Assembly: GCF_014651375.1 (NCBI RefSeq)
Contig: NZ_BMWT01000006.1
Location: 186,001-250,000, forward strand
DNA length: 64,000 nt
Direction: 5' to 3'
Origin: Tateyamaria omphalii
Lineage (GTDB): Bacteria; Pseudomonadota; Alphaproteobacteria; Rhodobacterales; Rhodobacteraceae
Part shown: positions 1 to 64,000 of the stretch, piece by piece
How positions within the stretch are numbered: the stretch's first letter is position 1
How the letters are laid out: the number at the start of each line of letters is the position of its first letter
The notes under the pieces: model-generated
The model's database searches: none
The model's input: only the letters and a program-made list of their open reading frames with translations
What the model was told of the DNA's origin: nothing
Translations under genes and position numbers: made by a program

Positions 1-2682
1 CTGCTCAACTGGACACCGAACCCAGCACCCAAGGCTTTGGAACGTTCGGAAATACTCGAAGAGACCATTCACGAGCGTTGGGGACGGATTTGCAACCCGG
101 CTGCACCAGCTGCTCCGGTGCTATGGACATTTGCTGACGAACGGCTGGGTCCATCACCCAGCGGTTGGGACCTCGATGGCATTGCCTGGCCTGACCCTGA
201 AGACACAACGCGATCTGCCGAGGCAGACAAGGCCCTGCATGTGCATGAAACCTGGCGCTCTGGCGACTTGGGCCTTGACCAATTGCGCGGCATCGTACCC
301 GCGATTGTTGAAGGCGGGCTTGTGGATTGCGCACCAGAGTTCCAAGACGACGTACCACCAACGCGTGAGGTTGTTGGTCGTGATATCACCGGGCGTCCGT
401 TGGATTTGAGTATCGACACTGGCCGGTTGCGTGATTTGTCCGATGCGTTGGCTCCGGCAGAATTGGATGTGAGCATTGGTGTTCCGACAGGCCGTATAAA
501 CCCGAACTTGTCGCTGGGTGCCGGAACGCTGAATAGCGGGCTGACCGCGACGGTTGAGGCCACTGCAGCGACTGCAACGCTGACCGGGCGGACCCGCAGG
601 TTGGCCGAACGCGGGTTGGTTGATCGGGCTGTCGTTGGCTCGTTTGGCTCTTCTGCCACCGTGGACAATCTGACATCGGAACGACTTGACCTCAGCGAAG
701 CCGCACGTCGCATCGCCCAAGGGTTGACGATCAACAGAAGCACCTTGCTGAGTGCCGCGAACGGACCTGCAGCCCCCGCCACACACGTGCCGGGCGGTCC
801 GCAGGTCGACGAGCCGCAATGCCCCGGTCGTGTTTTGGCGTCGCCGCTTTGGGACATCGGTGAACCGGTGATCTTTGGTGATCCCAGCCGCGCAGATGAG
901 GTCGCTGACCAGTTGTCGGAATTGGGACTGAAGCATGGACCGCTTTCAGACGTAATCGAGGTAGACAGTGGCGCCATTCTCGAAGGTCACGTGCTGATGT
1001 GGGTCAACCGTGGGCTTCTGAACGACGATCAGGGCACCGGTCGTGGCCTGATGATCCATTTCCTTGATGAAGATGAGAATGTCATCGACGTGCGCCCGGT
1101 GCGTGTGTCCGACCTTCTGGCCGTTACAAGCGTTCCGCCACGCTGGGTGGATGTGAACGGTCCGTGGTTCGAGGATATCTATCACACCGTTCTGTATGGC
1201 CAGTCCCGCCTGTCTCCGCGACAACCCGTTTGCGTCAAGCTTGAACCACCAGAAGGTACCGCGCGCTTCCGCATCGGCGTTTTGTACCTGGACGAGAAGC
1301 AAGCTCATCGGTTTGAACAGCAAGGTCGCCCATTCTATGTCGGTGCGATTGAGTTGACCCGCCTAAGCGAAGCCGAACGCGAGGAATATGACACCACGGA
1401 AATCCAGAAAGATCGCAGCGCAATACAAGAGTTCCTTGGGCCGCAAAGTGCTGACGTCGCCCTCTTGTTCCCTGACTCCATCTACCGTGTGACGTGCCGC
1501 AGTGATGTGCGCGTCCGTGATGACGAAGGCGCGGAAAGTGATGCGGCTGAGCAAACTGCCGAGTTCTGGTTCCGCACAGACGCCGAAGCGCCGAAACGGC
1601 TTGATCCATGGATCCTGTGCACATTGCCTGCTGAGGCTGAGGCACATGTGTTCGGCTTGGATTCACCCCGGGTGGTGTTTGCCACCAATGCCGTCGATCA
1701 ACTGTTCGCCGCCTATGGCAAGGAACTGCGGGTCCGACTGAAGGCGGCTTCGTTCAAGCAAGTGGATGAACCCGGGTTGCCGCATCCGGTCCCGATCAAT
1801 GCGGGAACCCTTGAAAATGTGCGTGGCCATGTCCTGTCTCCATTCGAGGCCGTACTGCAGGATGTCGTCAATGAAACAGGCCCGTGCATTGATGTCGATG
1901 GTGAGCGGGTGCGCCATTCCATGATCAAACTGCCGATTCCGCTTGATCCTTATACCGACTACGTAATGGACATCGAATCCGTGGATATCGGCGCCGACGC
2001 AGGCACGGTTGGAGACCGGGTGTACCGGTTGAATTTCTCGACAGGGCAATTTGGTCTGGTCGAAGACTTTGCCCGCGATGTGCAGGCCACTTTGACCGAG
2101 CACAGATTTGTGGAGACGGGTGCACTACAGGCGATTGGCAACAATCCACGCTTTGCGGGTCGCACGGTAGAAAGCATCGTATCCGGGCAAACGCTGCTCA
2201 CGACCATGGGGCCGGAACTCGACGAAGAGCTGATCGGCGCTGGGCTTGAACCGATGGATGTGCCGGGTGCGGCCCGCGTCATTGTCTTCTGGGAGCAGGC
2301 GAACCCTGCGGCTGATCCGCAACCAGCCGCAATCATACTGGATGCAAGCGAGCCGATGCATCGCACCCGTCCGTTGCCACAGGAAGTGACAGAAGAAGAT
2401 CCGGATGGCATCGCAACAACCCGTTGGAAGCTTGAGCAGACGCCCTGGTTGTCCATCGCGGAAAGCAGCGCTTCGGATGACGTCGTGGACAAGATCCTGT
2501 TCTCGCCTGGCACCCAGCGCGCGCTGATCACGCTCAAGCCCGGGGCACGGGGCCAGAGCCTGCGGCTAAACATGGTGCGCAAGGCGTTTGAAGAGCCGTA
2601 TCTCGACGAAGGGTTTGCAGGTGATGTCGAGATCGAGATCGTCGCGACAGATCTGACGCGCGCGCCGTGGGAAGAGGACTAG
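1..2682 (+). CDS. Large protein of unknown function, 5' end outside the window
   Basis: The reading frame is open from base 1, so the real start lies upstream; 893 residues are visible. I do not recognise a family. There is no signal peptide or membrane segment in the visible part. The sequence is acidic and looks like a string of beta-rich domains, with a conserved-looking stretch near visible residue 520 (WFRTDAEAPKRLDPW). The first internal start candidate is a TTG at 37, which has no convincing ribosome site. The TAG stop is followed after 9 bases by the next gene, which has an AGGAGG site, so the two are co-transcribed. Together with the next two giant genes it forms one apparent operon. 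Function unknown; a structural or surface role is only a guess. Confidence 0.7.
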   Translation: MLNWTPNPAPKALERSEILEETIHERWGRICNPAAPAAPVLWTFADERLGPSPSGWDLDGIAWPDPEDTTRSAEADKALHVHETWRSGDLGLDQLRGIVPAIVEGGLVDCAPEFQDDVPPTREVVGRDITGRPLDLSIDTGRLRDLSDALAPAELDVSIGVPTGRINPNLSLGAGTLNSGLTATVEATAATATLTGRTRRLAERGLVDRAVVGSFGSSATVDNLTSERLDLSEAARRIAQGLTINRSTLLSAANGPAAPATHVPGGPQVDEPQCPGRVLASPLWDIGEPVIFGDPSRADEVADQLSELGLKHGPLSDVIEVDSGAILEGHVLMWVNRGLLNDDQGTGRGLMIHFLDEDENVIDVRPVRVSDLLAVTSVPPRWVDVNGPWFEDIYHTVLYGQSRLSPRQPVCVKLEPPEGTARFRIGVLYLDEKQAHRFEQQGRPFYVGAIELTRLSEAEREEYDTTEIQKDRSAIQEFLGPQSADVALLFPDSIYRVTCRSDVRVRDDEGAESDAAEQTAEFWFRTDAEAPKRLDPWILCTLPAEAEAHVFGLDSPRVVFATNAVDQLFAAYGKELRVRLKAASFKQVDEPGLPHPVPINAGTLENVRGHVLSPFEAVLQDVVNETGPCIDVDGERVRHSMIKLPIPLDPYTDYVMDIESVDIGADAGTVGDRVYRLNFSTGQFGLVEDFARDVQATLTEHRFVETGALQAIGNNPRFAGRTVESIVSGQTLLTTMGPELDEELIGAGLEPMDVPGAARVIVFWEQANPAADPQPAAIILDASEPMHRTRPLPQEVTEEDPDGIATTRWKLEQTPWLSIAESSASDDVVDKILFSPGTQRALITLKPGARGQSLRLNMVRKAFEEPYLDEGFAGDVEIEIVATDLTRAPWEED

Positions 2683-2691
2683 GAGGGACCG

Positions 2692-5600
2692 ATGAACCGC
2701 ACATTCAGCCCCTATTTGTTCCGCGGCCAGGGTGCGATGATCACCGCAGATTCCCTGCTGCGACCCTTCGCGGACGAGAATGGAGTGGTCAGCAGTACTT
2801 CGGGGCCATTTGCCAATTCGTTTGCCACGCATGAAACGCTCCGGCCCACACGCGGTGCTCCACAAGGTCTTGATCTAAAAGACTTTGGCAACCGGGTGCT
2901 GTCGGTTTTTTTGCGCTGGCAGGTCAACCCCGGTGTCGGGTTGCCGTCCGAGCCATTTAAAGTCTGGCGGCGTGTGGCTTTCCCCTTGTTGCAAGACCCG
3001 GAACCGGTGCTGACAAGCAGGATTGCGCTGCCGCCCCTGGGCGTTGTGCATCAATTCACGGAGCCGGTCATGTCGATGACCGTGCATGTCAAAAGCACAG
3101 GCCCCGCGCTGGGCGTGACAATCGTGCCGTTGGCGAATGGTGTTGGCTTCGAAAATATGCTGGGGTTCGAGACCTTGAACATTCCGGCCAACGGTCAACG
3201 TACGTTCCGGTTTTATGCGCCGTTTATTACGGCGGTTCTGGTTGGCGGAGCGGACGGTCAGGAGGTTTCGGCGGTTGGTGAAGCGCTTTCGCAAGCTGAA
3301 AAGATTGAAGGTTGGGAACTGGTTGAAACGGTTGGCCTGCCTGTCGATCAGGGCGAGTTCAGCGATCTTGATGGCCAGGAACACGGCAAGGAACAAGGTC
3401 TTGTCGGAGCCGAAGTGCCAGCACAGGAGGCCGCGAAACAGCGTTTCACAAGGGGTATCAACCCCTTCGGATGGTACCCCGATTTTCCCACCGGTGAAAT
3501 GGCACCGACATGGGAGTTGCCTGACCCAGATGGCATGATTGATGACGCCAACAAGACACTGCTGGATATGTTGCACAAGGCCATGCAAGCACGGCCGAAC
3601 CAACAGGCAGAGGTGTTGGACCATCATGTCATCAGCCCACCGCAAAACGCCAATGGAGACACGATGCCTGCCGATGATGGCGAGGCGCGAATTTCATCTG
3701 TCAAACTGATGCAGATGGCCGTGGCAACCGACCCCATGCAATCTGTTCTGATGGGGTTCGGTACGGGGTACCCGTATGTTGATCTGGATCCCATCAATCT
3801 GGGCGCCATAAGTTTGCTCGGTTCATCTGACATGGCGGACTATGACTTCATGGTCACCGGCCTTTGGAATCGTGGGCTGGACGGCGACAGTGAACCCTTG
3901 GAATTAGCAACAATCATTCCACGCCCAAGGCGCGTGGAACGTCCCCTTCCCCCCACCGATCTGCGCCTGCATTTCCTCGCCCACCAAAGACCAGCGGCAC
4001 CTGACGAGGACTGGACCGCGACCAGCCGTGCCAGCTGGGAACGGCTGCCTCTCGACAACTTCAATGCCGTGTCGAGCTTTGCGTTCGGGCGCGCAGAAGG
4101 AGGCGTCGCAGGTCCTGCCACTCCGCTGATGGAACCGCGCCCATCGGGCAAGGGGCTCATGCCCATAGGCAACAATGAAAACCGCCAAGATCCTGAATAC
4201 CCAAGGCAATCCGCATCCGACACTGGCTATGTGATACCGAACACACCGGGTTCAGTCAGCGCGCAATACGGTCTGGCCAACCAGAACCTGTTCGGAATCT
4301 GGAGCCCCTGGTCCACGCTGCCGTTTTCAACAACGCAACCCGAACCCGACACGGTCAACATCATCTCGGCGGAATTGAGGCCCATTGATACAGGCAGCGG
4401 CACTGTCTGTCCGGCGGACCTTGTCGTTGAATTCGTTGTCGATTGGCGGGTGCGTTCCGTTGCCCGTATCGACTTTGCCGGGCGCCTGTTTCCTGCCGCA
4501 ACCCGCCATGAGGAACCGCCGGCCGGTTTGCCGGGTGGATTGCAAAAAAGTATCGGTGGTGCCGCACAGAACGTATTCATCGACTTCGCGGGTGATGTTC
4601 CGTCGCTCAACGATCCAAGTGTTCCAGGCCTCGATGGTACGGCCAACGTCATCAGCCTGGATGCACAGGGGGACGCAGAGGTTGCGACACCAGGGTTTGC
4701 CAGCCAGGGCCATGCGCGCAGATATCGCGTAACCATCCCGGGCTTTTCTCTGGACTACAATGGCACGCCGCATGTCGGGCTGGCGATGCGGGCACGGCTG
4801 CGCGAGGCGTTGGCCCCGGGCCGTGTGGGTAGCTTTGGGCCACGCAGCAAGCTGACATATGCATCCGATCCGCGTTCAAGGCCCACGCAGGTTATTGACG
4901 TAGTCCGCTTGGCTAGCCTTCCAGATGCCAAGGGCGAATGTCACGCGATCGTGGAATGGCAATCTGTTCCGGGTGCCGACGGCTACATTCTGTATCAAAG
5001 CACAGAAACCCGGATGCTGGCCAGCCGCAGCATTCCCGAAGCATTGCCGGGCGTAACCCTGAGCAGCCGCCTCACGACGCTCAAAAATGCGTTTGCTGCC
5101 TCTCCTGACCGTCGGGATTTCAATCGTGCGAACAAGACGTTTCTAACCGGAACCAGTCTTGATGTGGCCTTGCCTCGTGGATCGCAGGCCATCCACCTGT
5201 TTGTGGTAATCCCGGTCAGCGCTGGCGGTGTGGAAGGACCTTGGCCCAGTGGCCCTGATGCGGACGAGGCCATGATCCCATTTGTCGCGCCGCGTATCGC
5301 GACACCCGCTCCTCCGACAATCGAAGCGCAACGGATAGAAACGCCCAGCGGCTTCGCGGCGCGCATTCGGGTCGAAACACGCGCAAGTTCTGGTGCACGT
5401 CCCGGTCGAATTGATCTTTATCGTACACGGGTCGCCGATGCCGCCCGCCAGATCGACAGTATGGGGCCGTCCTTGGTGTCCCTGACAGGCAGCACAGTTG
5501 ACTGGATGGTCGGGACAGACACAAACGGGACCGAAACGTGGATTACCGACATCACGGGTGAGGATGCGCCGGGGGGGTCATGGAAACCCCAATGGTATCG

Positions 5601-6669
5601 CGCAATTGCATGGGGGCTGGATGACGCGCAGCGCGGTGTGCGCAAGGGGCGGGGGCGCCCATCCCCTGCAGTTCCAGTTGTCATACCGCCGAATGATCCG
5701 CCGCAACTGACGCCGCCCGTGCTGACTTGGCCCGGCGGAGGAAACCTCGGCGACATACTTGTTTCGATGGCATCCGATGCGCCGATCACGCCTACGGGCC
5801 TCGGTCCGCATACGCTGTCGGCCGAGGTGCGATTGGACGGTGCGTCACAGCTCCATTATTACACGATCGGCCCTGACGCGGGCGAAGACCCACTGAACCC
5901 GGGCCAAAAACAGCCCGGACCAACGCCGCTTGAACTGATCCCCGAAGTGCCTGAGATGACGCAGACCGCCCTGTGGCGTGCACCCGATGGGCTGGATCGA
6001 AACTACCGGTTGTTTATACGGCGGCCCGGCACCATGCCGGCGGGCAGTATAATGCTGCGAATGACGGACCCCTTGGGGCGGGTGACAGAACGCGCGGTCA
6101 GCTTTGGCGAAGGTTCAATCATTCCACTGCCCGATCTTAGCGAAGTGGACAGTTTCAGCATATCGGGTCGGGGTACGGTTTTTTCGGTCACCACAGACGC
6201 GCCGGTAAGTGGACCATTGGAGTATCTCGTGCGGATAGTCATCCGGCCCACATCCGGACGGGGTGGCGTACTTGGGTCAGACCGTTTCCGTGATCTGCGT
6301 GAATTGCCAGGTGGGTTCGGCCGCTTTGGCGGGCTGCCTGATGACACGCCAGACCCAAATCCTGGCTTCCGCCTCCCGCGTAGGTTCGAGCCGCGTCCGG
6401 GCCCAATCCTCGATCTTGGTACAAACCGCCCCGCGTCCCAGTTCAAGACCGAGGGACGGAATCTGGTCTACGAAGCGCCCATTGCCGAAGTGCCATTAGC
6501 ACGGACCCGACCCGGCGCTGGTGCGCAGGACCCAATGTATATCGCGAACCGCCAAAAGATCGGAGCACGCACCGGGATCACAGTGTTCGCTCGCACGGAC
6601 ATCCGTAGCATCACGTTTGAGATCATCACGCCGGATGGGCGACGGGTCTCAAGCTCTGACCGGGATTGA
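2692..6669 (+). CDS. Giant protein (1325 aa) with fibronectin-III-like stretches
   Basis: ATG start preceded by AGGAGGGACC, a strong ribosome site. No signal peptide and no membrane span are evident. Several segments look like fibronectin type III or related beta-sandwich repeats, for example the segment around residue 756 reading WQSVPGADGYILYQS and another in the 930-1010 region. The C-terminal 150 residues are rich in proline, arginine and glycine. It is the middle gene of a three-gene run; its stop lies 5 bases before the ATG of the next gene. The repeated binding-type folds suggest a scaffold or adhesive structure, but no export signal supports surface location. I do not recognise a named family. 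Confidence 0.75.
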   Translation: MNRTFSPYLFRGQGAMITADSLLRPFADENGVVSSTSGPFANSFATHETLRPTRGAPQGLDLKDFGNRVLSVFLRWQVNPGVGLPSEPFKVWRRVAFPLLQDPEPVLTSRIALPPLGVVHQFTEPVMSMTVHVKSTGPALGVTIVPLANGVGFENMLGFETLNIPANGQRTFRFYAPFITAVLVGGADGQEVSAVGEALSQAEKIEGWELVETVGLPVDQGEFSDLDGQEHGKEQGLVGAEVPAQEAAKQRFTRGINPFGWYPDFPTGEMAPTWELPDPDGMIDDANKTLLDMLHKAMQARPNQQAEVLDHHVISPPQNANGDTMPADDGEARISSVKLMQMAVATDPMQSVLMGFGTGYPYVDLDPINLGAISLLGSSDMADYDFMVTGLWNRGLDGDSEPLELATIIPRPRRVERPLPPTDLRLHFLAHQRPAAPDEDWTATSRASWERLPLDNFNAVSSFAFGRAEGGVAGPATPLMEPRPSGKGLMPIGNNENRQDPEYPRQSASDTGYVIPNTPGSVSAQYGLANQNLFGIWSPWSTLPFSTTQPEPDTVNIISAELRPIDTGSGTVCPADLVVEFVVDWRVRSVARIDFAGRLFPAATRHEEPPAGLPGGLQKSIGGAAQNVFIDFAGDVPSLNDPSVPGLDGTANVISLDAQGDAEVATPGFASQGHARRYRVTIPGFSLDYNGTPHVGLAMRARLREALAPGRVGSFGPRSKLTYASDPRSRPTQVIDVVRLASLPDAKGECHAIVEWQSVPGADGYILYQSTETRMLASRSIPEALPGVTLSSRLTTLKNAFAASPDRRDFNRANKTFLTGTSLDVALPRGSQAIHLFVVIPVSAGGVEGPWPSGPDADEAMIPFVAPRIATPAPPTIEAQRIETPSGFAARIRVETRASSGARPGRIDLYRTRVADAARQIDSMGPSLVSLTGSTVDWMVGTDTNGTETWITDITGEDAPGGSWKPQWYRAIAWGLDDAQRGVRKGRGRPSPAVPVVIPPNDPPQLTPPVLTWPGGGNLGDILVSMASDAPITPTGLGPHTLSAEVRLDGASQLHYYTIGPDAGEDPLNPGQKQPGPTPLELIPEVPEMTQTALWRAPDGLDRNYRLFIRRPGTMPAGSIMLRMTDPLGRVTERAVSFGEGSIIPLPDLSEVDSFSISGRGTVFSVTTDAPVSGPLEYLVRIVIRPTSGRGGVLGSDRFRDLRELPGGFGRFGGLPDDTPDPNPGFRLPRRFEPRPGPILDLGTNRPASQFKTEGRNLVYEAPIAEVPLARTRPGAGAQDPMYIANRQKIGARTGITVFARTDIRSITFEIITPDGRRVSSSDRD

Positions 6670-6674
6670 CCGCC

Positions 6675-9600
6675 ATGACACAGCTGAACGTCTTTACTCT
6701 GACCCCGCAAGCTGCAGCACAAGCGCTGCAGGACAATGGATTGGATGCGCTTGGGCTGACAATGCCGCATCTATCGAATGTGTGGGGTGCTGCAGACCCG
6801 ACGTTTGATGCCGCCACGCTGCGTTTGACGCCGTCTGGCAACGCACTTGCACCTTTCCGAGGCACTTTGGAATATCTCGATCAGGGGCATGAGTTTCGTG
6901 ATGTGAGCGGTGCAGGTATCGCTGGACCGGTCGCGGCATTCAGGCTCCATCCTCAGGCAGTTACGCGATTGTCCAGCTTGATGGCGCGCTACGCGGTTGC
7001 TCCTGCCCCGCACCACCGTCCCGTGCCGGAGACACTGGTTTTCACGGGTGCCGTACCTGCTCCAGATCGGTCACCGCAGACGTATGAGCCCGGCGAAAGC
7101 CTTGGCCGATCCGAGCCGATGAGTTTTCACGATCATCGGGGGTTGATCATTGATCCGGTAGCGGTCGCCGCACTGTTCGACGACCTGATTACGGCCTTCC
7201 CTGCGCTCGACTCTTCAGATGGGGGCGGAACCGGCGGGGCAGGTGGTGTTGGGACCATTGCCGGGCTTGCATCTGGCATTGTCGCGCAAGTCGTTGATCT
7301 TCACGGCAATCCCTTCGTCACTCCCTTGGCGGGCGTCGGCGTTGAGAAGCAGGATGGTTCGGACAACGCGACCGGTAATCTGGATGGATCCGGCTTGGTG
7401 ACACTGACCGCTGGAGAGGTGGTTGCGGCAACGGGTGACAACGCCGCCAATCGTATTCGGTTGGGGTGGGCTACAGGTGGCACGATGGCGGCGGGGCCGC
7501 TTGAGCAGCCGGGTCTTCCCGGTGGGGTTACCTTGTCTCGTCAGTTTCTGCGCGCGTATGCCGTTGACCTCGATTGGCATCTGCGTGGAAACCGCACAAC
7601 CAGCGCTGTTGCCGGAGTGCCTGCCGAAGATGGCGACATGCCTGATGACCTGAAACCTCAGGTGCGGACCGAGGTTGTCATAGACTATGCAGCAGATGGT
7701 CCGGATTTGATGGCATTGTCCAACGCGGTGTTGACGCGGATGGACGGAGCCGCGGGCAACCCGCTTGTCTTCGCAGCGGCGCCACAGATTAACGATGGTG
7801 TTCCCGTTCCGCCTGCGCCGGGTGCGCCCGCGCATTGGCCTGCATTTCCAGCTGCTGCCGGTGCAGGCGTGTTCGGCGCAAACCCCGCACCTCTTGCGGG
7901 GGCGACCGCGACATGGACGGCCGGCGAAAACGTGGTGGTCGTGCTTGCGGCCGATGTTGTTCCCGACGGCAGCTCGGTGCGGATTTACAATCAGCGTTTC
8001 ATCTCGATCCCAGCGATTGGAGAGACACCGTCATTCAAGCGCGGTGATGGCGGGGCTGCGATAGCAGTCACAGGGCAGCCGACACAGATCCTGGTGCACA
8101 ACCCGCTGGGATTGGAGCCTGGAGACCCTAAACCGGATCCCGGGACACTGGTCTTTGACATGGTTGTGACACCACGAAACCAGAACCGTAGACTGTTCGC
8201 GGCGCGCACTCTGCCAATCGCCGCGGGGCCTGCTACCGACCCCCCTGATGTTTTTGTCCCGGCGCCGGATCGCATGGCTGCCGTACCGGACACGGTCAAG
8301 TCGATTGCACCGGTGCCGCTGTTCGGCACCGATGATGGACCCGATGACGGTGCTGTCGGCACGCCCGTTGACGCGGCGCGTGCGTTGGCCTCTGAAACCG
8401 TCCCACGCAGCGGGCCGCGCTTGCCGACCATGGGGCGGCTCGAAACTGTCGTGGTGAGTGGAATTGGGTCTGCCGCGATCAGTGAAGGGCTGGATTGGAG
8501 CGGTGTACTTAGCGGGACGTCTTGGTCGCGCGATGCGCTTTCAGCGAGCCATGGACAGGGCAACCCGGGAAATCCTGCGGGTCCGGACACTCAATCTTCT
8601 GGTGTCCGGGTGGAAGGGGCGTTGGCCTATGATCTGGCCCGTCACGCAGTACGCCGGGTGCAACCATTTATCCCGTTGCCGGGTGGCCCACCGCCGGCAC
8701 AGGCGCCCGGCTGGCTCGCGATGTCAGGCGGTGACAACATGGATCTGCCGGAACGGGCAGGTGACCCGCCCGCCGCCGCTACGTCTTCCGGGGTGTTGCT
8801 CCAGTCGATTGCAGCAGTCGCTGAAACGCCTGAGCTGTCGCTGCTGCCCCCCGGAAACCCTTTGGATTCAGACACTCCAATTGATTTGCAAACGGTCATC
8901 AACGACATCGCCAGTGCATTGAGTCTGCCCGCACCCACGTTGAATGTCACAAATGGAAACCGCCTACTGAACGAGCTTCGCCGCGAATACGAGCTTTCGG
9001 TTCACGGAGCACGTGATGCGCTCTGGTCGCTGGCGCGCGCATTCCATCAGGCGGAAGAACTGGTTTACATCGAAACCGCAGGGTTGGCGCGGACAGTTCA
9101 TGCCGGTGGCGACGCGGATGCCGTTTCCGTTGACCTGATACAGATTCTGGCCGATCGGCTCTCTGTGCAGCCGCGGTTGAAGGTGGTCGTCTGTACGCCG
9201 CGTGAAACGGACTTCGAGGCGGCGCCCTATGTTCGCGCTGCAATCCAGTTGAGGACAGAGGCGCTTCAGGCTTTGACGGGTGTCGCACCGGGCCGTGTGG
9301 CGGCGTTTCATCCCAATGCGTTTCCTGGACGTGCGGCGCGTGTGCCAGGCACCGCTGTCGTGGTAGATGACGTGTATTCTCTGACTGGTGCAACGCATCT
9401 TAGGCGCCGCGGGATCAGCTTTGATGGCAGTGCTGCTGTCGCCTCGGTCGATCAGAGCATTGCCCAAGGCTACAGCGCGAAGGTGCGGACGCAGAGGGTG
9501 ATGTCCATGGCAGCCCGTATGGGTATCGCTCAACGCGATGCGATGGGCTTACCAACTTCCGAATTCATCCGCCTTCAGCGTCCAGCCGCATCCTTCTCGC

Positions 9601-9761
9601 TTGTCCGTGATCTTGTGGAGCAGGGCGGCTTGGGGCTGTTAGAGCCGAATTGGGAAGGGCCAAGTGATGCAACTGTAATTCTGCAGACAGCAGATGTTGC
9701 CGATCCCGACGGCAGTGATGGTGCAAACCTGACGCTTTTTCTCGCTGCGTTGCTCAGTTGA
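6675..9761 (+). CDS. Giant protein (1028 aa) ending in a degenerate phospholipase-D-like domain
   Basis: I chose the ATG at 6675; a TTG three codons earlier overlaps the stop of the previous gene. Residues 1-700 are unrecognised and contain glycine-rich beta-type sequence. From about residue 770 the protein resembles one half of a phospholipase D/transphosphatidylase fold: LVYIETAGL (796-804) matches the strand that opens this fold, and VPGTAVVVDD (890-899) aligns with the family's VHxKxxIVDD, followed by a GATHLRRR stretch where family members have GSANxxxRS. The catalytic His and Lys are replaced by Pro891 and Thr893, so phosphodiester hydrolysis is unlikely. It is the last gene of the giant-gene run, immediately before the integrase ruin. 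The PLD assignment is inference from motif spacing. Confidence 0.75.
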   Translation: MTQLNVFTLTPQAAAQALQDNGLDALGLTMPHLSNVWGAADPTFDAATLRLTPSGNALAPFRGTLEYLDQGHEFRDVSGAGIAGPVAAFRLHPQAVTRLSSLMARYAVAPAPHHRPVPETLVFTGAVPAPDRSPQTYEPGESLGRSEPMSFHDHRGLIIDPVAVAALFDDLITAFPALDSSDGGGTGGAGGVGTIAGLASGIVAQVVDLHGNPFVTPLAGVGVEKQDGSDNATGNLDGSGLVTLTAGEVVAATGDNAANRIRLGWATGGTMAAGPLEQPGLPGGVTLSRQFLRAYAVDLDWHLRGNRTTSAVAGVPAEDGDMPDDLKPQVRTEVVIDYAADGPDLMALSNAVLTRMDGAAGNPLVFAAAPQINDGVPVPPAPGAPAHWPAFPAAAGAGVFGANPAPLAGATATWTAGENVVVVLAADVVPDGSSVRIYNQRFISIPAIGETPSFKRGDGGAAIAVTGQPTQILVHNPLGLEPGDPKPDPGTLVFDMVVTPRNQNRRLFAARTLPIAAGPATDPPDVFVPAPDRMAAVPDTVKSIAPVPLFGTDDGPDDGAVGTPVDAARALASETVPRSGPRLPTMGRLETVVVSGIGSAAISEGLDWSGVLSGTSWSRDALSASHGQGNPGNPAGPDTQSSGVRVEGALAYDLARHAVRRVQPFIPLPGGPPPAQAPGWLAMSGGDNMDLPERAGDPPAAATSSGVLLQSIAAVAETPELSLLPPGNPLDSDTPIDLQTVINDIASALSLPAPTLNVTNGNRLLNELRREYELSVHGARDALWSLARAFHQAEELVYIETAGLARTVHAGGDADAVSVDLIQILADRLSVQPRLKVVVCTPRETDFEAAPYVRAAIQLRTEALQALTGVAPGRVAAFHPNAFPGRAARVPGTAVVVDDVYSLTGATHLRRRGISFDGSAAVASVDQSIAQGYSAKVRTQRVMSMAARMGIAQRDAMGLPTSEFIRLQRPAASFSLVRDLVEQGGLGLLEPNWEGPSDATVILQTADVADPDGSDGANLTLFLAALLS

Positions 9762-9861
9762 ACCAATCGGTCACGATGGCCTACGCAGTGTTTTTCCAGA
9801 AATTGCGCTGGCCCATTGAGTGAGCTGGAGGTGGCTTCCAAAAGGTGCGCCACTGCATTTT

Positions 9862-10603
9862 TTGAACGCGCTAAACCAACTCAAGATCAAGAACCTTAGC
9901 TCAGGCAAACACGTTGACGGCCAGGGTTTGACCCGCAAAGAGGTTGAGACGTTTAAGGGGCGCCTGACCATCGCAGGAAAGAGACACCAAACGAGACTGG
10001 GCGTTAGCGGAATGTCCTGCTGGTTGAAGCGCGGGAGCGGGTGCCAAATGCGCGTCGGTGGCTTCGCGACGATGTCGATCCAATCCAAGCGCGGCAAGCG
10101 GCGAGGCCTCGCGCGCAGCGACTGACCGTGGCAGATGCGATTAAGCAATACTTTGCGGGGCGTCAGGCCCAGCACAAGAATGACGGGCAGGCGGGGCCTT
10201 GGCTATCCCCTACCAAGAGCCCCAAGTTTTATTGCTGGTTGTCGAGCAGGACTTGTCATCGGCCTTGGCGTTGCGATTTCTGATGCTGACGGTAGCGCGC
10301 GCAGGCGAGGTGCGTTTTGTGGTGGCGTGCGAGACTGTGAATGACGTTTGGACGCTCGATCCGAAGCGTATGAAGACCGCGGCGACAGTGCTTCAGGTGC
10401 CATTGTCGTCTGTGGCGCAGCGCGTCACAGACACCGGTCCGACCCCCGGCGGGGCTGTTTTTTTCTTCCTCTTGAGGCAGCCTGTGATCAATTGCTCGGC
10501 ACAACGTCAGTTTGAGAAGTCTTGGAGCACAGATCATTTCGCCGCTCTGAAACGGCCACTGACACCGGTGCAAGAAGCCCTGATCCATCCACTCAGAAAA
10601 TAA
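9862..10603 (+). pseudogene. Decayed P4-type tyrosine integrase
   Basis: Three frames each carry a successive piece of a P4/DUF4102-type integrase. Frame 1 (from 9862) reads NALNQLKIKNLSSGKHVDGQG, the arm-type N-terminal domain. A second frame (about 10025-10205) reads VEARERVPNARRWLRDDVDP and LTVADAIKQYF. A third (from about 10199) reads LMLTVARAGEVRF, which contains the first catalytic Arg, and then RMKTAATVLQVPLS. The last part, which should hold HxxR and the nucleophilic Tyr, is missing. At least two frameshifts plus truncation make it inactive. It marks a former island boundary next to the giant genes. No tRNA gene is visible beside it. Its last frame runs into the 3' end of the convergent oxidoreductase gene. 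Confidence 0.8.
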
Positions 10604-12560
10604 AGGACTCGCGATGACGTCTAGCACCTTCGACGTTCAGTTCGGTGAGCGTCTTTTCGCACCAAGCCATCAAAGCATCGGGTCCGCACATAAACACCTC
10701 ACATTTTTTCAGGTCCATGGCCGATGGCAAATCAGAGATTTGGATGCGCCGTTCTTCTAGCCGCAGCAGTTCATGAGAAAAAACATGCCGCAAACCATCG
10801 CGTGCGAAATTTGCATTTGACCGATTACCGCCAGTACTTTGCAGAGCGACTATCCGCAGCTTTACGTTGGCAGGAACAGAGCCGCTCTGCGACGCAAAAT
10901 GCTTCAACACGTTGATGTCATCTCCACGACCGGAGAACAAGAGCACTATTTTCGTTGATATTTGTTCCGGATGTGCATTTGCGACCTGAACAATCCCGTC
11001 CCACATCGCCATGAATGGGGTAATGCCGACGCCGCCTGCAATCCAGAGCATCTTTGATGGGATATTTGGCGGAAGACCCGCGGCGCTTGGTGAAAAGCAG
11101 GTGAAGCCTGTGCCGGTGCCTTTGAATTCAACGGGAGGTTTTTGAGTGGTCAGATCGGCGATGTTATTGTGTAGAACATTGGATATCAAGCCGCCCGGTT
11201 TGCGTTTCACAGTGACACTAACCCGATTGATCGCGTGGAACGAATTGGTCTTTGCATCATAGCTCGGCGCGCTCGAAAGCGTCCAAGTCCGCACATAATC
11301 CTCGTTGATCAATTGAGGGTTTGCTTCGTTCATATGGTTGTACCCGACATCCAATACATCTGAGAAGTCGAAGACACCAAACCCACCAGGCAAAGGCGCA
11401 TTAATCGGCTTCGACAGTTCGAAGTTGAATGTTTTGATGCTGTCGGAAAGAGCTCGCGTTGAAACGAGCTTGGCTGTGATTGCGTCATCATTGCTTTGGG
11501 CGACTGTGGCGTGGCCCATTTGTTCCAGTTCTCGCCGCAAGTACTTTATGGGCGGATTATAGGGGGAGAACCGCTCTTGTGATGTCAGTTTGAGATTGAG
11601 ACCGCCTTTGACGAAGACTGCACCTGTCACCTTGATGCGCGTCAGCAAGCTCGCGCGCGGCATCAACGCTTCGGCATCCTGATCAAGCAGGTTTTCAGCG
11701 TCGCCCGTCACATACAGCACACGACCCGTTGTGAAATCCGGGAATACAAGTCCGACCTGCGGGTCTGTCTCGATATTGCCCAGAGACTGATAAAAGCGAT
11801 TGCCGGAATGGTCGGGTAAAACCAGATACGTTGTGACACGGTCGCCATCGTTGTCTTCATACATGCGGGTAAAGCCGGGAGCACCGCCACGGTGATTAAC
11901 ACCCATGTCTGTCTGGATGCCCGTGGTGGTGTCATCGGTGATGTGCTTCGTCGCCAGAAAGACTGTGCTTGCACGATCAATCACGGCTTTGGCGCCCGCA
12001 GGCAAGGCTGAAGCGCAGATCTCAAAGCTGTCATAAAGCATCTCGGCTGTGCGCCTCGTATGCGCCAATGTGCGTTCGGTGATGTATTTGGGGCAGTTCC
12101 CAAGGTGCTGGTCGGACAGCAACTGAAGCCTGACCTTCCCGGTATCTTCCACGGACGCGGCACGAATAGACCCAGCGATTTTGTTCCGCCGACGGTTGCT
12201 GAAATCGACGCCTACACCGGCAAAAAGTCGGTGTTCATCGGAAGGCGCTTGCTGCAAAACATGGGCAAACGGGTCATGTGGGTTGGTCTCGGCAACAACA
12301 TCTGTTGTGTTATGTCCAGAGATTTTGATGCCGATAGACGGGTCGTCGTCCGACGTTGTGACCAAGAGACTGACCCACGGGCGACCACGATGGTCGAGCG
12401 TCGCCAGCGGTAGATAGGACAAGCCAGAAAAGAAATCAGCATGCTGCTGCGGCATGTTGCTGTCGATGTAATACGGGATGGCATCAGTCAGCTCTTTAGG
12501 TGTGTTGCGGCGCGCTTGCAGCAACAATTCACCTTTGTGCGATCCATGTGTCTGTACCAT
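10593..12560 (-). CDS. Pyridoxamine-phosphate-oxidase-like / ferredoxin-reductase fusion flavoprotein
   Basis: A 655-residue fusion. Residues about 40-350 form two split-barrel flavin-binding halves of the PNPOx type (YLPLATLDHRGRPWVS, then DRASTVFLATKHI). Residues about 360-655 are a ferredoxin-NADP reductase module: RTWTLSSAP (FAD site), IAGGVGITPFMAMW (pyridine nucleotide site) and a terminal EVFMCGPDALM. The C-terminal 2Fe-2S ferredoxin domain often found after this module is absent. It probably passes electrons from NAD(P)H through FAD to a flavin-bound substrate; the substrate is unknown. Start ATG at 12560 with a GAAAGGATC site. It is the third gene of an operon with the DUF1348 and GST genes, and LysR is divergent. 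Confidence 0.85.
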   Translation of the reverse strand: MVQTHGSHKGELLLQARRNTPKELTDAIPYYIDSNMPQQHADFFSGLSYLPLATLDHRGRPWVSLLVTTSDDDPSIGIKISGHNTTDVVAETNPHDPFAHVLQQAPSDEHRLFAGVGVDFSNRRRNKIAGSIRAASVEDTGKVRLQLLSDQHLGNCPKYITERTLAHTRRTAEMLYDSFEICASALPAGAKAVIDRASTVFLATKHITDDTTTGIQTDMGVNHRGGAPGFTRMYEDNDGDRVTTYLVLPDHSGNRFYQSLGNIETDPQVGLVFPDFTTGRVLYVTGDAENLLDQDAEALMPRASLLTRIKVTGAVFVKGGLNLKLTSQERFSPYNPPIKYLRRELEQMGHATVAQSNDDAITAKLVSTRALSDSIKTFNFELSKPINAPLPGGFGVFDFSDVLDVGYNHMNEANPQLINEDYVRTWTLSSAPSYDAKTNSFHAINRVSVTVKRKPGGLISNVLHNNIADLTTQKPPVEFKGTGTGFTCFSPSAAGLPPNIPSKMLWIAGGVGITPFMAMWDGIVQVANAHPEQISTKIVLLFSGRGDDINVLKHFASQSGSVPANVKLRIVALQSTGGNRSNANFARDGLRHVFSHELLRLEERRIQISDLPSAMDLKKCEVFMCGPDALMAWCEKTLTELNVEGARRHRESFIF

Positions 12561-12630
12561 TATCTGATCCTTTCACCCGGTCTTGCCTCTCAGTATTCAA
12601 GAGCCTTCGGATGCCGCCGATTGTTGTGAC

Positions 12631-13107
12631 CTAAAGACCCAGATCGCTCAGCCCCGGGTGACCGTCTGGACGACGCCCCAGCGGCCAGCGGAACCTCCGG
12701 TCTGCCTCTTCAATCGGGTGTTCGTTGATGCTGGCAAAGCGCAGTGCCATGTAGCCATTCTCATCGAACTCCCAGTTCTCATTGCCGTAGGCGCGAAACC
12801 AGTTGCCGCTGTCGTCGTGATATTCGTAGGCGTAGCGGACCGCGATGCGATTGCCGTCATGGGCCCACAACTCCTTGATCAAACGGTAATTCAACTCCTT
12901 CGCCCATTTTCGGGTCAGGAATTCTTCAATCTGGGCTCGACCTTGTGGGAACTCGGCCCGATTGCGCCACTTGCTGTCGGGTGTGTAGGCAAGGGCAACT
13001 TTGGCCGGGTTGCGACTGTTCCAGCCGTCTTCTGCAAGGCGAACCTTTTCAATGGCTGTTTGGGTCGTGAAGGGCGGCAGCGGGTGACGTGGGGCTTCTG
13101 CAATCAT
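12631..13107 (-). CDS. DUF1348 / NTF2-like small protein
   Basis: 158 residues matching the DUF1348 family within the SnoaL/NTF2-like cone fold: [20 protein letters not shown] near the start, [11 protein letters not shown] and [20 protein letters not shown] in the middle, then [20 protein letters not shown] and a terminal [11 protein letters not shown]. Members are single-domain soluble proteins of unknown substrate, often beside oxidoreductases or regulators of reactive-compound stress. Length is normal for the family. It lies 12 bases downstream of the GST gene and 70 bases upstream of the fusion flavoprotein, so the three are probably one transcript. The family call is firm; the function is not known. 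Confidence 0.88.
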
Positions 13108-13119
13108 TTCAATATCTTC

Positions 13120-13743
13120 TCACTCAGCAACAAGACCAACAGCAGTCGCTGGCATGGCTTCAAATCCGGGCAGGGCCTCAAAACGGGCAAGCCAGGCACG
13201 GACATTCGGGTAAGGCTCAAGCGAGACATTTCCTTCTGGCGCATGGGCAGTGTAGGAATAGTTCGCGACATCAGCGATCGTTGGGCGATCACCGACCAGC
13301 CAGTCGCGCCCGTTCAGTCCATGCTCTAGCTTTTGCATCGCCTTCGCTGCTGTCGCGGCGGCGAAATCTGGGTCCAGTGGTGCGTCAAAGAGCGTGATCA
13401 ACCGTGCGGCACAAGACCCAAAGGCGACTTCGCCTGCAGCAAGCGTTAGCCAGCGCTGCACATTGGCCTCACCAACGGCGTCGCTTGGTATCCAGTCGGG
13501 CGCATATGTCCGGGCAAGGTAGACGAGAATTGCATTCGAATCCGACACAACCACTTCGCCATCCTCAAGAACCGGGACTTGGCCGTTGGGGTTCATTGCC
13601 AAAAACTCGGGCGACTTATGCGCGCCACCAACCAGATCAACGGGGACGGCCTCGTGTGCGATCCCTGCAAGTTTCGCGAATACCAATGCACGGTGGGCGT
13701 GACCTGATTTTGCGAAATGGTGAATGTGGACGGCGTTTGGCAT
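13120..13743 (-). CDS. Glutathione S-transferase family protein
   Basis: 207 residues with an N-terminal thioredoxin-like domain (1-80), including the cis-proline loop NPNGQVPVLEDG and the SNAILVYLA motif that contacts glutathione, and a C-terminal helical domain with the family N-capping region LVGDRPTIADVANYSY. The active-site position near residue 13 reads KSGHAHRA, so it could be of the Ser/Cys-less beta-like type; substrate unknown. It is the first gene of the minus-strand operon and is divergent from a LysR regulator across a 108-base gap that holds a candidate operator. Detoxification of an electrophile is a reasonable inference. Confidence 0.9.
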   Translation of the reverse strand: MPNAVHIHHFAKSGHAHRALVFAKLAGIAHEAVPVDLVGGAHKSPEFLAMNPNGQVPVLEDGEVVVSDSNAILVYLARTYAPDWIPSDAVGEANVQRWLTLAAGEVAFGSCAARLITLFDAPLDPDFAAATAAKAMQKLEHGLNGRDWLVGDRPTIADVANYSYTAHAPEGNVSLEPYPNVRAWLARFEALPGFEAMPATAVGLVAE

Positions 13744-13792
13744 TGATGTCTCCAGTCATGTTTCTGTTGCTGAACGAGACATAGCTGTTACG

Positions 13793-13809
13793 TGATTGAA
13801 GGATAATCA
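13793..13809. promoter_or_regulatory. Candidate LysR-type operator
   Basis: TGATT-N7-AATCA, an inverted repeat of the spacing LysR proteins use, lies in the 108-base gap between the divergent GST operon and the LysR gene. It is the only clear dyad in that gap. Binding is inferred from position and symmetry. Confidence 0.4.
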
Positions 13810-13851
13810 CCATTCCTTGGGTAAGTTTAGGCCCTGAAAGGGCGCAATGGC

Positions 13852-14751
13852 ATGGACAAAATAGACCGTATGCGGGCCTTTGCGCTCGTTGCAAAGAACG
13901 CTTCATTCACTGTAGCAGCGCATCGCATGGGGCGATCTGCGCGTTTGGTCAGCAAATATGTAGCTGATTTGGAAAGTGCGCTCGGTGTGCAACTTCTCAA
14001 CAGGACCACGCGTAGCGTGTCACTGACAGACGCGGGGGCAACTTATCTGGCATTGTGCGAACCGCTTCTCGACGGCTTTGATGAGCTCGAAGAAAGAGTC
14101 AGAAACGAACAAACATCGCTGCGCGGCACGATCCACATCTCGGCGCCCACAGGTTTTGGCGCCTTGCGGCTCACGCCATCGCTGGCACGGTTTGGCGCAA
14201 AACACCCCAATGTGGAACTCGATCTGCAGTTCAGTGACCGCAGGGTGTCGATTGTGGAGGAAGGTTTCGATCTCGCCATCAGGATTGGCCCGATGCGAGA
14301 CAGCTCGCTCAAAGTGCGGCAGCTTGGCCGCATGCCCTTGGTCGTATGCGCGTCACCTGCCTATTTGGAACGGACGGGAACACCGTGCCATCCGCAGGCT
14401 CTTGCCGCCCATGAATGTATTCTCGACGGCAATATGACACAGCCGACAGTGTGGAGGTTCAACATCGACGGCCAGGAAGAAGCAGTACCGGTAAGTGGGC
14501 GATTTCGGATGAACGCGCCCGCGGGATCGGCACGTCTGGCCGCAGCGGGTGTCGCAGTTGCGCGATGCCCGGCCTATACGGTTTCGGATGCTTTGAAGTC
14601 CGGGGATTTGGTAGAGTTGTTTGGCGAGTACCGCGTCTCGCCATATGTTGTCGCGGCGCTTTTCCCGCAGAACCGGCGCCTCACAACAAGAGTGCGGGCA
14701 CTCATTGATCACTTGGTAGACGACACGGCACTATGTTCTGATGATGTGTGA
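13852..14751 (+). CDS. LysR-family transcriptional regulator
   Basis: 299 residues, the normal length. The N-terminal winged helix-turn-helix (about 1-60) reads MDKIDRMRAFALVAKNASFT and then the recognition helix region RMGRSARLVSKYVADLESAL; VQLLNRTTRSVSLTDAG is the classic wing. Residues 90-290 are the two-lobed effector-binding domain (GTIHISAPTGFGALRLTPSL). This subgroup often controls a neighbouring divergent gene for a GST or oxidoreductase. It is divergent from the GST/DUF1348/flavoprotein operon and probably controls it. Effector unknown. Confidence 0.92.
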   Translation: MDKIDRMRAFALVAKNASFTVAAHRMGRSARLVSKYVADLESALGVQLLNRTTRSVSLTDAGATYLALCEPLLDGFDELEERVRNEQTSLRGTIHISAPTGFGALRLTPSLARFGAKHPNVELDLQFSDRRVSIVEEGFDLAIRIGPMRDSSLKVRQLGRMPLVVCASPAYLERTGTPCHPQALAAHECILDGNMTQPTVWRFNIDGQEEAVPVSGRFRMNAPAGSARLAAAGVAVARCPAYTVSDALKSGDLVELFGEYRVSPYVVAALFPQNRRLTTRVRALIDHLVDDTALCSDDV

Positions 14752-14884
14752 GAACTTTCATAATACGTCCAGCCGGGACCGTTGCTTTGGTGACCTGCCT
14801 CCGGGGTTTCGCGAACGGGGAGTTCGCATGCGATGTACGAGGACAGCACTGTTGTTGAATACATAAATTGCCTGGGATCCGGGC

Positions 14885-15079
14885 TCATAGCCGACAGATG
14901 ACTGCTACCGTGAGCGCAATGGCTGACAGTAAGACCGTCGCGCATGTATCGTATCGCCCTGCAACACGCCGCCCATCCTTCAGCCTGCCGAGCATAATCT
15001 CAATCCGATTGCGCTGTTTGTATCGGCGTTGGTCGCATCGAATTGTTGTTTTCCGTTGCTTTCGCCCTGGTGACTGCCG
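14885..15079 (-). pseudogene. IS5-type transposase C-terminal remnant
   Basis: The minus-strand translation reads RRYKQRNRIEIMLGRLKDG followed by RRVAGRYDTCATVLLSAIAL, the well-known C-terminal signature of IS5-group DDE transposases including the catalytic Glu of the RNRIE motif. Only about 60 codons survive; the upstream catalytic part and both terminal inverted repeats are missing. It lies in the same frame directly after the stop of the TPR-glycosyltransferase gene, so an ancient insertion may have trimmed that gene's 3' end. The stop is at 14885-14887. Confidence 0.8.
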
Positions 15080-17329
15080 TCAGCTCGGCTTTGTTTGCAA
15101 TTGGTTCAGTGTATCCATGACGCCCTCCCACAGAGGAGAACGCACCGTTTCGCGATTGTTCATTCGTGACCAGTGAGCGCTGGAAGACTTATATTTCAGT
15201 CGATTGTGCATCGCGATGGAGCGTTCTATTTGGCCCCGCTGAATAAGCGTAATCGCAGGCGCATCGCCATCGCAGGTTGCAGAGGCCAGATGCTGACCGA
15301 TTACCCTTGTCAGAAGGCCGGGCCCGGTCTTGGACCAACTGAGTTCGGCAGAACGTTCCAGAAGCGCTGCACAGGCCAGTCGGGCTGTCTCAACTATGAT
15401 CGGATGGTTGGCTGGTGCAGCGATGAAGTTGTTTCCAATGGTAGCTCCCATCGTCTCGCGATAGACAATCAACCCATGACCGGGCGAGATGGCCCTTACA
15501 AGATCACCATAGAGTCTGTCATCTGCATCCGCGTAAATGCCCCCCTTGTTCGCCAGCAAGCAAAGCCGGATGAAATCAGATTCTTCAGAGGGGTTCTTGG
15601 CTAAGCGAAACGCTCTTACCCATTGCGGCTCGAAAGCTTGAGATAAGTAATTTATCGCTGCGCGACGGTCGAACAGGTGATGCTCAAACCCCGGGGCAGC
15701 GGCCCAGCTGTCTATCATCTTTTGAATCCCGAATGGCGGCGCCGCATCGTTCCAGTACTGGAAAATTGTCTTCGGCACGCTGTCGCCCTGCGCGGAAGTC
15801 TCATCGTTGGATGCCCACTGATCGATGAGCCGTATCGCATCAAGGGTTGAGCTTGGGTTCAACGGGCCGGCGCCGCCTGTTTCGTGGATGAGAGCACGCC
15901 CCGGAGCGTCGCGCCGGAGAACATCGTATTCCAGTATCAAGAGGCCCGGTACACCTGCCCTGTGGGCCAGTTTTCCCATTTCTTGTAACGGGTTGCCGAT
16001 GTCCTCGAAAATGCGCTCTATGTCGTCATAATTGGCGCGGGTTGCGATCAGCTTGCACATTAGCACGCGGTCCGGTGCTTCGATCTTGTCCAGTGCGCGC
16101 AAGCTCCGATAGGCCGAGATGGCAGCTTTCAGATCATTCGAGAACCCGGCGACCATCAGTTGCATTGCAAGCACAGTCGAGCGGGTGTGATGCTGCTCAA
16201 GCGATTTGAGTGTGGCGAGGACGTCCTTGTCTTCCCCAAGTTTCAATCCCCAGCTGACGAATGTCCGCAAAAGCATCGTGTTGTCCCGCCAGCGCCGCAG
16301 GCAAAATCGCAAATACCGCAACGCGATCCGATACCGACCACTGCCCAGAAGGGTTTGGGCCCGCAAATGGGCATACCAAGGACTTTTTGCCGGTGATCGG
16401 TCGTCGCGGCGCCATTGCGCATAAGCCGCGTCGTAGCGGTCGGTGGCAACCAGTAGGGCAAGGTCAAGAATCTCCAAATCGGGCACATTTGAATTCGACT
16501 TCAGCAGTGACATCGCCTGATCTGGTACATCCAGCGGCGCGTCCGCCACGAAGTTGGCAAAGACATGCGCCCACAACAGGTGCGCGTCCGGGAAGGCTTT
16601 GAGGCCAGCGAGCAGAAGCTCGGCTTCGGCGGGCGTGTCCTTGAGGCGACGCCGTATGCGAACCCGAGCGGCCAGGCTTTCCGGATCGTCCCCGAAATCA
16701 TGACCGAGTTGGCGATAAAGCGCATCTGCCTCTTCCAAACGGTCATGCGTAAGCAACAAGCGCGCGCGCTGAAGGACGAATTCGCGCTTGTCTGGCGCAA
16801 GTGCTGACGCTGTTTCAAGATACCTGATCGCCGTTTCCACGTCCCCCGCGCTTTGGGAGCGCATGGCCAGGCGATGCAAGGGCACTGGGTCGGCAGGAAA
16901 GGCCCGGGCCATTTGGTGCAGGATACTTGCCTCCGCTTCTGGTTGATCAAGATCACGTTTCAAATCCGCACGCAAAAGCCACAGGGCCCGGTGCTTGCCA
17001 ACCGGATCGATAGCGCGCGCCGTGGCAAGGCGGGCTGCGGCCAGAGGCAAATCTCCTCGCCGCCATGCCCAATTTGCCAGATGAAACGCGGCCCAGAAGA
17101 AGTCGGGTGTCTTGTCCAGCAAGGTTTCAAGCTGGATTTCTGCAGCCTCTGCCGCACCCTGGCGATAGAGGATTTCGGCCTCAACCAAGGCCAACATAGG
17201 CCAGTGTTTGTCGCCGCCCGATGTCTTGGCCTTGTCCAACCACGCTGCCGCCACGTCCGTTTCGCCCTCTGCCAAGGCAGCACGCGCTTTGTTCAGAACA
17301 TCGGCGGCGGTTTCGGTGGCGGCATTCAT
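15080..17329 (-). CDS. TPR-repeat protein with C-terminal DXD sugar transferase domain
   Basis: 749 residues in two parts. Residues about 1-430 are helical tetratricopeptide-like repeats (for example LARARAALAEGETDVAAAWLD-type pairs and PVPLHRLAMRSQSAGDVETA). Residues about 510-740 are a GT32-like glycosyltransferase domain: PKTIFQYWNDAAPP, SDFIRLCLLANKGGIYADAD with the DxD metal/nucleotide-sugar motif, and a late NNFIAAPANHPI. Such proteins add a sugar to surface polysaccharide or lipid carriers in the cytoplasm. Start ATG at 17329 with an ACAGGA site. It is flanked by non-coding DNA, so apparently a single-gene unit. Its 3' end abuts an IS remnant. Acceptor and sugar are unknown. Confidence 0.85.
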   Translation of the reverse strand: MNAATETAADVLNKARAALAEGETDVAAAWLDKAKTSGGDKHWPMLALVEAEILYRQGAAEAAEIQLETLLDKTPDFFWAAFHLANWAWRRGDLPLAAARLATARAIDPVGKHRALWLLRADLKRDLDQPEAEASILHQMARAFPADPVPLHRLAMRSQSAGDVETAIRYLETASALAPDKREFVLQRARLLLTHDRLEEADALYRQLGHDFGDDPESLAARVRIRRRLKDTPAEAELLLAGLKAFPDAHLLWAHVFANFVADAPLDVPDQAMSLLKSNSNVPDLEILDLALLVATDRYDAAYAQWRRDDRSPAKSPWYAHLRAQTLLGSGRYRIALRYLRFCLRRWRDNTMLLRTFVSWGLKLGEDKDVLATLKSLEQHHTRSTVLAMQLMVAGFSNDLKAAISAYRSLRALDKIEAPDRVLMCKLIATRANYDDIERIFEDIGNPLQEMGKLAHRAGVPGLLILEYDVLRRDAPGRALIHETGGAGPLNPSSTLDAIRLIDQWASNDETSAQGDSVPKTIFQYWNDAAPPFGIQKMIDSWAAAPGFEHHLFDRRAAINYLSQAFEPQWVRAFRLAKNPSEESDFIRLCLLANKGGIYADADDRLYGDLVRAISPGHGLIVYRETMGATIGNNFIAAPANHPIIVETARLACAALLERSAELSWSKTGPGLLTRVIGQHLASATCDGDAPAITLIQRGQIERSIAMHNRLKYKSSSAHWSRMNNRETVRSPLWEGVMDTLNQLQTKPS

Positions 17330-17724
17330 TCCTGTGTGGTCCCTACATGAAGGGTGACAAACAACTACACTCGTGTTGCGCCTTGTGTTCGAAAAGTGCG
17401 CCGTTCGTCCAATAAAATCGCACGGTCCATCCTACACGCTGCGCGTTGTTTGGAGGCAAGCCGGATCGTGCCACAAGAGACGGATGCGTTCATAGCCGCC
17501 TGAAGCCATGCTTTCGTCTGTCCGACACCGTTGCGTGTAGCTCATTGCATTTGAACGGGCTATCCAAAGATGACCTTCGTTTTAAAACCGAATAGTACGA
17601 GTCCGAGGATGCAGATGGACATTGAAAGAGTGCGGAGATCAGAACCGGCACTTTAACCAGCCCGGTGGCGCGTCGATCTTCCTTGTGACCATTCTAATTT
17701 GTGCGTGACTTGGCATCGCACAGA
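17330..17724. other. Intergenic stretch, no gene recognised
   Basis: 395 bases between the starts/ends of two minus-strand genes. The only thing seen is a 20-codon hydrophobic reading frame on the minus strand (near 17570-17630) that looks like debris rather than a gene. No tRNA or strong dyad was found. Confidence 0.4.
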
Positions 17725-18243
17725 CTATCCAACGACATCGGATACCGCAGATACGTGGCGTTGTCCCAAACCTTCCGCGAATTGTGCGAGCTTGCATGTC
17801 ATGTCCGGCGTATCGACCGTCCTGCTCTGGACATTTAGCTGTGCCGCCAAGGCGCGGCCAAGCACCGCTTCGCAGGTGCTGAAGCACTTAGGCTGTTCCG
17901 ATGCGCGCCCGGATGTGGTCAGCACGCCCACCGGAATGTCGGAGGCGGCCAATTCCCGCAAAACCGTACGCCCGGGTGGTGCAAGCTGATCGGCCCAGAT
18001 CGGTGCGGCAACGACAATCCAAGGCCTTTTGGCAAGTATTCCAGACCCGAAGTCGAGCGGTAGGACATTGGCCCGACCAACATCCCAGATTGCGCGAAAC
18101 ATCCAAAGCAGCGGAAAGTTGTATCTGGTGGCGTCGATCGGCACCACCTCTGCGCCCGTACTCTGTGCCAGCGCCTTTGCAACATGGCGTGTCGTTCCGG
18201 ACTTGGAATAGCAGTAGATGGCCGGAGGTTTGGTTGCAGACAT
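17725..18243 (-). CDS. Flavodoxin-like protein
   Basis: 172 residues. The N-terminal IYCYSKSGTTRHVAKALAQS is the flavodoxin phosphate-binding loop (S/T-x-T/S-G-x-T) and helix 1; IVVAAPIWADQLAPPGRTVL is the second FMN loop region, with a Trp that may stack on the flavin. Length fits short-chain flavodoxins or flavodoxin-like quinone reductases. A GAAAGGA ribosome site precedes ATG 18243. It is divergent from AdhP around an FNR-type box (18294-18307). The spacing predicts a start about 41 bases from the box centre for both genes, so it is probably induced at low oxygen. Electron partner unknown. Confidence 0.85.
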   Translation of the reverse strand: MSATKPPAIYCYSKSGTTRHVAKALAQSTGAEVVPIDATRYNFPLLWMFRAIWDVGRANVLPLDFGSGILAKRPWIVVAAPIWADQLAPPGRTVLRELAASDIPVGVLTTSGRASEQPKCFSTCEAVLGRALAAQLNVQSRTVDTPDMTCKLAQFAEGLGQRHVSAVSDVVG

Positions 18244-18293
18244 TGTTGCGGTTCCTTTCTCATCTGGCGTAGCGCCGTCAAACGCAGAGCGGA

Positions 18294-18307
18294 TTGAGCA
18301 AAATCAA
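18294..18307. promoter_or_regulatory. FNR/FixK-type box
   Basis: TTGAG-CAAA-ATCAA, matching TTGAT-N4-ATCAA at nine of ten conserved bases. It is centred at 18300.5; class II spacing puts transcription starts near 18342 (adhP) and 18259 (flavodoxin), both just upstream of the ribosome sites. Confidence 0.75.
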
Positions 18308-18365
18308 TCGACACTCACGTCTCTTGTGGCAGCAACGGTCCGCAGTCGCCCGAAGGAGCCAAAGG

Positions 18366-19400
18366 ATGATCGACACGTTGCCGAAAACCATGAAAGCCGC
18401 GGTTGTGACCAAGCTTGGTGAACCGCTTGATATCCGTGAAGTGCCTGTCCCGAAGATCGGCCCACGTGACGTTCTGGTCCGGGTGAGAGCATCAGGAGTT
18501 TGTCACACCGATCTGCATGCGGCGATGGGGGATTGGCCGGTTAAGCCGACGGCTCCTTTTATCCCCGGGCATGAGGGCGTGGGGGAGGTCGCGGCCATTG
18601 GCAAGGATGTGACGCACCTGAAGGAAGGTGACCGTGTCGGTGTGCCGTGGCTGCACACTGCCTGTGGTCGGTGCGAGCATTGCTTTGGCGGATGGGAGAC
18701 ACTGTGCGAGAGCCAGCAAAACACTGGTTGTTCAGTCGATGGCGTTTATGCCGAGTATGTGCGCGCCGATGCTGACTACGTGGGCGCGTTGCCAGATGGC
18801 CTCGAATTTGGCCCGGCTTCGCCCGTGCTTTGTGCAGGCGTCACGGTCTATAAAGGATTGAAAGAAACTGAGGTTCGCCCAGGCCAATGGGTGTTGATAA
18901 GCGGGATCGGTGGTCTTGGACACATGGCGGTGCAATATGCCAAAGCGATGGGCATGCATGTTGTCGCGGTGGATGTGGCGGATGACAAGCTCGCGCTTGC
19001 CAAGTCTCTGGGCGCAGACGAGACGATTAACGTGACCACGACCGATCCGGTCAAGGAGGTGATCGACCATTTGGGCGGCGTGCATGGCGCGCTTGTGACC
19101 GCCGTCAACACGCAAGCTTTTGCACAGGCGACGGGTATGTTGCGGCGCCATGGCACTATGAGCCTTGTGGGTCTGCCGCCCGGCACATTCCCACTCCCAA
19201 TTTTCGAGGTTGTATTGAAGCGGTTGACCATTCGCGGCTCCATCGTTGGCACGCGACTGGACCTTGCTGAATCGCTGAGCCTTGCGGCGGAGGGGCTGAT
19301 TCAGACGCATTTCGCATGGGACAAGCTTGAGAACATCAACACCATTTTTGAGCGGATGAAGGCGGGGCAGATTGAAGGCAGGATCGTGTTGGAGATTTAG
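18366..19400 (+). CDS. adhP: Zinc-dependent alcohol dehydrogenase, AdhP type
   Basis: 344 residues from the ATG at 18366, which has AAGGAG 7 bases upstream; an earlier in-frame ATG at 18294 lies inside the FNR box and upstream of the expected transcript. Catalytic zinc ligands are in GVCHTDLHA and GHEGVGEV plus a later Cys. The structural zinc cluster is CGRCEHCFGG then ETLCES. The Rossmann site is SGIGGLGHMAVQYAKAMG. The family interconverts short alcohols and aldehydes with NAD. Placement behind an FNR-type box and beside a flavodoxin suggests fermentative or redox-balancing use under oxygen limitation. Confidence 0.93.
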   Translation: MIDTLPKTMKAAVVTKLGEPLDIREVPVPKIGPRDVLVRVRASGVCHTDLHAAMGDWPVKPTAPFIPGHEGVGEVAAIGKDVTHLKEGDRVGVPWLHTACGRCEHCFGGWETLCESQQNTGCSVDGVYAEYVRADADYVGALPDGLEFGPASPVLCAGVTVYKGLKETEVRPGQWVLISGIGGLGHMAVQYAKAMGMHVVAVDVADDKLALAKSLGADETINVTTTDPVKEVIDHLGGVHGALVTAVNTQAFAQATGMLRRHGTMSLVGLPPGTFPLPIFEVVLKRLTIRGSIVGTRLDLAESLSLAAEGLIQTHFAWDKLENINTIFERMKAGQIEGRIVLEI

Positions 19401-19698
19401 CGTGCGGAGCCCACCGGCAGGAAACAAGCACATGTCTCCTTTTTCAACACATCCTATCTTTCTTGTTGTTCGGGCGGCATAAAACAGGCGGATTCACCAG
19501 AGCGCATCGCCGTTGTGACCCTCGTTTTCCGTCTGCCTGTGCCATCAAGTAACTGACTAGATGGATGTCCCCGAACCGGATCAAATCCCTTGAGCCAGTT
19601 GCTCGGGGCCTCTTTCACAAGCCACTCTGTGTTTCAAGCCTTTGTGTTGTAAACAGTGCGCCGCCACCGCCCGTCCGGCTATTCGCCGTCCGCAGTCG

Positions 19699-19712
19699 TT
19701 GATTTTGGTCAA
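19699..19712 (+). promoter_or_regulatory. FNR/FixK-type box upstream of cytochrome c
   Basis: TTGAT-TTTG-GTCAA, nine of ten conserved bases. It is centred 64 bases before the ATG at 19770, so a start near 19747 gives a short leader, the class II arrangement. Confidence 0.7.
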
Positions 19713-19769
19713 AGTTATCAGAATCCGAGCGCGCTATGGTTAGGGTCACAACAACAGGGCGAGCATGTA

Positions 19770-20189
19770 ATGACACTTCAATTCAATCACCTGGCAATCC
19801 TTTCGGCCGCAGCTTGGCTCGGGGCATGTGCACCGGAGGCGCGCGAACCGGACATCAGCGTTGAACGTGGCGAGAGACTTTATTTTCAGAAATGCGCAGT
19901 TTGCCACGGCAATGACGCAACGGGGGCCGGGGTCGCCTCTATTGGGTTGGGCGCACCACCGCCAGATTTGACGACGCTTAGCGCCCAGAACCGGGGCGTC
20001 TATCCCCGCACCTTTGTTATGAGTGTTGTCGACGGCTTCAATCGGCGCACGCACCCGGAGTCGGCCATGCCCGAATTTGGCAATGAAGATTTAGGCCCAG
20101 CGGTTCAGGTCGAGGATGGCGGTTTGTCCACGCCGATCCCTTCTGATCTGATTGCCCTCGCCGCCTATCTAGAAAGCATTCAGCGCTGA
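19770..20189 (+). CDS. Small c-type cytochrome, probable lipoprotein
   Basis: 139 residues from ATG 19770. An upstream in-frame start at 19656 precedes the FNR-type box and would add a non-conserved leader. The N-terminus MTLQFNHLAILSAAAWLGAC is a lipoprotein signal with lipobox LGAC, so the protein is probably anchored in a membrane facing the periplasm. Heme attachment is CAVCHG (about residues 44-49) and the sixth-ligand Met is in the AMPEFG segment. It resembles class I monoheme cytochromes that feed terminal oxidases or accept electrons from dehydrogenases. Ribosome site weak (AGGGCGAG). Confidence 0.9.
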   Translation: MTLQFNHLAILSAAAWLGACAPEAREPDISVERGERLYFQKCAVCHGNDATGAGVASIGLGAPPPDLTTLSAQNRGVYPRTFVMSVVDGFNRRTHPESAMPEFGNEDLGPAVQVEDGGLSTPIPSDLIALAAYLESIQR

Positions 20190-20196
20190 TCCAACA

Positions 20197-20529
20197 TCAG
20201 GTGCGGGCGGTTGATTGTACACAGTTCCGGCAGAGGACAGTGTGGGGAACGGCTTGCAAGCGCGCGTCGGAAGTTGGGCCGCCGCATGCTTGGCAGGCGC
20301 AATAAGCTCCATCTTCAATACACGTCAGTGCGGCCTGTAGGAGCACCATTTCCTTTTGCGCTGCCAAGCCGAGACCTTCGAGGACCTCGTCATTCTCCAA
20401 GTCCATCGCTTGTTCCCCAAGGTCTTTGAATTCTGGGTAATCAAGTTCGTTTGTGATCTCCAGCAGCCTCACGCCAAGTTCGGTCAGACATGCTTGGACA
20501 AGTGCTTTGTACTGTGCAGAACCCGGCAT
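20197..20529 (-). CDS. DksA/TraR-type zinc finger protein
   Basis: 110 residues starting at ATG 20529, whose A is shared with the TGA of the upstream DUF2892 gene (TGATG), so translation is coupled. The C-terminus has the four-Cys zinc finger CQACGG...CRNC of the DksA/TraR family, preceded by a helical region with acidic residues (ITNELDYPEF). It lacks the long DksA coiled coil with the paired Asp tip, so it is one of the short members that may bind RNA polymerase weakly or have another role. A longer reading frame up to 20649 runs over the DUF2892 gene and was not used. Confidence 0.85.
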   Translation of the reverse strand: MPGSAQYKALVQACLTELGVRLLEITNELDYPEFKDLGEQAMDLENDEVLEGLGLAAQKEMVLLQAALTCIEDGAYCACQACGGPTSDARLQAVPHTVLCRNCVQSTART

Positions 20530-20741
20530 CAGGATTTGCAGGTTGAAATGCCGAACACCCGGTATACGGGGCAAAAGCGAAAGAACGAGGTCGCAATCAA
20601 AACCAGTCCAACACCCATCGCGGCATAGGCCGCCGCGCTGCTGGCCCATATCGAAGGCATGTTCGCCAGTGGTGCCATAAACAGCAATAAGCCTACCAAT
20701 GCGCGGAGCACGCGATCCGCGGGTCCTAAATTCGTTGTCAT
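20529..20741 (-). CDS. DUF2892 (YgaP-like) small membrane protein
   Basis: 70 residues with two membrane helices (LRALVGLLLFMAPLA and AAAYAAMGVGLVLIATSFF) followed by the CPVYRVFGIST tail typical of DUF2892/YgaP membrane domains. The start MTTNLGPADRVLRA is family-typical and has AAGGAG upstream. It sits second in a three-gene minus-strand operon. The family is often found beside sulfur-transfer or low-oxygen genes; no rhodanese domain is attached here. Function unknown. Confidence 0.88.
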   Translation of the reverse strand: MTTNLGPADRVLRALVGLLLFMAPLANMPSIWASSAAAYAAMGVGLVLIATSFFRFCPVYRVFGISTCKS

Positions 20742-20762
20742 ATTGGTTCTCCTTCTTGGTGA

Positions 20763-21149
20763 TCAGTGAACTGCCTGCATGGTTATCGGATGCTGCATTG
20801 CCCTCAACGTTTTAATGCGGCTACTGCATGCGACGCGGAAAAGGTCCCGAAATTCAGGACTTTGGCGCATCATTGAGCAACACTTATCAAGGTCGACATT
20901 CAGCAGCCTTATGTCTCGTACCACGACGCTTTCTACCCTTGTGATGTCGGTGCTCAGGATCACCGCCGGGGCGCGGATATGCGCGACGAAACCTGATTGC
21001 CATGCCATGCGTATCAAGCCCGCCAAGAGGATTGTGACATCCGTACCTTCATCCATGCGCATCTTCTGCTCGCAAGCCGTCCAATCGCTGAGAACGCAGC
21101 CGTGCTGCTCTAGTCGACGTCCCACGAGATGGGCCAGTTTATCGATCAT
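20763..21149 (-). CDS. Protein of unknown function in the low-oxygen operon
   Basis: I do not recognise the family. The start at 21149 (MIDKLAHLVGRRLEQHGCVL) is preferred because it has GGGGGAA 8 bases upstream and because a longer candidate start at 21212 would lie at or before the transcript start predicted from the FNR-type box at 21242-21255. 128 residues, soluble, with Cys residues near 14, 22 and in an LDKCCSMM segment, which could bind metal or respond to redox state. It is the first gene of an operon with DUF2892 and the DksA-like gene, and divergent from the M50 protease. Confidence 0.65.
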   Translation of the reverse strand: MIDKLAHLVGRRLEQHGCVLSDWTACEQKMRMDEGTDVTILLAGLIRMAWQSGFVAHIRAPAVILSTDITRVESVVVRDIRLLNVDLDKCCSMMRQSPEFRDLFRVACSSRIKTLRAMQHPITMQAVH

Positions 21150-21241
21150 TTGCATTTCCCCCGCATCGTTTTGTTTTTCATTTAGCCGCGCTGGCGCCGG
21201 ATGTTCTGACATTTCTCAAGCCTGCACAAAGCGACGTTCAT

Positions 21242-21255
21242 TTGAGCCAAATCAA
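21242..21255. promoter_or_regulatory. FNR/FixK-type box between divergent operons
   Basis: TTGAG-CCAA-ATCAA, nine of ten conserved bases, with predicted starts near 21207 on the minus strand and 21290 on the plus strand. Both agree with the chosen gene starts. Confidence 0.75.
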
Positions 21256-21308
21256 GGATGTGTGCATCACGGCCTTTAGCCTTGGGGCAAAAGAGGAGGA
21301 CGGTCCTC

Positions 21309-22466
21309 ATGTTTTCCAATACCCGCACCATCGCCACCGTGTTTGGAATTGATATTCGCATTGACCCAAGCTGGGCACTGATCGCTGCTTTGATCACCTG
21401 GAGCCTGTGCCAACATACTTTTCCGACCGCGCTACCTGGACTATCGCAGTGGAGTTACTTCGCGATGGCGGTTCTGGCCATGCTGCTGTTCTTTGCGTCG
21501 TTGGTCGGCCACGAGCTTGCGCACGCTGTGACGGCTCGTCACTTCGGCGTGCAAACGCGGCACATTACCCTGTTTCTGTTTGGCGGAGTCGCCGAGTTGA
21601 CGCAGGAACCTGAGAAAGCGATGCACGAGTTCTGGATCGCGGCTGCGGGGCCCGCAATGAGCCTTACGCTGGCACTGGCATTCTGGATGTGTGCTGGAAC
21701 TAGTGCGGTGTTGATGGGAATTGGACCAGTCGTTGTGGTTCTGGATTACCTGGCGTTGATCAATCTGGTTCTGGCCGTTTTTAACCTGCTGCCCGCCTTC
21801 CCGCTGGATGGGGGGCGAATCCTGCGTGCATGGCTCTGGCATCGGAGCGGCGATATGCTGGCAGCGACCCGGACTGCGGCTCGCTCAGGCACGTTTTTGG
21901 GGTACGCCTTGGTCGGTCTGGGCGTGTTGGGACTGTTCCAAGGCGCAATGGTTGCAGGGTTCTGGCAAATCCTGATCGGGCTGTTTGTGGTGGCCGCTGC
22001 TCGCAGCGCGGTTGAAGCGCAGCAGATCAAGTTCCATCTGGGTGACCACCCCGTCGGCGCGTTGATGACACGCAACGTGATTACCACGAACGCGGACACG
22101 TCCCTTTCGGCACTGGTAAATCAAGTGATGTTGCCAAATCGTATCAGCTTTGTCCCTGTTGTCGAAGAAGGGGCGCTACTGGGTCATATGGATACACGGG
22201 TTCTGATCGGCATTGATCGAGAAAACTGGTCGAATACAACGGTTGGAGACGTCTTCGTCGACCTGGACCCTGATTGCTGCGTGGCGTCCGATCTGCTTGT
22301 GTTTGATCTGTTCGAACGCATCGCAAAGACCGGCCAACGCAAGTTCATAGTCGTCGAAGGGCGTTCTTTGCGTGGTGTCATTTCATTATCTGACCTGACA
22401 AGGCATCTTGGCTTGCTTGCCAGCTTGGGCAAGGTGGCACCCGATGTGGGCAATGCCCGAAGTTGA
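21309..22466 (+). CDS. Site-2-protease-type M50 metalloprotease with CBS domains
   Basis: 385 residues from ATG 21309, with AGGAGGA 8 bases upstream. Membrane-embedded zinc protease: GHELAHAVTARHFGV gives the HExxH ligands and NLLPAFPLDGGR the third ligand Asp. Four to six hydrophobic helices occupy residues about 15-235. From about 245 to the end are two CBS motifs (VGALMTRNVI and VVEGRSLRGVISLSDL) that in this family bind adenosyl nucleotides and gate the protease. The substrate is unknown; related proteins cleave membrane-bound regulators. It is expressed from the FNR-type box region, so probably in the low-oxygen block. Confidence 0.92.
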   Translation: MFSNTRTIATVFGIDIRIDPSWALIAALITWSLCQHTFPTALPGLSQWSYFAMAVLAMLLFFASLVGHELAHAVTARHFGVQTRHITLFLFGGVAELTQEPEKAMHEFWIAAAGPAMSLTLALAFWMCAGTSAVLMGIGPVVVVLDYLALINLVLAVFNLLPAFPLDGGRILRAWLWHRSGDMLAATRTAARSGTFLGYALVGLGVLGLFQGAMVAGFWQILIGLFVVAAARSAVEAQQIKFHLGDHPVGALMTRNVITTNADTSLSALVNQVMLPNRISFVPVVEEGALLGHMDTRVLIGIDRENWSNTTVGDVFVDLDPDCCVASDLLVFDLFERIAKTGQRKFIVVEGRSLRGVISLSDLTRHLGLLASLGKVAPDVGNARS

Positions 22467-22478
22467 ACATCTCTGACC

Positions 22479-22492
22479 TTGACCCTTGTCAC
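22479..22492 (+). promoter_or_regulatory. Weak FNR-like box before the heme-PAS kinase
   Basis: TTGAC-CCTT-GTCAC keeps a full left half-site and an imperfect right half. Its position, centred about 59 bases before the start codon, is right, but the match is weaker than at the other four boxes. Confidence 0.4.
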
Positions 22493-22543
22493 AACCGTTT
22501 GGTCAACTTGATCTAACCGCATATCACAAAGCTGAACCGTCCA

Positions 22544-24079
22544 GTGCCCGAACCCCACGATACCGCCCTTCTGAAGTCCCTGATGGAGGCAGCAGCCGAC
22601 GCCATCGTCATGGCCGATGGTCAGGGCATTATCCAACGCGCGAACACCGCAGCAGACCAGCTTTTTGGTTATGACGAAGGGGCGTTGATCGGCCAAAGTG
22701 TAAATGTCCTTATGCCTGACGCCGTTGCTGCCCTGCATGATGGGTTCATGAACCATCATATGGCCACGGGGCAGGTGCGGATCATTGGCATCGGCCGTGA
22801 CGTTGAAGGGCAGCGCCGGGATGGAACAATTTTCCCTTTGCACTTGTCGGTGGGCAAAGCTGAAGTTGAGGGGGCGCACATATTCATTGGCATCCTGCAT
22901 GACTTGACCCAGCGCCGCGCAGCTCAAGAGGCGTTGGCACGGACCCAAAGGCTGGATGCAGTGGGTCAGTTGACCGGTGGGATCGCACATGACTTCAACA
23001 ATTTGCTGACCGTGATCATTGGTAACCTCGAACTAATGCAAATGCGTGGGGTCGATGAGAGACAGGCGGGGTTGATTGATGATGCGCTGGCGTCGGCTGA
23101 GCTAGGGGCCGACTTGACCGCGCGGTTGCTGGTTTTTGCTCGCAAGGGGGATCTGAAACCGGTCAGGGTCGATCTACGCGAACAATGCGGCAATGCGCTT
23201 GCGATCCTGCGTCGTACGATCGGCGACACCTACTCCATCCGCACCGAGTTTGCGGACACCGTGAGCTCCGTGATGATTGATCCGGTGCAGCTTCAGTCTG
23301 CGCTCATCAACCTCGCGCTGAATGCAAGGGATGCGATGCCACGTGGCGGCGAGTTCCTTATTTCTGTCGCTGACATCCGTATTGATGACAAGTACATGGC
23401 ACAGGAGACGGATATGCCGCCCGGCGACTACGTCCGTCTGTTCGTGAGCGATAACGGCGAGGGAATGTCGCTTGACGCGCAGCGACGCGCGTTCGAGCCT
23501 TTCTTTACAACCAAATCTGACAAGGGCGGTACGGGCCTGGGGCTGGCCATGGTCTACGGATTTGTGAAGCAGTCCGGCGGGCATATCACGCTGTACAGTG
23601 AAGAAGGTCACGGCACGAGTTTTGGACTATACTTCCCGGCGCTTCGGGATGACTGGGATGATCAGGCAAACAAAGACGTCGTGTACCGCACACGGGAGGG
23701 CGACCTGCCACGCGGGGCAGGGCAGGTCGTATTGGTGGTCGAAGACAATCCGAACGTCCGTAGGCTCTCTATCGAGCGCGTTCGTGACCTGGGATATCGA
23801 ACTGAAGAGGCCGAAAATGGCGATGTGGCCTATGCTCTGCTGTCGTCAGGTGTCCACGTCGATCTGGTGTTTTCCGATCTTGTCATGCCCGGCAAACTCA
23901 ATGGATATGATCTGGCTGCCAAGATACGCCAAGAGTTTCCGGATATTCGAATCCTGCTGACTTCGGGCTATGCCAGTGATGTGGTCAGCAACCGGATGGG
24001 CGCCACGGAGGATGACCTGATTTTGCACAAGCCGTACCGATTAACCGACCTGGCCGCACGGCTTCACGCGCTTTTGTGA
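22544..24079 (+). CDS. FixL-like heme-PAS hybrid histidine kinase
   Basis: 511 residues from GTG 22544 (no good ribosome site; ATG 22583 is an alternative that would cut into the PAS domain). Domains: PAS (about 10-130), histidine kinase with H-box GGIAHDFNNLLTV (about 150) and ATP-binding motifs NLALNARDAM and GTGLGLAMVYG, then a receiver domain (about 390-511) with phospho-acceptor Asp in VFSDLVMPG. The PAS domain follows FixL closely: ALHDGFMN supplies His65 at the position of the FixL heme ligand and IIGIGR supplies Arg85 at the position of the oxygen-sensing Arg. It probably senses oxygen through heme. There is no adjacent FixJ; its 3' end overlaps a convergent OmpR-type regulator by 16 bases. 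Confidence 0.9.
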   Translation: MPEPHDTALLKSLMEAAADAIVMADGQGIIQRANTAADQLFGYDEGALIGQSVNVLMPDAVAALHDGFMNHHMATGQVRIIGIGRDVEGQRRDGTIFPLHLSVGKAEVEGAHIFIGILHDLTQRRAAQEALARTQRLDAVGQLTGGIAHDFNNLLTVIIGNLELMQMRGVDERQAGLIDDALASAELGADLTARLLVFARKGDLKPVRVDLREQCGNALAILRRTIGDTYSIRTEFADTVSSVMIDPVQLQSALINLALNARDAMPRGGEFLISVADIRIDDKYMAQETDMPPGDYVRLFVSDNGEGMSLDAQRRAFEPFFTTKSDKGGTGLGLAMVYGFVKQSGGHITLYSEEGHGTSFGLYFPALRDDWDDQANKDVVYRTREGDLPRGAGQVVLVVEDNPNVRRLSIERVRDLGYRTEEAENGDVAYALLSSGVHVDLVFSDLVMPGKLNGYDLAAKIRQEFPDIRILLTSGYASDVVSNRMGATEDDLILHKPYRLTDLAARLHALL

Positions 24080-24837
24080 GGGGCATCATTGGTTTCCGAA
24101 CACTCAACATCACAGGCAAGCGTATACCCGATTCCACGGACGGTTTTGATGATTTTCGGCGCGGATGGGTTGCGTTCAATCTTTTTACGCAAACGTGCCA
24201 CCTGGTTATCGATAGTCCGGTCAAGCGGTGTCCATTCGATGCCGCCCGTAAGATCCATGAGCTGATCGCGTGACAGCACGCGTTTGGGTCGTTCCAGGAA
24301 TACACGAAGGAGGTTAAAGTCGCCGCTGGTCAGTGCGCAATCCAACCCGGTCCGGTCGATCATCTGCATCCTGTCTGGCACAGCCGTGATTCCATCAAAC
24401 CTATAGGTTGCAGATTTTGGACCGTTGGCACTTTGTTCGATGACTTGCTGGGCGTCATCGCTGGCATATTGATGACGGCGCAGAACGGCGCGAATACGAG
24501 CGGTGACCTCGCGTACGTGGAACGGTTTGACGATGTAATCATCTGCACCGATCTCGAGCCCTACCACTCGGTCAATAACGTCATTTTTGCCTGTGACCAT
24601 AACGATAGGAACCGTCGACATCTTGCGAATGCCCCGAGCCAGGTCAAAACCGCTTTCCGCTCCCAGATTGATATCCAGCGTGACAACGCTCGGTTCTTGC
24701 GAGGCCACGCAGTCAAGCGTGTCAGCTGCATTGTCGGCTTGGAGCACGGTAAAGCCGTCGTCCTCAAGCACATTGCGTAGCAAGGCGCGCACTTTCGGAT
24801 CATCTTCGACAACCAGAACGGTTGGTTTTTGCACCAC
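24064..24837 (-). CDS. OmpR-family response regulator
   Basis: 257 residues from GTG 24837 (GGAG 6 bases upstream); codons further 5' up to 24924 do not look like receiver sequence. Receiver domain (about 5-115): VLVVEDDP acidic pocket, LDINLGAESG with the phospho-acceptor Asp, VMVTGKND and the conserved Lys in YIVKPFHV. C-terminal winged helix (about 150-235): LTSGDFNLLRVFLERPKRVL, then TIDNQVARLRKKIE. It converges on the heme-PAS kinase gene and is divergent from the FixK-type regulator. It could be the kinase's output partner, although OmpR-type regulators are not the usual partner of FixL; this is inference. Confidence 0.9.
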   Translation of the reverse strand: MVQKPTVLVVEDDPKVRALLRNVLEDDGFTVLQADNAADTLDCVASQEPSVVTLDINLGAESGFDLARGIRKMSTVPIVMVTGKNDVIDRVVGLEIGADDYIVKPFHVREVTARIRAVLRRHQYASDDAQQVIEQSANGPKSATYRFDGITAVPDRMQMIDRTGLDCALTSGDFNLLRVFLERPKRVLSRDQLMDLTGGIEWTPLDRTIDNQVARLRKKIERNPSAPKIIKTVRGIGYTLACDVECSETNDAPHKSA

Positions 24838-25000
24838 GTGACACTCCAGATATATGACGCGAGGGCGCCGGTGTTGCTCGGGGCGCCTGCACATCAACCG
24901 AAAGGCAGATACAATTTGATACAAAACTGCCTAGTTTGAATGTAATCCGCACTACACGGCACCTTCAATACGGTCCCAGCCGAACAATGGGGGACCACCA

Positions 25001-25672
25001 ATGTACATTACCTTGTCAGCGGAAACCCGCCCTGATCCGGGCCCGTTGACCCATGATGCAGCAAACCGGATGCGACCGGCAACGCTGCTCAAGCAAGGCA
25101 GGCATCTGTTTCACGAAGGTGACGAAGTCGAACGCATCTATCAGGTCAAAACTGGCGTCGTGCGCCTGACGCGCATGCTCGAGGACGGGCGACGGCAAGT
25201 CATCGCCTTCGGGTATCCCGGCGATATCATCGGCTTTCCGGCTGACGGGTGCCATCACACAGATTGTGAAGCGCTGGTTGATACGACCCTGAATGTGTTC
25301 CGGCGCACTGCATTGGATCACGGTGACGGCGATCCCGAACTGCACGTGGCACTATTGAAGGCAGCGCTGAAAGAGATCAGCGAGATGCAGGATCACGTCA
25401 TGATGCTGGGGCGCAAATCCGCGTCCGAGCGTGTTGCGTCCTTTCTTGCTGTGATAACGCAGCGTTATGGGGAAAAGATGGGCAGTCATCGAAGGATCAG
25501 TCTGCCGATGCCGCGCAGTGACATCGCCGATTTCCTGGGCCTGACCACTGAAACGGTCAGCCGTGCATTCTCAGCTCTGCGCAACGAAGGGGTCATAGCG
25601 TTGAATGGGGCACAGACCATCATCGTCATGGAATCCGCCAGACTCCAGCAGCTTGCCTTGGGTGACGACTAA
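25001..25672 (+). CDS. Crp/Fnr-family regulator, FixK type
   Basis: 223 residues with a cyclic-nucleotide-like beta roll (GRHLFHEGDEVERIYQVKTG) and a C-terminal helix-turn-helix, RSDIADFLGLTTETVSRAFS, carrying the E-x-x-S-R residues that read TTGA half-sites. The N-terminal Cys cluster that holds the oxygen-sensing iron-sulfur centre in FNR is absent, so it is of the FixK/DNR class, usually controlled by amount or by another signal. This is the obvious candidate to bind the TTGA-N6-TCAA boxes in this block. Start ATG 25001 with GGGGGAC upstream. Confidence 0.92.
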   Translation: MYITLSAETRPDPGPLTHDAANRMRPATLLKQGRHLFHEGDEVERIYQVKTGVVRLTRMLEDGRRQVIAFGYPGDIIGFPADGCHHTDCEALVDTTLNVFRRTALDHGDGDPELHVALLKAALKEISEMQDHVMMLGRKSASERVASFLAVITQRYGEKMGSHRRISLPMPRSDIADFLGLTTETVSRAFSALRNEGVIALNGAQTIIVMESARLQQLALGDD

Positions 25673-25678
25673 ACCCGC

Positions 25679-26101
25679 TTAGGGTTCAGCCCAATATGCG
25701 CGTATCTCTTTTGGAAGGCATGCGCGCATATCTTCGACCTCGCCGCGGCTGATCCGCTCGTTCAACAGGTCAAAAACGTATCGCCCGTCGTCGGGTCCCC
25801 GAAACTCGGCTGTCTCTTGCATAGCGTCGGCGATGCGGGTTTCGAACTCCAGCCCGGTTTGTGGGGTCAGTTTGGGTTGCCAACCCTCAAACATTATCCC
25901 CCGTACCAGCATGGGAAGCTGCGCCGAAAACTATGCCATCTCGTCCTGCGGCAGCCTGTCTCGCAGGATGTGCAGCACGGCGCGCAGCAATCGCAATGTG
26001 CTGCGTTTCGAGGAATAGCCGACCCGTTCGGACAGCTCGTTGATCCACTCATGGGTCAGGTGAACGGTTTGATCAATTGCTTCAAGGCCTTGACTGGACA
26101 T
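25679..26101 (-). pseudogene. DUF2267 gene interrupted by an in-frame amber codon
   Basis: Both halves of a DUF2267 protein lie in one frame, separated only by TAG at 25931-25933. Before it: LEAIDQTVHLTHEWINELSE, LRAVLHILRDRLPQDEMA. After it: FSAQLPMLVRGIMFEGW and a late RISRGEVEDMRACLP. The frame is otherwise intact from ATG 26101 (AAGGAG 7 bases upstream) to the stop at 25679. Homologs would be expected to carry His or Gln at the stop position, and CAG to TAG is a single change. It follows the bactofilin-like gene by 19 bases in a shared operon. Whether it is inactivated, read through or a sequencing error cannot be told here. Confidence 0.8.
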
Positions 26102-26120
26102 GGGAAGTCTCCTTTCTGGA

Positions 26121-27308
26121 CTATTTGTCGTCACTGGCGACGGGCCGCATATCGACATCCAATGCGGGGTCGATATCGGGGATCAGCGCGAGGAAGGCAG
26201 CATGTGTCATGGCACCAACCCCAAGCAGCACGAGAGTGTAGTTGGCGACCCAGCCCACGAAGGGAACAAAGTTGAGCAGTGCGACCACAACGATGGCCAT
26301 GGTCAGCACAAGCAACCGCGTTGAGATTGGTGGGTCCGCGTCCCCGCCGAAGCCGATCCAGACACGCATTGCGACTGCATAGGCCCCGAGGGCATATGCC
26401 AGGGTCCACACGGCGATCAGACCAAGCAGCGCGATGGGAATAAATGGGATGCCCACGATGGTCATCGCGACAACAGGGATGGCGCCAACTAGAATAGCCA
26501 ACCCGGCCACACCCTGAAGCAGAGTCCGGCCAGGTGATGCCCCGATGGTCTTGCGCAGACATGATACCTTTTTCGGGGCAAAGCCGAGTGCGATTGCCCC
26601 CAAGACAACAAAGAAGAGCAAGCTGACAACAAATCCGAAAAATGCTGACGCGAAGGTTGGGAAGCTCGGCATGTCGCCCACTGCCTCCCTGACATTCCAA
26701 AGACGTCCGCGTTGCAGCGGAGTGAAGGTGACGCGGGCTGCTGGTGCCACGCGCTCCGGTACATCTGTGCGCGTATCGGTGGAATAGGTCAGCTGCCCCG
26801 AAATGATTGCTTCTGGCCCGAACCGCAACGTGCGGGCCGCGATGCGCACATCACCTGCAATGGCCGCGTTCAGCAACACATCCCGGCCGGTTGCCGACAG
26901 AGCGCCATCAATGGGGCCGTCCACGATGATCGTGGCCGCGGCCAGCCGGGCATTGCCATTGACGCGAGAGGACGCCTCGGTCCGGACGGTAAACCCGGCA
27001 GAGGTCAAATCCTCGCCCGCTGTACCCTTCATCGTCACGTATGCGCCCGCGGCGTACACGTCTTCATCGATGTTGACATCAATCACGACGTCAAAGCCCG
27101 CAGCGTGAAAGTCACCCGAAGCTTGCCCCAGCACTGTGGCAGAACGTCCCGCAACAAATACGTCGCCGCTTGTCTCGACCGTTTGGGTGATCGTTTCGCC
27201 CGAGATGAAAGTATCACCGCCGTGCTCGGAAATCTCGATCTCCGAAACCGCAGGCGCTGCCGCAAAAACAGCCAGCATGCTCAGGATCGCCGCACATCTG
27301 TTCCGCAT
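26121..27308 (-). CDS. Exported bactofilin-like (polymer-forming) membrane protein
   Basis: 395 residues from ATG 27308, with GGAG upstream. Signal peptide 1-22 (ILSMLAVFAAAPAVS). Residues about 25-190 are a right-handed beta-helix-like repeat with recurrent GD(V/F)xxAG units (TSGDVFVAGRSATVLG, EDVYAAGAYVTMKG), as in polymer-forming cytoskeletal/bactofilin-like domains. Residues about 225-375 hold four to five membrane helices. A periplasmic beta-helix attached to a membrane domain suggests envelope stress or scaffold function. An FNR-type box lies 54 bases upstream between this gene and Hsp20, predicting co-induction. Confidence 0.8.
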   Translation of the reverse strand: MRNRCAAILSMLAVFAAAPAVSEIEISEHGGDTFISGETITQTVETSGDVFVAGRSATVLGQASGDFHAAGFDVVIDVNIDEDVYAAGAYVTMKGTAGEDLTSAGFTVRTEASSRVNGNARLAAATIIVDGPIDGALSATGRDVLLNAAIAGDVRIAARTLRFGPEAIISGQLTYSTDTRTDVPERVAPAARVTFTPLQRGRLWNVREAVGDMPSFPTFASAFFGFVVSLLFFVVLGAIALGFAPKKVSCLRKTIGASPGRTLLQGVAGLAILVGAIPVVAMTIVGIPFIPIALLGLIAVWTLAYALGAYAVAMRVWIGFGGDADPPISTRLLVLTMAIVVVALLNFVPFVGWVANYTLVLLGVGAMTHAAFLALIPDIDPALDVDMRPVASDDK

Positions 27309-27361
27309 CTCACCCACTCCGTTGTTGCGGCCTCTGCCTAGCGCGAGATGCAAGATTGAAA

Positions 27362-27375
27362 TTGACAATCATCAA
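27362..27375. promoter_or_regulatory. FNR/FixK-type box between bactofilin-like and Hsp20 genes
   Basis: TTGAC-AATC-ATCAA, nine of ten conserved bases. The predicted starts near 27327 (minus) and 27410 (plus) fall just ahead of each chosen start codon. Confidence 0.75.
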
Positions 27376-27443
27376 TCGGCAGCGGGCCGAATTTGTTACA
27401 CGCTGATCGTCCAGAACCCAGTTAGCTCGAAAGGATGCACAAG

Positions 27444-27914
27444 ATGTCAAATCCGAACTTGCCCGGTCGGGGCCATGGGATGTACCCGCCCTTTTTCCAG
27501 TCCTTTCAAAAGGAAATGGCGCAAATGCTGGATCACCTGCGGGGTACGGCGGTGCCGCAACCCACAGAGGACGGAAGCCCTTTGATGCTTGCCGTCGATG
27601 TGGCCGAAACCGACACTGGCCTTGAAATCAGCGCAGATGTCCCCGGCGTCGACGAAGCCGACCTCGATGTGTCGGTGCACGGAGACACATTGGTCATAAA
27701 GGGACAAAAAGGCGCTGACCGTGAGGAAAAGCACAAGGATTACCACCTTGTCGAACGCAGCTACGGACGCTTTCGTCGTCATATCCCATTGGGCTTTGTC
27801 CCGGAGGAGGGTGCAGTAAAGGCGGAGTTTGCCAATGGTGTCCTCAAACTCCAGATCGACAGGCCGGAAAACGCACCGCCGGGTGTTCAGAAAATCAACA
27901 TCGGCGCATCGTGA
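27444..27914 (+). CDS. Hsp20/alpha-crystallin small heat-shock protein
   Basis: 156 residues from ATG 27444, where GAAAGG sits 9 bases upstream; the ATG at 27435 abuts that site. The alpha-crystallin domain (about 45-145) contains VDVAETDTGLEISADVPG, DLDVSVHGDTLVIKGQKG, ERSYGRFRRHIPL and the late AEFANGVLKLQI with the usual GVL motif. The C-terminal I-x-I-type tail is KINIGAS. It is an ATP-independent holdase in the cytoplasm. Expression is probably linked to low oxygen through the shared box at 27362 rather than to a heat-shock element. Confidence 0.93.
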   Translation: MSNPNLPGRGHGMYPPFFQSFQKEMAQMLDHLRGTAVPQPTEDGSPLMLAVDVAETDTGLEISADVPGVDEADLDVSVHGDTLVIKGQKGADREEKHKDYHLVERSYGRFRRHIPLGFVPEEGAVKAEFANGVLKLQIDRPENAPPGVQKINIGAS

Positions 27915-27921
27915 ACAAATT

Positions 27922-27946
27922 GGCCCGGTGCGTGTCGCGCCGGGCC
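27922..27946 (+). terminator. Strong hairpin after the Hsp20 gene
   Basis: A 10-pair stem, GGCCCGGTGC with GCGCCGGGCC (one T-G pair) around a 5-base loop, begins 7 bases after the stop codon. It lacks a T-run, so it could end transcription inefficiently or protect the mRNA 3' end. Confidence 0.55.
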
Positions 27947-28433
27947 ACGCCAAACCCAAGGGAAACCGGCCACAGTGATTCAGTCGACTGGTCCCCTTTG
28001 GTTTAGTACTCGGCCACAGACAGTCGGCCACAAAAGCCGGCGCTACTGGTCGCCGGAGAGCGGGGGAACATCCGAGGCGCGGCGCGTGTGCACAGGCCTA
28101 GACGCCAAAAGCCCTATGGGTGCAATAGCGGGCGATCCGCATCCTGGTCTGATCGGCATCTTTCCAGCCCACGGATGAGACAGGTTAGGACCTGATGTCA
28201 GTGCGTTTGGGTGCTGCACGTACGCATCCGTATCATCAGTCGGTTTAGGAGGGGCACATCGACTTCCCCGCCGTCGCTGACATATTCAAATCCATGGAGT
28301 ACAACGGCTGAACAGTGATCGGAGCGGAACATGATCGGGCATGAGCACGGCCCTTCGAATGATCGAAGCTCGGCTTTGACGACGTAATTGAACTCTACGG
28401 GCTCTCAGGCCCGCCGCTAGAAAGACAGGTTTC
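27947..28433. other. Intergenic stretch, nothing recognised
   Basis: 487 bases between the Hsp20 hairpin and iolB. Short open frames here lack ribosome sites and family resemblance. It presumably holds the iolB promoter, but no operator could be identified. Confidence 0.4.
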
Positions 28434-29240
28434 ATGGCAGATCTTCTCAGAAAACCGTTTGGCGCGCGTGGCAAGGTCCACCAAATCACGCCGGAAAGCG
28501 CTGGCTGGCGCTATGTGGGTTTCTCGCTCTACCACCTCAAGGCCGGTGACAAGGCATCGGAGGCCACAGGCGAAACCGAGGTGATCCTGGTCATGGTCGA
28601 GGGTAAGGCCGCGATCACCGGTGGTGGTCAGGATTGGGGCGTGTTGGGTGACCGAATGAATGTCTTTGAACGGACACCGCCGCATTGCCTATATTTGCCG
28701 AACGGGAGCGCGTGGAGCGCTGTCGCCGAAACAGAGTGTGTCCTGGCTGTTTGCTCGGCACCTGGACAGGGTGGACACACACCCCGCCGTATTGGACCTG
28801 ATGGGATCACTCTGACCGAACGTGGCAAAGGCACCAACACGCGGTACATCAATAACATCGCCATGGAAGCCGAGGACTACGCGGACAGCCTGTTGGTCAC
28901 CGAGGTTTTCACACCTGCAGGCCACTGGTCGAGTTTCCCAAGCCACCGCCACGACGAAGACGACTTCCCGCGCATCACCTATCTTGAAGAAACCTATTAC
29001 CACCGCCTGAACCCAGCCAACGGCTTCGGCGTTCAGAGGGTGTATACGGATGACGGCCAACTTGATGAAACCATGGCGGTTTCGGATGGTGATGTTGTTC
29101 TGGTCCCACGCGGCCATCACCCATGCGGTGCACCCTACGGTTTCGAGATGTACTATCTAAACGTGATGGCCGGCCCTATGCGCAAGTGGCGCTTCGTTCC
29201 AGCGCCCGAGGTTGAGTGGATATTGGAACGGGACAGTTGA
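28434..29240 (+). CDS. iolB: 5-deoxy-glucuronate isomerase
   Basis: 268 residues, normal length. Bicupin fold: the first cupin holds HCLYLPNGSAWSAVAE; the second has the metal site in SHRHDEDDFPRITYLEETYY (two His and a Glu), with a later His in VLVPRGHHPCGAPYG and the end motif MAGPMRKWRF. It converts 5-deoxy-D-glucuronate to 5-dehydro-2-deoxy-D-gluconate in myo-inositol breakdown. No other iol gene is in the window, so partners must be elsewhere. A clear ribosome site is not evident at ATG 28434. Confidence 0.93.
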   Translation: MADLLRKPFGARGKVHQITPESAGWRYVGFSLYHLKAGDKASEATGETEVILVMVEGKAAITGGGQDWGVLGDRMNVFERTPPHCLYLPNGSAWSAVAETECVLAVCSAPGQGGHTPRRIGPDGITLTERGKGTNTRYINNIAMEAEDYADSLLVTEVFTPAGHWSSFPSHRHDEDDFPRITYLEETYYHRLNPANGFGVQRVYTDDGQLDETMAVSDGDVVLVPRGHHPCGAPYGFEMYYLNVMAGPMRKWRFVPAPEVEWILERDS

Positions 29241-29442
29241 TCAGCCGGTCTGCTCCCCGCGCGCCGTCTACTTTGACGGAATGTGCCATGTGATCTGATT
29301 CCGTGTGAGAAAGGGTGCATGACAGAATGCGGCCTGGGTTTAATCCTTTGCCCCATACGGTGCGGACAAACGGGCTGAAAGGCTGTGTTGGGGCCTGGAG
29401 ACAGAGCAACGAATGCACCCAAGACTCGGCCCAATCAGAGGG

Positions 29443-30240
29443 TCAGGCCGTGCCTTTTCCACGCCATCCTTTCAAATTCAGGACGGCAAATAGTATTGCC
29501 GCAACGCAAACGATAGATGGTCCCGCGGGTGTGTCAAAGACATATGCACCCCGAAGCCCTGCGATGGCAGAGAGTGTTCCAATCGCAGCAGCCGTGACAG
29601 CCATCGCTTCCGGTGTCCGCGCCGTCACACGGGCAGCCGCGGCCGGAATAATGAGAAGCGCAGCAATCAGCAGGACACCCACAACCTTGATCGCGACGGC
29701 CACGGTAATGGCCAAGCTCATGGTCAGGATCAACTGCTCGCGCTTGGGATCAATGCCGCTGGCGTAGGCAAGATCCTCGTTCAAAGTTGATGCCAGCAGT
29801 GCCGACCAGCGCCACACAATCAGGGCAACCACCAACGCAGCACCACCCCAAATGACAAGCAGGTCTGTACGCGATACAGCCAGAATGTCTCCGAACAAAT
29901 AGGCCATCAGATCAATGCGGATGCCGGACAGGAACGATACTGCCACAAGCCCGAACGCCAAGGCGGAGTGCGCCATAACACCTAGAAGCGTATCCATCGC
30001 GTACCCGCGCCCAGCAAGGCTGGTCACGGTCATCGCCATGATGAGAGCAACAATGAGCGCGCCCGAGAAAATTGATAGTTCAAGCGCAAGTGACAGAGCA
30101 ACGCCCAAGATGGCAGCGTGTGCTGTGGCATCGCCGAAATAGGCCATGCGGCGCCAGACGACGAAACACCCCAACGGTGCAGCCGCGCATGCAACGCCAA
30201 TTCCCGCAAGCGTTGCGCGTGTCATGAAATCGTCAAGCAT
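29443..30240 (-). CDS. znuB: Zinc ABC transporter permease ZnuB
   Basis: 265 residues and about eight membrane helices. Family features include the start FMTRATLAGIGVACAAAPLG, FGDATAHAAILGVALSLAL and the late AAALLIIPAAAARVTARTPE-type segment. It is the inner-membrane channel of the ZnuABC importer. Its ATG shares one base with the znuC stop (TAATG), so the two are translationally coupled. It is the last gene of the zur-znuC-znuB operon and is under Zur control through the operator at 31511. Confidence 0.94.
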   Translation of the reverse strand: MLDDFMTRATLAGIGVACAAAPLGCFVVWRRMAYFGDATAHAAILGVALSLALELSIFSGALIVALIMAMTVTSLAGRGYAMDTLLGVMAHSALAFGLVAVSFLSGIRIDLMAYLFGDILAVSRTDLLVIWGGAALVVALIVWRWSALLASTLNEDLAYASGIDPKREQLILTMSLAITVAVAIKVVGVLLIAALLIIPAAAARVTARTPEAMAVTAAAIGTLSAIAGLRGAYVFDTPAGPSIVCVAAILFAVLNLKGWRGKGTA

Positions 30241-30971
30241 TATTCAGCGGCCTTTTGGCTGGGTCCGTGATGATGATCGTGATCATGCCGGTACAGGGCC
30301 AAGGCGCCTCCGGTTCCGGCACCAAACAGAGCACGATACTCGGGTGCTGACGCGACGACCGCCGGGGAGCCCTGACAACAGACATGACCGTTCAGGCAAA
30401 CCACCCGGTCCGATGCGCTCATCACCACGTGCAAATCATGGCTGATCATGAGAATCGCGCACCCGGTTTGTTCACGAACCATCTCGATTTGACGATAAAA
30501 CGACGCTGATCCAGGTTGGTCCAGCCCCTGTGTCGCCTCATCAAGCAGTAGAACATCTGGTGTGTTGATCAATGCCCGGGCAAGCAGCACACGCTGGAAC
30601 TGGCCGCCGGAAAGTTGCGTCATCTGGCGGTCCAGCAAATCGGGCACGCCAGCCGCATTCAGCGCTTCATTGCATTTGCTCAATGGAACCCGTTCGGTGA
30701 GGCGCAAAAAGCGTGCCACCGTTATCGGCAGGGTCTGGTCAATGTGCAGCTTTTGCGGCACGTAGCCGATTTTTAACCGAGGTGATAACTGAACCTGCCC
30801 GGCAGCGGGTTTTGTGGCGCCAATGATGGCGCGCAGTAGGCTGGTCTTCCCCGACCCGTTTGGGCCGACAATAGTCACAATCTCACCTGACGACAGTGTC
30901 AGATCGACATCGCGCAACACCGTGTTCGCGCCATATGCGACGCACAGGTTCGTGACGGTAATCAAGGTCAT
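30240..30971 (-). CDS. znuC: Zinc ABC transporter ATPase ZnuC
   Basis: 243 residues from ATG 30971, which overlaps the zur stop as ATGA; upstream codons in this frame belong to zur. Walker A GPNGSGKTSLL, signature LSGGQFQRVLLARAL, Walker B LLLDEATQG, and the H-loop MISHDLHVV are all intact. The C-terminus is His-rich (YRHDHDHHHG), a common metal-sensing or buffering tail in ZnuC. It energises zinc import with ZnuB and ZnuA. Confidence 0.95.
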   Translation of the reverse strand: MTLITVTNLCVAYGANTVLRDVDLTLSSGEIVTIVGPNGSGKTSLLRAIIGATKPAAGQVQLSPRLKIGYVPQKLHIDQTLPITVARFLRLTERVPLSKCNEALNAAGVPDLLDRQMTQLSGGQFQRVLLARALINTPDVLLLDEATQGLDQPGSASFYRQIEMVREQTGCAILMISHDLHVVMSASDRVVCLNGHVCCQGSPAVVASAPEYRALFGAGTGGALALYRHDHDHHHGPSQKAAE

Positions 30972-31501
30972 GCGTCTGTCTTGTCGATACAGGTTGGGCA
31001 GACGCCTTCGGCTTCGACGACTGTCTTTTCGATCTGAAATCCGGCGGCTTTTGCCGCATCGCCCAAAACACCCTTGGCCGGGGCCGACTGCGCCTCGGCC
31101 ACGGAATCGCACAGTCGGCAAATCATGAAGGCGGGAGAATGGCTTTCGCCGGGATGACTGCAGGCGACAAACGCGTTCAATCTCTCGATCTTGTGTACGA
31201 AACCGTTTTCCGTGAGAAAATCCAGCGCACGATAGGCGACAGGGGGTTGCGACCCGAAACCCGCGTCTTTCAAAAGGTCAAGAAGCGCATAAGCCCCCAA
31301 AGCACGATGTTCTTGGAGCAGCAATTCCAAGACCTTCCTGCGCACGGGTGTGAACCTGAGCCCGACATCAGCACAGCGCGCTTCTGCCGCTGCCAAGGCG
31401 CTGGCTACACACCGATCGTGATCGTGGCTCTGAAACCCCAAAGGGGATCCTTTGTCGGCAGGCTCGGATGGGTGGTTGCTTGTCATGGAATTGGTGATCA
31501 T
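30968..31501 (-). CDS. zur: Zinc uptake regulator Zur (Fur family)
   Basis: 177 residues. Winged helix: RCADVGLRFTPVRRKVLELL and LLKDAGFGSQPPVAYRALDFL. Dimer domain with metal sites: ACSHPGESHSPAFMICRLCD and the terminal CPTCIDK, giving the two CxxC pairs of the structural zinc site. Zur represses zinc import genes when zinc is plentiful. It is the first gene of its operon with znuC and znuB, faces znuA, and the gap holds a Zur-type operator, so it is probably autoregulated. ATG 31486 (MTSNHPSEP) is an alternative start. Confidence 0.94.
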   Translation of the reverse strand: MITNSMTSNHPSEPADKGSPLGFQSHDHDRCVASALAAAEARCADVGLRFTPVRRKVLELLLQEHRALGAYALLDLLKDAGFGSQPPVAYRALDFLTENGFVHKIERLNAFVACSHPGESHSPAFMICRLCDSVAEAQSAPAKGVLGDAAKAAGFQIEKTVVEAEGVCPTCIDKTDA

Positions 31502-31510
31502 GTATGGCAG

Positions 31511-31527
31511 ATGTAACGTTATAAAAT
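31511..31527. promoter_or_regulatory. Zur-type operator between zur and znuA
   Basis: ATGTAAC-GTT-ATAAAAT matches the operator at 33743-33759 at 14 of 17 positions and the alphaproteobacterial Zur core TGTTATNNCATAAC in its left half. It sits in the 41-base gap between the divergent genes. Confidence 0.7.
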
Positions 31528-31542
31528 CACAAGGTCGTTGGA

Positions 31543-32760
31543 ATGTCTAGGAAGCTTCTTTCTCTCTCTGTCTTTGCCGCACTTTTGGGTGGCACCGCAA
31601 TGGCGGATGTGCCGAACGTTGCGGCGGACATTGCGCCGGTTCACTCGCTTGTGGCACGTGTGATGAAAGGTGTCGGAACACCAGAACTGGTCATTCCGTC
31701 AGGGGATTCACCCCACGGGTTCAGCATGCGGCCGTCATCTGCCAGGGCACTGCAAGAGGCTGATGTCGTGTTTTGGATAGGGCATGACCTGACCCCGCAA
31801 CTTGAAGACGCTATTGAAACGCTGGCCGAAGGCGCGGCGGTCACGGAGCTGCTTGAAGCAGATGGCGTCACATTGCTCGACTTCCGGGAAGGGGCACTTT
31901 TTGAGGCCCATGACCATGGTGATGACGACGACCATGATGACCACGATGCTCATGAAGAGCATGGTCACGACGATGCCGAGGCCGACGAGCATGATCACGA
32001 AAACCATGATGATCACGAAGGCCACGATCATGAAGACCATGCTGAGAAGGATGATCACGGGCACGATGACCACGATCACGATGGTCACGGACACGAAGAG
32101 GTCAAGGCAGAAGGCCACGACCATGACCATGACCATGATCACAATCATGACGAACATGCGCATAATGATCATGGCGAAGAAGATCATGCCGAACACGGTG
32201 ATCATGATAACCACGACGATCATGCCGGTCACGAAGGCCATGATCATGGCGACCATGATCCCCATGCTTGGCTTTCCCTTCAGAACGCAAGCGTATGGCT
32301 GAACGTGATCGCCGCGCAGTTGTCATCGGCTGACCCCGACAACGCTGGTGCTTATTTTGCGAATGCGGCAGCGGCCCGCGAAGAGCTGGCAGCCCTGTCC
32401 GCAGACGTCAATGCAACCCTGGATCCGGTGCGCGGAGGCAGCTTTGTGGTTTTCCACGATGCGTATCAATATTTCGAAAATGACTTCGATTTTCCTGCGT
32501 CGGGTGCAATTTCCATCGCTGATGCATCTGACCCAAGCCCCGCGCGGATTGCCGAAATACAAGGCCGGATACGCGACGAGGCTGTTGACTGTGTTCTGGC
32601 TGAACCACAGTTCAACCCAGGCCTTGTCGCGACAGTTCTGGAAGGAACCGAAGCAAACACAAGCGTTATCGACCCACTTGGCGCTGAACTGGAAATAGGG
32701 CCAAAACTCTATCCGCAGCTGATCCGAAACATGGCAAACACGTTGGCGGAATGCCTCTAA
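31543..32760 (+). CDS. znuA: Zinc-binding periplasmic protein ZnuA with a very long His/Asp loop
   Basis: 405 residues, longer than the usual 310-330. Signal peptide 1-21 (LSVFAALLGGTAMA). First zinc ligand His in DIAPVHSLVARVM, second in DPHAWLS after the loop, third in FHDAYQYFENDF. Between them, residues 121-241 are an acidic His-rich loop with about 39 His, mostly in D-H and H-D units. The protein hands zinc to ZnuB. Transcribed from the Zur operator region divergent from zur-znuCB; it overlaps the next gene by 10 bases. Confidence 0.94.
   Translation: MSRKLLSLSVFAALLGGTAMADVPNVAADIAPVHSLVARVMKGVGTPELVIPSGDSPHGFSMRPSSARALQEADVVFWIGHDLTPQLEDAIETLAEGAAVTELLEADGVTLLDFREGALFEAHDHGDDDDHDDHDAHEEHGHDDAEADEHDHENHDDHEGHDHEDHAEKDDHGHDDHDHDGHGHEEVKAEGHDHDHDHDHNHDEHAHNDHGEEDHAEHGDHDNHDDHAGHEGHDHGDHDPHAWLSLQNASVWLNVIAAQLSSADPDNAGAYFANAAAAREELAALSADVNATLDPVRGGSFVVFHDAYQYFENDFDFPASGAISIADASDPSPARIAEIQGRIRDEAVDCVLAEPQFNPGLVATVLEGTEANTSVIDPLGAELEIGPKLYPQLIRNMANTLAECL
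31903..32265 (+). repeat. Low-complexity His/Asp/Glu coding repeat inside znuA
   Basis: 363 bases built mostly of CATGA/CACGA units (His-Asp/Glu codons), which create long open frames on the opposite strand and other frames. It encodes the extended metal-binding loop and may vary in length between strains by slippage. Confidence 0.85.
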
Positions 32761-33740
32761 GTCAGGGCTCAGGTCCTTCGGTCGCTGCTCAGGCGGCGGC
32801 CGTTCACAATGCGCAACAGGCCGAACAGTCCCGTCGAAGCAGGATGACGTTTGGTCTGTTCGTTGTTCTCATTCTGTCAGCCGCGATAGTCTATTCACTT
32901 GTGCCTTGGTCTAGGCTTTCGGTGTGGGCGGCGCAGGAGCAGAGAGTGTTCCAAAACGCGATGGTCAGCGCATTGCGGGCGATCCGTGATGGCGATTGTC
33001 TCGCAGTTTTTTCGCTTTGCTCCGCCACCGCCGTGTATGGATTTGTGCACGCGCTTGGCCCGGGGCATGGCAAAGTCCTTCTGGGGGGCGCAGCGTTGGC
33101 CAGTGGCGTGACGATGCGGCGTATGGTGGTACTGACACTGGCGTCCAGCTTGTCACAATCCGCTGCTGCGATTGCATTGGTTCTTGCCGCGGCATTCGTG
33201 CTGGGCTGGGCAACCAGGGATATCGTCGGGTGGACGGAAACCTGGTTGGCACCGGCAAGTGCGCTTGCGATTGCCGGGATCGGCGTGCTGTTGAACGTGA
33301 GGGGGCTGCGATCATGGAATGATGTGCGATCGGAACGTAATCGGTTGCTTGATGATGCCTGTGGCTGTGGCCACTCGCACGGCCCAACCATGGCTCAGGT
33401 CCAAAACCTCACCTCCTTTAGAGACGCGGCCGCGATTGTTCTGAGCATTGCCATGCGGCCATGTACTGGGGCCTTGTTTCTTTTGGTGATTGCATTGCGC
33501 TTGGATATCTTTGCTGTCGGTTGTCTTGCCGTTCTCACGATGGGGTTGGGTACCGCGTCATTCAATCTGCTTGTTGCATCTGCCGGGATTGGGGTGCGGC
33601 GGTTGACAGCTCTGCCGTTGAACAGCCAGATGATGCAGCAGTTCTCGGCGTATGTGCACATAGGCTGCGGAACACTTATTGCCGTACTGAGTTTGGCGCT
33701 GGCGCGAACCTATCTGGACAGCTCATTTGTTTTCCCTTAG
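32751..33740 (+). CDS. NicO-family metal transporter in the Zur cluster
   Basis: 329 residues and about six membrane helices. NicO/RcnA-type features: YGFVHALGPGHGKVLLG with the HxxxxGHG metal motif, a His-rich cytoplasmic loop DDACGCGHSHGP, and MRPCTGALFLLVIALRLD. Relatives move nickel or cobalt; its location directly after znuA, overlapping by 10 bases, suggests a role in zinc supply. The start at 32751 was kept; ATG 32844 (after AGCAGG) would remove a hydrophilic N-tail. Substrate is inferred from context only. Confidence 0.85.
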   Translation: MPLSQGSGPSVAAQAAAVHNAQQAEQSRRSRMTFGLFVVLILSAAIVYSLVPWSRLSVWAAQEQRVFQNAMVSALRAIRDGDCLAVFSLCSATAVYGFVHALGPGHGKVLLGGAALASGVTMRRMVVLTLASSLSQSAAAIALVLAAAFVLGWATRDIVGWTETWLAPASALAIAGIGVLLNVRGLRSWNDVRSERNRLLDDACGCGHSHGPTMAQVQNLTSFRDAAAIVLSIAMRPCTGALFLLVIALRLDIFAVGCLAVLTMGLGTASFNLLVASAGIGVRRLTALPLNSQMMQQFSAYVHIGCGTLIAVLSLALARTYLDSSFVFP

Positions 33741-33742
33741 AA

Positions 33743-33759
33743 ATGTAATGTTATTACAT
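33743..33759. promoter_or_regulatory. Zur-type operator before the CobW genes
   Basis: ATGTAAT-GTT-ATTACAT, a perfect dyad with 7-base arms that contains the Zur-like TGTTATTACATAAC core. It lies 19 bases before the GTG of the first CobW gene. Confidence 0.78.
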
Positions 33760-33777
33760 AACTGAAGTTGTGGTATT

Positions 33778-34917
33778 GTGACTGACGCCTCGATGACCTC
33801 TCGGATGAAATCGGAAGATACGCGTATTCCAGTGACACTGCTCACGGGTTTCCTTGGTGCTGGTAAGACGACCCTGTTGAACCGAATCCTCAAAGATGCC
33901 TCATCGGGACCTGTTGCTGTCATTGTGAACGAGTTTGGTGAGGCCGGTCTTGATCACGAGTTGATTGAGGCTGTGGACGATGACGCCGACATTATGTTGA
34001 TGCAATCCGGTTGCCTGTGTTGTTCGATCCGGGGGGACCTGTCCAACACGGTTTTCAAGCTACTGGTGCGGCGCGACAAAGGCGAATTGGCATTTGATCG
34101 CGTGGTTATCGAAACAACAGGTCTCGCCGATCCGGGACCAATCATGCAAACACTTTTGGTGGACCCGTTTCTGGGCACCAACACTCGGATGGACGGAGTT
34201 GTCACTGTGGTGGATGCCGTCAACGGTCCTGCCACTCTTGATGCCCAGTTTGAGGCCGTGTCGCAGGTCGCCCTTGCGGAATTGATTGTCCTCAGCAAAA
34301 CGGATCTCGTTCCGGAGCCGACTGTTCAGAGTGTGACCGACCGATTGCGCGCACTGAACCCGACAGCCGAGATCCATCGCGCGTCCAATTCTGGTTTCGG
34401 ACCGGCCAAGCTCTGGGGTTTGACCGCCATGCGAAAGAACGTGACGCAGCAGGAAGCCATTTCCTGGACCATGCCACAGAAGAATGCTCCGGCGCCGCTC
34501 AATAATTTGTCCGGCATGATGCCAGCCGCGGGGCGAGCACCCGTCACTACAAGCGAATTCAGCCGGCACGACACGGAGATCACTTCGATTTCGATCGTTT
34601 TGGATGAACCCGTTGACGAAGCGGTGTTCGACAAATGGTTCGACACGCTGATCACACACAAGGGGCGGGATATTCTACGTGTTAAAGGCATCTTGTTCCT
34701 AAAAGGATTGGACGTGCCGTTCGCCTTTCACGGCGTCCAGCACATTTTCGATCCGCCGATACCCTTGACCCACTGGTCGGGCGACGACCGCCGCACCCGT
34801 ATCGTCCTGATCGGGCGAAACCTGAACCGATCCGAAATCCAGCGCAGCCTCGAACTGTTGCGCCTGGGACAATCTCAAAGCCAAGCACGCCAAATGGAGA
34901 GCCAAACGCATGACTGA
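33778..34917 (+). CDS. CobW/COG0523 metal-chaperone GTPase (first copy)
   Basis: 379 residues from GTG 33778 (ATG at 33793 or 33805 also possible; no strong ribosome site). Walker [13 protein letters not shown], metal site [10 protein letters not shown] (CxCC), and the SKTD nucleotide-base motif. C-terminal CobW domain (about 260-365) with [10 protein letters not shown]. These GTPases deliver zinc to client enzymes when zinc is scarce. A perfect Zur-type dyad precedes it. It overlaps the next CobW gene by 8 bases. Confidence 0.92.
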
Positions 34918-36124
34918 TACCCGACTTCCCGTGACCGTCCTGTCCGGCTTTCTGGGCGCGGGCAAAACGACATTGCTTAACCGCGTCTTGAACAACCGGG
35001 AAGGGCGCCGCGTCGCCGTGATCGTCAATGACATGTCCGAGGTGAACATTGACGCCGACCTTGTACGTGCAGACACGGAATTGTCGCGCACGGATGAAAC
35101 GCTGGTCGAGATGTCCAATGGCTGCATCTGCTGCACGCTGCGCGATGACCTTCTGGATGAAGTGCGCCGCCTCGCTGCCGAAGGGCGCTTTGACTATCTT
35201 CTGATTGAATCCACTGGGATTTCCGAACCTCTCCCCGTGGCGGCAACATTCGACTTCCGCGACGAATTTGGCGACAGCCTGTCAGATGTCTCGCGGCTCG
35301 ACACCATGGTGACGGTCGTCGATGCGGTGAACCTGCTCAATGATTATTCCAGCCATGATTTCCTGAGTGATCGTGGTGAAACGCTGGGCGAGGAAGACGA
35401 CAGAACCTTGGTGAACCTGCTGGTCGAACAAATCGAATTTGCAGACGTTGTTATCCTGAACAAGGTTGCAGATGCGGGGCTACAAAAAACCGATGCGGCG
35501 CGCAAGATCATCCGCAGCCTGAACGCAGACGCCAAGATCATAGAGGCCAATCACTCCGATGTGGCTGCCGATGAAATTTTGGATACCGGCATGTTCGATT
35601 TTGAAAAGGCCCACGAACATCCCATGTGGGCCAAAGAGCTGTATGGCTTCGCAGATCACGTGCCCGAGACAGAAGAATACGGGGTCGCCAGTTTTGTCTA
35701 TCGTGCGCGTCAGCCATTTGAGCCGGAAAAGATCATGGAGGCTTTGAACGGAGACCTGCCTGGTGTGATTAGGGCCAAGGGGCATTTCTGGCTGGCGACG
35801 CGCCCCAACTGGGTCGCCGAGTTTTCGCTGGCGGGCGCGTTGTCATCGGTTAAACCGCTTGGAACATGGTGGGCATCGGTCCCGAAAGACCGTTGGCCAG
35901 ATCATGAGAGCGCCCGGGCCTACATGGCAGCGCATTGGTCAGAGCCGTGGGGCGATCGGCGGCAAGAGATCGTGTTCATTGGTGCAGGCATTGACTGGCC
36001 CGCACTCAAGGCCAAGCTGGATGATTGTCTAGTGCCCGAACAGGTGGCCTCGGACCCCAATATGCTGCCTCTTGACCTGCCTGATCCGTTCCCCGGCTGG
36101 CGTCGGGTGGAGGAAGCTGCGTGA
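34910..36124 (+). CDS. CobW/COG0523 metal-chaperone GTPase (second copy, ZigA/YeiR-like)
   Basis: 404 residues. [18 protein letters not shown] (Walker A), [16 protein letters not shown] (CxCC site), [16 protein letters not shown], and [13 protein letters not shown] at the base-recognition site, where the usual NKxD Asp is shifted by one. C-terminal domain contains [12 protein letters not shown] and the end motif FPGWRR. It belongs to the zinc-starvation subgroup with ZigA. Overlaps the first CobW gene by 8 bases and the DUF1826 gene by 4 (GTGA), forming one Zur-controlled operon. Confidence 0.92.
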
Positions 36125-36774
36125 TTACGGAGCAAACAAAGGTCACGGATGCCGCCATCGGGGTAGGCATCGCCGACCAGCCCGAAGAGTTGTCGGTCAT
36201 CCACAAGCCGGGTTGTGCTGCCGCTATATGGCGGCGGCAATTGCCCAAAGGGTTTGATACGTGGATCGACGGGATCAATCCGGACAACCTGCCGTCTGGC
36301 CGGCTAGTCCTGCGTCCTGACGGCGTGGCGTCGTCCGTTCAACAGCTTTGTGATCAAGCGGGGCTGCGCAACAGCGCACAGCGCGATTGGTTGACCGCAG
36401 ATATAGCCGATCTCGCCAAACGCTTTGCCGACTTAATGCGTGCGCCATACCTTCGGTTTCGCTTAGATGTGATCAGCACAAATGCCTGTCGCCGTTTTCA
36501 TATCGATGCCATCACGTCCCGACTTATCTGCACGTATCGTGGCACTGGCACGCAGTATGGTGTTTCAACGGATGGATCGGAACCAAAACGCGTGTTCACA
36601 GTGGGCACAGGATCGCCGATGATCATGCGTGGATCGTTGTGGCCAGAGACGCCAAAATCCGGCTTGCTGCACCGCTCCCCTCCGATCGAAGGCAGTGGTG
36701 AGACCCGGCTTGTACTTGTATTGGACCCGGTTTCAGAGCTTGACGAGATCGGGGATGTCTGCGGATCTTTGTGA
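36121..36774 (+). CDS. DUF1826 protein of the Zur regulon
   Basis: 217 residues, start GTG 36121 overlapping the CobW stop (GTGA). Family signs: [40 protein letters not shown], and the conserved HRSPP near the end. DUF1826 proteins recur next to CobW GTPases under Zur. Conserved Cys and His residues (NACRRFHID) could bind zinc and make it a client or partner of the GTPases, but the activity is not known. Last gene of the zinc operon. Confidence 0.88.
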
Positions 36775-36829
36775 CAGGCAGCCTCTGACCTGCGAAGTCT
36801 CTGACCAACCGCAGGGCGCCCGTGCGTCG

Positions 36830-37240
36830 TTACTCAGCCGCCTCTCGGACATCCGCAATTGTTGTAAGAGACAGCCGCTGGATCAAGCTTGTTTCAATGT
36901 CGCGCATGATTTTAGACACTCTGGTCTCGAGCGCTTGCTCGACCGAGCACATGTCGGAGTCTGCTTCGGGTTTTGATGCGATCAAGCTCTCTTCAAGCGC
37001 CATGTAAACATCCGCCAATGTGATCTTGTGTGGTGGGCGCGCAAGTTTCCATCCCCCTGCATGACCACGTTCGGACGTCAGTAAACCGGCGTTTCGCAGT
37101 TTGCCCAGAACCCGGCGGACGACCACAGGATTGGTGCCGGCATGCGCGGCGATTTCCGCTGAAGTTTGCGACCGGTCTGCATCAAAAGACATATGGCCGA
37201 GAGAATGCAGGGCAAGTGACAGGCGCGAGTTACGTTTCAT
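36830..37240 (-). CDS. Rrf2-family transcriptional regulator without iron-sulfur Cys
   Basis: 136 residues from ATG 37240, with AGGGGAG upstream. Winged helix: TSAEIAAHAGTNPVVVRRVL, then LTSERGHAGGWKLARPP. The signature dimer helix is present. Only one Cys (DMCSVE) remains where IscR/NsrR carry three, so it should not hold a cluster; it resembles the YwnA-type branch. Target unknown. It converges on the DUF1826 gene. Confidence 0.9.
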   Translation of the reverse strand: MKRNSRLSLALHSLGHMSFDADRSQTSAEIAAHAGTNPVVVRRVLGKLRNAGLLTSERGHAGGWKLARPPHKITLADVYMALEESLIASKPEADSDMCSVEQALETRVSKIMRDIETSLIQRLSLTTIADVREAAE

Positions 37241-37507
37241 CAATCTCCCCTGACAGGCGACAGCACCTCGCGACGCTTGGCTGTCCTGTGTGTATCAGTC
37301 TCGGTATTTTTCTCATCGCTCAGCCAAAACTTAACTTACAGCGCAGTTTAACTCCGTTCTCCACCGCTGGAAACCTGAAGCGCCAAGTGCACGGGACAGT
37401 CACACATCCCTTGGCGAAACACACTCCCCGTCGCTGCTGGGACCCGCATATTTCCATCATCGGGACCATCGCGTCTCCGCAATGCTCCCGATCAGCAGCG
37501 TGACGTG

Positions 37508-37897
37508 TCAGTTGCCTTCGCCCAAGTGGACAAAACTCATTTTGTTTCCATCCAGATCACGAACATAAGCACCGTAGAAATCGGGGCCATACATTGGCCT
37601 TGGACCAGGGTCCCCCTCGTTTGTACCACCTTTTGACAAGGCGATCTGATGGGCGGCGTCGACCTCAGCTTGGCTCTCGCATGCGAGGCCCACCATGTTG
37701 CCGTTCCCGACAGTTGCTGCTTCTCGATTGTGTGGGGTGGTCACCCAAATGCGACCGCCGCCGCGCAATTGATAGCAAACTGCGTGTGGCATGAATTCTG
37801 CGACCAGTTTGCCGCCAATGGCGGGCAGGACAGCATCAAAGAAATCGCGGGCCTTGGCGACATCGTTTGAACCGAGCATGACATAGTTAAGTGACAA
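37508..37897 (-). CDS. Glyoxalase/VOC-family protein
   Basis: 129 residues from TTG 37897, with AGAAGGA upstream; a longer frame to 37951 has no ribosome site. One bleomycin-resistance/dioxygenase fold with NYVMLGSNDVAKARDFFDA at the start and YGAYVRDLDGNKMSFVHLG at the end, including the usual terminal metal-type Glu/His region. Such short VOC proteins include isomerases, lyases and antibiotic-binding proteins. Nothing nearby indicates the substrate. Confidence 0.85.
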   Translation of the reverse strand: MSLNYVMLGSNDVAKARDFFDAVLPAIGGKLVAEFMPHAVCYQLRGGGRIWVTTPHNREAATVGNGNMVGLACESQAEVDAAHQIALSKGGTNEGDPGPRPMYGPDFYGAYVRDLDGNKMSFVHLGEGN

Positions 37898-38650
37898 TTG
37901 AGAGTTTCCTTCTGACTTTTGTCGGACGGCACTGCCATTATTGCTGCGCATGTCCGGGATTGGGTGTCAGCCTACGGCTGGACGCAATTTTTGAGAGACG
38001 AAATATCTGCATTCACGAAATGCCTTCTGCCTAGTTTGAGTTACAAAAAGGATCAATGCACGTGGATTGCGTTGTTTTTCTTTAGCGACAGAGTGCCACG
38101 TTCCATGTTGTCTTACCCGGCTCCGTGAACTTTCCAGATCGAATTGACCGAACGGTCCTTTGGCTTGGACAGCCAAAGGCGGATTTGAGCATGAGGTCAT
38201 GTTTTCGGTTTTACATGGGCTTAAAGCCTCGTTGCCCCAAGGCATAAGCGTTCTGTCATATAATGTAACAAGTGAAGTTTCGTAAGGGTTTACTCTACGC
38301 TTGCAGCAACTGTAACTGCGGGGGACCAAGACGACACATGATGCAATCTGTGTGGCTCAGAACCATCACCACGACCAAGCGAAATGCCTTTGTATGCTGA
38401 TCCGAGAAAAGGACATATAAATGATCCACGTCAGCTGCTGGACGGCGCGACCCGAGTGTTCTCACCAGATGCAACAGCGGCGGGGCTCGCCGCTTACATC
38501 AGCAAGAGCCTTGCAAAACGAACGGTTGCAGCAGTTGTTGATGCGCGTTGACGGGCCTTTTTGCCCCTCTAACAGACGGCTCAATTGTTAACCAATTGAT
38601 CGTGACAATCCACCTGCTCTGCGCTGATCCGCCATGATCTGGCGCACATC
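37898..38650. other. Long gap with at most one tiny open frame
   Basis: 753 bases. A 55-codon frame at 38384-38551 (MPLYADPRKGHINDPR... to VVDAR) has no clear ribosome site and no family I know. The rest looks like non-coding or decayed DNA, consistent with the ruined gene that follows. Confidence 0.4.
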
Positions 38651-38949
38651 TTGGTTGAAGCAGTTCAAACCTTGTCGCCCGTTACAAAGACAGCGATCGG
38701 TCCCGCAATTCAGCACATACTCTACTATGATTTTGATCGTAAAACGCCTTTCATGTCAGAGGGCCCTCCGCTGATCGAAAGGGAGATGCGTGAGGTTATT
38801 GTGGCGCGTACCGCGTTCACACGCGAGGTTTGGTCTCGCGAACGAGCATTTCGAGGCGGCGAGTGAGCCTTGGAGCCTGGCCCTTTTGAATGTAGTTCCG
38901 GAAGAGAAGCTGTGACAGTGTATCGTAAAGGCCATTGCCTCGATCCTGG

Positions 38950-39850
38950 GCGCTGACCAGATCTGCGCTACACTGGTGACTTTGGAGTTGCGGTTCAAAC
39001 TGACGCCTGTGGCTGAGTCCGATGGCGCAAGGATGCAAAAAAATGCTGAGCCGCATCCAGGGCATGGCAATTGCAGACAACCCGGCTTGAACGCGCACCT
39101 CGGTGGTTTTCACACCCGATGGTGCAAATTCGGGCTCTGGGGCGAGGAACTGATGTTTGCGCAGGCGGTGCTGGACCCCGAGTTGATCGTGAGCCTGCCG
39201 CCACATCTCGCTGCTTGGACCGGAGTCGATGCGATGGCCCATGCGCTTGAAGGGGCCATCGCCCGGACCACCGGTCCCGCTGGCCTTCTTCATGGTCTCG
39301 AAGCCCTGTGCATTCTCAGCGGTGCCTTGCGGCAAGCTGCTGTCGACGGCAGCAATACCGAAATGCGGGGCTGCGTGCTGTGGGGTAGAATGGTTGCCGA
39401 CCTCGCCTTGCACAACTGCAATACGCACATTGGGCACAATGTCTGTCAGGCGCTCGCTCCTTGGCCAGTGTTCATCATGGGCTTGCGACGAGATTGGTCC
39501 TGGAAGTCAGCCTGCCTTGGCTGGTATCCGGTCCAGTCGGTGCGTCCAACTAAGCTCAAGCTGCACACGCTTTAGTGGAACTGCCATCGCAGAGGCTGTG
39601 CCTGAAGCATTCTCCACCTTCATCCGGGCACGTCATATTGCCGCTGAATTGCCACACACATGTGCTTGGGCAACCGACACAGCGCTCGGCACCGAGACGA
39701 AGAATGTCGCGAACATAGTATGACGCAAAATACTGCTTGTGAAATGACACATGACGATTTGGAGGGCATCGCGGCGCGGATGACGCGCCTGCCCCTGATG
39801 TCTGCAATAGCTCAGGCTGAAAGCCGTCTGCCAAGACCTGGCGCTTTGCC
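38950..39850 (+). pseudogene. Decayed iron-containing alcohol dehydrogenase
   Basis: Pieces of a group III iron alcohol dehydrogenase lie in different frames. One frame (about 39100-39460): LMFAQAVLDPELIVSLPPHL, AWTGVDAMAHALEG, LHGLEALCILSGALRQAAVD and HNCNTHIGHNVCQALA, which carry the iron-ligand His. The next frame (about 39590-39722): EAFSTFIRARHIAAELP. Then TACEMTHDDLEGIAARMTRLP in a third. The NAD-binding N-terminal half is missing. At least two frameshifts and the missing half make it inactive. Confidence 0.78.
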
Positions 39851-40067
39851 GCTCGAAACTGTGCTGGACGCTGGACAGCTCATGAGGATGTTCCCAACCA
39901 AAGGTGGGTTGTCCGATGACGCCACCATCTGCAACACAAAGTTGCCTAAAGGAAGATGGCTGTTCAAAAACATGGTACCCTTGGCCCTGTATCCCATGTT
40001 CGGAAGGCTGCTGAAGACGCGCCCGTACGGAAACCCCAAAACAGAACTGGTAGCTCTTTCAGGGTGA
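39838..40067 (+). other. Unassigned coding remnant fused to the dehydrogenase tail
   Basis: The last dehydrogenase frame continues for about 75 codons with sequence that does not belong to that family (TKGGLSDDATICNTKLPKGR, LALYPMFGRLL). It looks like a piece of another gene joined by deletion. No start or ribosome site is visible. Confidence 0.35.
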
Positions 40068-40156
40068 TCGTCCTAGTCTGACTTCAACCCTCAGCACAAC
40101 TCTTGAGGGCGCCCGATTGGGCGCTGCTTGCGTGTGAAAGTAACCGGAGTACCGAT

Positions 40157-41581
40157 ATGTCGAACACAGCACCACTTTGGCAATGGAGCGCCAAGGACAT
40201 CACGACAGCGACGCGGTCCGGCGACATCTCCGCGACAGAGGTGACTGAGGCTGCCATTGCGCGGATGGATATGGTCAATCCAAAGCTGAACGCTGTTGTT
40301 GAAAGTCTTGCAGACGAAGCGCGAGAGCAAGCGCGCCAACTCGATGTCAGTGACGCGCCCAAAGGTTCGCTGCATGGTGTCCCGGTCACGATCAAAATCA
40401 ATGTCGACCAGAAAGGGCATGCGACATCAAATGGGGTGCCGGCCTTCAAGGACGTGATCGCACCAGAGGACGCGCCGCTTGTGCGCAATCTCAAAGCCGC
40501 CGGCGCGGTGGTTGTCGGCCGCACGAATACACCCGAGTTTTCTTTTCGCGCCGATACCGACAATCCGCTCTACGGTCGGACCTACAACCCTTGGGGGCGG
40601 CACATGTCCGCTGGCGGGTCTTCTGGCGGCGCTGGCTCGGCCGTCATGGCGGGTATTGGTGCGCTGGCACATGGCAATGACATCGGCGGCTCGCTGCGTT
40701 TTCCTGCATCGGCCAACGGGGCGGTCACCGTCAAGCCGGGCTTGGGCCGCGTGCCCGCCTGGAACCCCAGCCAACACAGTGAACGGGGGCTTTTGGCACA
40801 ATCAATGTCAGTTCAGGGGCTGATCACACGCAACGCTGGCGATCTCCATGTGTCCATGCCTTCGCTGATCGCTGCTGACCCCCGCGACCCATTCCATGTG
40901 CCTTTGCCTTGGCGGGGTGCACCACTGGCCAAGCCGATCCGCGTTGCCGTTGCGCGGGATGATTTTGGGTTCGGGATGCATCCCGACGTAAGCGCCGCGC
41001 TTGACAAGGCGGCTGCCGCGCTGACCGACGCCGGCTACGCCGTCGAAGCGGTCGAACCGCCACTGTCTCGCGAAACCGGAGAAGTTGGCTACCGCGCGTT
41101 GATGGGCGAGGTCCAAGCCCTCCTAAAAGACGACATTCAAGCCTACGGTTCGGAAACCTTGCAGGCCATTTTTAATGCGTACTACGAACAGTTTCCACCG
41201 TATCAAGGGACAGAACTGTTACGGATGCTTGCTCACAGAACGCATTATGCGCGGCAATGGTCTTTGTTTTTACAAGACTATCCGCTGGTGCTGACGCCGT
41301 TCATGCTGCAACCGTTTTTCACGGCCAACCGGGACGCAGAAGGGGCCGACGGGGTGCGCGAGGCGCTGGGTCAATCGCATTGGTCCTTCATCATGAATTT
41401 CCTGGGGCTGCCTGCCGGGAACATGCCAACACATATTGCCGAATTAACAAGCGGACCGCAGCCAATTGGCGTGCAAATCGCCGGGCAAAGATGGCGTGAA
41501 GACCTGATCGTCGATGCGATGCAGGCTATCGAGGCACGGATACCTCCGGCTTGCGAAACCCTTTGGCAAAGGGGCGTGTAG
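40157..41581 (+). CDS. Amidase-signature enzyme
   Basis: 474 residues from ATG 40157, with CCGGAG upstream. The Ser-cisSer-Lys triad is intact: Lys in VPVTIKINVDQKG, Ser in AGGSSGGAGSAVMAG, nucleophile Ser in HGNDIGGSLRFPA. The substrate-side segment QHSERGLLAQSMSVQGLITR and the late GLPAGNMPTHI fit the family. Hydrolyses amide bonds in an unknown substrate. It does not sit with gatB/gatC, so is probably not the tRNA amidotransferase subunit. Neighbouring DNA is decayed, so it stands alone. Confidence 0.9.
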   Translation: MSNTAPLWQWSAKDITTATRSGDISATEVTEAAIARMDMVNPKLNAVVESLADEAREQARQLDVSDAPKGSLHGVPVTIKINVDQKGHATSNGVPAFKDVIAPEDAPLVRNLKAAGAVVVGRTNTPEFSFRADTDNPLYGRTYNPWGRHMSAGGSSGGAGSAVMAGIGALAHGNDIGGSLRFPASANGAVTVKPGLGRVPAWNPSQHSERGLLAQSMSVQGLITRNAGDLHVSMPSLIAADPRDPFHVPLPWRGAPLAKPIRVAVARDDFGFGMHPDVSAALDKAAAALTDAGYAVEAVEPPLSRETGEVGYRALMGEVQALLKDDIQAYGSETLQAIFNAYYEQFPPYQGTELLRMLAHRTHYARQWSLFLQDYPLVLTPFMLQPFFTANRDAEGADGVREALGQSHWSFIMNFLGLPAGNMPTHIAELTSGPQPIGVQIAGQRWREDLIVDAMQAIEARIPPACETLWQRGV

Positions 41582-42031
41582 GCGTTCCGTCTCGAGCAGA
41601 GTCTGCGAACCTGCTCGGCCATCGAAATTCACATCGAGATGGTGGTGTTGCATGCCAACATGCGTGTGACCTTTCCCGGATTGGAAATCCTGCCTTGGTC
41701 AGGCTGTATTGGTGAGGACGCAGTTGATCTCAGCCATTGTCCGATCGGTTGCTGATGCCTGAGGCCTTGGCGGCTTTGCAAACACTGTCACAGTTGAACG
41801 GTCATGAAGATCGTTTCTTCTGTGGCGCTGATCCTGAGCCTCCGGACCCCCATTTCCGGGGCTTTCGCAAGTGGCGAAACCGGTCTGCACACATTTGAGC
41901 TGACCACGGCGAAATCGTGATGATCGGCGGGGCTGCCCACCCCGACCAACTTTGGGATGTAGACAGTGCAGTCGGCCCAATGTCGCATAGAAGGCTCGTG
42001 ACGCGTGTCTTAGGGCAAGCCTCTCAATTGC
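41582..42031. other. Intergenic stretch, nothing recognised
   Basis: 450 bases between the converging amidase and RND permease genes. Open frames here lack ribosome sites and family resemblance, and no terminator with a T-run was seen. Confidence 0.4.
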
Positions 42032-45000
42032 TCATTCCGCGGCCTGGACAAAGGGCGGATGCAAGACAAACGGAGCGTCCTTGCTCTTGTCACTTTCGGC
42101 CAAGACCTCAGGTGCACGCCGCACCCGGTGGATCAGGGCAAAAACCGGCGGTGTGAAGTAAAAACTCACCACGGTGGACAGCAGAACGCCGCCAGCAACC
42201 GACATCGCAAAGGGGGGCCAGAAGCCACCACCGGCAAGGATCAGGGGCAGGAAGCCACCAAATGTCGTGATGGTGGTCGACACGATGTGGCGGCTGGACC
42301 CCATGACCACATCGACCATGGCGTCCTTGTCCCCTGAAGCGGCCAAGTCGTCTTCTTGCAGGCCCGTCAAGATGATGATCGCCGCGTTGATCGACACACC
42401 GATTGATCCGATGACGCCGATGATCGCGTTGATGCCGAACGGATACTGGAAGACTGCGAGCGCCAGCAGGCTCAGACCTGCGGACAGACCCGACACCACC
42501 AGCACCACCGCCGTCAGACGGAAGCTGTTAAAAGTCAGCGCAATGGCCGCAATGGACAGGGTCACGATCAAACCAAGGGACGCCAGCAGATCGCTGAGCG
42601 TGTCAGCCCGCGCATCGCTGTCACCACCCAGTTCGAGCCGCATGTCCGCGGGCACTGTAAACCCGTTGGCCTCCAAGGCGGCTTGCACCTCAATCAGCGC
42701 TTCTTCTGGCAGTACATCGCGCAGAATAAACGCCTGCACCGTGTTGACCCGTTCGCCGTTGCGGCGGGTGATGCTGCTGGCGGCGGGTTCCAAGTCAATG
42801 GTCGACACTGCGGACAAGGGCAGGGCGGGCCAGCGCCCTTGGGCCGACAGCGCGGGCGCATCGGGCCGCAGGATCGGCAGGTCGCGGATGGCCTGAACCG
42901 AGCCGCGCGTGGCGTCGCCCAGACGGACGCGGATGGGAAGTTCTTCGTCCCCCTCGACCATCGAACCGCCTGTGACCCCTTCAAGGCCCGCCTGCAACTG
43001 CCCGGCAATCTGGCGCAGGTCGAGGCCGAGGACTTGTACCTGCGCCTCGTTCACCGTGATGACGGCCTTTGGCGCGCCGCCACCGATGGTGCCGCGGGTG
43101 ACAAGCACATAGTCAACGCCTGACATGATGCGCCGCACCTCGTCGCCGGTTTCGCGCAGATCCTCCAGGTCTTTGCCCACAAGCCGGATTTCGACCGGGG
43201 CATTGACTGGTGGGCCCTGCACAAGGCCACGAACAAGGATTTCTGCCTCGGGCGCGGTCAGGGCAAGATCGCCTTGCAGGTCGCGCAGGACAGCCTCGGT
43301 CGCCTCTGCCGATTGGGTGGTCAGCAGCGCTTGGGCATGGCCCGGTGCGTTTTCGCGGGCGCCCACGATGTTGTAGTAGAAGGCTGGCGCCGATCGTCCG
43401 ACCGTCCACAACACCTGCTCGATCCTGTCATCTGCGAGCAGCCGATCATTCAGCCGTGCAACGACATCCTGCGTATCGGTAATGCCCGCACCGGGGGCCA
43501 GGTCCACCTCGATATAGAACTGGTCGCGGTCCACGCCGGGAAAAAATTGTGCCGTGAGTGTTGGCATGGACAGAAAACCAGTGACGGGCAGGACCAGCGC
43601 CAGCGCGATCGACCGAACAGGGTTGTTCACGGACCAGCGCAGTGATGCAGCAAAGGCGCGGCTCAATGCGTGGCCCTTCATCCCGCCGCGTGTCCCGTTC
43701 GCGGGTAGCAGGTGGCCAGCAATGGCCGGCGTCAGTGTGATCGCCACGACAAAGGACCAGCCCAGCATGATCACCACGGCAATGGCGATGGAGCCGACGA
43801 AGTCACCGGCGGGGCCGGGCAGCAGGATCAGCGGGGTAAAGGACAGCGCCGTGGTCACGGTCGAGGCCAGCAGCGGCGCAAAGAGGCGCTTGACCGATTG
43901 GCCCGCCGCCTTGACGCGGCTCATACCTTTTTCAAGCCTTTGTCCAACCTCATCCGTCATCACGATGCCCGCATCGACCAGCAGGCCAAGGGCCACGATC
44001 AGGCCGGTCACACTCATCTGGTGGATGGCAAGGCCGATGAAGTTCATGGTGAACAGCGTGGCAAGGGTCACGACCGGCAGGATCAGCGCCACGATCATGG
44101 CGGATCGCAGACCAAGGGTCAGCAGCAGCACGCCCACCACAAGGCCAACGCCGATGGCCATGTTCAGGCCGACCTCCTTCAGTCGGTCTGCGGTGTAACC
44201 GGATTGGTCAAAGGTCAGGTCCAGCGAGACGCCCAGAGGGACATTGGACTGATACTCGGCGATCTCTTCGCGGACAAAAGCCGCCCATTTGTCGACTTGC
44301 AGCCCGCTTTCCAGCTTGGCGCCCACAAGGATGGCGGGGTTGCCATTGTAGATCGCCAATTCGGCTTCCGGCAGGCGCGGTCCGCGTGTGATCTCGGCCA
44401 CCTGGGACAGGTAAGTGACGGCCCCGGTATCCGAGCGGCGCACGACAATCTCGCCCAGCCGGTCCAGTGCCTCGACCTCGCCCGCGACAGTGATCAGCAG
44501 GTCAGACCCCGCCGGGCGCACACGTCCGGCAGGGCCCTTGGCGTCGGCCTGGGCAATGGCGCGGGAGACGTCACCTGCCGTCAGGCCAAGCGCGGCGGTG
44601 GCCACGGGGTCTAACGTGACCAGCACCTCATCCTCGGGCGCACCGAACAACTCGACAAGTTCGGTGCCGGGGATGTTGCGCAGATCCTGGGCCAGGTCGC
44701 GGGCATAGCGGCCTAGGATCGTTGTGGAAATGCCGGGTTCGGCCGAAAGGGCAGCGATGGCGGCAAAGGCGCTGCCACCCTCGGTGTCAAACTCCGGCTC
44801 GAAGGCGTCGGCGGGCAGGGTGGGGGACAGCTCGGCCAGATCGTCGCGGATCTCGGCCCAGACCTGTTCAATGCGGTTGTCCGGCACCGTCACGCCCAGC
44901 TCGACCGAAACGATGGAAATGCCGGTCGAGGACGTGCTGTCGATCACGTCGACCTCTGACACTTCGCGCAGGATGTCTTCGATCGGTTGCGTGACAAGCG

Positions 45001-45178
45001 CCTCAACTCGCGCGGGGTCCGCGCCGGGCACAACGGTTGTCACGGTGCCAAAGAGGTTGGTGATTGTCGGGTCTTCCTGCCGTCCGATGGCCAGCAGGGA
45101 CGACAGGCCCGCCGCGATGATCACCAGAAGGGCAAGGGCAACAAGGCGGGGCTGGCGGAAGGTAAGGGTTTCCATCAC
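42032..45178 (-). CDS. RND efflux transporter permease with altered proton-relay residues
   Basis: 1048 residues, normal AcrB-type length with two sets of membrane helices and large periplasmic loops. Helix 4 reads VALGLLVDAGIVMTDEV: Asp402 matches AcrB Asp407, but the next residue, AcrB Asp408, is Ala403. In helix 10, GVSINAAIIIL puts Asn931 where AcrB has Lys940. It forms a pump with the adaptor encoded just upstream (4-base overlap, ATGA) and an outer-membrane partner not in the window. Controlled by the divergent TetR gene. Confidence 0.92.
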   Translation of the reverse strand: MMETLTFRQPRLVALALLVIIAAGLSSLLAIGRQEDPTITNLFGTVTTVVPGADPARVEALVTQPIEDILREVSEVDVIDSTSSTGISIVSVELGVTVPDNRIEQVWAEIRDDLAELSPTLPADAFEPEFDTEGGSAFAAIAALSAEPGISTTILGRYARDLAQDLRNIPGTELVELFGAPEDEVLVTLDPVATAALGLTAGDVSRAIAQADAKGPAGRVRPAGSDLLITVAGEVEALDRLGEIVVRRSDTGAVTYLSQVAEITRGPRLPEAELAIYNGNPAILVGAKLESGLQVDKWAAFVREEIAEYQSNVPLGVSLDLTFDQSGYTADRLKEVGLNMAIGVGLVVGVLLLTLGLRSAMIVALILPVVTLATLFTMNFIGLAIHQMSVTGLIVALGLLVDAGIVMTDEVGQRLEKGMSRVKAAGQSVKRLFAPLLASTVTTALSFTPLILLPGPAGDFVGSIAIAVVIMLGWSFVVAITLTPAIAGHLLPANGTRGGMKGHALSRAFAASLRWSVNNPVRSIALALVLPVTGFLSMPTLTAQFFPGVDRDQFYIEVDLAPGAGITDTQDVVARLNDRLLADDRIEQVLWTVGRSAPAFYYNIVGARENAPGHAQALLTTQSAEATEAVLRDLQGDLALTAPEAEILVRGLVQGPPVNAPVEIRLVGKDLEDLRETGDEVRRIMSGVDYVLVTRGTIGGGAPKAVITVNEAQVQVLGLDLRQIAGQLQAGLEGVTGGSMVEGDEELPIRVRLGDATRGSVQAIRDLPILRPDAPALSAQGRWPALPLSAVSTIDLEPAASSITRRNGERVNTVQAFILRDVLPEEALIEVQAALEANGFTVPADMRLELGGDSDARADTLSDLLASLGLIVTLSIAAIALTFNSFRLTAVVLVVSGLSAGLSLLALAVFQYPFGINAIIGVIGSIGVSINAAIIILTGLQEDDLAASGDKDAMVDVVMGSSRHIVSTTITTFGGFLPLILAGGGFWPPFAMSVAGGVLLSTVVSFYFTPPVFALIHRVRRAPEVLAESDKSKDAPFVLHPPFVQAAE

Positions 45179-46341
45179 TCCGCTCCGACCACACGCACCC
45201 GGTCTCCGGACACAAGGCGGTGGGTGCCATCGGGCACGATCATGGTATCGCCCTGCAGCGTGCCACGGACAAAGGCCATGCCATCTTCGACCTGAAGCAC
45301 TTCGACGGCGGCAGCCTTGGCGGTGTAAAGGTCATCTTCTTCCGGGTTCAGCACCATCACGGTCCACAGGCCGCGCACCCCGTCTTGCAAGGCGCGCAAC
45401 GGAACGGAATACCCGTTCTGGTCAATTTGGCTGTGCAGCCTCAGCGTTCCCGAGGCGAGGTAGACCGGATCGTCCGTCTCAATCTCGAACAGCGCGGTGC
45501 GAGTGCGGGTCTGGGCATCAAGGTCGGGCCGGAAGCCGACGAAGCGCGCGTCATATTCCACACCGTCCAAAGTGACCACGGCAGTGGTGTCCTGCACCTT
45601 TTGTGCCAGTTTCGGGTCAATCCCGACGCGGAAGATCGGGGCCGTTTCCTCGCGAATGTCAAGCACGGGCGCGCCCACGGACATGATTGCACCGGGGTCG
45701 ACATTCCGCGCGCCGACGATCCCGTCAAACGGCGCCAGCAGCTCGGTCTGGCTGAGTTGCACCTCTACTTGTGTGATCGCGGCATCGACTTCGGCAATCT
45801 GTGCCTGAAGCGCGGCAAGGTTCAGCGCCGTGTTGTCCACCGCCTGATCGGAGGCAAAGCCGCGGTTGCGCAGCTCTTTCTGACGATCCGTGGTGCGACG
45901 CGACAGTTCCGCCTGCGCCTCAAGCGCATCACGCGAGGCGACAAGGCGGCTGCGTTCAGCCATCAGAATGCGGGTGTCGAGCTTGGCAAGCACCTGGCCT
46001 GCTTTGACGCGATTGCCTTCGTCCACTTCCAGAACGTTCAGGCGACCGCGCTGCTCGAAACTCAGGGCAACGGTCTGCGCGGCCTCGACCTGTCCGTGAA
46101 AGGCGCGGGTGACGGTCATGCTGTCTGCCGGTGTCACGCGGATCGCCGAGACGGTGCTGATCGGGGCGGGCGGCGGGGCGTCGACGGCGGCAGCACGGGT
46201 TGCCAATGTGGCGCTGCCAATCCAGACCGCACCGGCGGCAATGGCAATGACGGATGCGGTGCCGGTCAGCGTGACGATCCCGCGAACAGTGCGCTTCCAA
46301 AGGGGTGGTTTCGGTGTATCCTTGGTGCGATCTTTAGGCAT
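45175..46341 (-). CDS. RND periplasmic adaptor (membrane fusion protein)
   Basis: 388 residues. N-terminal membrane anchor (about 22-48: GIVTLTGTASVIAIAAGAVWIG), then lipoyl/barrel-sandwich VALSFEQRGRLNVLEVDEGN and KAGQVLAKLDTRI, helical hairpin (about 120-200), second lipoyl half ELLAPFDGIVGARNVDPG, and beta-barrel domain to the end. It links the inner-membrane permease to an outer-membrane channel. First gene of the pump operon; ATG 46341 lies next to a clear TetR-type operator. Confidence 0.93.
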   Translation of the reverse strand: MPKDRTKDTPKPPLWKRTVRGIVTLTGTASVIAIAAGAVWIGSATLATRAAAVDAPPPAPISTVSAIRVTPADSMTVTRAFHGQVEAAQTVALSFEQRGRLNVLEVDEGNRVKAGQVLAKLDTRILMAERSRLVASRDALEAQAELSRRTTDRQKELRNRGFASDQAVDNTALNLAALQAQIAEVDAAITQVEVQLSQTELLAPFDGIVGARNVDPGAIMSVGAPVLDIREETAPIFRVGIDPKLAQKVQDTTAVVTLDGVEYDARFVGFRPDLDAQTRTRTALFEIETDDPVYLASGTLRLHSQIDQNGYSVPLRALQDGVRGLWTVMVLNPEEDDLYTAKAAAVEVLQVEDGMAFVRGTLQGDTMIVPDGTHRLVSGDRVRVVGAE

Positions 46342-46360
46342 GTTGCCACTCCTTGACAGG

Positions 46361-46379
46361 AAGTAAGGGGTGCTTACTT
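46361..46379. promoter_or_regulatory. TetR-type operator between pump and regulator
   Basis: AAGTAAG-GGGTG-CTTACTT, a dyad with 7-base arms in the 96-base gap between the divergent pump and TetR genes. A related half-site (CACTTACTTT) recurs about 30 bases further on. Confidence 0.65.
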
Positions 46380-46437
46380 ATGGTAACAGACATATGTAAT
46401 AGCCACTTACTTTGGCAAGGGAGAGAGGCAAAAAAAC

Positions 46438-47049
46438 TTGGAGCAGACCACGGATAAGGCCCCCCGGACCCAGTATCACCACGGTGATCTGCGCGCGCAT
46501 CTCATTGAAACTGTGCGCATTTTGGTCGAGGAGAAGGGCGCCGACGGGTTTTCGATTTCCGAGGCCGCGCGCCGCGCTGGTGTCAGCTCGGCTGCACCCT
46601 ACAAGCACTTCAACGACCGTGCCGAGATAGTGCGGGAGGTTGCTATGGCGGGAATCGAACGGATGCGGCAGCAGATGGATGAAGCGGCCAAAGCGGCGTC
46701 GGGCGACGACTTGGCCGCCATCACGGCGCTTGGATTGCTCTACGCCAAATTCGCACGCACCGAGCCGGGAGTATTCCGGTTGATGTTCGGCTTGACCAAG
46801 GGTCACGGTCAGGATCCGGAGTTGCGGGAAAAGGGGCACGGCTGTTTCGAGATCGTGAAGCGCGAAGTACGTGCGGTCATGCGGGAAGGCACACCAGACG
46901 CCGAGATTGAGCGGCGCAGCATGATGTTGCACATGTTCGTGCACGGTCATGCCTTTCTGGAGATTGACGGCAAGCATGACGTGGAGCTGACAGATGAGCA
47001 GGAAGCCATGATCATGGCCGACATCTCGCGCCGCATCATCCGCGACTAA
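46438..47049 (+). CDS. TetR/AcrR-family regulator of the RND pump
   Basis: 203 residues from TTG 46438, with GAGAGAGG 9 bases upstream and no better start. Helix-turn-helix (about 15-65): HHGDLRAHLIETVRILVEEKG, then ISEAARRAGVSSAAPYKHFN. The ligand domain contains FRLMFGLTKGHGQDP and the WHG-type end MMLHMFVHGHAFLEIDG. It probably represses the divergent pump operon until a substrate binds. Its stop overlaps the end of the convergent AbrB gene. Confidence 0.92.
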   Translation: MEQTTDKAPRTQYHHGDLRAHLIETVRILVEEKGADGFSISEAARRAGVSSAAPYKHFNDRAEIVREVAMAGIERMRQQMDEAAKAASGDDLAAITALGLLYAKFARTEPGVFRLMFGLTKGHGQDPELREKGHGCFEIVKREVRAVMREGTPDAEIERRSMMLHMFVHGHAFLEIDGKHDVELTDEQEAMIMADISRRIIRD

Positions 47050-48059
47050 CGGAAGATCCGGGCAAAGAGCGGCGCACCAAGGATCACCACGAAGATGCGC
47101 AAGACATGGTGCGCAATGACAAAGGCGACGTCAACTCCGACAATCAGCGCCAGCACCGTCAGTTCTGCTTGCCCGCCGGGTGCGAAAGCCAACAGAGCCT
47201 CCATCCCCGGGGCAAGACCAGCAGCATAGACGCCTTCAACAAAGATGATTGTCAGCACGATCAGGATGCCGCAAAAGCCCAACCCGGCCGTCAGGTCGCG
47301 GCGGATTTCCGTCATGGTGATGCCGGTGTATTTCACGCCCACGGTTGTCCCGATAAAAAATTGGGCGGCCCAAATTGCTTCAGCCGGTGGGCGGTGTTGC
47401 AGAAGACCCGCAAGGGCCATGGCCGCCGCCACGATCAGGGGCCCGAGGATCGACGCACCGAACATGCCAAGCGCCTTGGCCCCGCGCCATCCCACAAGAG
47501 CCGCCAACACCATCAGCCCCAACTGCGTGGGTGCCAACGTCGCCGCTGGCACGCCCGGCGGGTTGCTCAGGTCCGCATCCCAAACCCCGCGCAGAATAAA
47601 GGGCAGGGCGACGACAATTACCAGAACCCGTGTTGCGTGGATCAGCGACAGGGTCCGCGGATTGCCACCTGCCTCTTCGCCAAACACCAGCATGTCCTGA
47701 AGGCCGCCGGGCATGGCGCTGTAGTAGCTGGTGACAAAATCGAACCCCCAAAGCCTGCGGAAATAGGGCACCCCAATCGCCCCGATAACCATGATCATCA
47801 CCGGGACCAGCAGCAATGTGGGCCACATGCTGAGCATCGATACCAACACAACCGGGGTGATCGTTGCGCCCACCGCCACGCCCAACACCGTGCGCATACC
47901 TTGGTTGACCAAAGGCACGCCCGACATGCGCACCCCCGCAAGGGCGCTGATCAGGCAGGCAAAGATGGGGCCCAAGAGCCATGGCAGGGGCAGCGAAAGC
48001 CAATGAAACAACGCGACACCCAGCCCTGCAATCGCAAAGGTCATGGCAACCCGGATCAC
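47046..48059 (-). CDS. AbrB-family membrane transporter
   Basis: 337 residues with about nine to ten membrane helices. AbrB duplication family: FHWLSLPLPWLLGPIFACLI and its second copy; motifs YYSAMPGGLQDMLVFGEEAGG and AFAPGGQAELTVLALIVGVD near the C-terminus. These proteins are suspected regulators or transporters of small organic acids, though old names call them ammonia monooxygenase. GTG start 48059 overlaps the GntR stop (GTGA). Likely controlled by the upstream GntR gene. Confidence 0.9.
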   Translation of the reverse strand: MIRVAMTFAIAGLGVALFHWLSLPLPWLLGPIFACLISALAGVRMSGVPLVNQGMRTVLGVAVGATITPVVLVSMLSMWPTLLLVPVMIMVIGAIGVPYFRRLWGFDFVTSYYSAMPGGLQDMLVFGEEAGGNPRTLSLIHATRVLVIVVALPFILRGVWDADLSNPPGVPAATLAPTQLGLMVLAALVGWRGAKALGMFGASILGPLIVAAAMALAGLLQHRPPAEAIWAAQFFIGTTVGVKYTGITMTEIRRDLTAGLGFCGILIVLTIIFVEGVYAAGLAPGMEALLAFAPGGQAELTVLALIVGVDVAFVIAHHVLRIFVVILGAPLFARIFR

Positions 48060-48691
48060 CGGGCAAGCACCTTCAACCGGTACCGCAGCGAGGTTTGCAA
48101 ATGTGCCTCCGCCGCTTCGCCCGCCGCTGCGCTGTCTCCGGCGGCGATGGCCGTCAGGATGTCGTCATGCTGTGCTGTCACAACCTCGATCCGCTGCTTG
48201 TCGGCCAGCGTCGTCGGCCCCATCAACATTAGGGCGTTGTTCAACGCACGGGCCGCGTCCAGAAGAAACCGGTTGCGCGTGGCAAGATAGATGCCCCGGT
48301 GAAAGTCCTGATTCAGCGCCGCGGCTTCCGCCGGGCTGCTCTTGGACATTGTGCTGTTCAGATCGCGCAGGGCGTCAATTTCGGCGGCGGCGGCGTGTTT
48401 GGCCGCCATCTCGGCAGCGGTGCGCTCCAGCACGATCCGCATCTCGTAGAGCTCGACCAGTTCAGAGTGACTCAGCTGCCGAATGACGGCACCCATCCGG
48501 GGGCGGTGTTCCACGATGCCGTCCGCCTCCAGCCGCCGCAGCGCCTCACGAACCGGGGTGCGGGACAGGTTCAGCCGGTCGGCCACGTCGGTTTCGCGCA
48601 GACGGTCGCCCGGCGCAAATTCACCCGTGCGGATCGCAGCCAGCAACTGGGCATAGGCCGTTTCGCCCTGGGACATATCTCGATCGGTCAT
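48056..48691 (-). CDS. GntR-family regulator (FCD type)
   Basis: 211 residues from ATG 48691. Winged helix (about 1-75): YAQLLAAIRTGEFAPGDRLR, then VADRLNLSRTPVREALRRLE. FCD ligand domain (about 85-205) with a metal-type region YEMRIVLERTAAEMAAKHA and DFHRGIYLATRN. It probably senses an organic acid and controls itself and the AbrB transporter with which it overlaps by 4 bases. A strong palindrome sits 16 bases upstream of the start. Confidence 0.92.
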   Translation of the reverse strand: MTDRDMSQGETAYAQLLAAIRTGEFAPGDRLRETDVADRLNLSRTPVREALRRLEADGIVEHRPRMGAVIRQLSHSELVELYEMRIVLERTAAEMAAKHAAAAEIDALRDLNSTMSKSSPAEAAALNQDFHRGIYLATRNRFLLDAARALNNALMLMGPTTLADKQRIEVVTAQHDDILTAIAAGDSAAAGEAAEAHLQTSLRYRLKVLAR

Positions 48692-48706
48692 CGCGCACCT
48701 CAATCA

Positions 48707-48724
48707 TGTATCCATTTGGATACA
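48707..48724. promoter_or_regulatory. GntR-type operator palindrome
   Basis: TGTATCCA-TT-TGGATACA, a perfect dyad with 8-base arms directly ahead of the GntR start, the usual size and position for an FCD-GntR autoregulatory site. Confidence 0.7.
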
Positions 48725-48763
48725 ATGTGGGGGTGCGAGACACCAGCGCCAATTGAAACTGGG

Positions 48764-51700
48764 TCAGTAGTCCCGTTCGATGAAGATACCGATGCCGGTA
48801 TTGGCGTCTGCACCCAAGGTGCCGCGCGCCGTGATGTTGGGCGTCAGATCGATGTTCAGAGACACCTCCGGCCCGTCGGCGCCACCGACCGTCACGTCGG
48901 TATAGACGTTTTCAGAGATATACCTGCCTGCCCGAACAGCCGTGTTTCCCTCTTCATCCGAGGTAACATCAAGATCGTCCAACCCGAACGAGCCACGCAA
49001 GCGCGACACGATCCCTTCGCCGCCTTGGCCGGCAAGGGCTGCCACAGCGCTGGCGAGTTGCAAAGCCTGAAAGGCCGAGAGTTGCGTAATGTCCCGACCA
49101 AAAAAGATCTGGGCCAGGACCTGATCCTGTGGCGCGTCCGGCGTGGATTCAAACGTCACCTCCGGATCGTCTGCGGGCCCCTCAACAACGATGCGTGCTG
49201 AGCCCGCCGATGTCGGTGTTTCGGCTACCAATCGCAGCAGCGGCTCGAACCGGCCTTGCAGGGCAACGCGTCCCTCGGTCAGCTCAAACCGCTTGGTTAG
49301 TACGTCGATGCGCCCTCGGATCAGGTTGAATTGTCCGGTCGAAATCATGTCGGCCGTTGTGCCGCTCAGCCGCAATTGCCCACCCATCTCAGCATCAATG
49401 CCGCGTCCCCGGACAAAGATGCGGTTGGGTGCGTTGATCTGGATGTCGAGCGGATAGGCTGAGCCTGTTGCGGTTTGGCCGCTTGTCTTCACAAGGCCAG
49501 CCCGTTCGCGGGTGCGCATGACAGGGCGCGTGGCGCCGATATGGGTGATGTCAGGCACCGCCCCGAACGTTGAAATACCGCTCGACGGCACGCGCACGTC
49601 GGTTTCGCCAAGATTGATCTGGCCGGAAATCGCGGCCCCTCCGGTCAGCGGCCCGCGCAGCGCGACCTGCCCGTCAACGGTTGTGTTGTAAAGCTGCGGG
49701 TCGCGCAATGTCACCGCGTTCAGCGATACGTCCAGTTGCGCCGGGTAACTGCCGCTCAACGTGATGGGACCGGAAATGCCAATGCTGCCGCCCTCTGAAA
49801 TGGCTCCTGTGAAATCCAGAACGGCCTGTCCGCCGGACAAGCGCGCCGCGCCCGACAGGTCGGACACAGAGACGGGCAGGCTGGGGGTCGCCAGTTGCGC
49901 GCCTTGGGTTGAGATTTGACCGGAGACGGACCCGAGAGCGGGGGGGCCGTTGACGTTCAGGTCAAAGTCGGCAGTTCCGATAATCGTGCGCGGTGCGATG
50001 AACGGGTTGGCAAGGCCAAGCTGCACTTGCCCGCGTGTGGCAAGGTCCAGCGTGCCATCCCCACGCACCCGACCCGTTGCGGTGGCCGTGGCACCGGACG
50101 GGCCTGCAATGCGGGCGATGATGTCATAATCCGCCCCGTCTTGTTGGGCTGTGCCGTTCACCGTCATGCTGCCTGCCAGCCCGGGTACAAGCGGCGCCAC
50201 ATTTGGAAGGGTCAGCGCATAGCCCGCGCCCAGAACACCGTCCCGCAGGCTGGCACTGACCCGACCCGAACTGCTGTAAGGACCGGCGACATCGGTCACG
50301 ACCTCCCAACCCTCAGGGGTTTGCGACAGGGTACCGTCCAGCGCCAGCGGCCCGTTCACACCGGGCGCCACAGCCCCGACATTGGGCAGACGCAGGTCGA
50401 AATCCGAGGTCAAACTGTCCGCATATGTGCCCGAGATTGTCCCGGCGCTCTCATAGGGTCCGGTCACCGCCGCGTCGAAGGTCCACCCCTCGGCGGTTTG
50501 CGCCACATCACCGTTCAGCGTCGCACCTCCGGGCACACCGGGGGCAAAGGCGTCGATTGTTGGAACGGCCACATCATAGCGGGCTGTGACGTTTGTTCCG
50601 TCAAACTGCCCCGTCACCTCGGCCCGTGTCTGCGCGGGGCCATCGATAGTGCTATCGAACTGCCACACGCCGTCGGCCTGCCGGGCCGTCGCCGTCAGAT
50701 CTGCGCCGCCCTCGATCTGGGGCACGAGGGGCGACAGGTCTCCAACGGCCGCCTCAAGCGCAATCTCGGTGCCGTCCGGCGCAACCCGGGCCGTACCGGT
50801 CGCTGTGCTGTCCAAGGGCCCGGCCAGACCGGCCGAAATATCCCAAACCTCGCCTGTTTGGGTGGCCGTTCCGTCTACGGTCAAGGGGCCGTCTACCGCC
50901 TCGGTCACTTGCCCCACATCCGCCCAGGCCGCATTGAACCGCGCGACCGAGCCTCCGGTGCGCAGGTCTGCCGACGCGGTCAGGTCCAGAGCAGGGTTCT
51001 CTAGTGTCAGCCGGTCGACAAATGTGCCGGTGGTGTCACGACGCGCGGCAAGGATCAGGTCCGTCTGTCCAGCCAGCAACGTGTCTGCCTGTGGCACACC
51101 GATAGCTAGTTCTCGCGTCTGCCCCCGCACCTTGATGTCAAAAAAGCCACCCAGGGCCGCCGTCCCGGACAGGGCCAGGTCGCCGGCCCCCGACAGATCC
51201 AGCCCGGCGAGATCGGCAAAGGCGGACAGGTCCCGTGTCACAAGGGCTGTATCGAATGTCGTCTCGAATCCCTCGTCAAACCCGCTGACTTCTGCCTGAC
51301 CCATCAGCGCCCATGCGGCACTGGCAAGCGTCAGGTTTGTCAGGGCCAGTGGCGCATCATCGGCATAGGTAATGTCGAACCCACCGGACAGGGCAGAACC
51401 GACGGCCCGCGCCAGCCCCGGATCGCTCAGCGCCACGCCATTGGCATCCACATTCAAGCGACCTGCCAACGCACCGATTGTGCCCACTGCACCGCTCAGT
51501 GTCCCGTCAAAATCCAGTGCGATCTGATCCACTGTGGCATCGGGCTGCTCAAGGCCAGTGGCATTGATGCGCGCGACCAGCGCATCGCTCTGATCTGCAT
51601 TGAAATCGACGATAATCGACGCGCCGGTTAGGAGCGTGTCGCCAGGCAGGCGCAATGGCTCCCCATCCGGGTCCGCAAGCGTGCCTTCGATGTCCAGCAC

Positions 51701-52690
51701 GGTCGGCCACGCATCGCTGTTCAACTCTGCGCGGCCCGCCAATTGCAAGGCGCGGGTGTCCAGGGAAAACGCCTCCAGTGACAACGCACCATCCGCATCG
51801 CTGCTGCCGCGCGCGGTCAGCGCCACATCCGTCCCGAAGAAGGCGCGGTATTCCTGCAGGAATAGGGCCGACACATCGCCATCCAGCGCGGCATCAAAGG
51901 TCATCGGCCCGTCCGCTTCGCTCTGCAGCGCCAGCGTGCCGGTCAGGCGCTGCGTGTCGTCGGTGCGCAAATCCAGCGTTGCGCCAAAATCGCTCAACAC
52001 CCCCGCGCCCGACACAGTCAGATCAACGCTGGGGCGGTCGGGGATGTTCAACACGCCGGAAACCAGCCCACCCGCGCCCTCGCGCAGTTGCAGATCAAGG
52101 AACAGGTCGCGGGTGTTGTTGGCATAGGCCGCGGTAACTTCGAACACATCAAGTGCCACATCGGTGCGTGTCGCAGTGATGCTTGTGTTGCCTGCTCCAC
52201 CAGCCAATGTCGCGGTTCCGGTTATGGAAAACGTGGCAGGGTCCCCAAGCACCGGGGCACCCAACACAACCTCGGCCAGATCAAGCTGTGCGATGCTGAT
52301 CGATGCGGGCAGGTCGGGCAGGGCAAAGGGGGTTGCCTCGGGCGCTGGCAGGTCGCCGCCTGAGGCGGCACCGGGCAGGCGCGGCAGCTCGATGCGGCCT
52401 GCGCGCAACTCCTGAATGTCGATGGCAGCACGGAACAATGCGCGGCGGTTCCACTGCATCGCCACGTCTTCCATCGTCAGCCAGATGCCCTGATCGTCGG
52501 CAATCGTGATGCGCTCGATCGTGGCGCGGCTGCTCAGCGCCCCCGCAAACCCGTCAATGCGCACGATGCGCCCTTCACCGCCCAGGCTGCTTTCCAGTAG
52601 CCCAACCAGGAATCCGCGATCTTCATCGTTGTCCTGCGCCAGCGCCGCGGCGGGCCAGATCAGGACTAGAAAAATCGCCAAATACCGCAT
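48764..52690 (-). CDS. tamB: Translocation and assembly module protein TamB
   Basis: 1308 residues, in the normal range. N-terminal signal anchor (MRYLAIFLVLIWPAAALA), a very long beta-helix-like AsmA-type body made of repeats such as LDGTLSQTPEGWEVVTDV and TVNGTAQQDGADYDI, and the conserved C-terminal DUF490 domain (LQLRGRFEPLL-type; FGRDITQLSAFQALQLASAV; GRYISENVYTDVTVGG). TamB spans the periplasm with TamA to move lipids or help outer-membrane protein assembly. ATG 52690 shares a base with the TamA stop (TGATG). Confidence 0.94.
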   Translation of the reverse strand: MRYLAIFLVLIWPAAALAQDNDEDRGFLVGLLESSLGGEGRIVRIDGFAGALSSRATIERITIADDQGIWLTMEDVAMQWNRRALFRAAIDIQELRAGRIELPRLPGAASGGDLPAPEATPFALPDLPASISIAQLDLAEVVLGAPVLGDPATFSITGTATLAGGAGNTSITATRTDVALDVFEVTAAYANNTRDLFLDLQLREGAGGLVSGVLNIPDRPSVDLTVSGAGVLSDFGATLDLRTDDTQRLTGTLALQSEADGPMTFDAALDGDVSALFLQEYRAFFGTDVALTARGSSDADGALSLEAFSLDTRALQLAGRAELNSDAWPTVLDIEGTLADPDGEPLRLPGDTLLTGASIIVDFNADQSDALVARINATGLEQPDATVDQIALDFDGTLSGAVGTIGALAGRLNVDANGVALSDPGLARAVGSALSGGFDITYADDAPLALTNLTLASAAWALMGQAEVSGFDEGFETTFDTALVTRDLSAFADLAGLDLSGAGDLALSGTAALGGFFDIKVRGQTRELAIGVPQADTLLAGQTDLILAARRDTTGTFVDRLTLENPALDLTASADLRTGGSVARFNAAWADVGQVTEAVDGPLTVDGTATQTGEVWDISAGLAGPLDSTATGTARVAPDGTEIALEAAVGDLSPLVPQIEGGADLTATARQADGVWQFDSTIDGPAQTRAEVTGQFDGTNVTARYDVAVPTIDAFAPGVPGGATLNGDVAQTAEGWTFDAAVTGPYESAGTISGTYADSLTSDFDLRLPNVGAVAPGVNGPLALDGTLSQTPEGWEVVTDVAGPYSSSGRVSASLRDGVLGAGYALTLPNVAPLVPGLAGSMTVNGTAQQDGADYDIIARIAGPSGATATATGRVRGDGTLDLATRGQVQLGLANPFIAPRTIIGTADFDLNVNGPPALGSVSGQISTQGAQLATPSLPVSVSDLSGAARLSGGQAVLDFTGAISEGGSIGISGPITLSGSYPAQLDVSLNAVTLRDPQLYNTTVDGQVALRGPLTGGAAISGQINLGETDVRVPSSGISTFGAVPDITHIGATRPVMRTRERAGLVKTSGQTATGSAYPLDIQINAPNRIFVRGRGIDAEMGGQLRLSGTTADMISTGQFNLIRGRIDVLTKRFELTEGRVALQGRFEPLLRLVAETPTSAGSARIVVEGPADDPEVTFESTPDAPQDQVLAQIFFGRDITQLSAFQALQLASAVAALAGQGGEGIVSRLRGSFGLDDLDVTSDEEGNTAVRAGRYISENVYTDVTVGGADGPEVSLNIDLTPNITARGTLGADANTGIGIFIERDY

Positions 52691-54474
52691 CAGAAGGCCT
52701 GCCCAATACCGATGTAAAGCTCTACCCCGGAGCTGTCGCCCGGCCCTGAACCGGGGACAGCCACATCCAGCCGAATGGGACCGATCCCGGTGTCATAGCG
52801 GATGCCAGCGCCAAACCCGGTGTGCCATTCGCCTGACCCGTCGATAAAGCTCTCGGGTCCGACATAGCCTGCGTCATAGAACCCCACGACCGAAAACTTG
52901 TCGCCCGTCTTGACGCGCACTTCCCCCGATATCCCGGCAAAGGCACGGCCCCCGATGGTTACGCCCGGGCTCAGCTCCACGCCAAGGGATTGGTAGTCCT
53001 GACCGCGCACCGTCCCGCTGCCGCCGGAAAAGAACAGGAAGTCGGCAGGCGCTTCTTCGATGGAGGGACCGGCCACTGACCCCAACAGCCCACGCACGGC
53101 GAAAACAACCCGGTCACCCAGCTTGCGATAGGTGCGCACGTCGATGGTGGACAGCACGCCCTCGCTGGTACCTTCGATGTTCACGAAAGGCTGCACCAAG
53201 GCCTCTGCATAGTAGCCGCGCGTCGGGTTCAACGGATTATCACGCCGGTCGAACTTGGCCCTGAAGGGCAATGTGAGGATCGTGTAGTCGCGCTCGCCCA
53301 GATCATCACGCGTTTCGGCCTTTCTTAACCCAAGACCGTAGTCGTATTCGCGGTCCTCGCTCGCAAAATAGGTGGTACTGAACTCCAACCGCGCAGTTCG
53401 GGAAAACAGGTTTGGGTCGTCGCGCTGTTCAATCTCCGCCAGCAATTGAGCTTCAAGGTCGGTGCGCCAAGTGGCAGGGCGGGACAGTTGTGCGCCCAAG
53501 CGAAAGTCGACACCGTCGGTGTCGCCACCGACGCCACTGATTTCACCGTCGATTTGCAGGCGTTCAGCCCCGCCAAAGATGTTGCGATGCAGCCAAAGCG
53601 CACTGACGCTGACGCCATCGGTGGTGCCATATTCCGCGCCAAAGCTATAGCGGCGGGGCAATCGGTCGGCGATCTGCGCGGTCACATCCAGCGTGCCATC
53701 GGCATTGGCGGTCTCCGCTTCGGTCAGGGTGGCCGACGCAAAGGTGCCGGTTCGCCGCAGTCGGGTTTCAACCTTGTCCAGCGTGTCAGGGTCAAACACC
53801 TCGCCGCTGGGCCAGCCGGCAATCTCGCGGATACGCTTTTCACGCACAGCGCTGTCACCCTCCAGACCCAACCGTCCCAGACGAAGTCGCGGGCCAGGGT
53901 CCAGCCGGACATCTGCATTCAGTTGGCCTGCCGGGTGGTTCGCCGTGATCTGTTGACCGCTGACCGATGCCTTGGCGTGACCTTCGTGCCGCCACCCTTC
54001 AATGCCTGCACTGGTTGCATCCCGTAGAGCGGACACGCTTGCCGTCTCTCCAGTTTGCACTTGCGGGGACGGGGTGCTGCCGGGGGCCAATGGTCGCACG
54101 GTAACCGTGCCAAAGCTGAACACCTTGCCGGGATCCACGGTCAAGATGACGGTGCCAACGCTTTGCGGGGCCGATATGGGCGATAATCCTGCTGCCTCTT
54201 GCCCATCCACGGTGATTGAAATGGTGGGGCCGAAATACCCCCGGTCATAGAGAAGGGCGATCAGCCGGGTATAGTCGGCCTGCGCGGCGCTGATCACATC
54301 GATAGACCGAACGGTGCCCTCTTCGTCCTGCAACCCGGCAGTCAGAGATGCCGCGCGCAAGTCTTCGGTCAGCGCATCAGGCGCGCGTACAACCACGTCT
54401 AGGGCCCAAGAAGGGGCCGATAGGCCAACGCTGACCCCGCAGACCGCCAAAAACCGGCAGGTATTCCGATACAT
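52690..54474 (-). CDS. tamA: Outer-membrane assembly protein TamA (Omp85 family)
   Basis: 594 residues. Signal peptide 1-24 (FLAVCGVSVGLSAPSWA), three POTRA-like repeats (about 25-270; VDPGKVFSFGTVTVRPLAPG), then a 16-strand barrel with the late VRGQDYQSLGVELSPG and a terminal strand ending in Phe (YIGIGQAF), as Omp85 proteins do. It works with TamB, whose gene overlaps its stop. Both are on the minus strand. Confidence 0.94.
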   Translation of the reverse strand: MYRNTCRFLAVCGVSVGLSAPSWALDVVVRAPDALTEDLRAASLTAGLQDEEGTVRSIDVISAAQADYTRLIALLYDRGYFGPTISITVDGQEAAGLSPISAPQSVGTVILTVDPGKVFSFGTVTVRPLAPGSTPSPQVQTGETASVSALRDATSAGIEGWRHEGHAKASVSGQQITANHPAGQLNADVRLDPGPRLRLGRLGLEGDSAVREKRIREIAGWPSGEVFDPDTLDKVETRLRRTGTFASATLTEAETANADGTLDVTAQIADRLPRRYSFGAEYGTTDGVSVSALWLHRNIFGGAERLQIDGEISGVGGDTDGVDFRLGAQLSRPATWRTDLEAQLLAEIEQRDDPNLFSRTARLEFSTTYFASEDREYDYGLGLRKAETRDDLGERDYTILTLPFRAKFDRRDNPLNPTRGYYAEALVQPFVNIEGTSEGVLSTIDVRTYRKLGDRVVFAVRGLLGSVAGPSIEEAPADFLFFSGGSGTVRGQDYQSLGVELSPGVTIGGRAFAGISGEVRVKTGDKFSVVGFYDAGYVGPESFIDGSGEWHTGFGAGIRYDTGIGPIRLDVAVPGSGPGDSSGVELYIGIGQAF

Positions 54475-54574
54475 TGCAGTACTCCGCCGCGCGCAGCACG
54501 CGGCCTTATGCTACGTGCATGCCAAATCTGGGGCCAAGGTTCCAGCGTCTTGACTGGAATTGTGGCGACGGGCG

Positions 54575-57514
54575 TCAGGTTTTGACGTAACCGGCGACGA
54601 CTTGCAGCAGGCGAAAGGCCGTGGCGGCATCGTTTTCAACCACCGCCATGAATTCCTCTTCGCCAATGCGCAAGCAGGTCAACTCGCTCTTGGCGCGCAT
54701 ATCCAATGCGCGGGGTTCGCTGCGGATCAAGCCCAACTCACCCACAAGGGCACCGGAACCGACTGTTGCAATCAGCGCGTCATCGGCCCCGTCCTGCGGC
54801 AATAGCAGATCAGCCTCTCCGTCGATGACCATGTATGCGCCATCGGTTGGGTCGTCATTCCTGTGGAACACATATTCACCGGGATGCGCCGTATACCAAC
54901 GCGCCCCGAACGCCAACAGGCGCAACTGCTTGCGCTTTAGACCCGAGAACATGGGCGCTTGGCGCAACGCATCAACCTTGCGTGCCAGGTCCGCGCTGGC
55001 ATCCGTACCCGCTTCGATCCGCTCTCCTTCTGTGCCCTGCAACCGACCTTGGACAATCTCGACATGCGCGTCGAAGGCATCGTCGTCTTCGAAAGACGTG
55101 CCCAACACGATCAGGGCGGTGTCGGGCAACAAGGCGCGCAGGTTGCGGAACAGCGCGGCGCGCGTTTCCTCTCCATAGCTGGCCATCGGTTCATCCAAAA
55201 TCAGGATGTCGGGTCGCTTGATCGTGGCGCGGCTGATCGACAAGGGTTCAGCAAACAGGGCGGGCAAGTTGGCGCCTCCCAAGGCGATTGGCACGTCAAA
55301 GACCAATTCCAACACCAGTTGATTGGCGCCCGCCTCGGTCAGTGCTTCAACGACGATGCGGCGCAGATCATCGGCTCGTGCGCCAGCACTGTCGGACACC
55401 TTGCCATAAAGCGCGTTTTCCAGAACTGACAAGCCATGCACATGGGCATCCGGCTGGATGGGAACAAAGATGTTTTTCATCTGCCGACGCAGTTCCGCAC
55501 CATGCTCGGCCCGCATCTTTAGCACTTGCTCGCGCACATCCTCGGGAAAGGCGGCGGCGACCTGTTCGGCCGTGATGTTGCTGGGCACGCTCAAAAGCAG
55601 GGCCAGTTCCTTATCGGTGATGTCGGACCCGGCAGGCTTGCGGTCCACCAGCTCAAGCGCGGTCTCGTAAATCTCGACCTCGAGCCCCAGCTTGCGAAAC
55701 AACGGGTGATCCGTACCGTTTGGACCAAAGGTCTGACGCAGCATCTCGAGGATGTTGCGCGCCATTTGCTCAAGGTTCGAGGCCAGCGACAGGTCGTGTA
55801 ACAAGCGCAGGAACTCGATCTCGGCTTCGATCAGTTCCGGGCCAATGACCTCGCGCGGTGTGGCAAAAAGAGTGTTCTCGGCAACGGGCAGGGCCGGATT
55901 GTATTTATCGGGATCAAACGGGTGAACATAGCGAGCCAACCCAGCCTCGGCGACGGCAGTCGCCACTTTGGGGCGCAGGTCGATCAGGGCTTTGGCAAGT
56001 TGAGGGTGTTCCTTATCGTCAAAGGTCTGGTCCATGGTTCGACGCGTCAGCGCATCACCCGACCCGCTGCCGTCAATCAATGTGTACCACCATGTCCGCA
56101 GCGCGTTCTTGTCCGGAACGCCTGCAATGGTCGGGTCCAGCCATTTGCCATCCACCATGTCCGGGGTGTTGCCGGCCCGGATCGCCTCGCGCTTGAAATC
56201 CGTCTCTTCACTTGCGACGGTCGGGGCAAGGCGCATGGGCATCATCACGTTCTGGCCGTAGCTGCCCTGGAACATGATGGGGCGCGAATTGGCATGGCCG
56301 ATGCGCCTGGCAATCGCCGTCTGGTGAAGCGAGCGGATGTCGTGGCCAGATACAGTAACCGTGCCACTTGTCGGCAGAGTTTCCCGCGTCAGCACCTCGG
56401 CCAGGGCGCGACGATCCTCGTCATTGGGGGCAGCGATGGCAAGGCTTGTCCCCGCGGGGACAGTCAGCGAAATGTCTTCCAGCACCGCGTTTCCATCACC
56501 ATCACTGACTGTGACATGATCCAGAACGATGTCTCCGGTCAGGCGTGGCGTTTCGGGTGCAAGACCATAGAACAGATCGTCCTCAATCATGCCCGCGGGG
56601 GCAAAGCGTTCGGTGATGGTATCCCAGCGCAGGGACATGTCGGCCACCTGGTTGTAATAGGCCAGCAACTCCTTCCACGGGCTCGAAAGATCCTTGTAGG
56701 CCGCCAAAGCTGCAACCAAGGCCCCGATGGTCACGTCGCCCCGGATTACCAGATAGCCACCAACGGAAAAGAAAAAAAACGGCGTCAGTTGTGTGATGAA
56801 GTTGTTGAGGAACTTCATAAAGAATTTCTTCTGGTAGATCTCGAACCGGATGGCAAAAAGGTTGCCCAGCCTGTCTCCAATCATCGCCATCCGAAAACGC
56901 CAGCCGCCATTGACGCGCAGGGTGCCCGCACCTGCCGCTCCTTCTCCGATCTCGGCAGCGAGGGCACGGACCTGAATGACACGCTTCTTGTTCAGCAGGT
57001 TGATCTGGCGTTGCAGCTTGGGGATCAGCCACGCCTGCAACGGGATCAGGGCAATGGCGGCCAAGCCGAAGGCGACGGACTGAAAGAACAGAAAGCCAAG
57101 GATCGTCAGCATCTGCCCGGCCTGCAGCACAGGCTGGGCAATGGCGTCGCCCATCAGCCCGCCCATCGGCTCGCTTTCGGCAGTGACCATGCTGACCAGC
57201 TCACCTTGGCTGGTGCGCTCGAAATAGGGCTGCGGAAAGCGCAGGATGCGGGCAATCAAGGTATAGCGAAAGCGGCGCAACAGGCGTTCGGCCAGCACGC
57301 CTTTCATCGTGTTGATCCGCATCTTGAGCAGGCCATGGCACAAAACGGCCACGAGGAACCCGCCACACAGCATCATCAGATAAGTGATCTGATCAAACTC
57401 GTACCCATAGGCAGAGACAGTCGGGGATCCTGACCCAATAGCGTCATTGATGATCTGCTTGGGCAGCTCCAGCGTCAGGTAGAGCAGCGGAAACAGCATC
57501 AGCGTCACCACCAA
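54575..57514 (-). CDS. ABC-transporter-like membrane protein with degenerate ATPase motifs and a cyclic-nucleotide-binding domain
   Basis: 979 residues from TTG 57514, but protein-like codons continue upstream (IIERSLFGFIWTYSKRDQL) with no ATG, GTG or TTG; the natural start may be an ATA at 57574. Residues about 1-270 are an ABC exporter membrane domain. The nucleotide-binding domain has no Walker A lysine (AIAAPNDEDRRALAEVL), a long insert, a broken signature (EPLSISRATI) but an intact Walker B (DILILDEPMA). The last 140 residues are a cNMP-binding domain (HPGEYVFHRNDDPTDGAYMV). Transport powered by ATP is doubtful; a regulatory or scramblase-like role is possible. Confidence 0.85.
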   Translation of the reverse strand: MVVTLMLFPLLYLTLELPKQIINDAIGSGSPTVSAYGYEFDQITYLMMLCGGFLVAVLCHGLLKMRINTMKGVLAERLLRRFRYTLIARILRFPQPYFERTSQGELVSMVTAESEPMGGLMGDAIAQPVLQAGQMLTILGFLFFQSVAFGLAAIALIPLQAWLIPKLQRQINLLNKKRVIQVRALAAEIGEGAAGAGTLRVNGGWRFRMAMIGDRLGNLFAIRFEIYQKKFFMKFLNNFITQLTPFFFFSVGGYLVIRGDVTIGALVAALAAYKDLSSPWKELLAYYNQVADMSLRWDTITERFAPAGMIEDDLFYGLAPETPRLTGDIVLDHVTVSDGDGNAVLEDISLTVPAGTSLAIAAPNDEDRRALAEVLTRETLPTSGTVTVSGHDIRSLHQTAIARRIGHANSRPIMFQGSYGQNVMMPMRLAPTVASEETDFKREAIRAGNTPDMVDGKWLDPTIAGVPDKNALRTWWYTLIDGSGSGDALTRRTMDQTFDDKEHPQLAKALIDLRPKVATAVAEAGLARYVHPFDPDKYNPALPVAENTLFATPREVIGPELIEAEIEFLRLLHDLSLASNLEQMARNILEMLRQTFGPNGTDHPLFRKLGLEVEIYETALELVDRKPAGSDITDKELALLLSVPSNITAEQVAAAFPEDVREQVLKMRAEHGAELRRQMKNIFVPIQPDAHVHGLSVLENALYGKVSDSAGARADDLRRIVVEALTEAGANQLVLELVFDVPIALGGANLPALFAEPLSISRATIKRPDILILDEPMASYGEETRAALFRNLRALLPDTALIVLGTSFEDDDAFDAHVEIVQGRLQGTEGERIEAGTDASADLARKVDALRQAPMFSGLKRKQLRLLAFGARWYTAHPGEYVFHRNDDPTDGAYMVIDGEADLLLPQDGADDALIATVGSGALVGELGLIRSEPRALDMRAKSELTCLRIGEEEFMAVVENDAATAFRLLQVVAGYVKT

Positions 57515-57736
57515 CAGGATCAGCTGATCGCGTTTCGAGTAGGTCCAGATAAATCCAAAGAGGGAGCGTTCTATGATGCTTGTCCACGTCGTGAAGGGGC
57601 GGGAATTGCGCCCACCATCAGCCTAACAACGGCGATCACGGGAAATCAATGGCGCGTCAGCATACGGTACGGCATGGATTGCGACAAAACACATCGCAGC
57701 CTAGGGTAAAGGCAGAGGAAACGCGAAAGGCACACT

Positions 57737-58117
57737 TTGACCGACCCAGTTACCTTTGCTTTGGTTCTGCTGTTTCTGCTGCAGGCAAAGCACCTGTTTG
57801 CCGACTTCTACATGCAAACGCCAAGGATGCTGGCGAACCGTGGGCGCTACCTGCATGTGGGGCGGCTGCAACATGCTGGGCTGCACGGGGTGGGGTCGCT
57901 GGTCGCCATGGTGCTGGTTGGTGTGCCAGTGGCCTTGGCACTGATAGTGGCGCTGGTCGAATGGGCTGTGCATTTCCACATAGACTGGGGCAAGGGGCGC
58001 TGGTCTGAACATACAGGCCATGGCCCCGACCAGGGCGGTTTCTGGCGCGCCTTCGGGCTGGATCAAGCGCTGCACCAGTGGACATATCTTGTCATGGTCT
58101 GGGTCGTGTTGCCTTGA
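57737..58117 (+). CDS. DUF3307 membrane protein
   Basis: 126 residues from TTG 57737 with GAAAGG upstream. Three membrane helices and the family pattern FLLQAKHLFADFYMQTPRML, HAGLHGVGSLVAMVLVG and a late ALHQWTYLVMVWVVL; conserved His and Asp residues lie at the membrane ends. Function unknown. Divergent from the ABC-like gene. Confidence 0.85.
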   Translation: MTDPVTFALVLLFLLQAKHLFADFYMQTPRMLANRGRYLHVGRLQHAGLHGVGSLVAMVLVGVPVALALIVALVEWAVHFHIDWGKGRWSEHTGHGPDQGGFWRAFGLDQALHQWTYLVMVWVVLP

Positions 58118-58199
58118 ACGTCGACGACGCGGGACGAAGCTGCTTTTCGCTGCGCTTGCGCTAAGGTCTGCTTTGTGAGTTCCTTCGTTCAGAAACGGC

Positions 58200-58505
58200 C
58201 TAAGAAAGCGAAGCTGCCCAGCCCAAAAAATCCTCGAGCAGAAAACGGACGCCCTTGTCTGGAATAACCCAATCAGCCCTGGATTCATTGAACCAAAGCG
58301 TGCCCAGGTCCGTTTTGTCGTCAGCTAAGAGACTTTTGCCATACTTGGCCAGTTCCCGGACTGCCTGATCACCGTATCCTTGCCGAAAATCTTCATAAAT
58401 TTCATAGCGCGCACCCGGCGTGTCTGAATCCCATCCGGGATAGACAAGGTCTAGGTCCTGGTGAAGCTGTAGAGTAAAGTCATAAAAAGACTGTGGTGGC
58501 TTCAT
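58200..58505 (-). CDS. Putative immunity protein for the MuF/RNase toxin
   Basis: 101 residues from ATG 58505, with AGGAGG inside the end of the toxin gene and only one base between the two genes. Small, acidic, soluble, no known family: YDFTLQLHQDLDLVYPGWDS at the start and WVIPDKGVRFLLEDFLGW at the end. Its position directly after a toxin with a C-terminal nuclease domain is the standard place for an immunity gene; this is inference. Confidence 0.7.
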   Translation of the reverse strand: MKPPQSFYDFTLQLHQDLDLVYPGWDSDTPGARYEIYEDFRQGYGDQAVRELAKYGKSLLADDKTDLGTLWFNESRADWVIPDKGVRFLLEDFLGWAASLS

Positions 58506-58506
58506 A

Positions 58507-59556
58507 TCAGTCCCTCCTTGGATACGATGTGATGATGATAAAGCCATCGGGCATGTCTGGGGCATGCTCAATCACCGTTCCAACCCCAAACGTCTGCCGA
58601 AGAATTACGGGTGATGAGCGTCGTCGGGTCATTCGGAACGCCTCCGTTCCCGTCGGTGAAGAAAAATCACTTTTCAAGAATGCCCTTTTTCTCCTTCCGC
58701 TTACGACGTCTTCGACAACAGCAGCATTGTTAGCAAGGTTGGAATTTGTCAACTTGCGTGCAGCCTCAAGGGACGGAAATGATCCGTGACGATAGCGATA
58801 AAGGCTAAGAAATGGTGATCGAACGCGAGGGGTCGTGACAGAACTCAGCAGGAAATCATCGCTCTTTCCTACGTGTTGAGCAATAGTATGCCCTCCACGA
58901 ACTTCATGTTCCAACAAATCTTGTGGCGGAACTCTGCCGTCAAAGTCAGCTAGAATTACGTTGTCTTGAGGGGTTGGCACAATGGGTTCCGCGTAGCACC
59001 GGCAGTTATGAGCTTCGCCCGGATGCCCGCCCGCCGGGGGATCATCCCAGCGAAACACTTGGTCGTCGTAATCTGCATGGCTATCCCGCACTTTGGCGTC
59101 ATCCTGCGAGCGCCAAACATAACTCTCAATACCAAGGTCTTCTTGTCGAAGCTGGTTGATCAGACCAGCAAACGCTCGCAGCAAGCGTTCTTCCATTGCC
59201 GTGCGCAGAGGTCTCAGTCGTTGAGGGTCGTCTTGGTACTCATTGAATATGCTATCAAGTCGCGACTCCCATGCGCTTAACGCTTCTTCTTTGGCGTCTG
59301 ACACATCTCTTAGATCAGCTTCAGAAACGAGCGGCACGGTATCTGGGGGCGTCAAAGCGTTCAGAAGCATTCGGGTGTTTTCGGCCGTCACTTGGTCAAG
59401 GCGGTCGCCAAAATCGGCCCGTAGAGTGGAGTGGTTCGGGAAAGCCGATTTGAGAGAAAGCCCAAGTTTTTGGCCTAGAATTCTCCCGTGCCGGTGCGAA
59501 AGGACGTATTGGCCAGTGCCGCCATGCCTTAGGAAGTCACTAAAGTTTTGCTGCAT
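58507..59556 (-). CDS. MuF-domain polymorphic toxin with C-terminal RNase-A-like domain
   Basis: 349 residues from ATG 59556, with GGAG upstream. Residues about 150-205 are a phage MuF/SPP1 gp7-like domain (DAKVRDSHADYDDQVFRWDD and HPGEAHNCRCYAEP). From about 220 follows a bacterial RNase A-like (CdiA-CT) toxin: LEHEVRGGHTIAQHVGKSDD with the catalytic-type His, and the end IITSYPRRD with the T-x-Y pair seen in this nuclease fold. It probably cuts RNA of rivals. No phage head or portal genes accompany it. Confidence 0.82.
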   Translation of the reverse strand: MQQNFSDFLRHGGTGQYVLSHRHGRILGQKLGLSLKSAFPNHSTLRADFGDRLDQVTAENTRMLLNALTPPDTVPLVSEADLRDVSDAKEEALSAWESRLDSIFNEYQDDPQRLRPLRTAMEERLLRAFAGLINQLRQEDLGIESYVWRSQDDAKVRDSHADYDDQVFRWDDPPAGGHPGEAHNCRCYAEPIVPTPQDNVILADFDGRVPPQDLLEHEVRGGHTIAQHVGKSDDFLLSSVTTPRVRSPFLSLYRYRHGSFPSLEAARKLTNSNLANNAAVVEDVVSGRRKRAFLKSDFSSPTGTEAFRMTRRRSSPVILRQTFGVGTVIEHAPDMPDGFIIITSYPRRD

Positions 59557-59833
59557 GGACACTCCGCGCAATAGTTTAGCAAGACTTACTGCGAATTTAT
59601 GAACAAAAACTGCTCGCTGCGTTCTATGAGCAGTTCAATAGCGCAACGTGGTTGACACTCATAAGCAGCCGTTCGTTTATGGCGCAGCATTTGGTAGAAT
59701 GGGCTCGCTACGGACATCCGCCGCACCTCGTCCCAAGGTCCCCCGGCAGCCCAAATCGGACATTGGATCTACAGTCCTGTTGACCGATCAATGGACAAGG
59801 GATGCGTTCGAGCGCGACATCCCGTTTGGACTG

Positions 59834-60028
59834 TCAGCCCTCTTCTTCAAAAACATCTTCGATCTTCCTTTTAAAGAGCCGCGCGATACGAAAGGCCAAA
59901 GGCAGGGAGGGATCATATTTTCCGTTTTCGATCGCATTGACTGAATTTCTAGAAACGCCCAGTTCTTTCGCGAGGTCAGCCTGGGTCCACCTGAGCTCAG
60001 CCCGCAGCACTCGAATTCTGTTCTTCAT
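59834..60028 (-). CDS. Small XRE-type DNA-binding protein
   Basis: 64 residues, start ATG 60028 overlapping the stop of the upstream membrane gene (ATGA). One helix-turn-helix, QADLAKELGVSRNSVNAIEN, in the Cro/C1 style, then a short tail (LFKRKIEDVFEEEG). Commonly paired with a small membrane protein. Probably represses its own operon. Confidence 0.88.
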   Translation of the reverse strand: MKNRIRVLRAELRWTQADLAKELGVSRNSVNAIENGKYDPSLPLAFRIARLFKRKIEDVFEEEG

Positions 60029-60444
60029 CGTTTTGATGCCCACCAGACTGTCAAACCAACGCAGAAGGAGACGCACAAAATTATCGTGGTGAAGGCCACA
60101 CCAAACCCGAACCCGGTGGCGGCCGGACTTAGATCCTGCCCTGCTGAAGTTGCTATGCGGGTAATCTTGTTTTGCACGGCAGGTGCTGCGCTCATCATGA
60201 TGACGCATGCAATTGAAACTGGCACCCCAATAGCGCTTGCAAATGCCAGTGCGTATCGCGCACTCGCTGCTTCTACTTCATCTGACCCTTGGAAGACCGA
60301 GGCAAAACACCAAGCTGACCATGCGAGACAAAAAAACAAGAAGACGACCTGGGCGATGAAGGGAGGGTCGAACAATAGAAAACCGGAAGTACCAAAAAAG
60401 ATGACAAACAGCGCTGCGGCTTGGGTTCGTCCAGAAAGGGGCAT
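60025..60444 (-). CDS. Small multi-pass membrane protein paired with XRE regulator
   Basis: 139 residues from ATG 60444 (AAAAGGA 8 bases upstream; a longer frame to 60576 lacks a site). Four membrane helices (AALFVIFFGTSGFLLF, VVFLFFCLAWSAWCFA, IGVPVSIACVIMMSA, FTTIILCVSFCVGLTVW). Unknown function; such membrane-plus-XRE pairs are common in accessory DNA. First gene of the pair. Confidence 0.75.
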   Translation of the reverse strand: MPLSGRTQAAALFVIFFGTSGFLLFDPPFIAQVVFLFFCLAWSAWCFASVFQGSDEVEAASARYALAFASAIGVPVSIACVIMMSAAPAVQNKITRIATSAGQDLSPAATGFGFGVAFTTIILCVSFCVGLTVWWASKR

Positions 60445-61318
60445 GGTTGGTGTCCTTTTCAAAATGTAAAGCAAGCTTGTCATGATTCGACGGCGAAGTA
60501 AAGGTAACGCTGTTCGCTGTGTAGTGCGTTGAGATGATTGCGAACCGCATTGTATTTGCGCGCTGGGAAAACTCACTGGCGTCTGAGAAACGTTCCAGAG
60601 CGTGCATTCATGCCAATCACAGCATCAGTCGGTATGGGCTCGCTGCCCGATTTCGCCGCGTGTCTCCCCAATAACCGCTGACCATCAATAAAAGACATTG
60701 AGACCCGGCTGACGCTGGCCCCCCCCTTTGCTTTGGCTCCGGGGATTTGGACAAGCCAAACGCCCTCCGCCGTCAGGGTGGAGGCGCAGCCTCCCCCCTC
60801 GGACAAGACAAATAGACAAGGCCGTGTCCTCGCTGCGCTGCGGGCCGCACCAACCTTGTCGATTTGTCCTGTCTCGCCCCCCTCCGCGTTCGCCACGTGG
60901 CAGATTTGCAGGAGCAGGCGGCTTCGCCGTCTGACCTCCAAATCGCCCCCGATTTTCCGGATGGGAAACGGGATCAAACGAAACAACCCAAACGGGTCTG
61001 GACAGGAATTGGGTCAGTTTATGACGCAAAGGTCAAAGTCTTCTGACGTTCAACAGGGTTGTGGAAGGACACACAGTTTAAAGTCTGTGCGATTGCTAAG
61101 TCATTGATTTATCGTTTCGAATTTTTCTGGACGCAGCCATTTAGAGTTTTTGGACACATAGCATTGGGTCTGGGAAATCAGCCAGAAAAATCGTTTAATC
61201 TCAAACCATTAGAAATCAGCGTTTTGAACGCGCCGCCAGAGCGGTCATTCATGCGGATTGCAGAGAATGTCTGGTTAGAGCCCAAAGTGCATGATGCTGC
61301 ATGGTGAACGAATGGCCG
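60445..61318. other. Structured non-coding stretch
   Basis: About 870 bases without a credible gene. It holds a 20-base inverted repeat (60802/60854), a small palindrome GGAGGC-GCA-GCCTCC near 60777-60791, and a conserved-looking AAACGGG-rich area near 60965-61000. Could be a former integration or resolution site. Confidence 0.5.
60802..60873. repeat. Imperfect 20-base inverted repeat
   Basis: GACAAGACAAATAGACAAGG at 60802-60821 and its partner at 60854-60873 match at 18 of 20 positions in inverted orientation, with a GC-rich 32-base centre. It could form a long hairpin or mark a recombination or mobile-element site. Confidence 0.7.
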
Positions 61319-62248
61319 CTATTCAGACAGACCTTCTTGGCTTTCCCAGTTAATCTCTGGTTGTTGACCTATGATGCCGTTTGGATTGTGGTCGCCATCG
61401 TTGACGTAGTAACCATATCTAATCTCGTCGAAGTCAACCGTTTGTCGAATGCCAGGCATCTGAAATATGCGGCGCGTGAACCGCCATAGTAGCGGATAAT
61501 CTACCAGTCTTTTACGCGTGCAGCGGAAATGCGTCGCATAGACTGTGTCAAATCGCACGAGAGTGGCAAACAGCCTTATGTCGGCCATGGTTAGATCCCC
61601 TCCGAATAGGAAGGTTTGACCTTCCAACCTGTCTTCCAGGGTATCAAGTGTGCCAAACACAGTATCGACGGCTTCGTCATATTCGTCCTGTCGTTGGGAC
61701 TTCCCTGCACGATAGACAGCGTTCGACAGCCCGTCGAAAATGTAGTGTGTTAAATCGTCGACTTCGTTTCCCAAAGCAGTTGGTCGAAGGTCGATCCTTT
61801 GGCTGATCCCATCAAATGCCGACATAATGTCAGCAGAGGAATTGGAAATAATTCTGCTATCTGCGGCATCCCACAAGATCGGTACTGTTGAGCGGCCCGT
61901 GTAGTCAGCAACTGTTGACGTATAAAACTGATGAACATGTTCAAAATCTGAACGGTTCGAGAGTAGTCCGCCCTGCAATAGGCCATACCCTTCACGACGT
62001 GCTCCCCCTGCCCACTGAATTCCAATAGTGTCTTTCAGACCAGCAAGAACGAGTGCGATGACCGCGCCGTGCGACCAAGGGCAACTTGCGGAAGCAACGA
62101 GGAAAAACCGGCCTTTCGCATTGCCGGCGTCTCGTAGAAAATTCGCATCAATTGACGTTGGGAGTGCGCTCAGCTCGCGTCGATACTTGCCAGACACCAT
62201 CGACCGATCGGCAGCATCATCCCAATTTCCGTCAATCAACATACCCAT
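61319..62248 (-). CDS. Glutathionyl-hydroquinone reductase (Xi-class GST)
   Basis: 309 residues from ATG 62248, with GGAG upstream. Active-site Cys in LVASASCPWSHGAVIALVLAG (the CPW motif), GRSTVPILWDAADSRIISNSS for glutathione, and the C-terminal GGDLTMADIRLFATLVRFD and YGYYVNDGDHNPNGI typical of YqjG/ECM4 proteins. Reduces glutathionyl-hydroquinones and so recycles quinone damage in the cytoplasm. Stands alone in accessory-looking DNA. Confidence 0.92.
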   Translation of the reverse strand: MGMLIDGNWDDAADRSMVSGKYRRELSALPTSIDANFLRDAGNAKGRFFLVASASCPWSHGAVIALVLAGLKDTIGIQWAGGARREGYGLLQGGLLSNRSDFEHVHQFYTSTVADYTGRSTVPILWDAADSRIISNSSADIMSAFDGISQRIDLRPTALGNEVDDLTHYIFDGLSNAVYRAGKSQRQDEYDEAVDTVFGTLDTLEDRLEGQTFLFGGDLTMADIRLFATLVRFDTVYATHFRCTRKRLVDYPLLWRFTRRIFQMPGIRQTVDFDEIRYGYYVNDGDHNPNGIIGQQPEINWESQEGLSE

Positions 62249-62448
62249 TTTCGTGCTCCACCATCTGTTATTGGGAAGCTATCACTAAGGCCAGAGAAAC
62301 GAAAGCGGACCTCGGCGCAATTGCGGCGAACGTTCACTTTGTCCCGTACTGCCGTCATTGGCCGGGTCGATGGTGGAGGTCCGGTGTACGGGACGAACCG
62401 GCCATTCTGTTTTCAGGAACGAATGGGCACTAATGAGCCTTCGATGGA

Positions 62449-63741
62449 TCAGTTGGTGATATCCAATTCCATTTTGTCGAACTTACCACGTTTCAAAGCC
62501 CTCCTGTTGATCAGGAAGACCAGCGTGTAGGCGTCGCCCCACACCCAACCATTCAGTCTGCTGCTGGGTAGCTCCAGAAGCACTTCATTGGGTGAGCCGC
62601 GTCCATGAGGCGTATAGATGAAGCCGTGCGGAGCATGAGACATGCCTCCGAGTTCCGTATCCGCCATATCGACGCATTTTCGCTCTATGCGATCACGCTG
62701 AGGAGGTGCCAAGGCATCCCTGTCCTCGACAAAACATTGGAAAAGATGTTCGTCCAACATGAACAAATACATATTAGCACAGTCGGATTTCTCCGGATCC
62801 ACCAACATCACGGCTGCGGGCTCGATGTCGACGACCTTGCCACCGGCGCCGTGGGTCACATTAAGGCCGGTCAAGGACAAAGCCGATATGTCTTCGATGA
62901 AGCAGGAAACTCGGTCCAGATCGAAGGATTGTGTTTGAACGGCATGCGCCGCCGCGTCAAAGGCCTTACGGGTCTTGATCGCTTCATCCTGAATGGAAAG
63001 GACCGTGGTCATCGCCTTCTCCTGCAGACCTCCCTTGATCTGGTGGTCACATTGAGCGAGCCGCATATCAATATCCGCCGATATACGCTCAATGAGAAAT
63101 CCGAGGCTGGCCGTGTCGAAAGGACGGTGCTCTGGTTTGCCGAAATCCAGCAGTTCCTTGTCTCGCCTCAGTCGGGTCGAGAGCGTCTGCGCGGGCAACT
63201 GTCCTTCATTTTCGATCGCCGACACTGCAAACCTGTTAAAGTACGGAAAGCGCGGGGTGGGGCCACTGTCGTCGTGGTTCAAGCGATGGTGCGGTATCGG
63301 CACATCAGCCGAGCGCAGGCTCAGGTTTCCACTTACGTGCAGAACTTTGCCTCCGCATCCACGTGGGTGATTGAAGAACACCAGATGTCCGTTACGTGGG
63401 CCGAGGCCAGACCAGATGTTGGTTGGTACTTTTGTTAGGTCAATCTGTGCGAGAAAGTTGAGTGGAACACCATCAATCTCGGGCCAGGCGACATCCGTAG
63501 GAAGCATGGGTTTTCCGCCGAACCAGCCAGCTTCGGTCGGTCCAGGTCGGACAATCGGTTTGAGGATCACCGAAGGACCTGTGTCTGTCCGAGCTGCGTC
63601 ATGAACCGCTAGCGCGTCGACGTTCGTGTCGAGGATTGCTTGCAACATTTCTGTGCCGCCAGGCCCGTTCGGAGCATCGGAACGGCGTTTGCCGCGACGC
63701 TCTCTGATTTTGCCAACCAGTTTGTTCAACACTGTCCGCAT
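62449..63741 (-). CDS. DUF1963 (YwqG-like) protein
   Basis: 430 residues from ATG 63741. The DUF1963 core starts near residue 55 with GWFGGKPMLPTDVAWPEIDG and VPLNFLAQIDLTKVP; a long helical insertion (about 170-270) and the late GSPNEVLLELPSSRL follow. Members read sugar or nucleotide-like ligands in unknown pathways and often sit near toxins or immunity genes. No clear partner next to it. Confidence 0.8.
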   Translation of the reverse strand: MRTVLNKLVGKIRERRGKRRSDAPNGPGGTEMLQAILDTNVDALAVHDAARTDTGPSVILKPIVRPGPTEAGWFGGKPMLPTDVAWPEIDGVPLNFLAQIDLTKVPTNIWSGLGPRNGHLVFFNHPRGCGGKVLHVSGNLSLRSADVPIPHHRLNHDDSGPTPRFPYFNRFAVSAIENEGQLPAQTLSTRLRRDKELLDFGKPEHRPFDTASLGFLIERISADIDMRLAQCDHQIKGGLQEKAMTTVLSIQDEAIKTRKAFDAAAHAVQTQSFDLDRVSCFIEDISALSLTGLNVTHGAGGKVVDIEPAAVMLVDPEKSDCANMYLFMLDEHLFQCFVEDRDALAPPQRDRIERKCVDMADTELGGMSHAPHGFIYTPHGRGSPNEVLLELPSSRLNGWVWGDAYTLVFLINRRALKRGKFDKMELDITN

Positions 63742-64000
63742 GACCCACCCTCTCACTCTATGTAGAGTAGAATCTTAGTGTTCGTTTCTGGCAAAAAGAT
63801 GGAACGGGCTGGAAAACTGGCAACAGCCCAGGTCGAAGTTTTCATGCCATGCAACATCTGAGATTTACGCATTTCGCAGCATCGGTCACTTCGGGCTCAT
63901 CAGGTTGGTTCGGCGCTTGAAGCATCCGCAGCTGCTTCGGAACGTCGCTGCCATAGACCGTCGCACTTTCGGAGGGGGTAGGGTGCGAACAACACCGACA
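63742..64000. other. Window end, no gene recognised
   Basis: 259 bases upstream of the DUF1963 gene. It should hold its promoter; no operator or further gene was recognised before the window ends. Confidence 0.4.

Follow-up and report, generated by a model that had tools for sequence, protein, structure and literature searches.

The block at positions 17725–27946 of the window, the whole stretch of 64,000 nucleotides that was analysed, most probably encodes, as judged from its sequence, an hFixL-FxkR-FixK relay packed together with its own targets (Table 1). In the proposed pathway, a fall in oxygen would strip O2 from the heme-PAS hybrid kinase, which would then phosphorylate the OmpR-type response regulator. 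The regulator is predicted to bind the direct repeat GATACA-N4-GATACA and switch on fixK, and FixK would in turn bind TTGA-N6-TCAA boxes at a class II position and activate the genes for AdhP, cytochrome c, the M50-CBS protease, Hsp20, the bactofilin-like and flavodoxin-like proteins and a small protein. Both the operator and the boxes are recognised by their conservation, and the genes of the block would be expected to respond to oxygen. At lower oxygen these boxes are probably also read by FnrL, whose gene lies outside the block, comparable to FnrN of Rhizobium leguminosarum.

Table 1 Genes and predicted regulatory sites of the block (positions in the window).
Feature	Position	Strand	Remarks
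Flavodoxin-like protein	17725–18243	-	label by motif; no significant family match
Exact FNR/FixK box	18294–18307		between flavodoxin-like gene (8/8 loci) and adhP (9/9)
AdhP zinc alcohol dehydrogenase	18366–19400	+	NF006940, 355 bits, cut-off 344 (scanned from 18369); improved start
Exact FNR/FixK box	19699–19712		upstream of cytochrome c gene, 9/9 loci
c-type cytochrome	19770–20189	+	domain match
DksA-like zinc-finger protein	20197–20529	-	scanned as 20197–20535; first ATG 20529
YgaP-like_TM (PF11127)	20529–20741	-	no box
Small fast-evolving protein	20763–21155	-	fold unassigned; start re-assigned
One-mismatch box	21206–21219	-	57.5 nt before re-assigned small-gene start
Exact FNR/FixK box	21242–21255		upstream of M50-CBS gene, 15/17 loci
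M50 site-2-type protease with CBS domain	21309–22466	+	domain match
Weak box TTGACCCTTGTCAC	22479–22492		before kinase; one-mismatch in 4/15 loci, exact in 1, none in 10 (window included)
hFixL-type hybrid histidine kinase	22544–24079	+	heme-PAS, HisKA, HATPase, receiver
FxkR-type response regulator	24064–24837	-	receiver and OmpR winged helix (Response_reg + Trans_reg_C)
K-box-like FxkR operator GATACA-N4-GATACA (predicted)	24908–24923	+	ahead of fixK, with its centre 85.5 nt from the ATG
FixK-type Crp/Fnr regulator	25001–25672	+	no N-terminal Cys cluster
DUF2267 gene	25679–26101	-	interrupted, in-frame TAG at 25931–25933
Protein with weak bactofilin match	26121–27308	-	19.8 bits, cut-off 27.9; improved start
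Exact FNR/FixK box	27362–27375		between bactofilin-like gene (7/7 loci) and Hsp20 gene (6/6)
Hsp20 small heat-shock protein	27435–27914	+	domain match

The kinase, the response regulator and FixK

The heme-PAS kinase and the FixK-type regulator that an earlier note on this DNA had recognised are both borne out. First, the PAS part of the kinase aligns to the heme-PAS structures of FixL (E about 1e-30), its closest solved relatives being FixL proteins, and the His and Arg at the aligned positions are invariant, both across the 16 block loci and across all 45 kinase matches that cover them. Next, the FixK-type protein finds its best NCBIfam match in Caulobacter FixK (159.7 bits, under the cut-off of 300), and its only cysteines lie at positions 84 and 89; since the N-terminal cysteine cluster is absent, an FNR-type (Fe-S) identity is rejected, and the protein would need the relay to receive an oxygen signal. 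Finally, a query with FxkR9 of R. leguminosarum retrieves the regulator of the window as the best match in this genome (2.1e-59, the runner-up reaching 1.3e-44), and in the tree it clusters with FxkR9 and with regulators that mostly adjoin FixK- and hFixL-like genes. The support is moderate, as the deep fork joining the groups carries 88/95, is unstarred and contains one long-branched paralogue of unsure placement. The hybrid kinase adjoins the regulator on the opposite strand in 26 of the 30 regulator loci with flanks, a gene neighbourhood which suggests that phosphotransfer runs from the one to the other.

The relay could be real and yet answer to a different signal, such as NO, CO or the redox state, with its genes serving general stress. 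The target mix consists mostly of stress proteins, heme-PAS domains are able to bind gases other than O2, and in the alignment a His apparently occupies the position that we take to be Arg206 in FixL numbering. However, the closeness of the PAS part to FixL and the invariant His and Arg of the heme pocket make such a reading rather improbable, and the rhizobial pathway is described as active at 1% O2 (PMC7888657).

A predicted K-box-like operator upstream of fixK

The earlier note had overlooked the key element, an FxkR-type response regulator together with a K-box that would place FixK under the kinase. The direct repeat differs from the rhizobial K-box GTTACA-N4-GTTACA by one change per half-site and can thus be regarded as K-box-like. 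The pattern TACA-N6-TACA precedes fixK at all 16 aligned loci and is found in 48 of the 56 divergent regulator-fixK intergenes of Rhodobacterales, against 0.10 expected, and upstream of paralogues it occurs in none of nine cases. The remaining eight Rhodobacterales intergenes hold imperfect versions, six scoring 11 out of 12, one 10 and one 9, and two of the six have it closer to fixK; the pattern is likewise missing in three of four named reference intergenes, that of pRL9 among them, which score 10–11 of 12. Across the genome the strict K-box matches twice and the reversed control once, and its uniqueness therefore does not count as proof.

FNR/FixK boxes at the predicted target promoters

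The four exact TTGA-N6-TCAA boxes of the block are present where the earlier note had placed them, and all are noncoding under the present gene calls; the window has a fifth exact box at 38655, beyond the block. Five exact boxes compare with 1.21 expected from dinucleotide shuffling, and one shuffle in 100 got to five, whereas tolerating one mismatch yields 29 sites in the window versus 23 expected, so the exact boxes alone stand out. The whole genome contains 91 exact boxes and 28 matches to the reversed control pattern. At the genomic density, four exact boxes per 10.2 kb have a P of about 5e-5, a value valid for a window fixed beforehand; as the block had been selected for its boxes, the real test is conservation.

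The conservation set comprised 17 loci, the window and 16 relatives, in which an exact box was sought within 220 nt before each gene; genes lacking a usable match were left uncounted, and one box counts for both genes of a divergent pair. Of the 56 promoter instances of the same genes, 54 carry an exact box, and this supports a block that is conserved and organised around FNR/FixK boxes, while the reversed control gives 0–1 matches per locus. A chance cluster unrelated to the gene neighbourhood, which the single shuffle with five boxes and the choice of the block on account of its boxes might have favoured, is rejected by this recurrence and has a negligible probability. The clusters also accompany the kinase-regulator-FixK trio: the counts are 0, 0, 2, 0 and 0 boxes at five M50 loci that lack the trio, and 3–9 at 16 others. 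No exact box is found within 220 nt of ygaP (0/6), fixK (0/16) or the response regulator gene (0/16) in the 17-locus set, and the absence from the latter two indicates separate tiers, with the K-box at fixK and the FNR boxes at the effectors. A search of plasmid DNA with the whole block as the query returned no match in a collection that may omit the source or very near genomes.

The spacing of the boxes fits the class II arrangement proposed previously. The centre of the nearest box lies 53–72 nt upstream of the aligned start, with one at 87 nt (many starts are approximate), and at the M50-CBS and cytochrome c genes a TAnnnT element is located about 28.5–29.5 nt from the box centre, matching the class II expectation. 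Over all 54 promoters, however, the mean match to TATAAT peaks at 2.13 of 6 at 26.5 nt, compared with 1.94 at 28.5 nt, and the −10 signal is therefore weak. The boxes thus appear strongly conserved at a class II position with a weak −10 signal. The weak box reported before the kinase does exist at 22479, but it is poorly conserved, and its absence from 10 of 15 loci leaves it unsupported as a general feature.

The proposed mix of target genes likewise needs trimming. Cytochrome c, M50-CBS and Hsp20 have domain matches; the DUF2267 gene is broken, ygaP (DUF2892 presumably being the older name of YgaP-like_TM) has no box, and the "flavodoxin" and "bactofilin" fall under the Pfam cut-offs. In the relatives, 46 of 57 box-adjacent genes give a mixed list of 51 Pfam families, and the 25 families shown include the Na/Ca exchanger (4), VIT1 (3), ADH (3), DnaJ (2), Hsp20 (2), CBS (2) and Usp (1); gene calling in the relatives is crude, and the tally is accordingly not counted as evidence.

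To the left of the M50 gene, the start and box formerly assigned to the small gene are probably wrong. A start at 21155 rather than 21212 is more likely, and together with the box at 21206–21219 it fits better; the box is exact in six of six aligned relatives, 61.5–69.5 nt before the start. A database search with the small protein returned only the protein itself, a PDB sequence search gave no match, and its single-sequence structure model (pLDDT 44.6) is of no use. Profile comparisons with a Crp-like sensor domain devoid of its DNA-binding part were insignificant (probability 2%), and in a second comparison Hsp20 outscored the Crp profiles. Guessing from its position next to a box, the protein might act as a brake built into the relay.

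FixK or FnrL as the reader of the boxes

The boxes might instead be chiefly FnrL sites, with FnrL controlling the block directly and the FixK of the block being a minor or redundant reader. The FnrL encoded elsewhere in the genome carries the N-terminal cysteine cluster and has an ETVSR recognition helix identical to that of the window FixK. Its gene, about 41 kb from the block on the same contig, adjoins hemN-, usp- and cco-like genes (labelled by eye) with four boxes. Among 29 genomes with AdhP orthologues, a box precedes the gene in 8 of 10 with a close regulator (E of at most 1e-55) and in 6 of 19 without one (Fisher P 0.02). When AdhP is at least 76% identical, the box is present in 8/8 genomes with and 6/7 without the regulator, and at 62–68% identity it is present in 0/2 and 0/12, respectively. 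The comparison at matched identity leaves FixK as the sole reader of the boxes unsupported, and the retention of the adhP box in six of seven genomes devoid of a close regulator makes that box independent of this relay. The description of the module as "dedicated" is consequently not borne out, given also the shared ETVSR helix. According to PMC7888657, FnrN of R. leguminosarum drives fixNOQP in near-anaerobic nodule zones, in line with an FnrL-type reader. Predominant control by FnrL is nevertheless unlikely: the box clusters near M50 go with the trio, and the same source names hFixL-FxkR-FixK and not FnrN as the key anaerobox activator when R. leguminosarum is free-living at 1% O2.

Comparison with known systems

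The relay proposed for the block most resembles the hFixL-FxkR-FixK cascade of R. leguminosarum 3841 and R. etli, with which it shares a hybrid heme-PAS kinase, an OmpR-type regulator, a FixK lacking Fe-S cysteines, a K-box in the form of a direct repeat upstream of fixK, FNR boxes at the targets and an adhP neighbour, the pRL9 adhP being 62.5% identical, adjoining fxkR9 and having an FNR box upstream. In contrast to the cascade of Rhizobiaceae, the block is found in Rhodobacterales, its kinase and regulator genes are convergent rather than arranged as a fixK-hfixL operon, its kinase gene has 1536 bases compared with 1926 on pRL9, its type of operator half-site is often GATACA instead of GTTACA, and fixNOQP is not among its genes.

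The FixLJ-FixK systems of Bradyrhizobium, Sinorhizobium and Caulobacter share with it the logic of a heme-PAS kinase controlling FixK and have similar target types, and published FixK-dependent genes include those for Hsp20, a CBS protein, a zinc alcohol dehydrogenase and cytochrome c (PMC2908626). Unlike these, the block has an OmpR-type regulator and a K-box-like operator and no FixJ-type regulator; within the block, the neighbour of the kinase is a Response_reg + Trans_reg_C protein and not one with a NarL/LuxR-type output, by which a FixLJ identity is rejected. The FnrL regulon of Rhodobacteraceae uses the identical box, and FnrL is present in this genome, but it relies on direct Fe-S sensing of oxygen with no kinase (PMC4999443).

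Distribution and significance

A close regulator is present in 63 of 390 Rhodobacterales genomes, 60 of them falling within the FxkR group of the tree; 56 have a divergent fixK, 48 with the operator pattern, and for seven no divergent fixK was found within the stretch fetched. A survey of 50 genomes (PMC4999443) restricts hFixL-FxkR-FixKf to R. etli, R. leguminosarum and S. meliloti, assigns Rhodobacterales only FnrN-type proteins and places the origin of the cascade in Rhizobiaceae. This type of cascade is already known from nodule bacteria; its probable carriers in Rhodobacterales are new against that FnrN-only picture. A tentative reading, somewhat less likely than its opposite, is that hFixL-FxkR-FixK is not an invention of Rhizobiaceae for nitrogen fixation but an older switch of alphaproteobacteria that helps them to survive when oxygen declines. 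On this reading, many Rhodobacterales have retained it, some of them as a self-contained block that includes stress targets, and rhizobia recruited it later for the cbb3 oxidase and nitrogen fixation. The predicted regulon is compact and within reach of one RNA-seq experiment, and Rhodobacterales provide a non-rhizobial group in which to ask why an alphaproteobacterium needs a heme relay in addition to FnrL.

Proteins of the proposed relay

By sequence, the block encodes a hybrid kinase, an OmpR-type regulator and a FixK-type protein, the same combination as in the hFixL-FxkR-FixK cascade of rhizobia. The kinase has the domain order PAS, HisKA, HATPase and receiver, and its PAS domain runs from residue 10 on, which would leave no space for an N-terminal membrane anchor. 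With E values of about 1e-30, this domain matches the heme-PAS structures of FixL; for the full-length protein, the top PDB hit is a CckA kinase domain. All 16 block loci conserve the His of 'HDGF' and the Arg of 'IIGIGR', as do all 45 kinase matches spanning those residues, among them four named reference records. Oxygen sensing and phosphotransfer by the relay are predicted. The regulator adjoining the kinase consists of a receiver and an OmpR-type winged helix. An N-terminal cysteine cluster is absent from the FixK-type protein but present in FnrL of the same genome.

When FxkR9 from the R. leguminosarum plasmid pRL9 is compared with the window's own genome, the block regulator is the best match (2.1e-59; next 1.3e-44). 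In a regulator tree of 116 rows, 113 of them different, the 71 Rhodobacterales rows cluster together (95/97) and join Terrarubrum (96/85) and then a group of seven, which comprises two named rhizobia and five other genomes of the class, with a FixK-like gene within reach in six and an hFixL-like gene in six. The fork uniting all three is unstarred at 88/95, and one long-branched paralogue whose place is unsure also falls within it. Inside this fork lie 60 of 63 Rhodobacterales regulators; the other three (L145-L147) are without a divergent fixK. The hybrid kinase adjoins the regulator on the opposite strand in 26 of 30 regulator loci with flanks, and the same layout is found on a Sulfitobacter plasmid. 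On a 49-kb Tropicibacter oceani plasmid (L074), a kinase relative of 58% identity lies beside cytochrome c and P-type ATPase genes, with the regulator elsewhere on the plasmid.

The K-box-like repeat upstream of fixK

The K-box consensus is given as GTTACA-N4-GTTACA, after Zamorano-Sanchez 2012 (PMC4999443, PMC7888657). A similar repeat precedes fixK in the window, and among the 16 block loci with fixK, TACA-N6-TACA occurs at the matching alignment position in all and the strict GWTACA-N4-GWTACA in eight. A search of 390 Rhodobacterales genomes, overlapping in part with the earlier set, found the regulator at E <= 1e-55 in 63, and the upstream DNA of all 63 was examined. A divergent fixK is present in 56, and 48 of these intergenes contain TACA-N6-TACA, where dinucleotide shuffles predict 0.10; the motif is found upstream of one of the seven regulators without fixK and of none of nine OmpR-type paralogues encoded in the same genome as the window. 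On a 12-position K-box score, 51 of the 56 intergenes reach 11 or 12, a score of 11 being attained by 2 of 1,120 mononucleotide shuffles and 12 by none; the eight intergenes without TACA-N6-TACA score 11 (six), 10 (one) and 9 (one). Among four named reference intergenes, that of the Sulfitobacter plasmid has TACA-N6-TACA and the other three score 10-11, including pRL9, whose K-box is in print.

The window's own genome contains two strict matches, one being the site before fixK, versus one for the reversed control; the second has no clear gene context and is likely due to chance. The R. leguminosarum K-boxes are placed at -62 (PMC7888657), and if this offset is measured to the K-box centre, fixK transcription would start near 24978, 23 nt ahead of the ATG.

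Conservation of the TTGA-N6-TCAA boxes

The four strong boxes described in the earlier note are all present as exact matches, each in noncoding DNA by the gene calls made here, which amounts to 1,113 of the 10,222 bases of the block. The whole genome (4.75 Mb) has 91 exact boxes versus 28 for a reversed control pattern.

Searching 148 related genomes for the M50-CBS protein yielded 31 matches, one of them from the window itself, and 21 loci were compared: the best 19 of the 30 non-window matches, each with ~20 kb of surrounding DNA (11 kb for one), and two of six named loci. In 16 of the 21, 3-9 exact boxes are found, and 15 of these 16 have kinase, regulator and FixK nearby; the sixteenth, L052, has the trio elsewhere in the same genome (L106). 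The five loci without the trio have 0, 0, 2, 0 and 0 exact boxes.

Exact boxes were then counted gene by gene in the window and 16 relatives within 220 nt ahead of the start, excluding genes without a usable match. Six effector genes carry them, but none is found in this interval before ygaP (0/6), fixK (0/16) or the regulator gene (0/16). The sequences thus suggest two control tiers, effector genes with boxes and fixK and the regulator gene without, where FixK would bind and activate at the boxes.

Features of the window and related loci (G000, the window's own genome; fractions, loci with an exact box <=220 nt upstream)
Feature	Coordinates	Observation
Block	17725-27946
Exact boxes in block	18294, 19699, 21242, 27362
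Weak box	22479	before kinase
Fifth exact box of window	38655-38668	outside block
Flavodoxin-like		8/8
adhP		9/9
Cytochrome c		9/9
M50-CBS	21309-22466	15/17
Bactofilin-like		7/7
Hsp20		6/6
Small gene	20763-21155	left of M50-CBS
One-mismatch box	21206-21219	ahead of small gene
Hybrid kinase	22544-24079
FxkR-type regulator	24064-24837
K-box-like repeat	24908-24923	GATACA-ATTT-GATACA
FixK-type protein	25001-25672
TAG in DUF2267 gene	25931-25933	minus strand, in frame
Transporter genes	29443-31501	ABC-3 permease, ABC ATPase, Fur-family regulator
FnrL locus	L068:1-8106 (G000 contig C6)	four exact boxes
Second strict K-box-like match	L149 (G000:C1:162655-162670)
Na/Ca exchanger-like gene	L049:10483-11520, L050:7865-8902, L051:18552-19589, L057:11384-12421	family displayed for L049; four set members match
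Crp-like protein	L058:143-682	179 aa, box ahead

Aligned starts lie 53-72 nt from the nearest box centre, with a single case at 87. In class II activation a TAnnnT element is expected ~28.5-29.5 nt from the box centre. Such spacing, proposed earlier for every box, stands out at 28.5-29.5 nt for M50-CBS and cytochrome c; the signal is weak over all 54 promoters, where the mean TATAAT match peaks at 26.5 nt. As for the proposed weak box, of 15 loci, the window among them, 4 have a counterpart with one mismatch, 1 an exact counterpart and 10 no counterpart.

The small gene aligns to its relatives only from residues 11-22 on; a start at 21155 places the one-mismatch box at 57.5 nt, and the relatives have an exact box at 61.5-69.5 nt in 6/6 aligned. 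The protein has no family match and merely 20-42% identity to these six, yet an exact box precedes the gene in each. In four relatives a box near M50-CBS lies 40-83 nt from the start of an Na/Ca exchanger-like gene, which the window lacks, and in one the Crp-like protein seemingly lacks its DNA-binding part (by eye). Because of the TAG, the DUF2267 gene reads as two open frames, both matched side by side in several relatives; it is a pseudogene or contains a sequencing error. The transporter genes perhaps represent zinc uptake with Zur.

Candidate readers of the boxes

Three Crp/Fnr proteins of the genome score above the family cut-off: the block FixK, FnrL and one on contig C8. The gene for FnrL, which has cysteines, shares the contig with the block and lies ~41 kb ahead of it, next to genes that by eye resemble hemN, usp and cco. 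Across 390 genomes, 29 reach the threshold of an AdhP orthologue test, and a box precedes adhP in 8 of 10 with a close regulator versus 6 of 19 without, the latter set being defined by absence of a close regulator alone. At >=76% identity the counts become 8/8 and 6/7, which argues that the adhP box is independent of the relay; it is probably also read by FnrL or another Crp/Fnr protein. The role of the block in oxygen limitation, proposed in the earlier note, is a putative one.

Relation to published FixK systems

Predicted FixK targets include Hsp20, a CBS protein, a zinc alcohol dehydrogenase and a class I cytochrome c; members for the first three require FixK2 in Bradyrhizobium, and in Rhodopseudomonas the cytochrome is FixK-dependent (PMC2908626). 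The gene mix of the block is therefore ordinary for FixK. The cascade is described from three Rhizobiaceae among 50 genomes, with its origin placed in that family and FnrN-type proteins only in Rhodobacterales (PMC4999443). FixK is regarded as generally limited to Rhizobiales in a study whose table nevertheless assigns loci of Rhodobacter sphaeroides to the ortholog groups of FixL and FixJ (PMC2908626), and a fixK gene is mentioned in a Nereida genome note (PMC4770636). Within the titles, abstract openings and passages covered for FxkR, hFixL and FixK, none of the papers listed describes the cascade from Rhodobacterales. The components and logic of the cascade are already known; new are its host range, its layout and the set of local targets.
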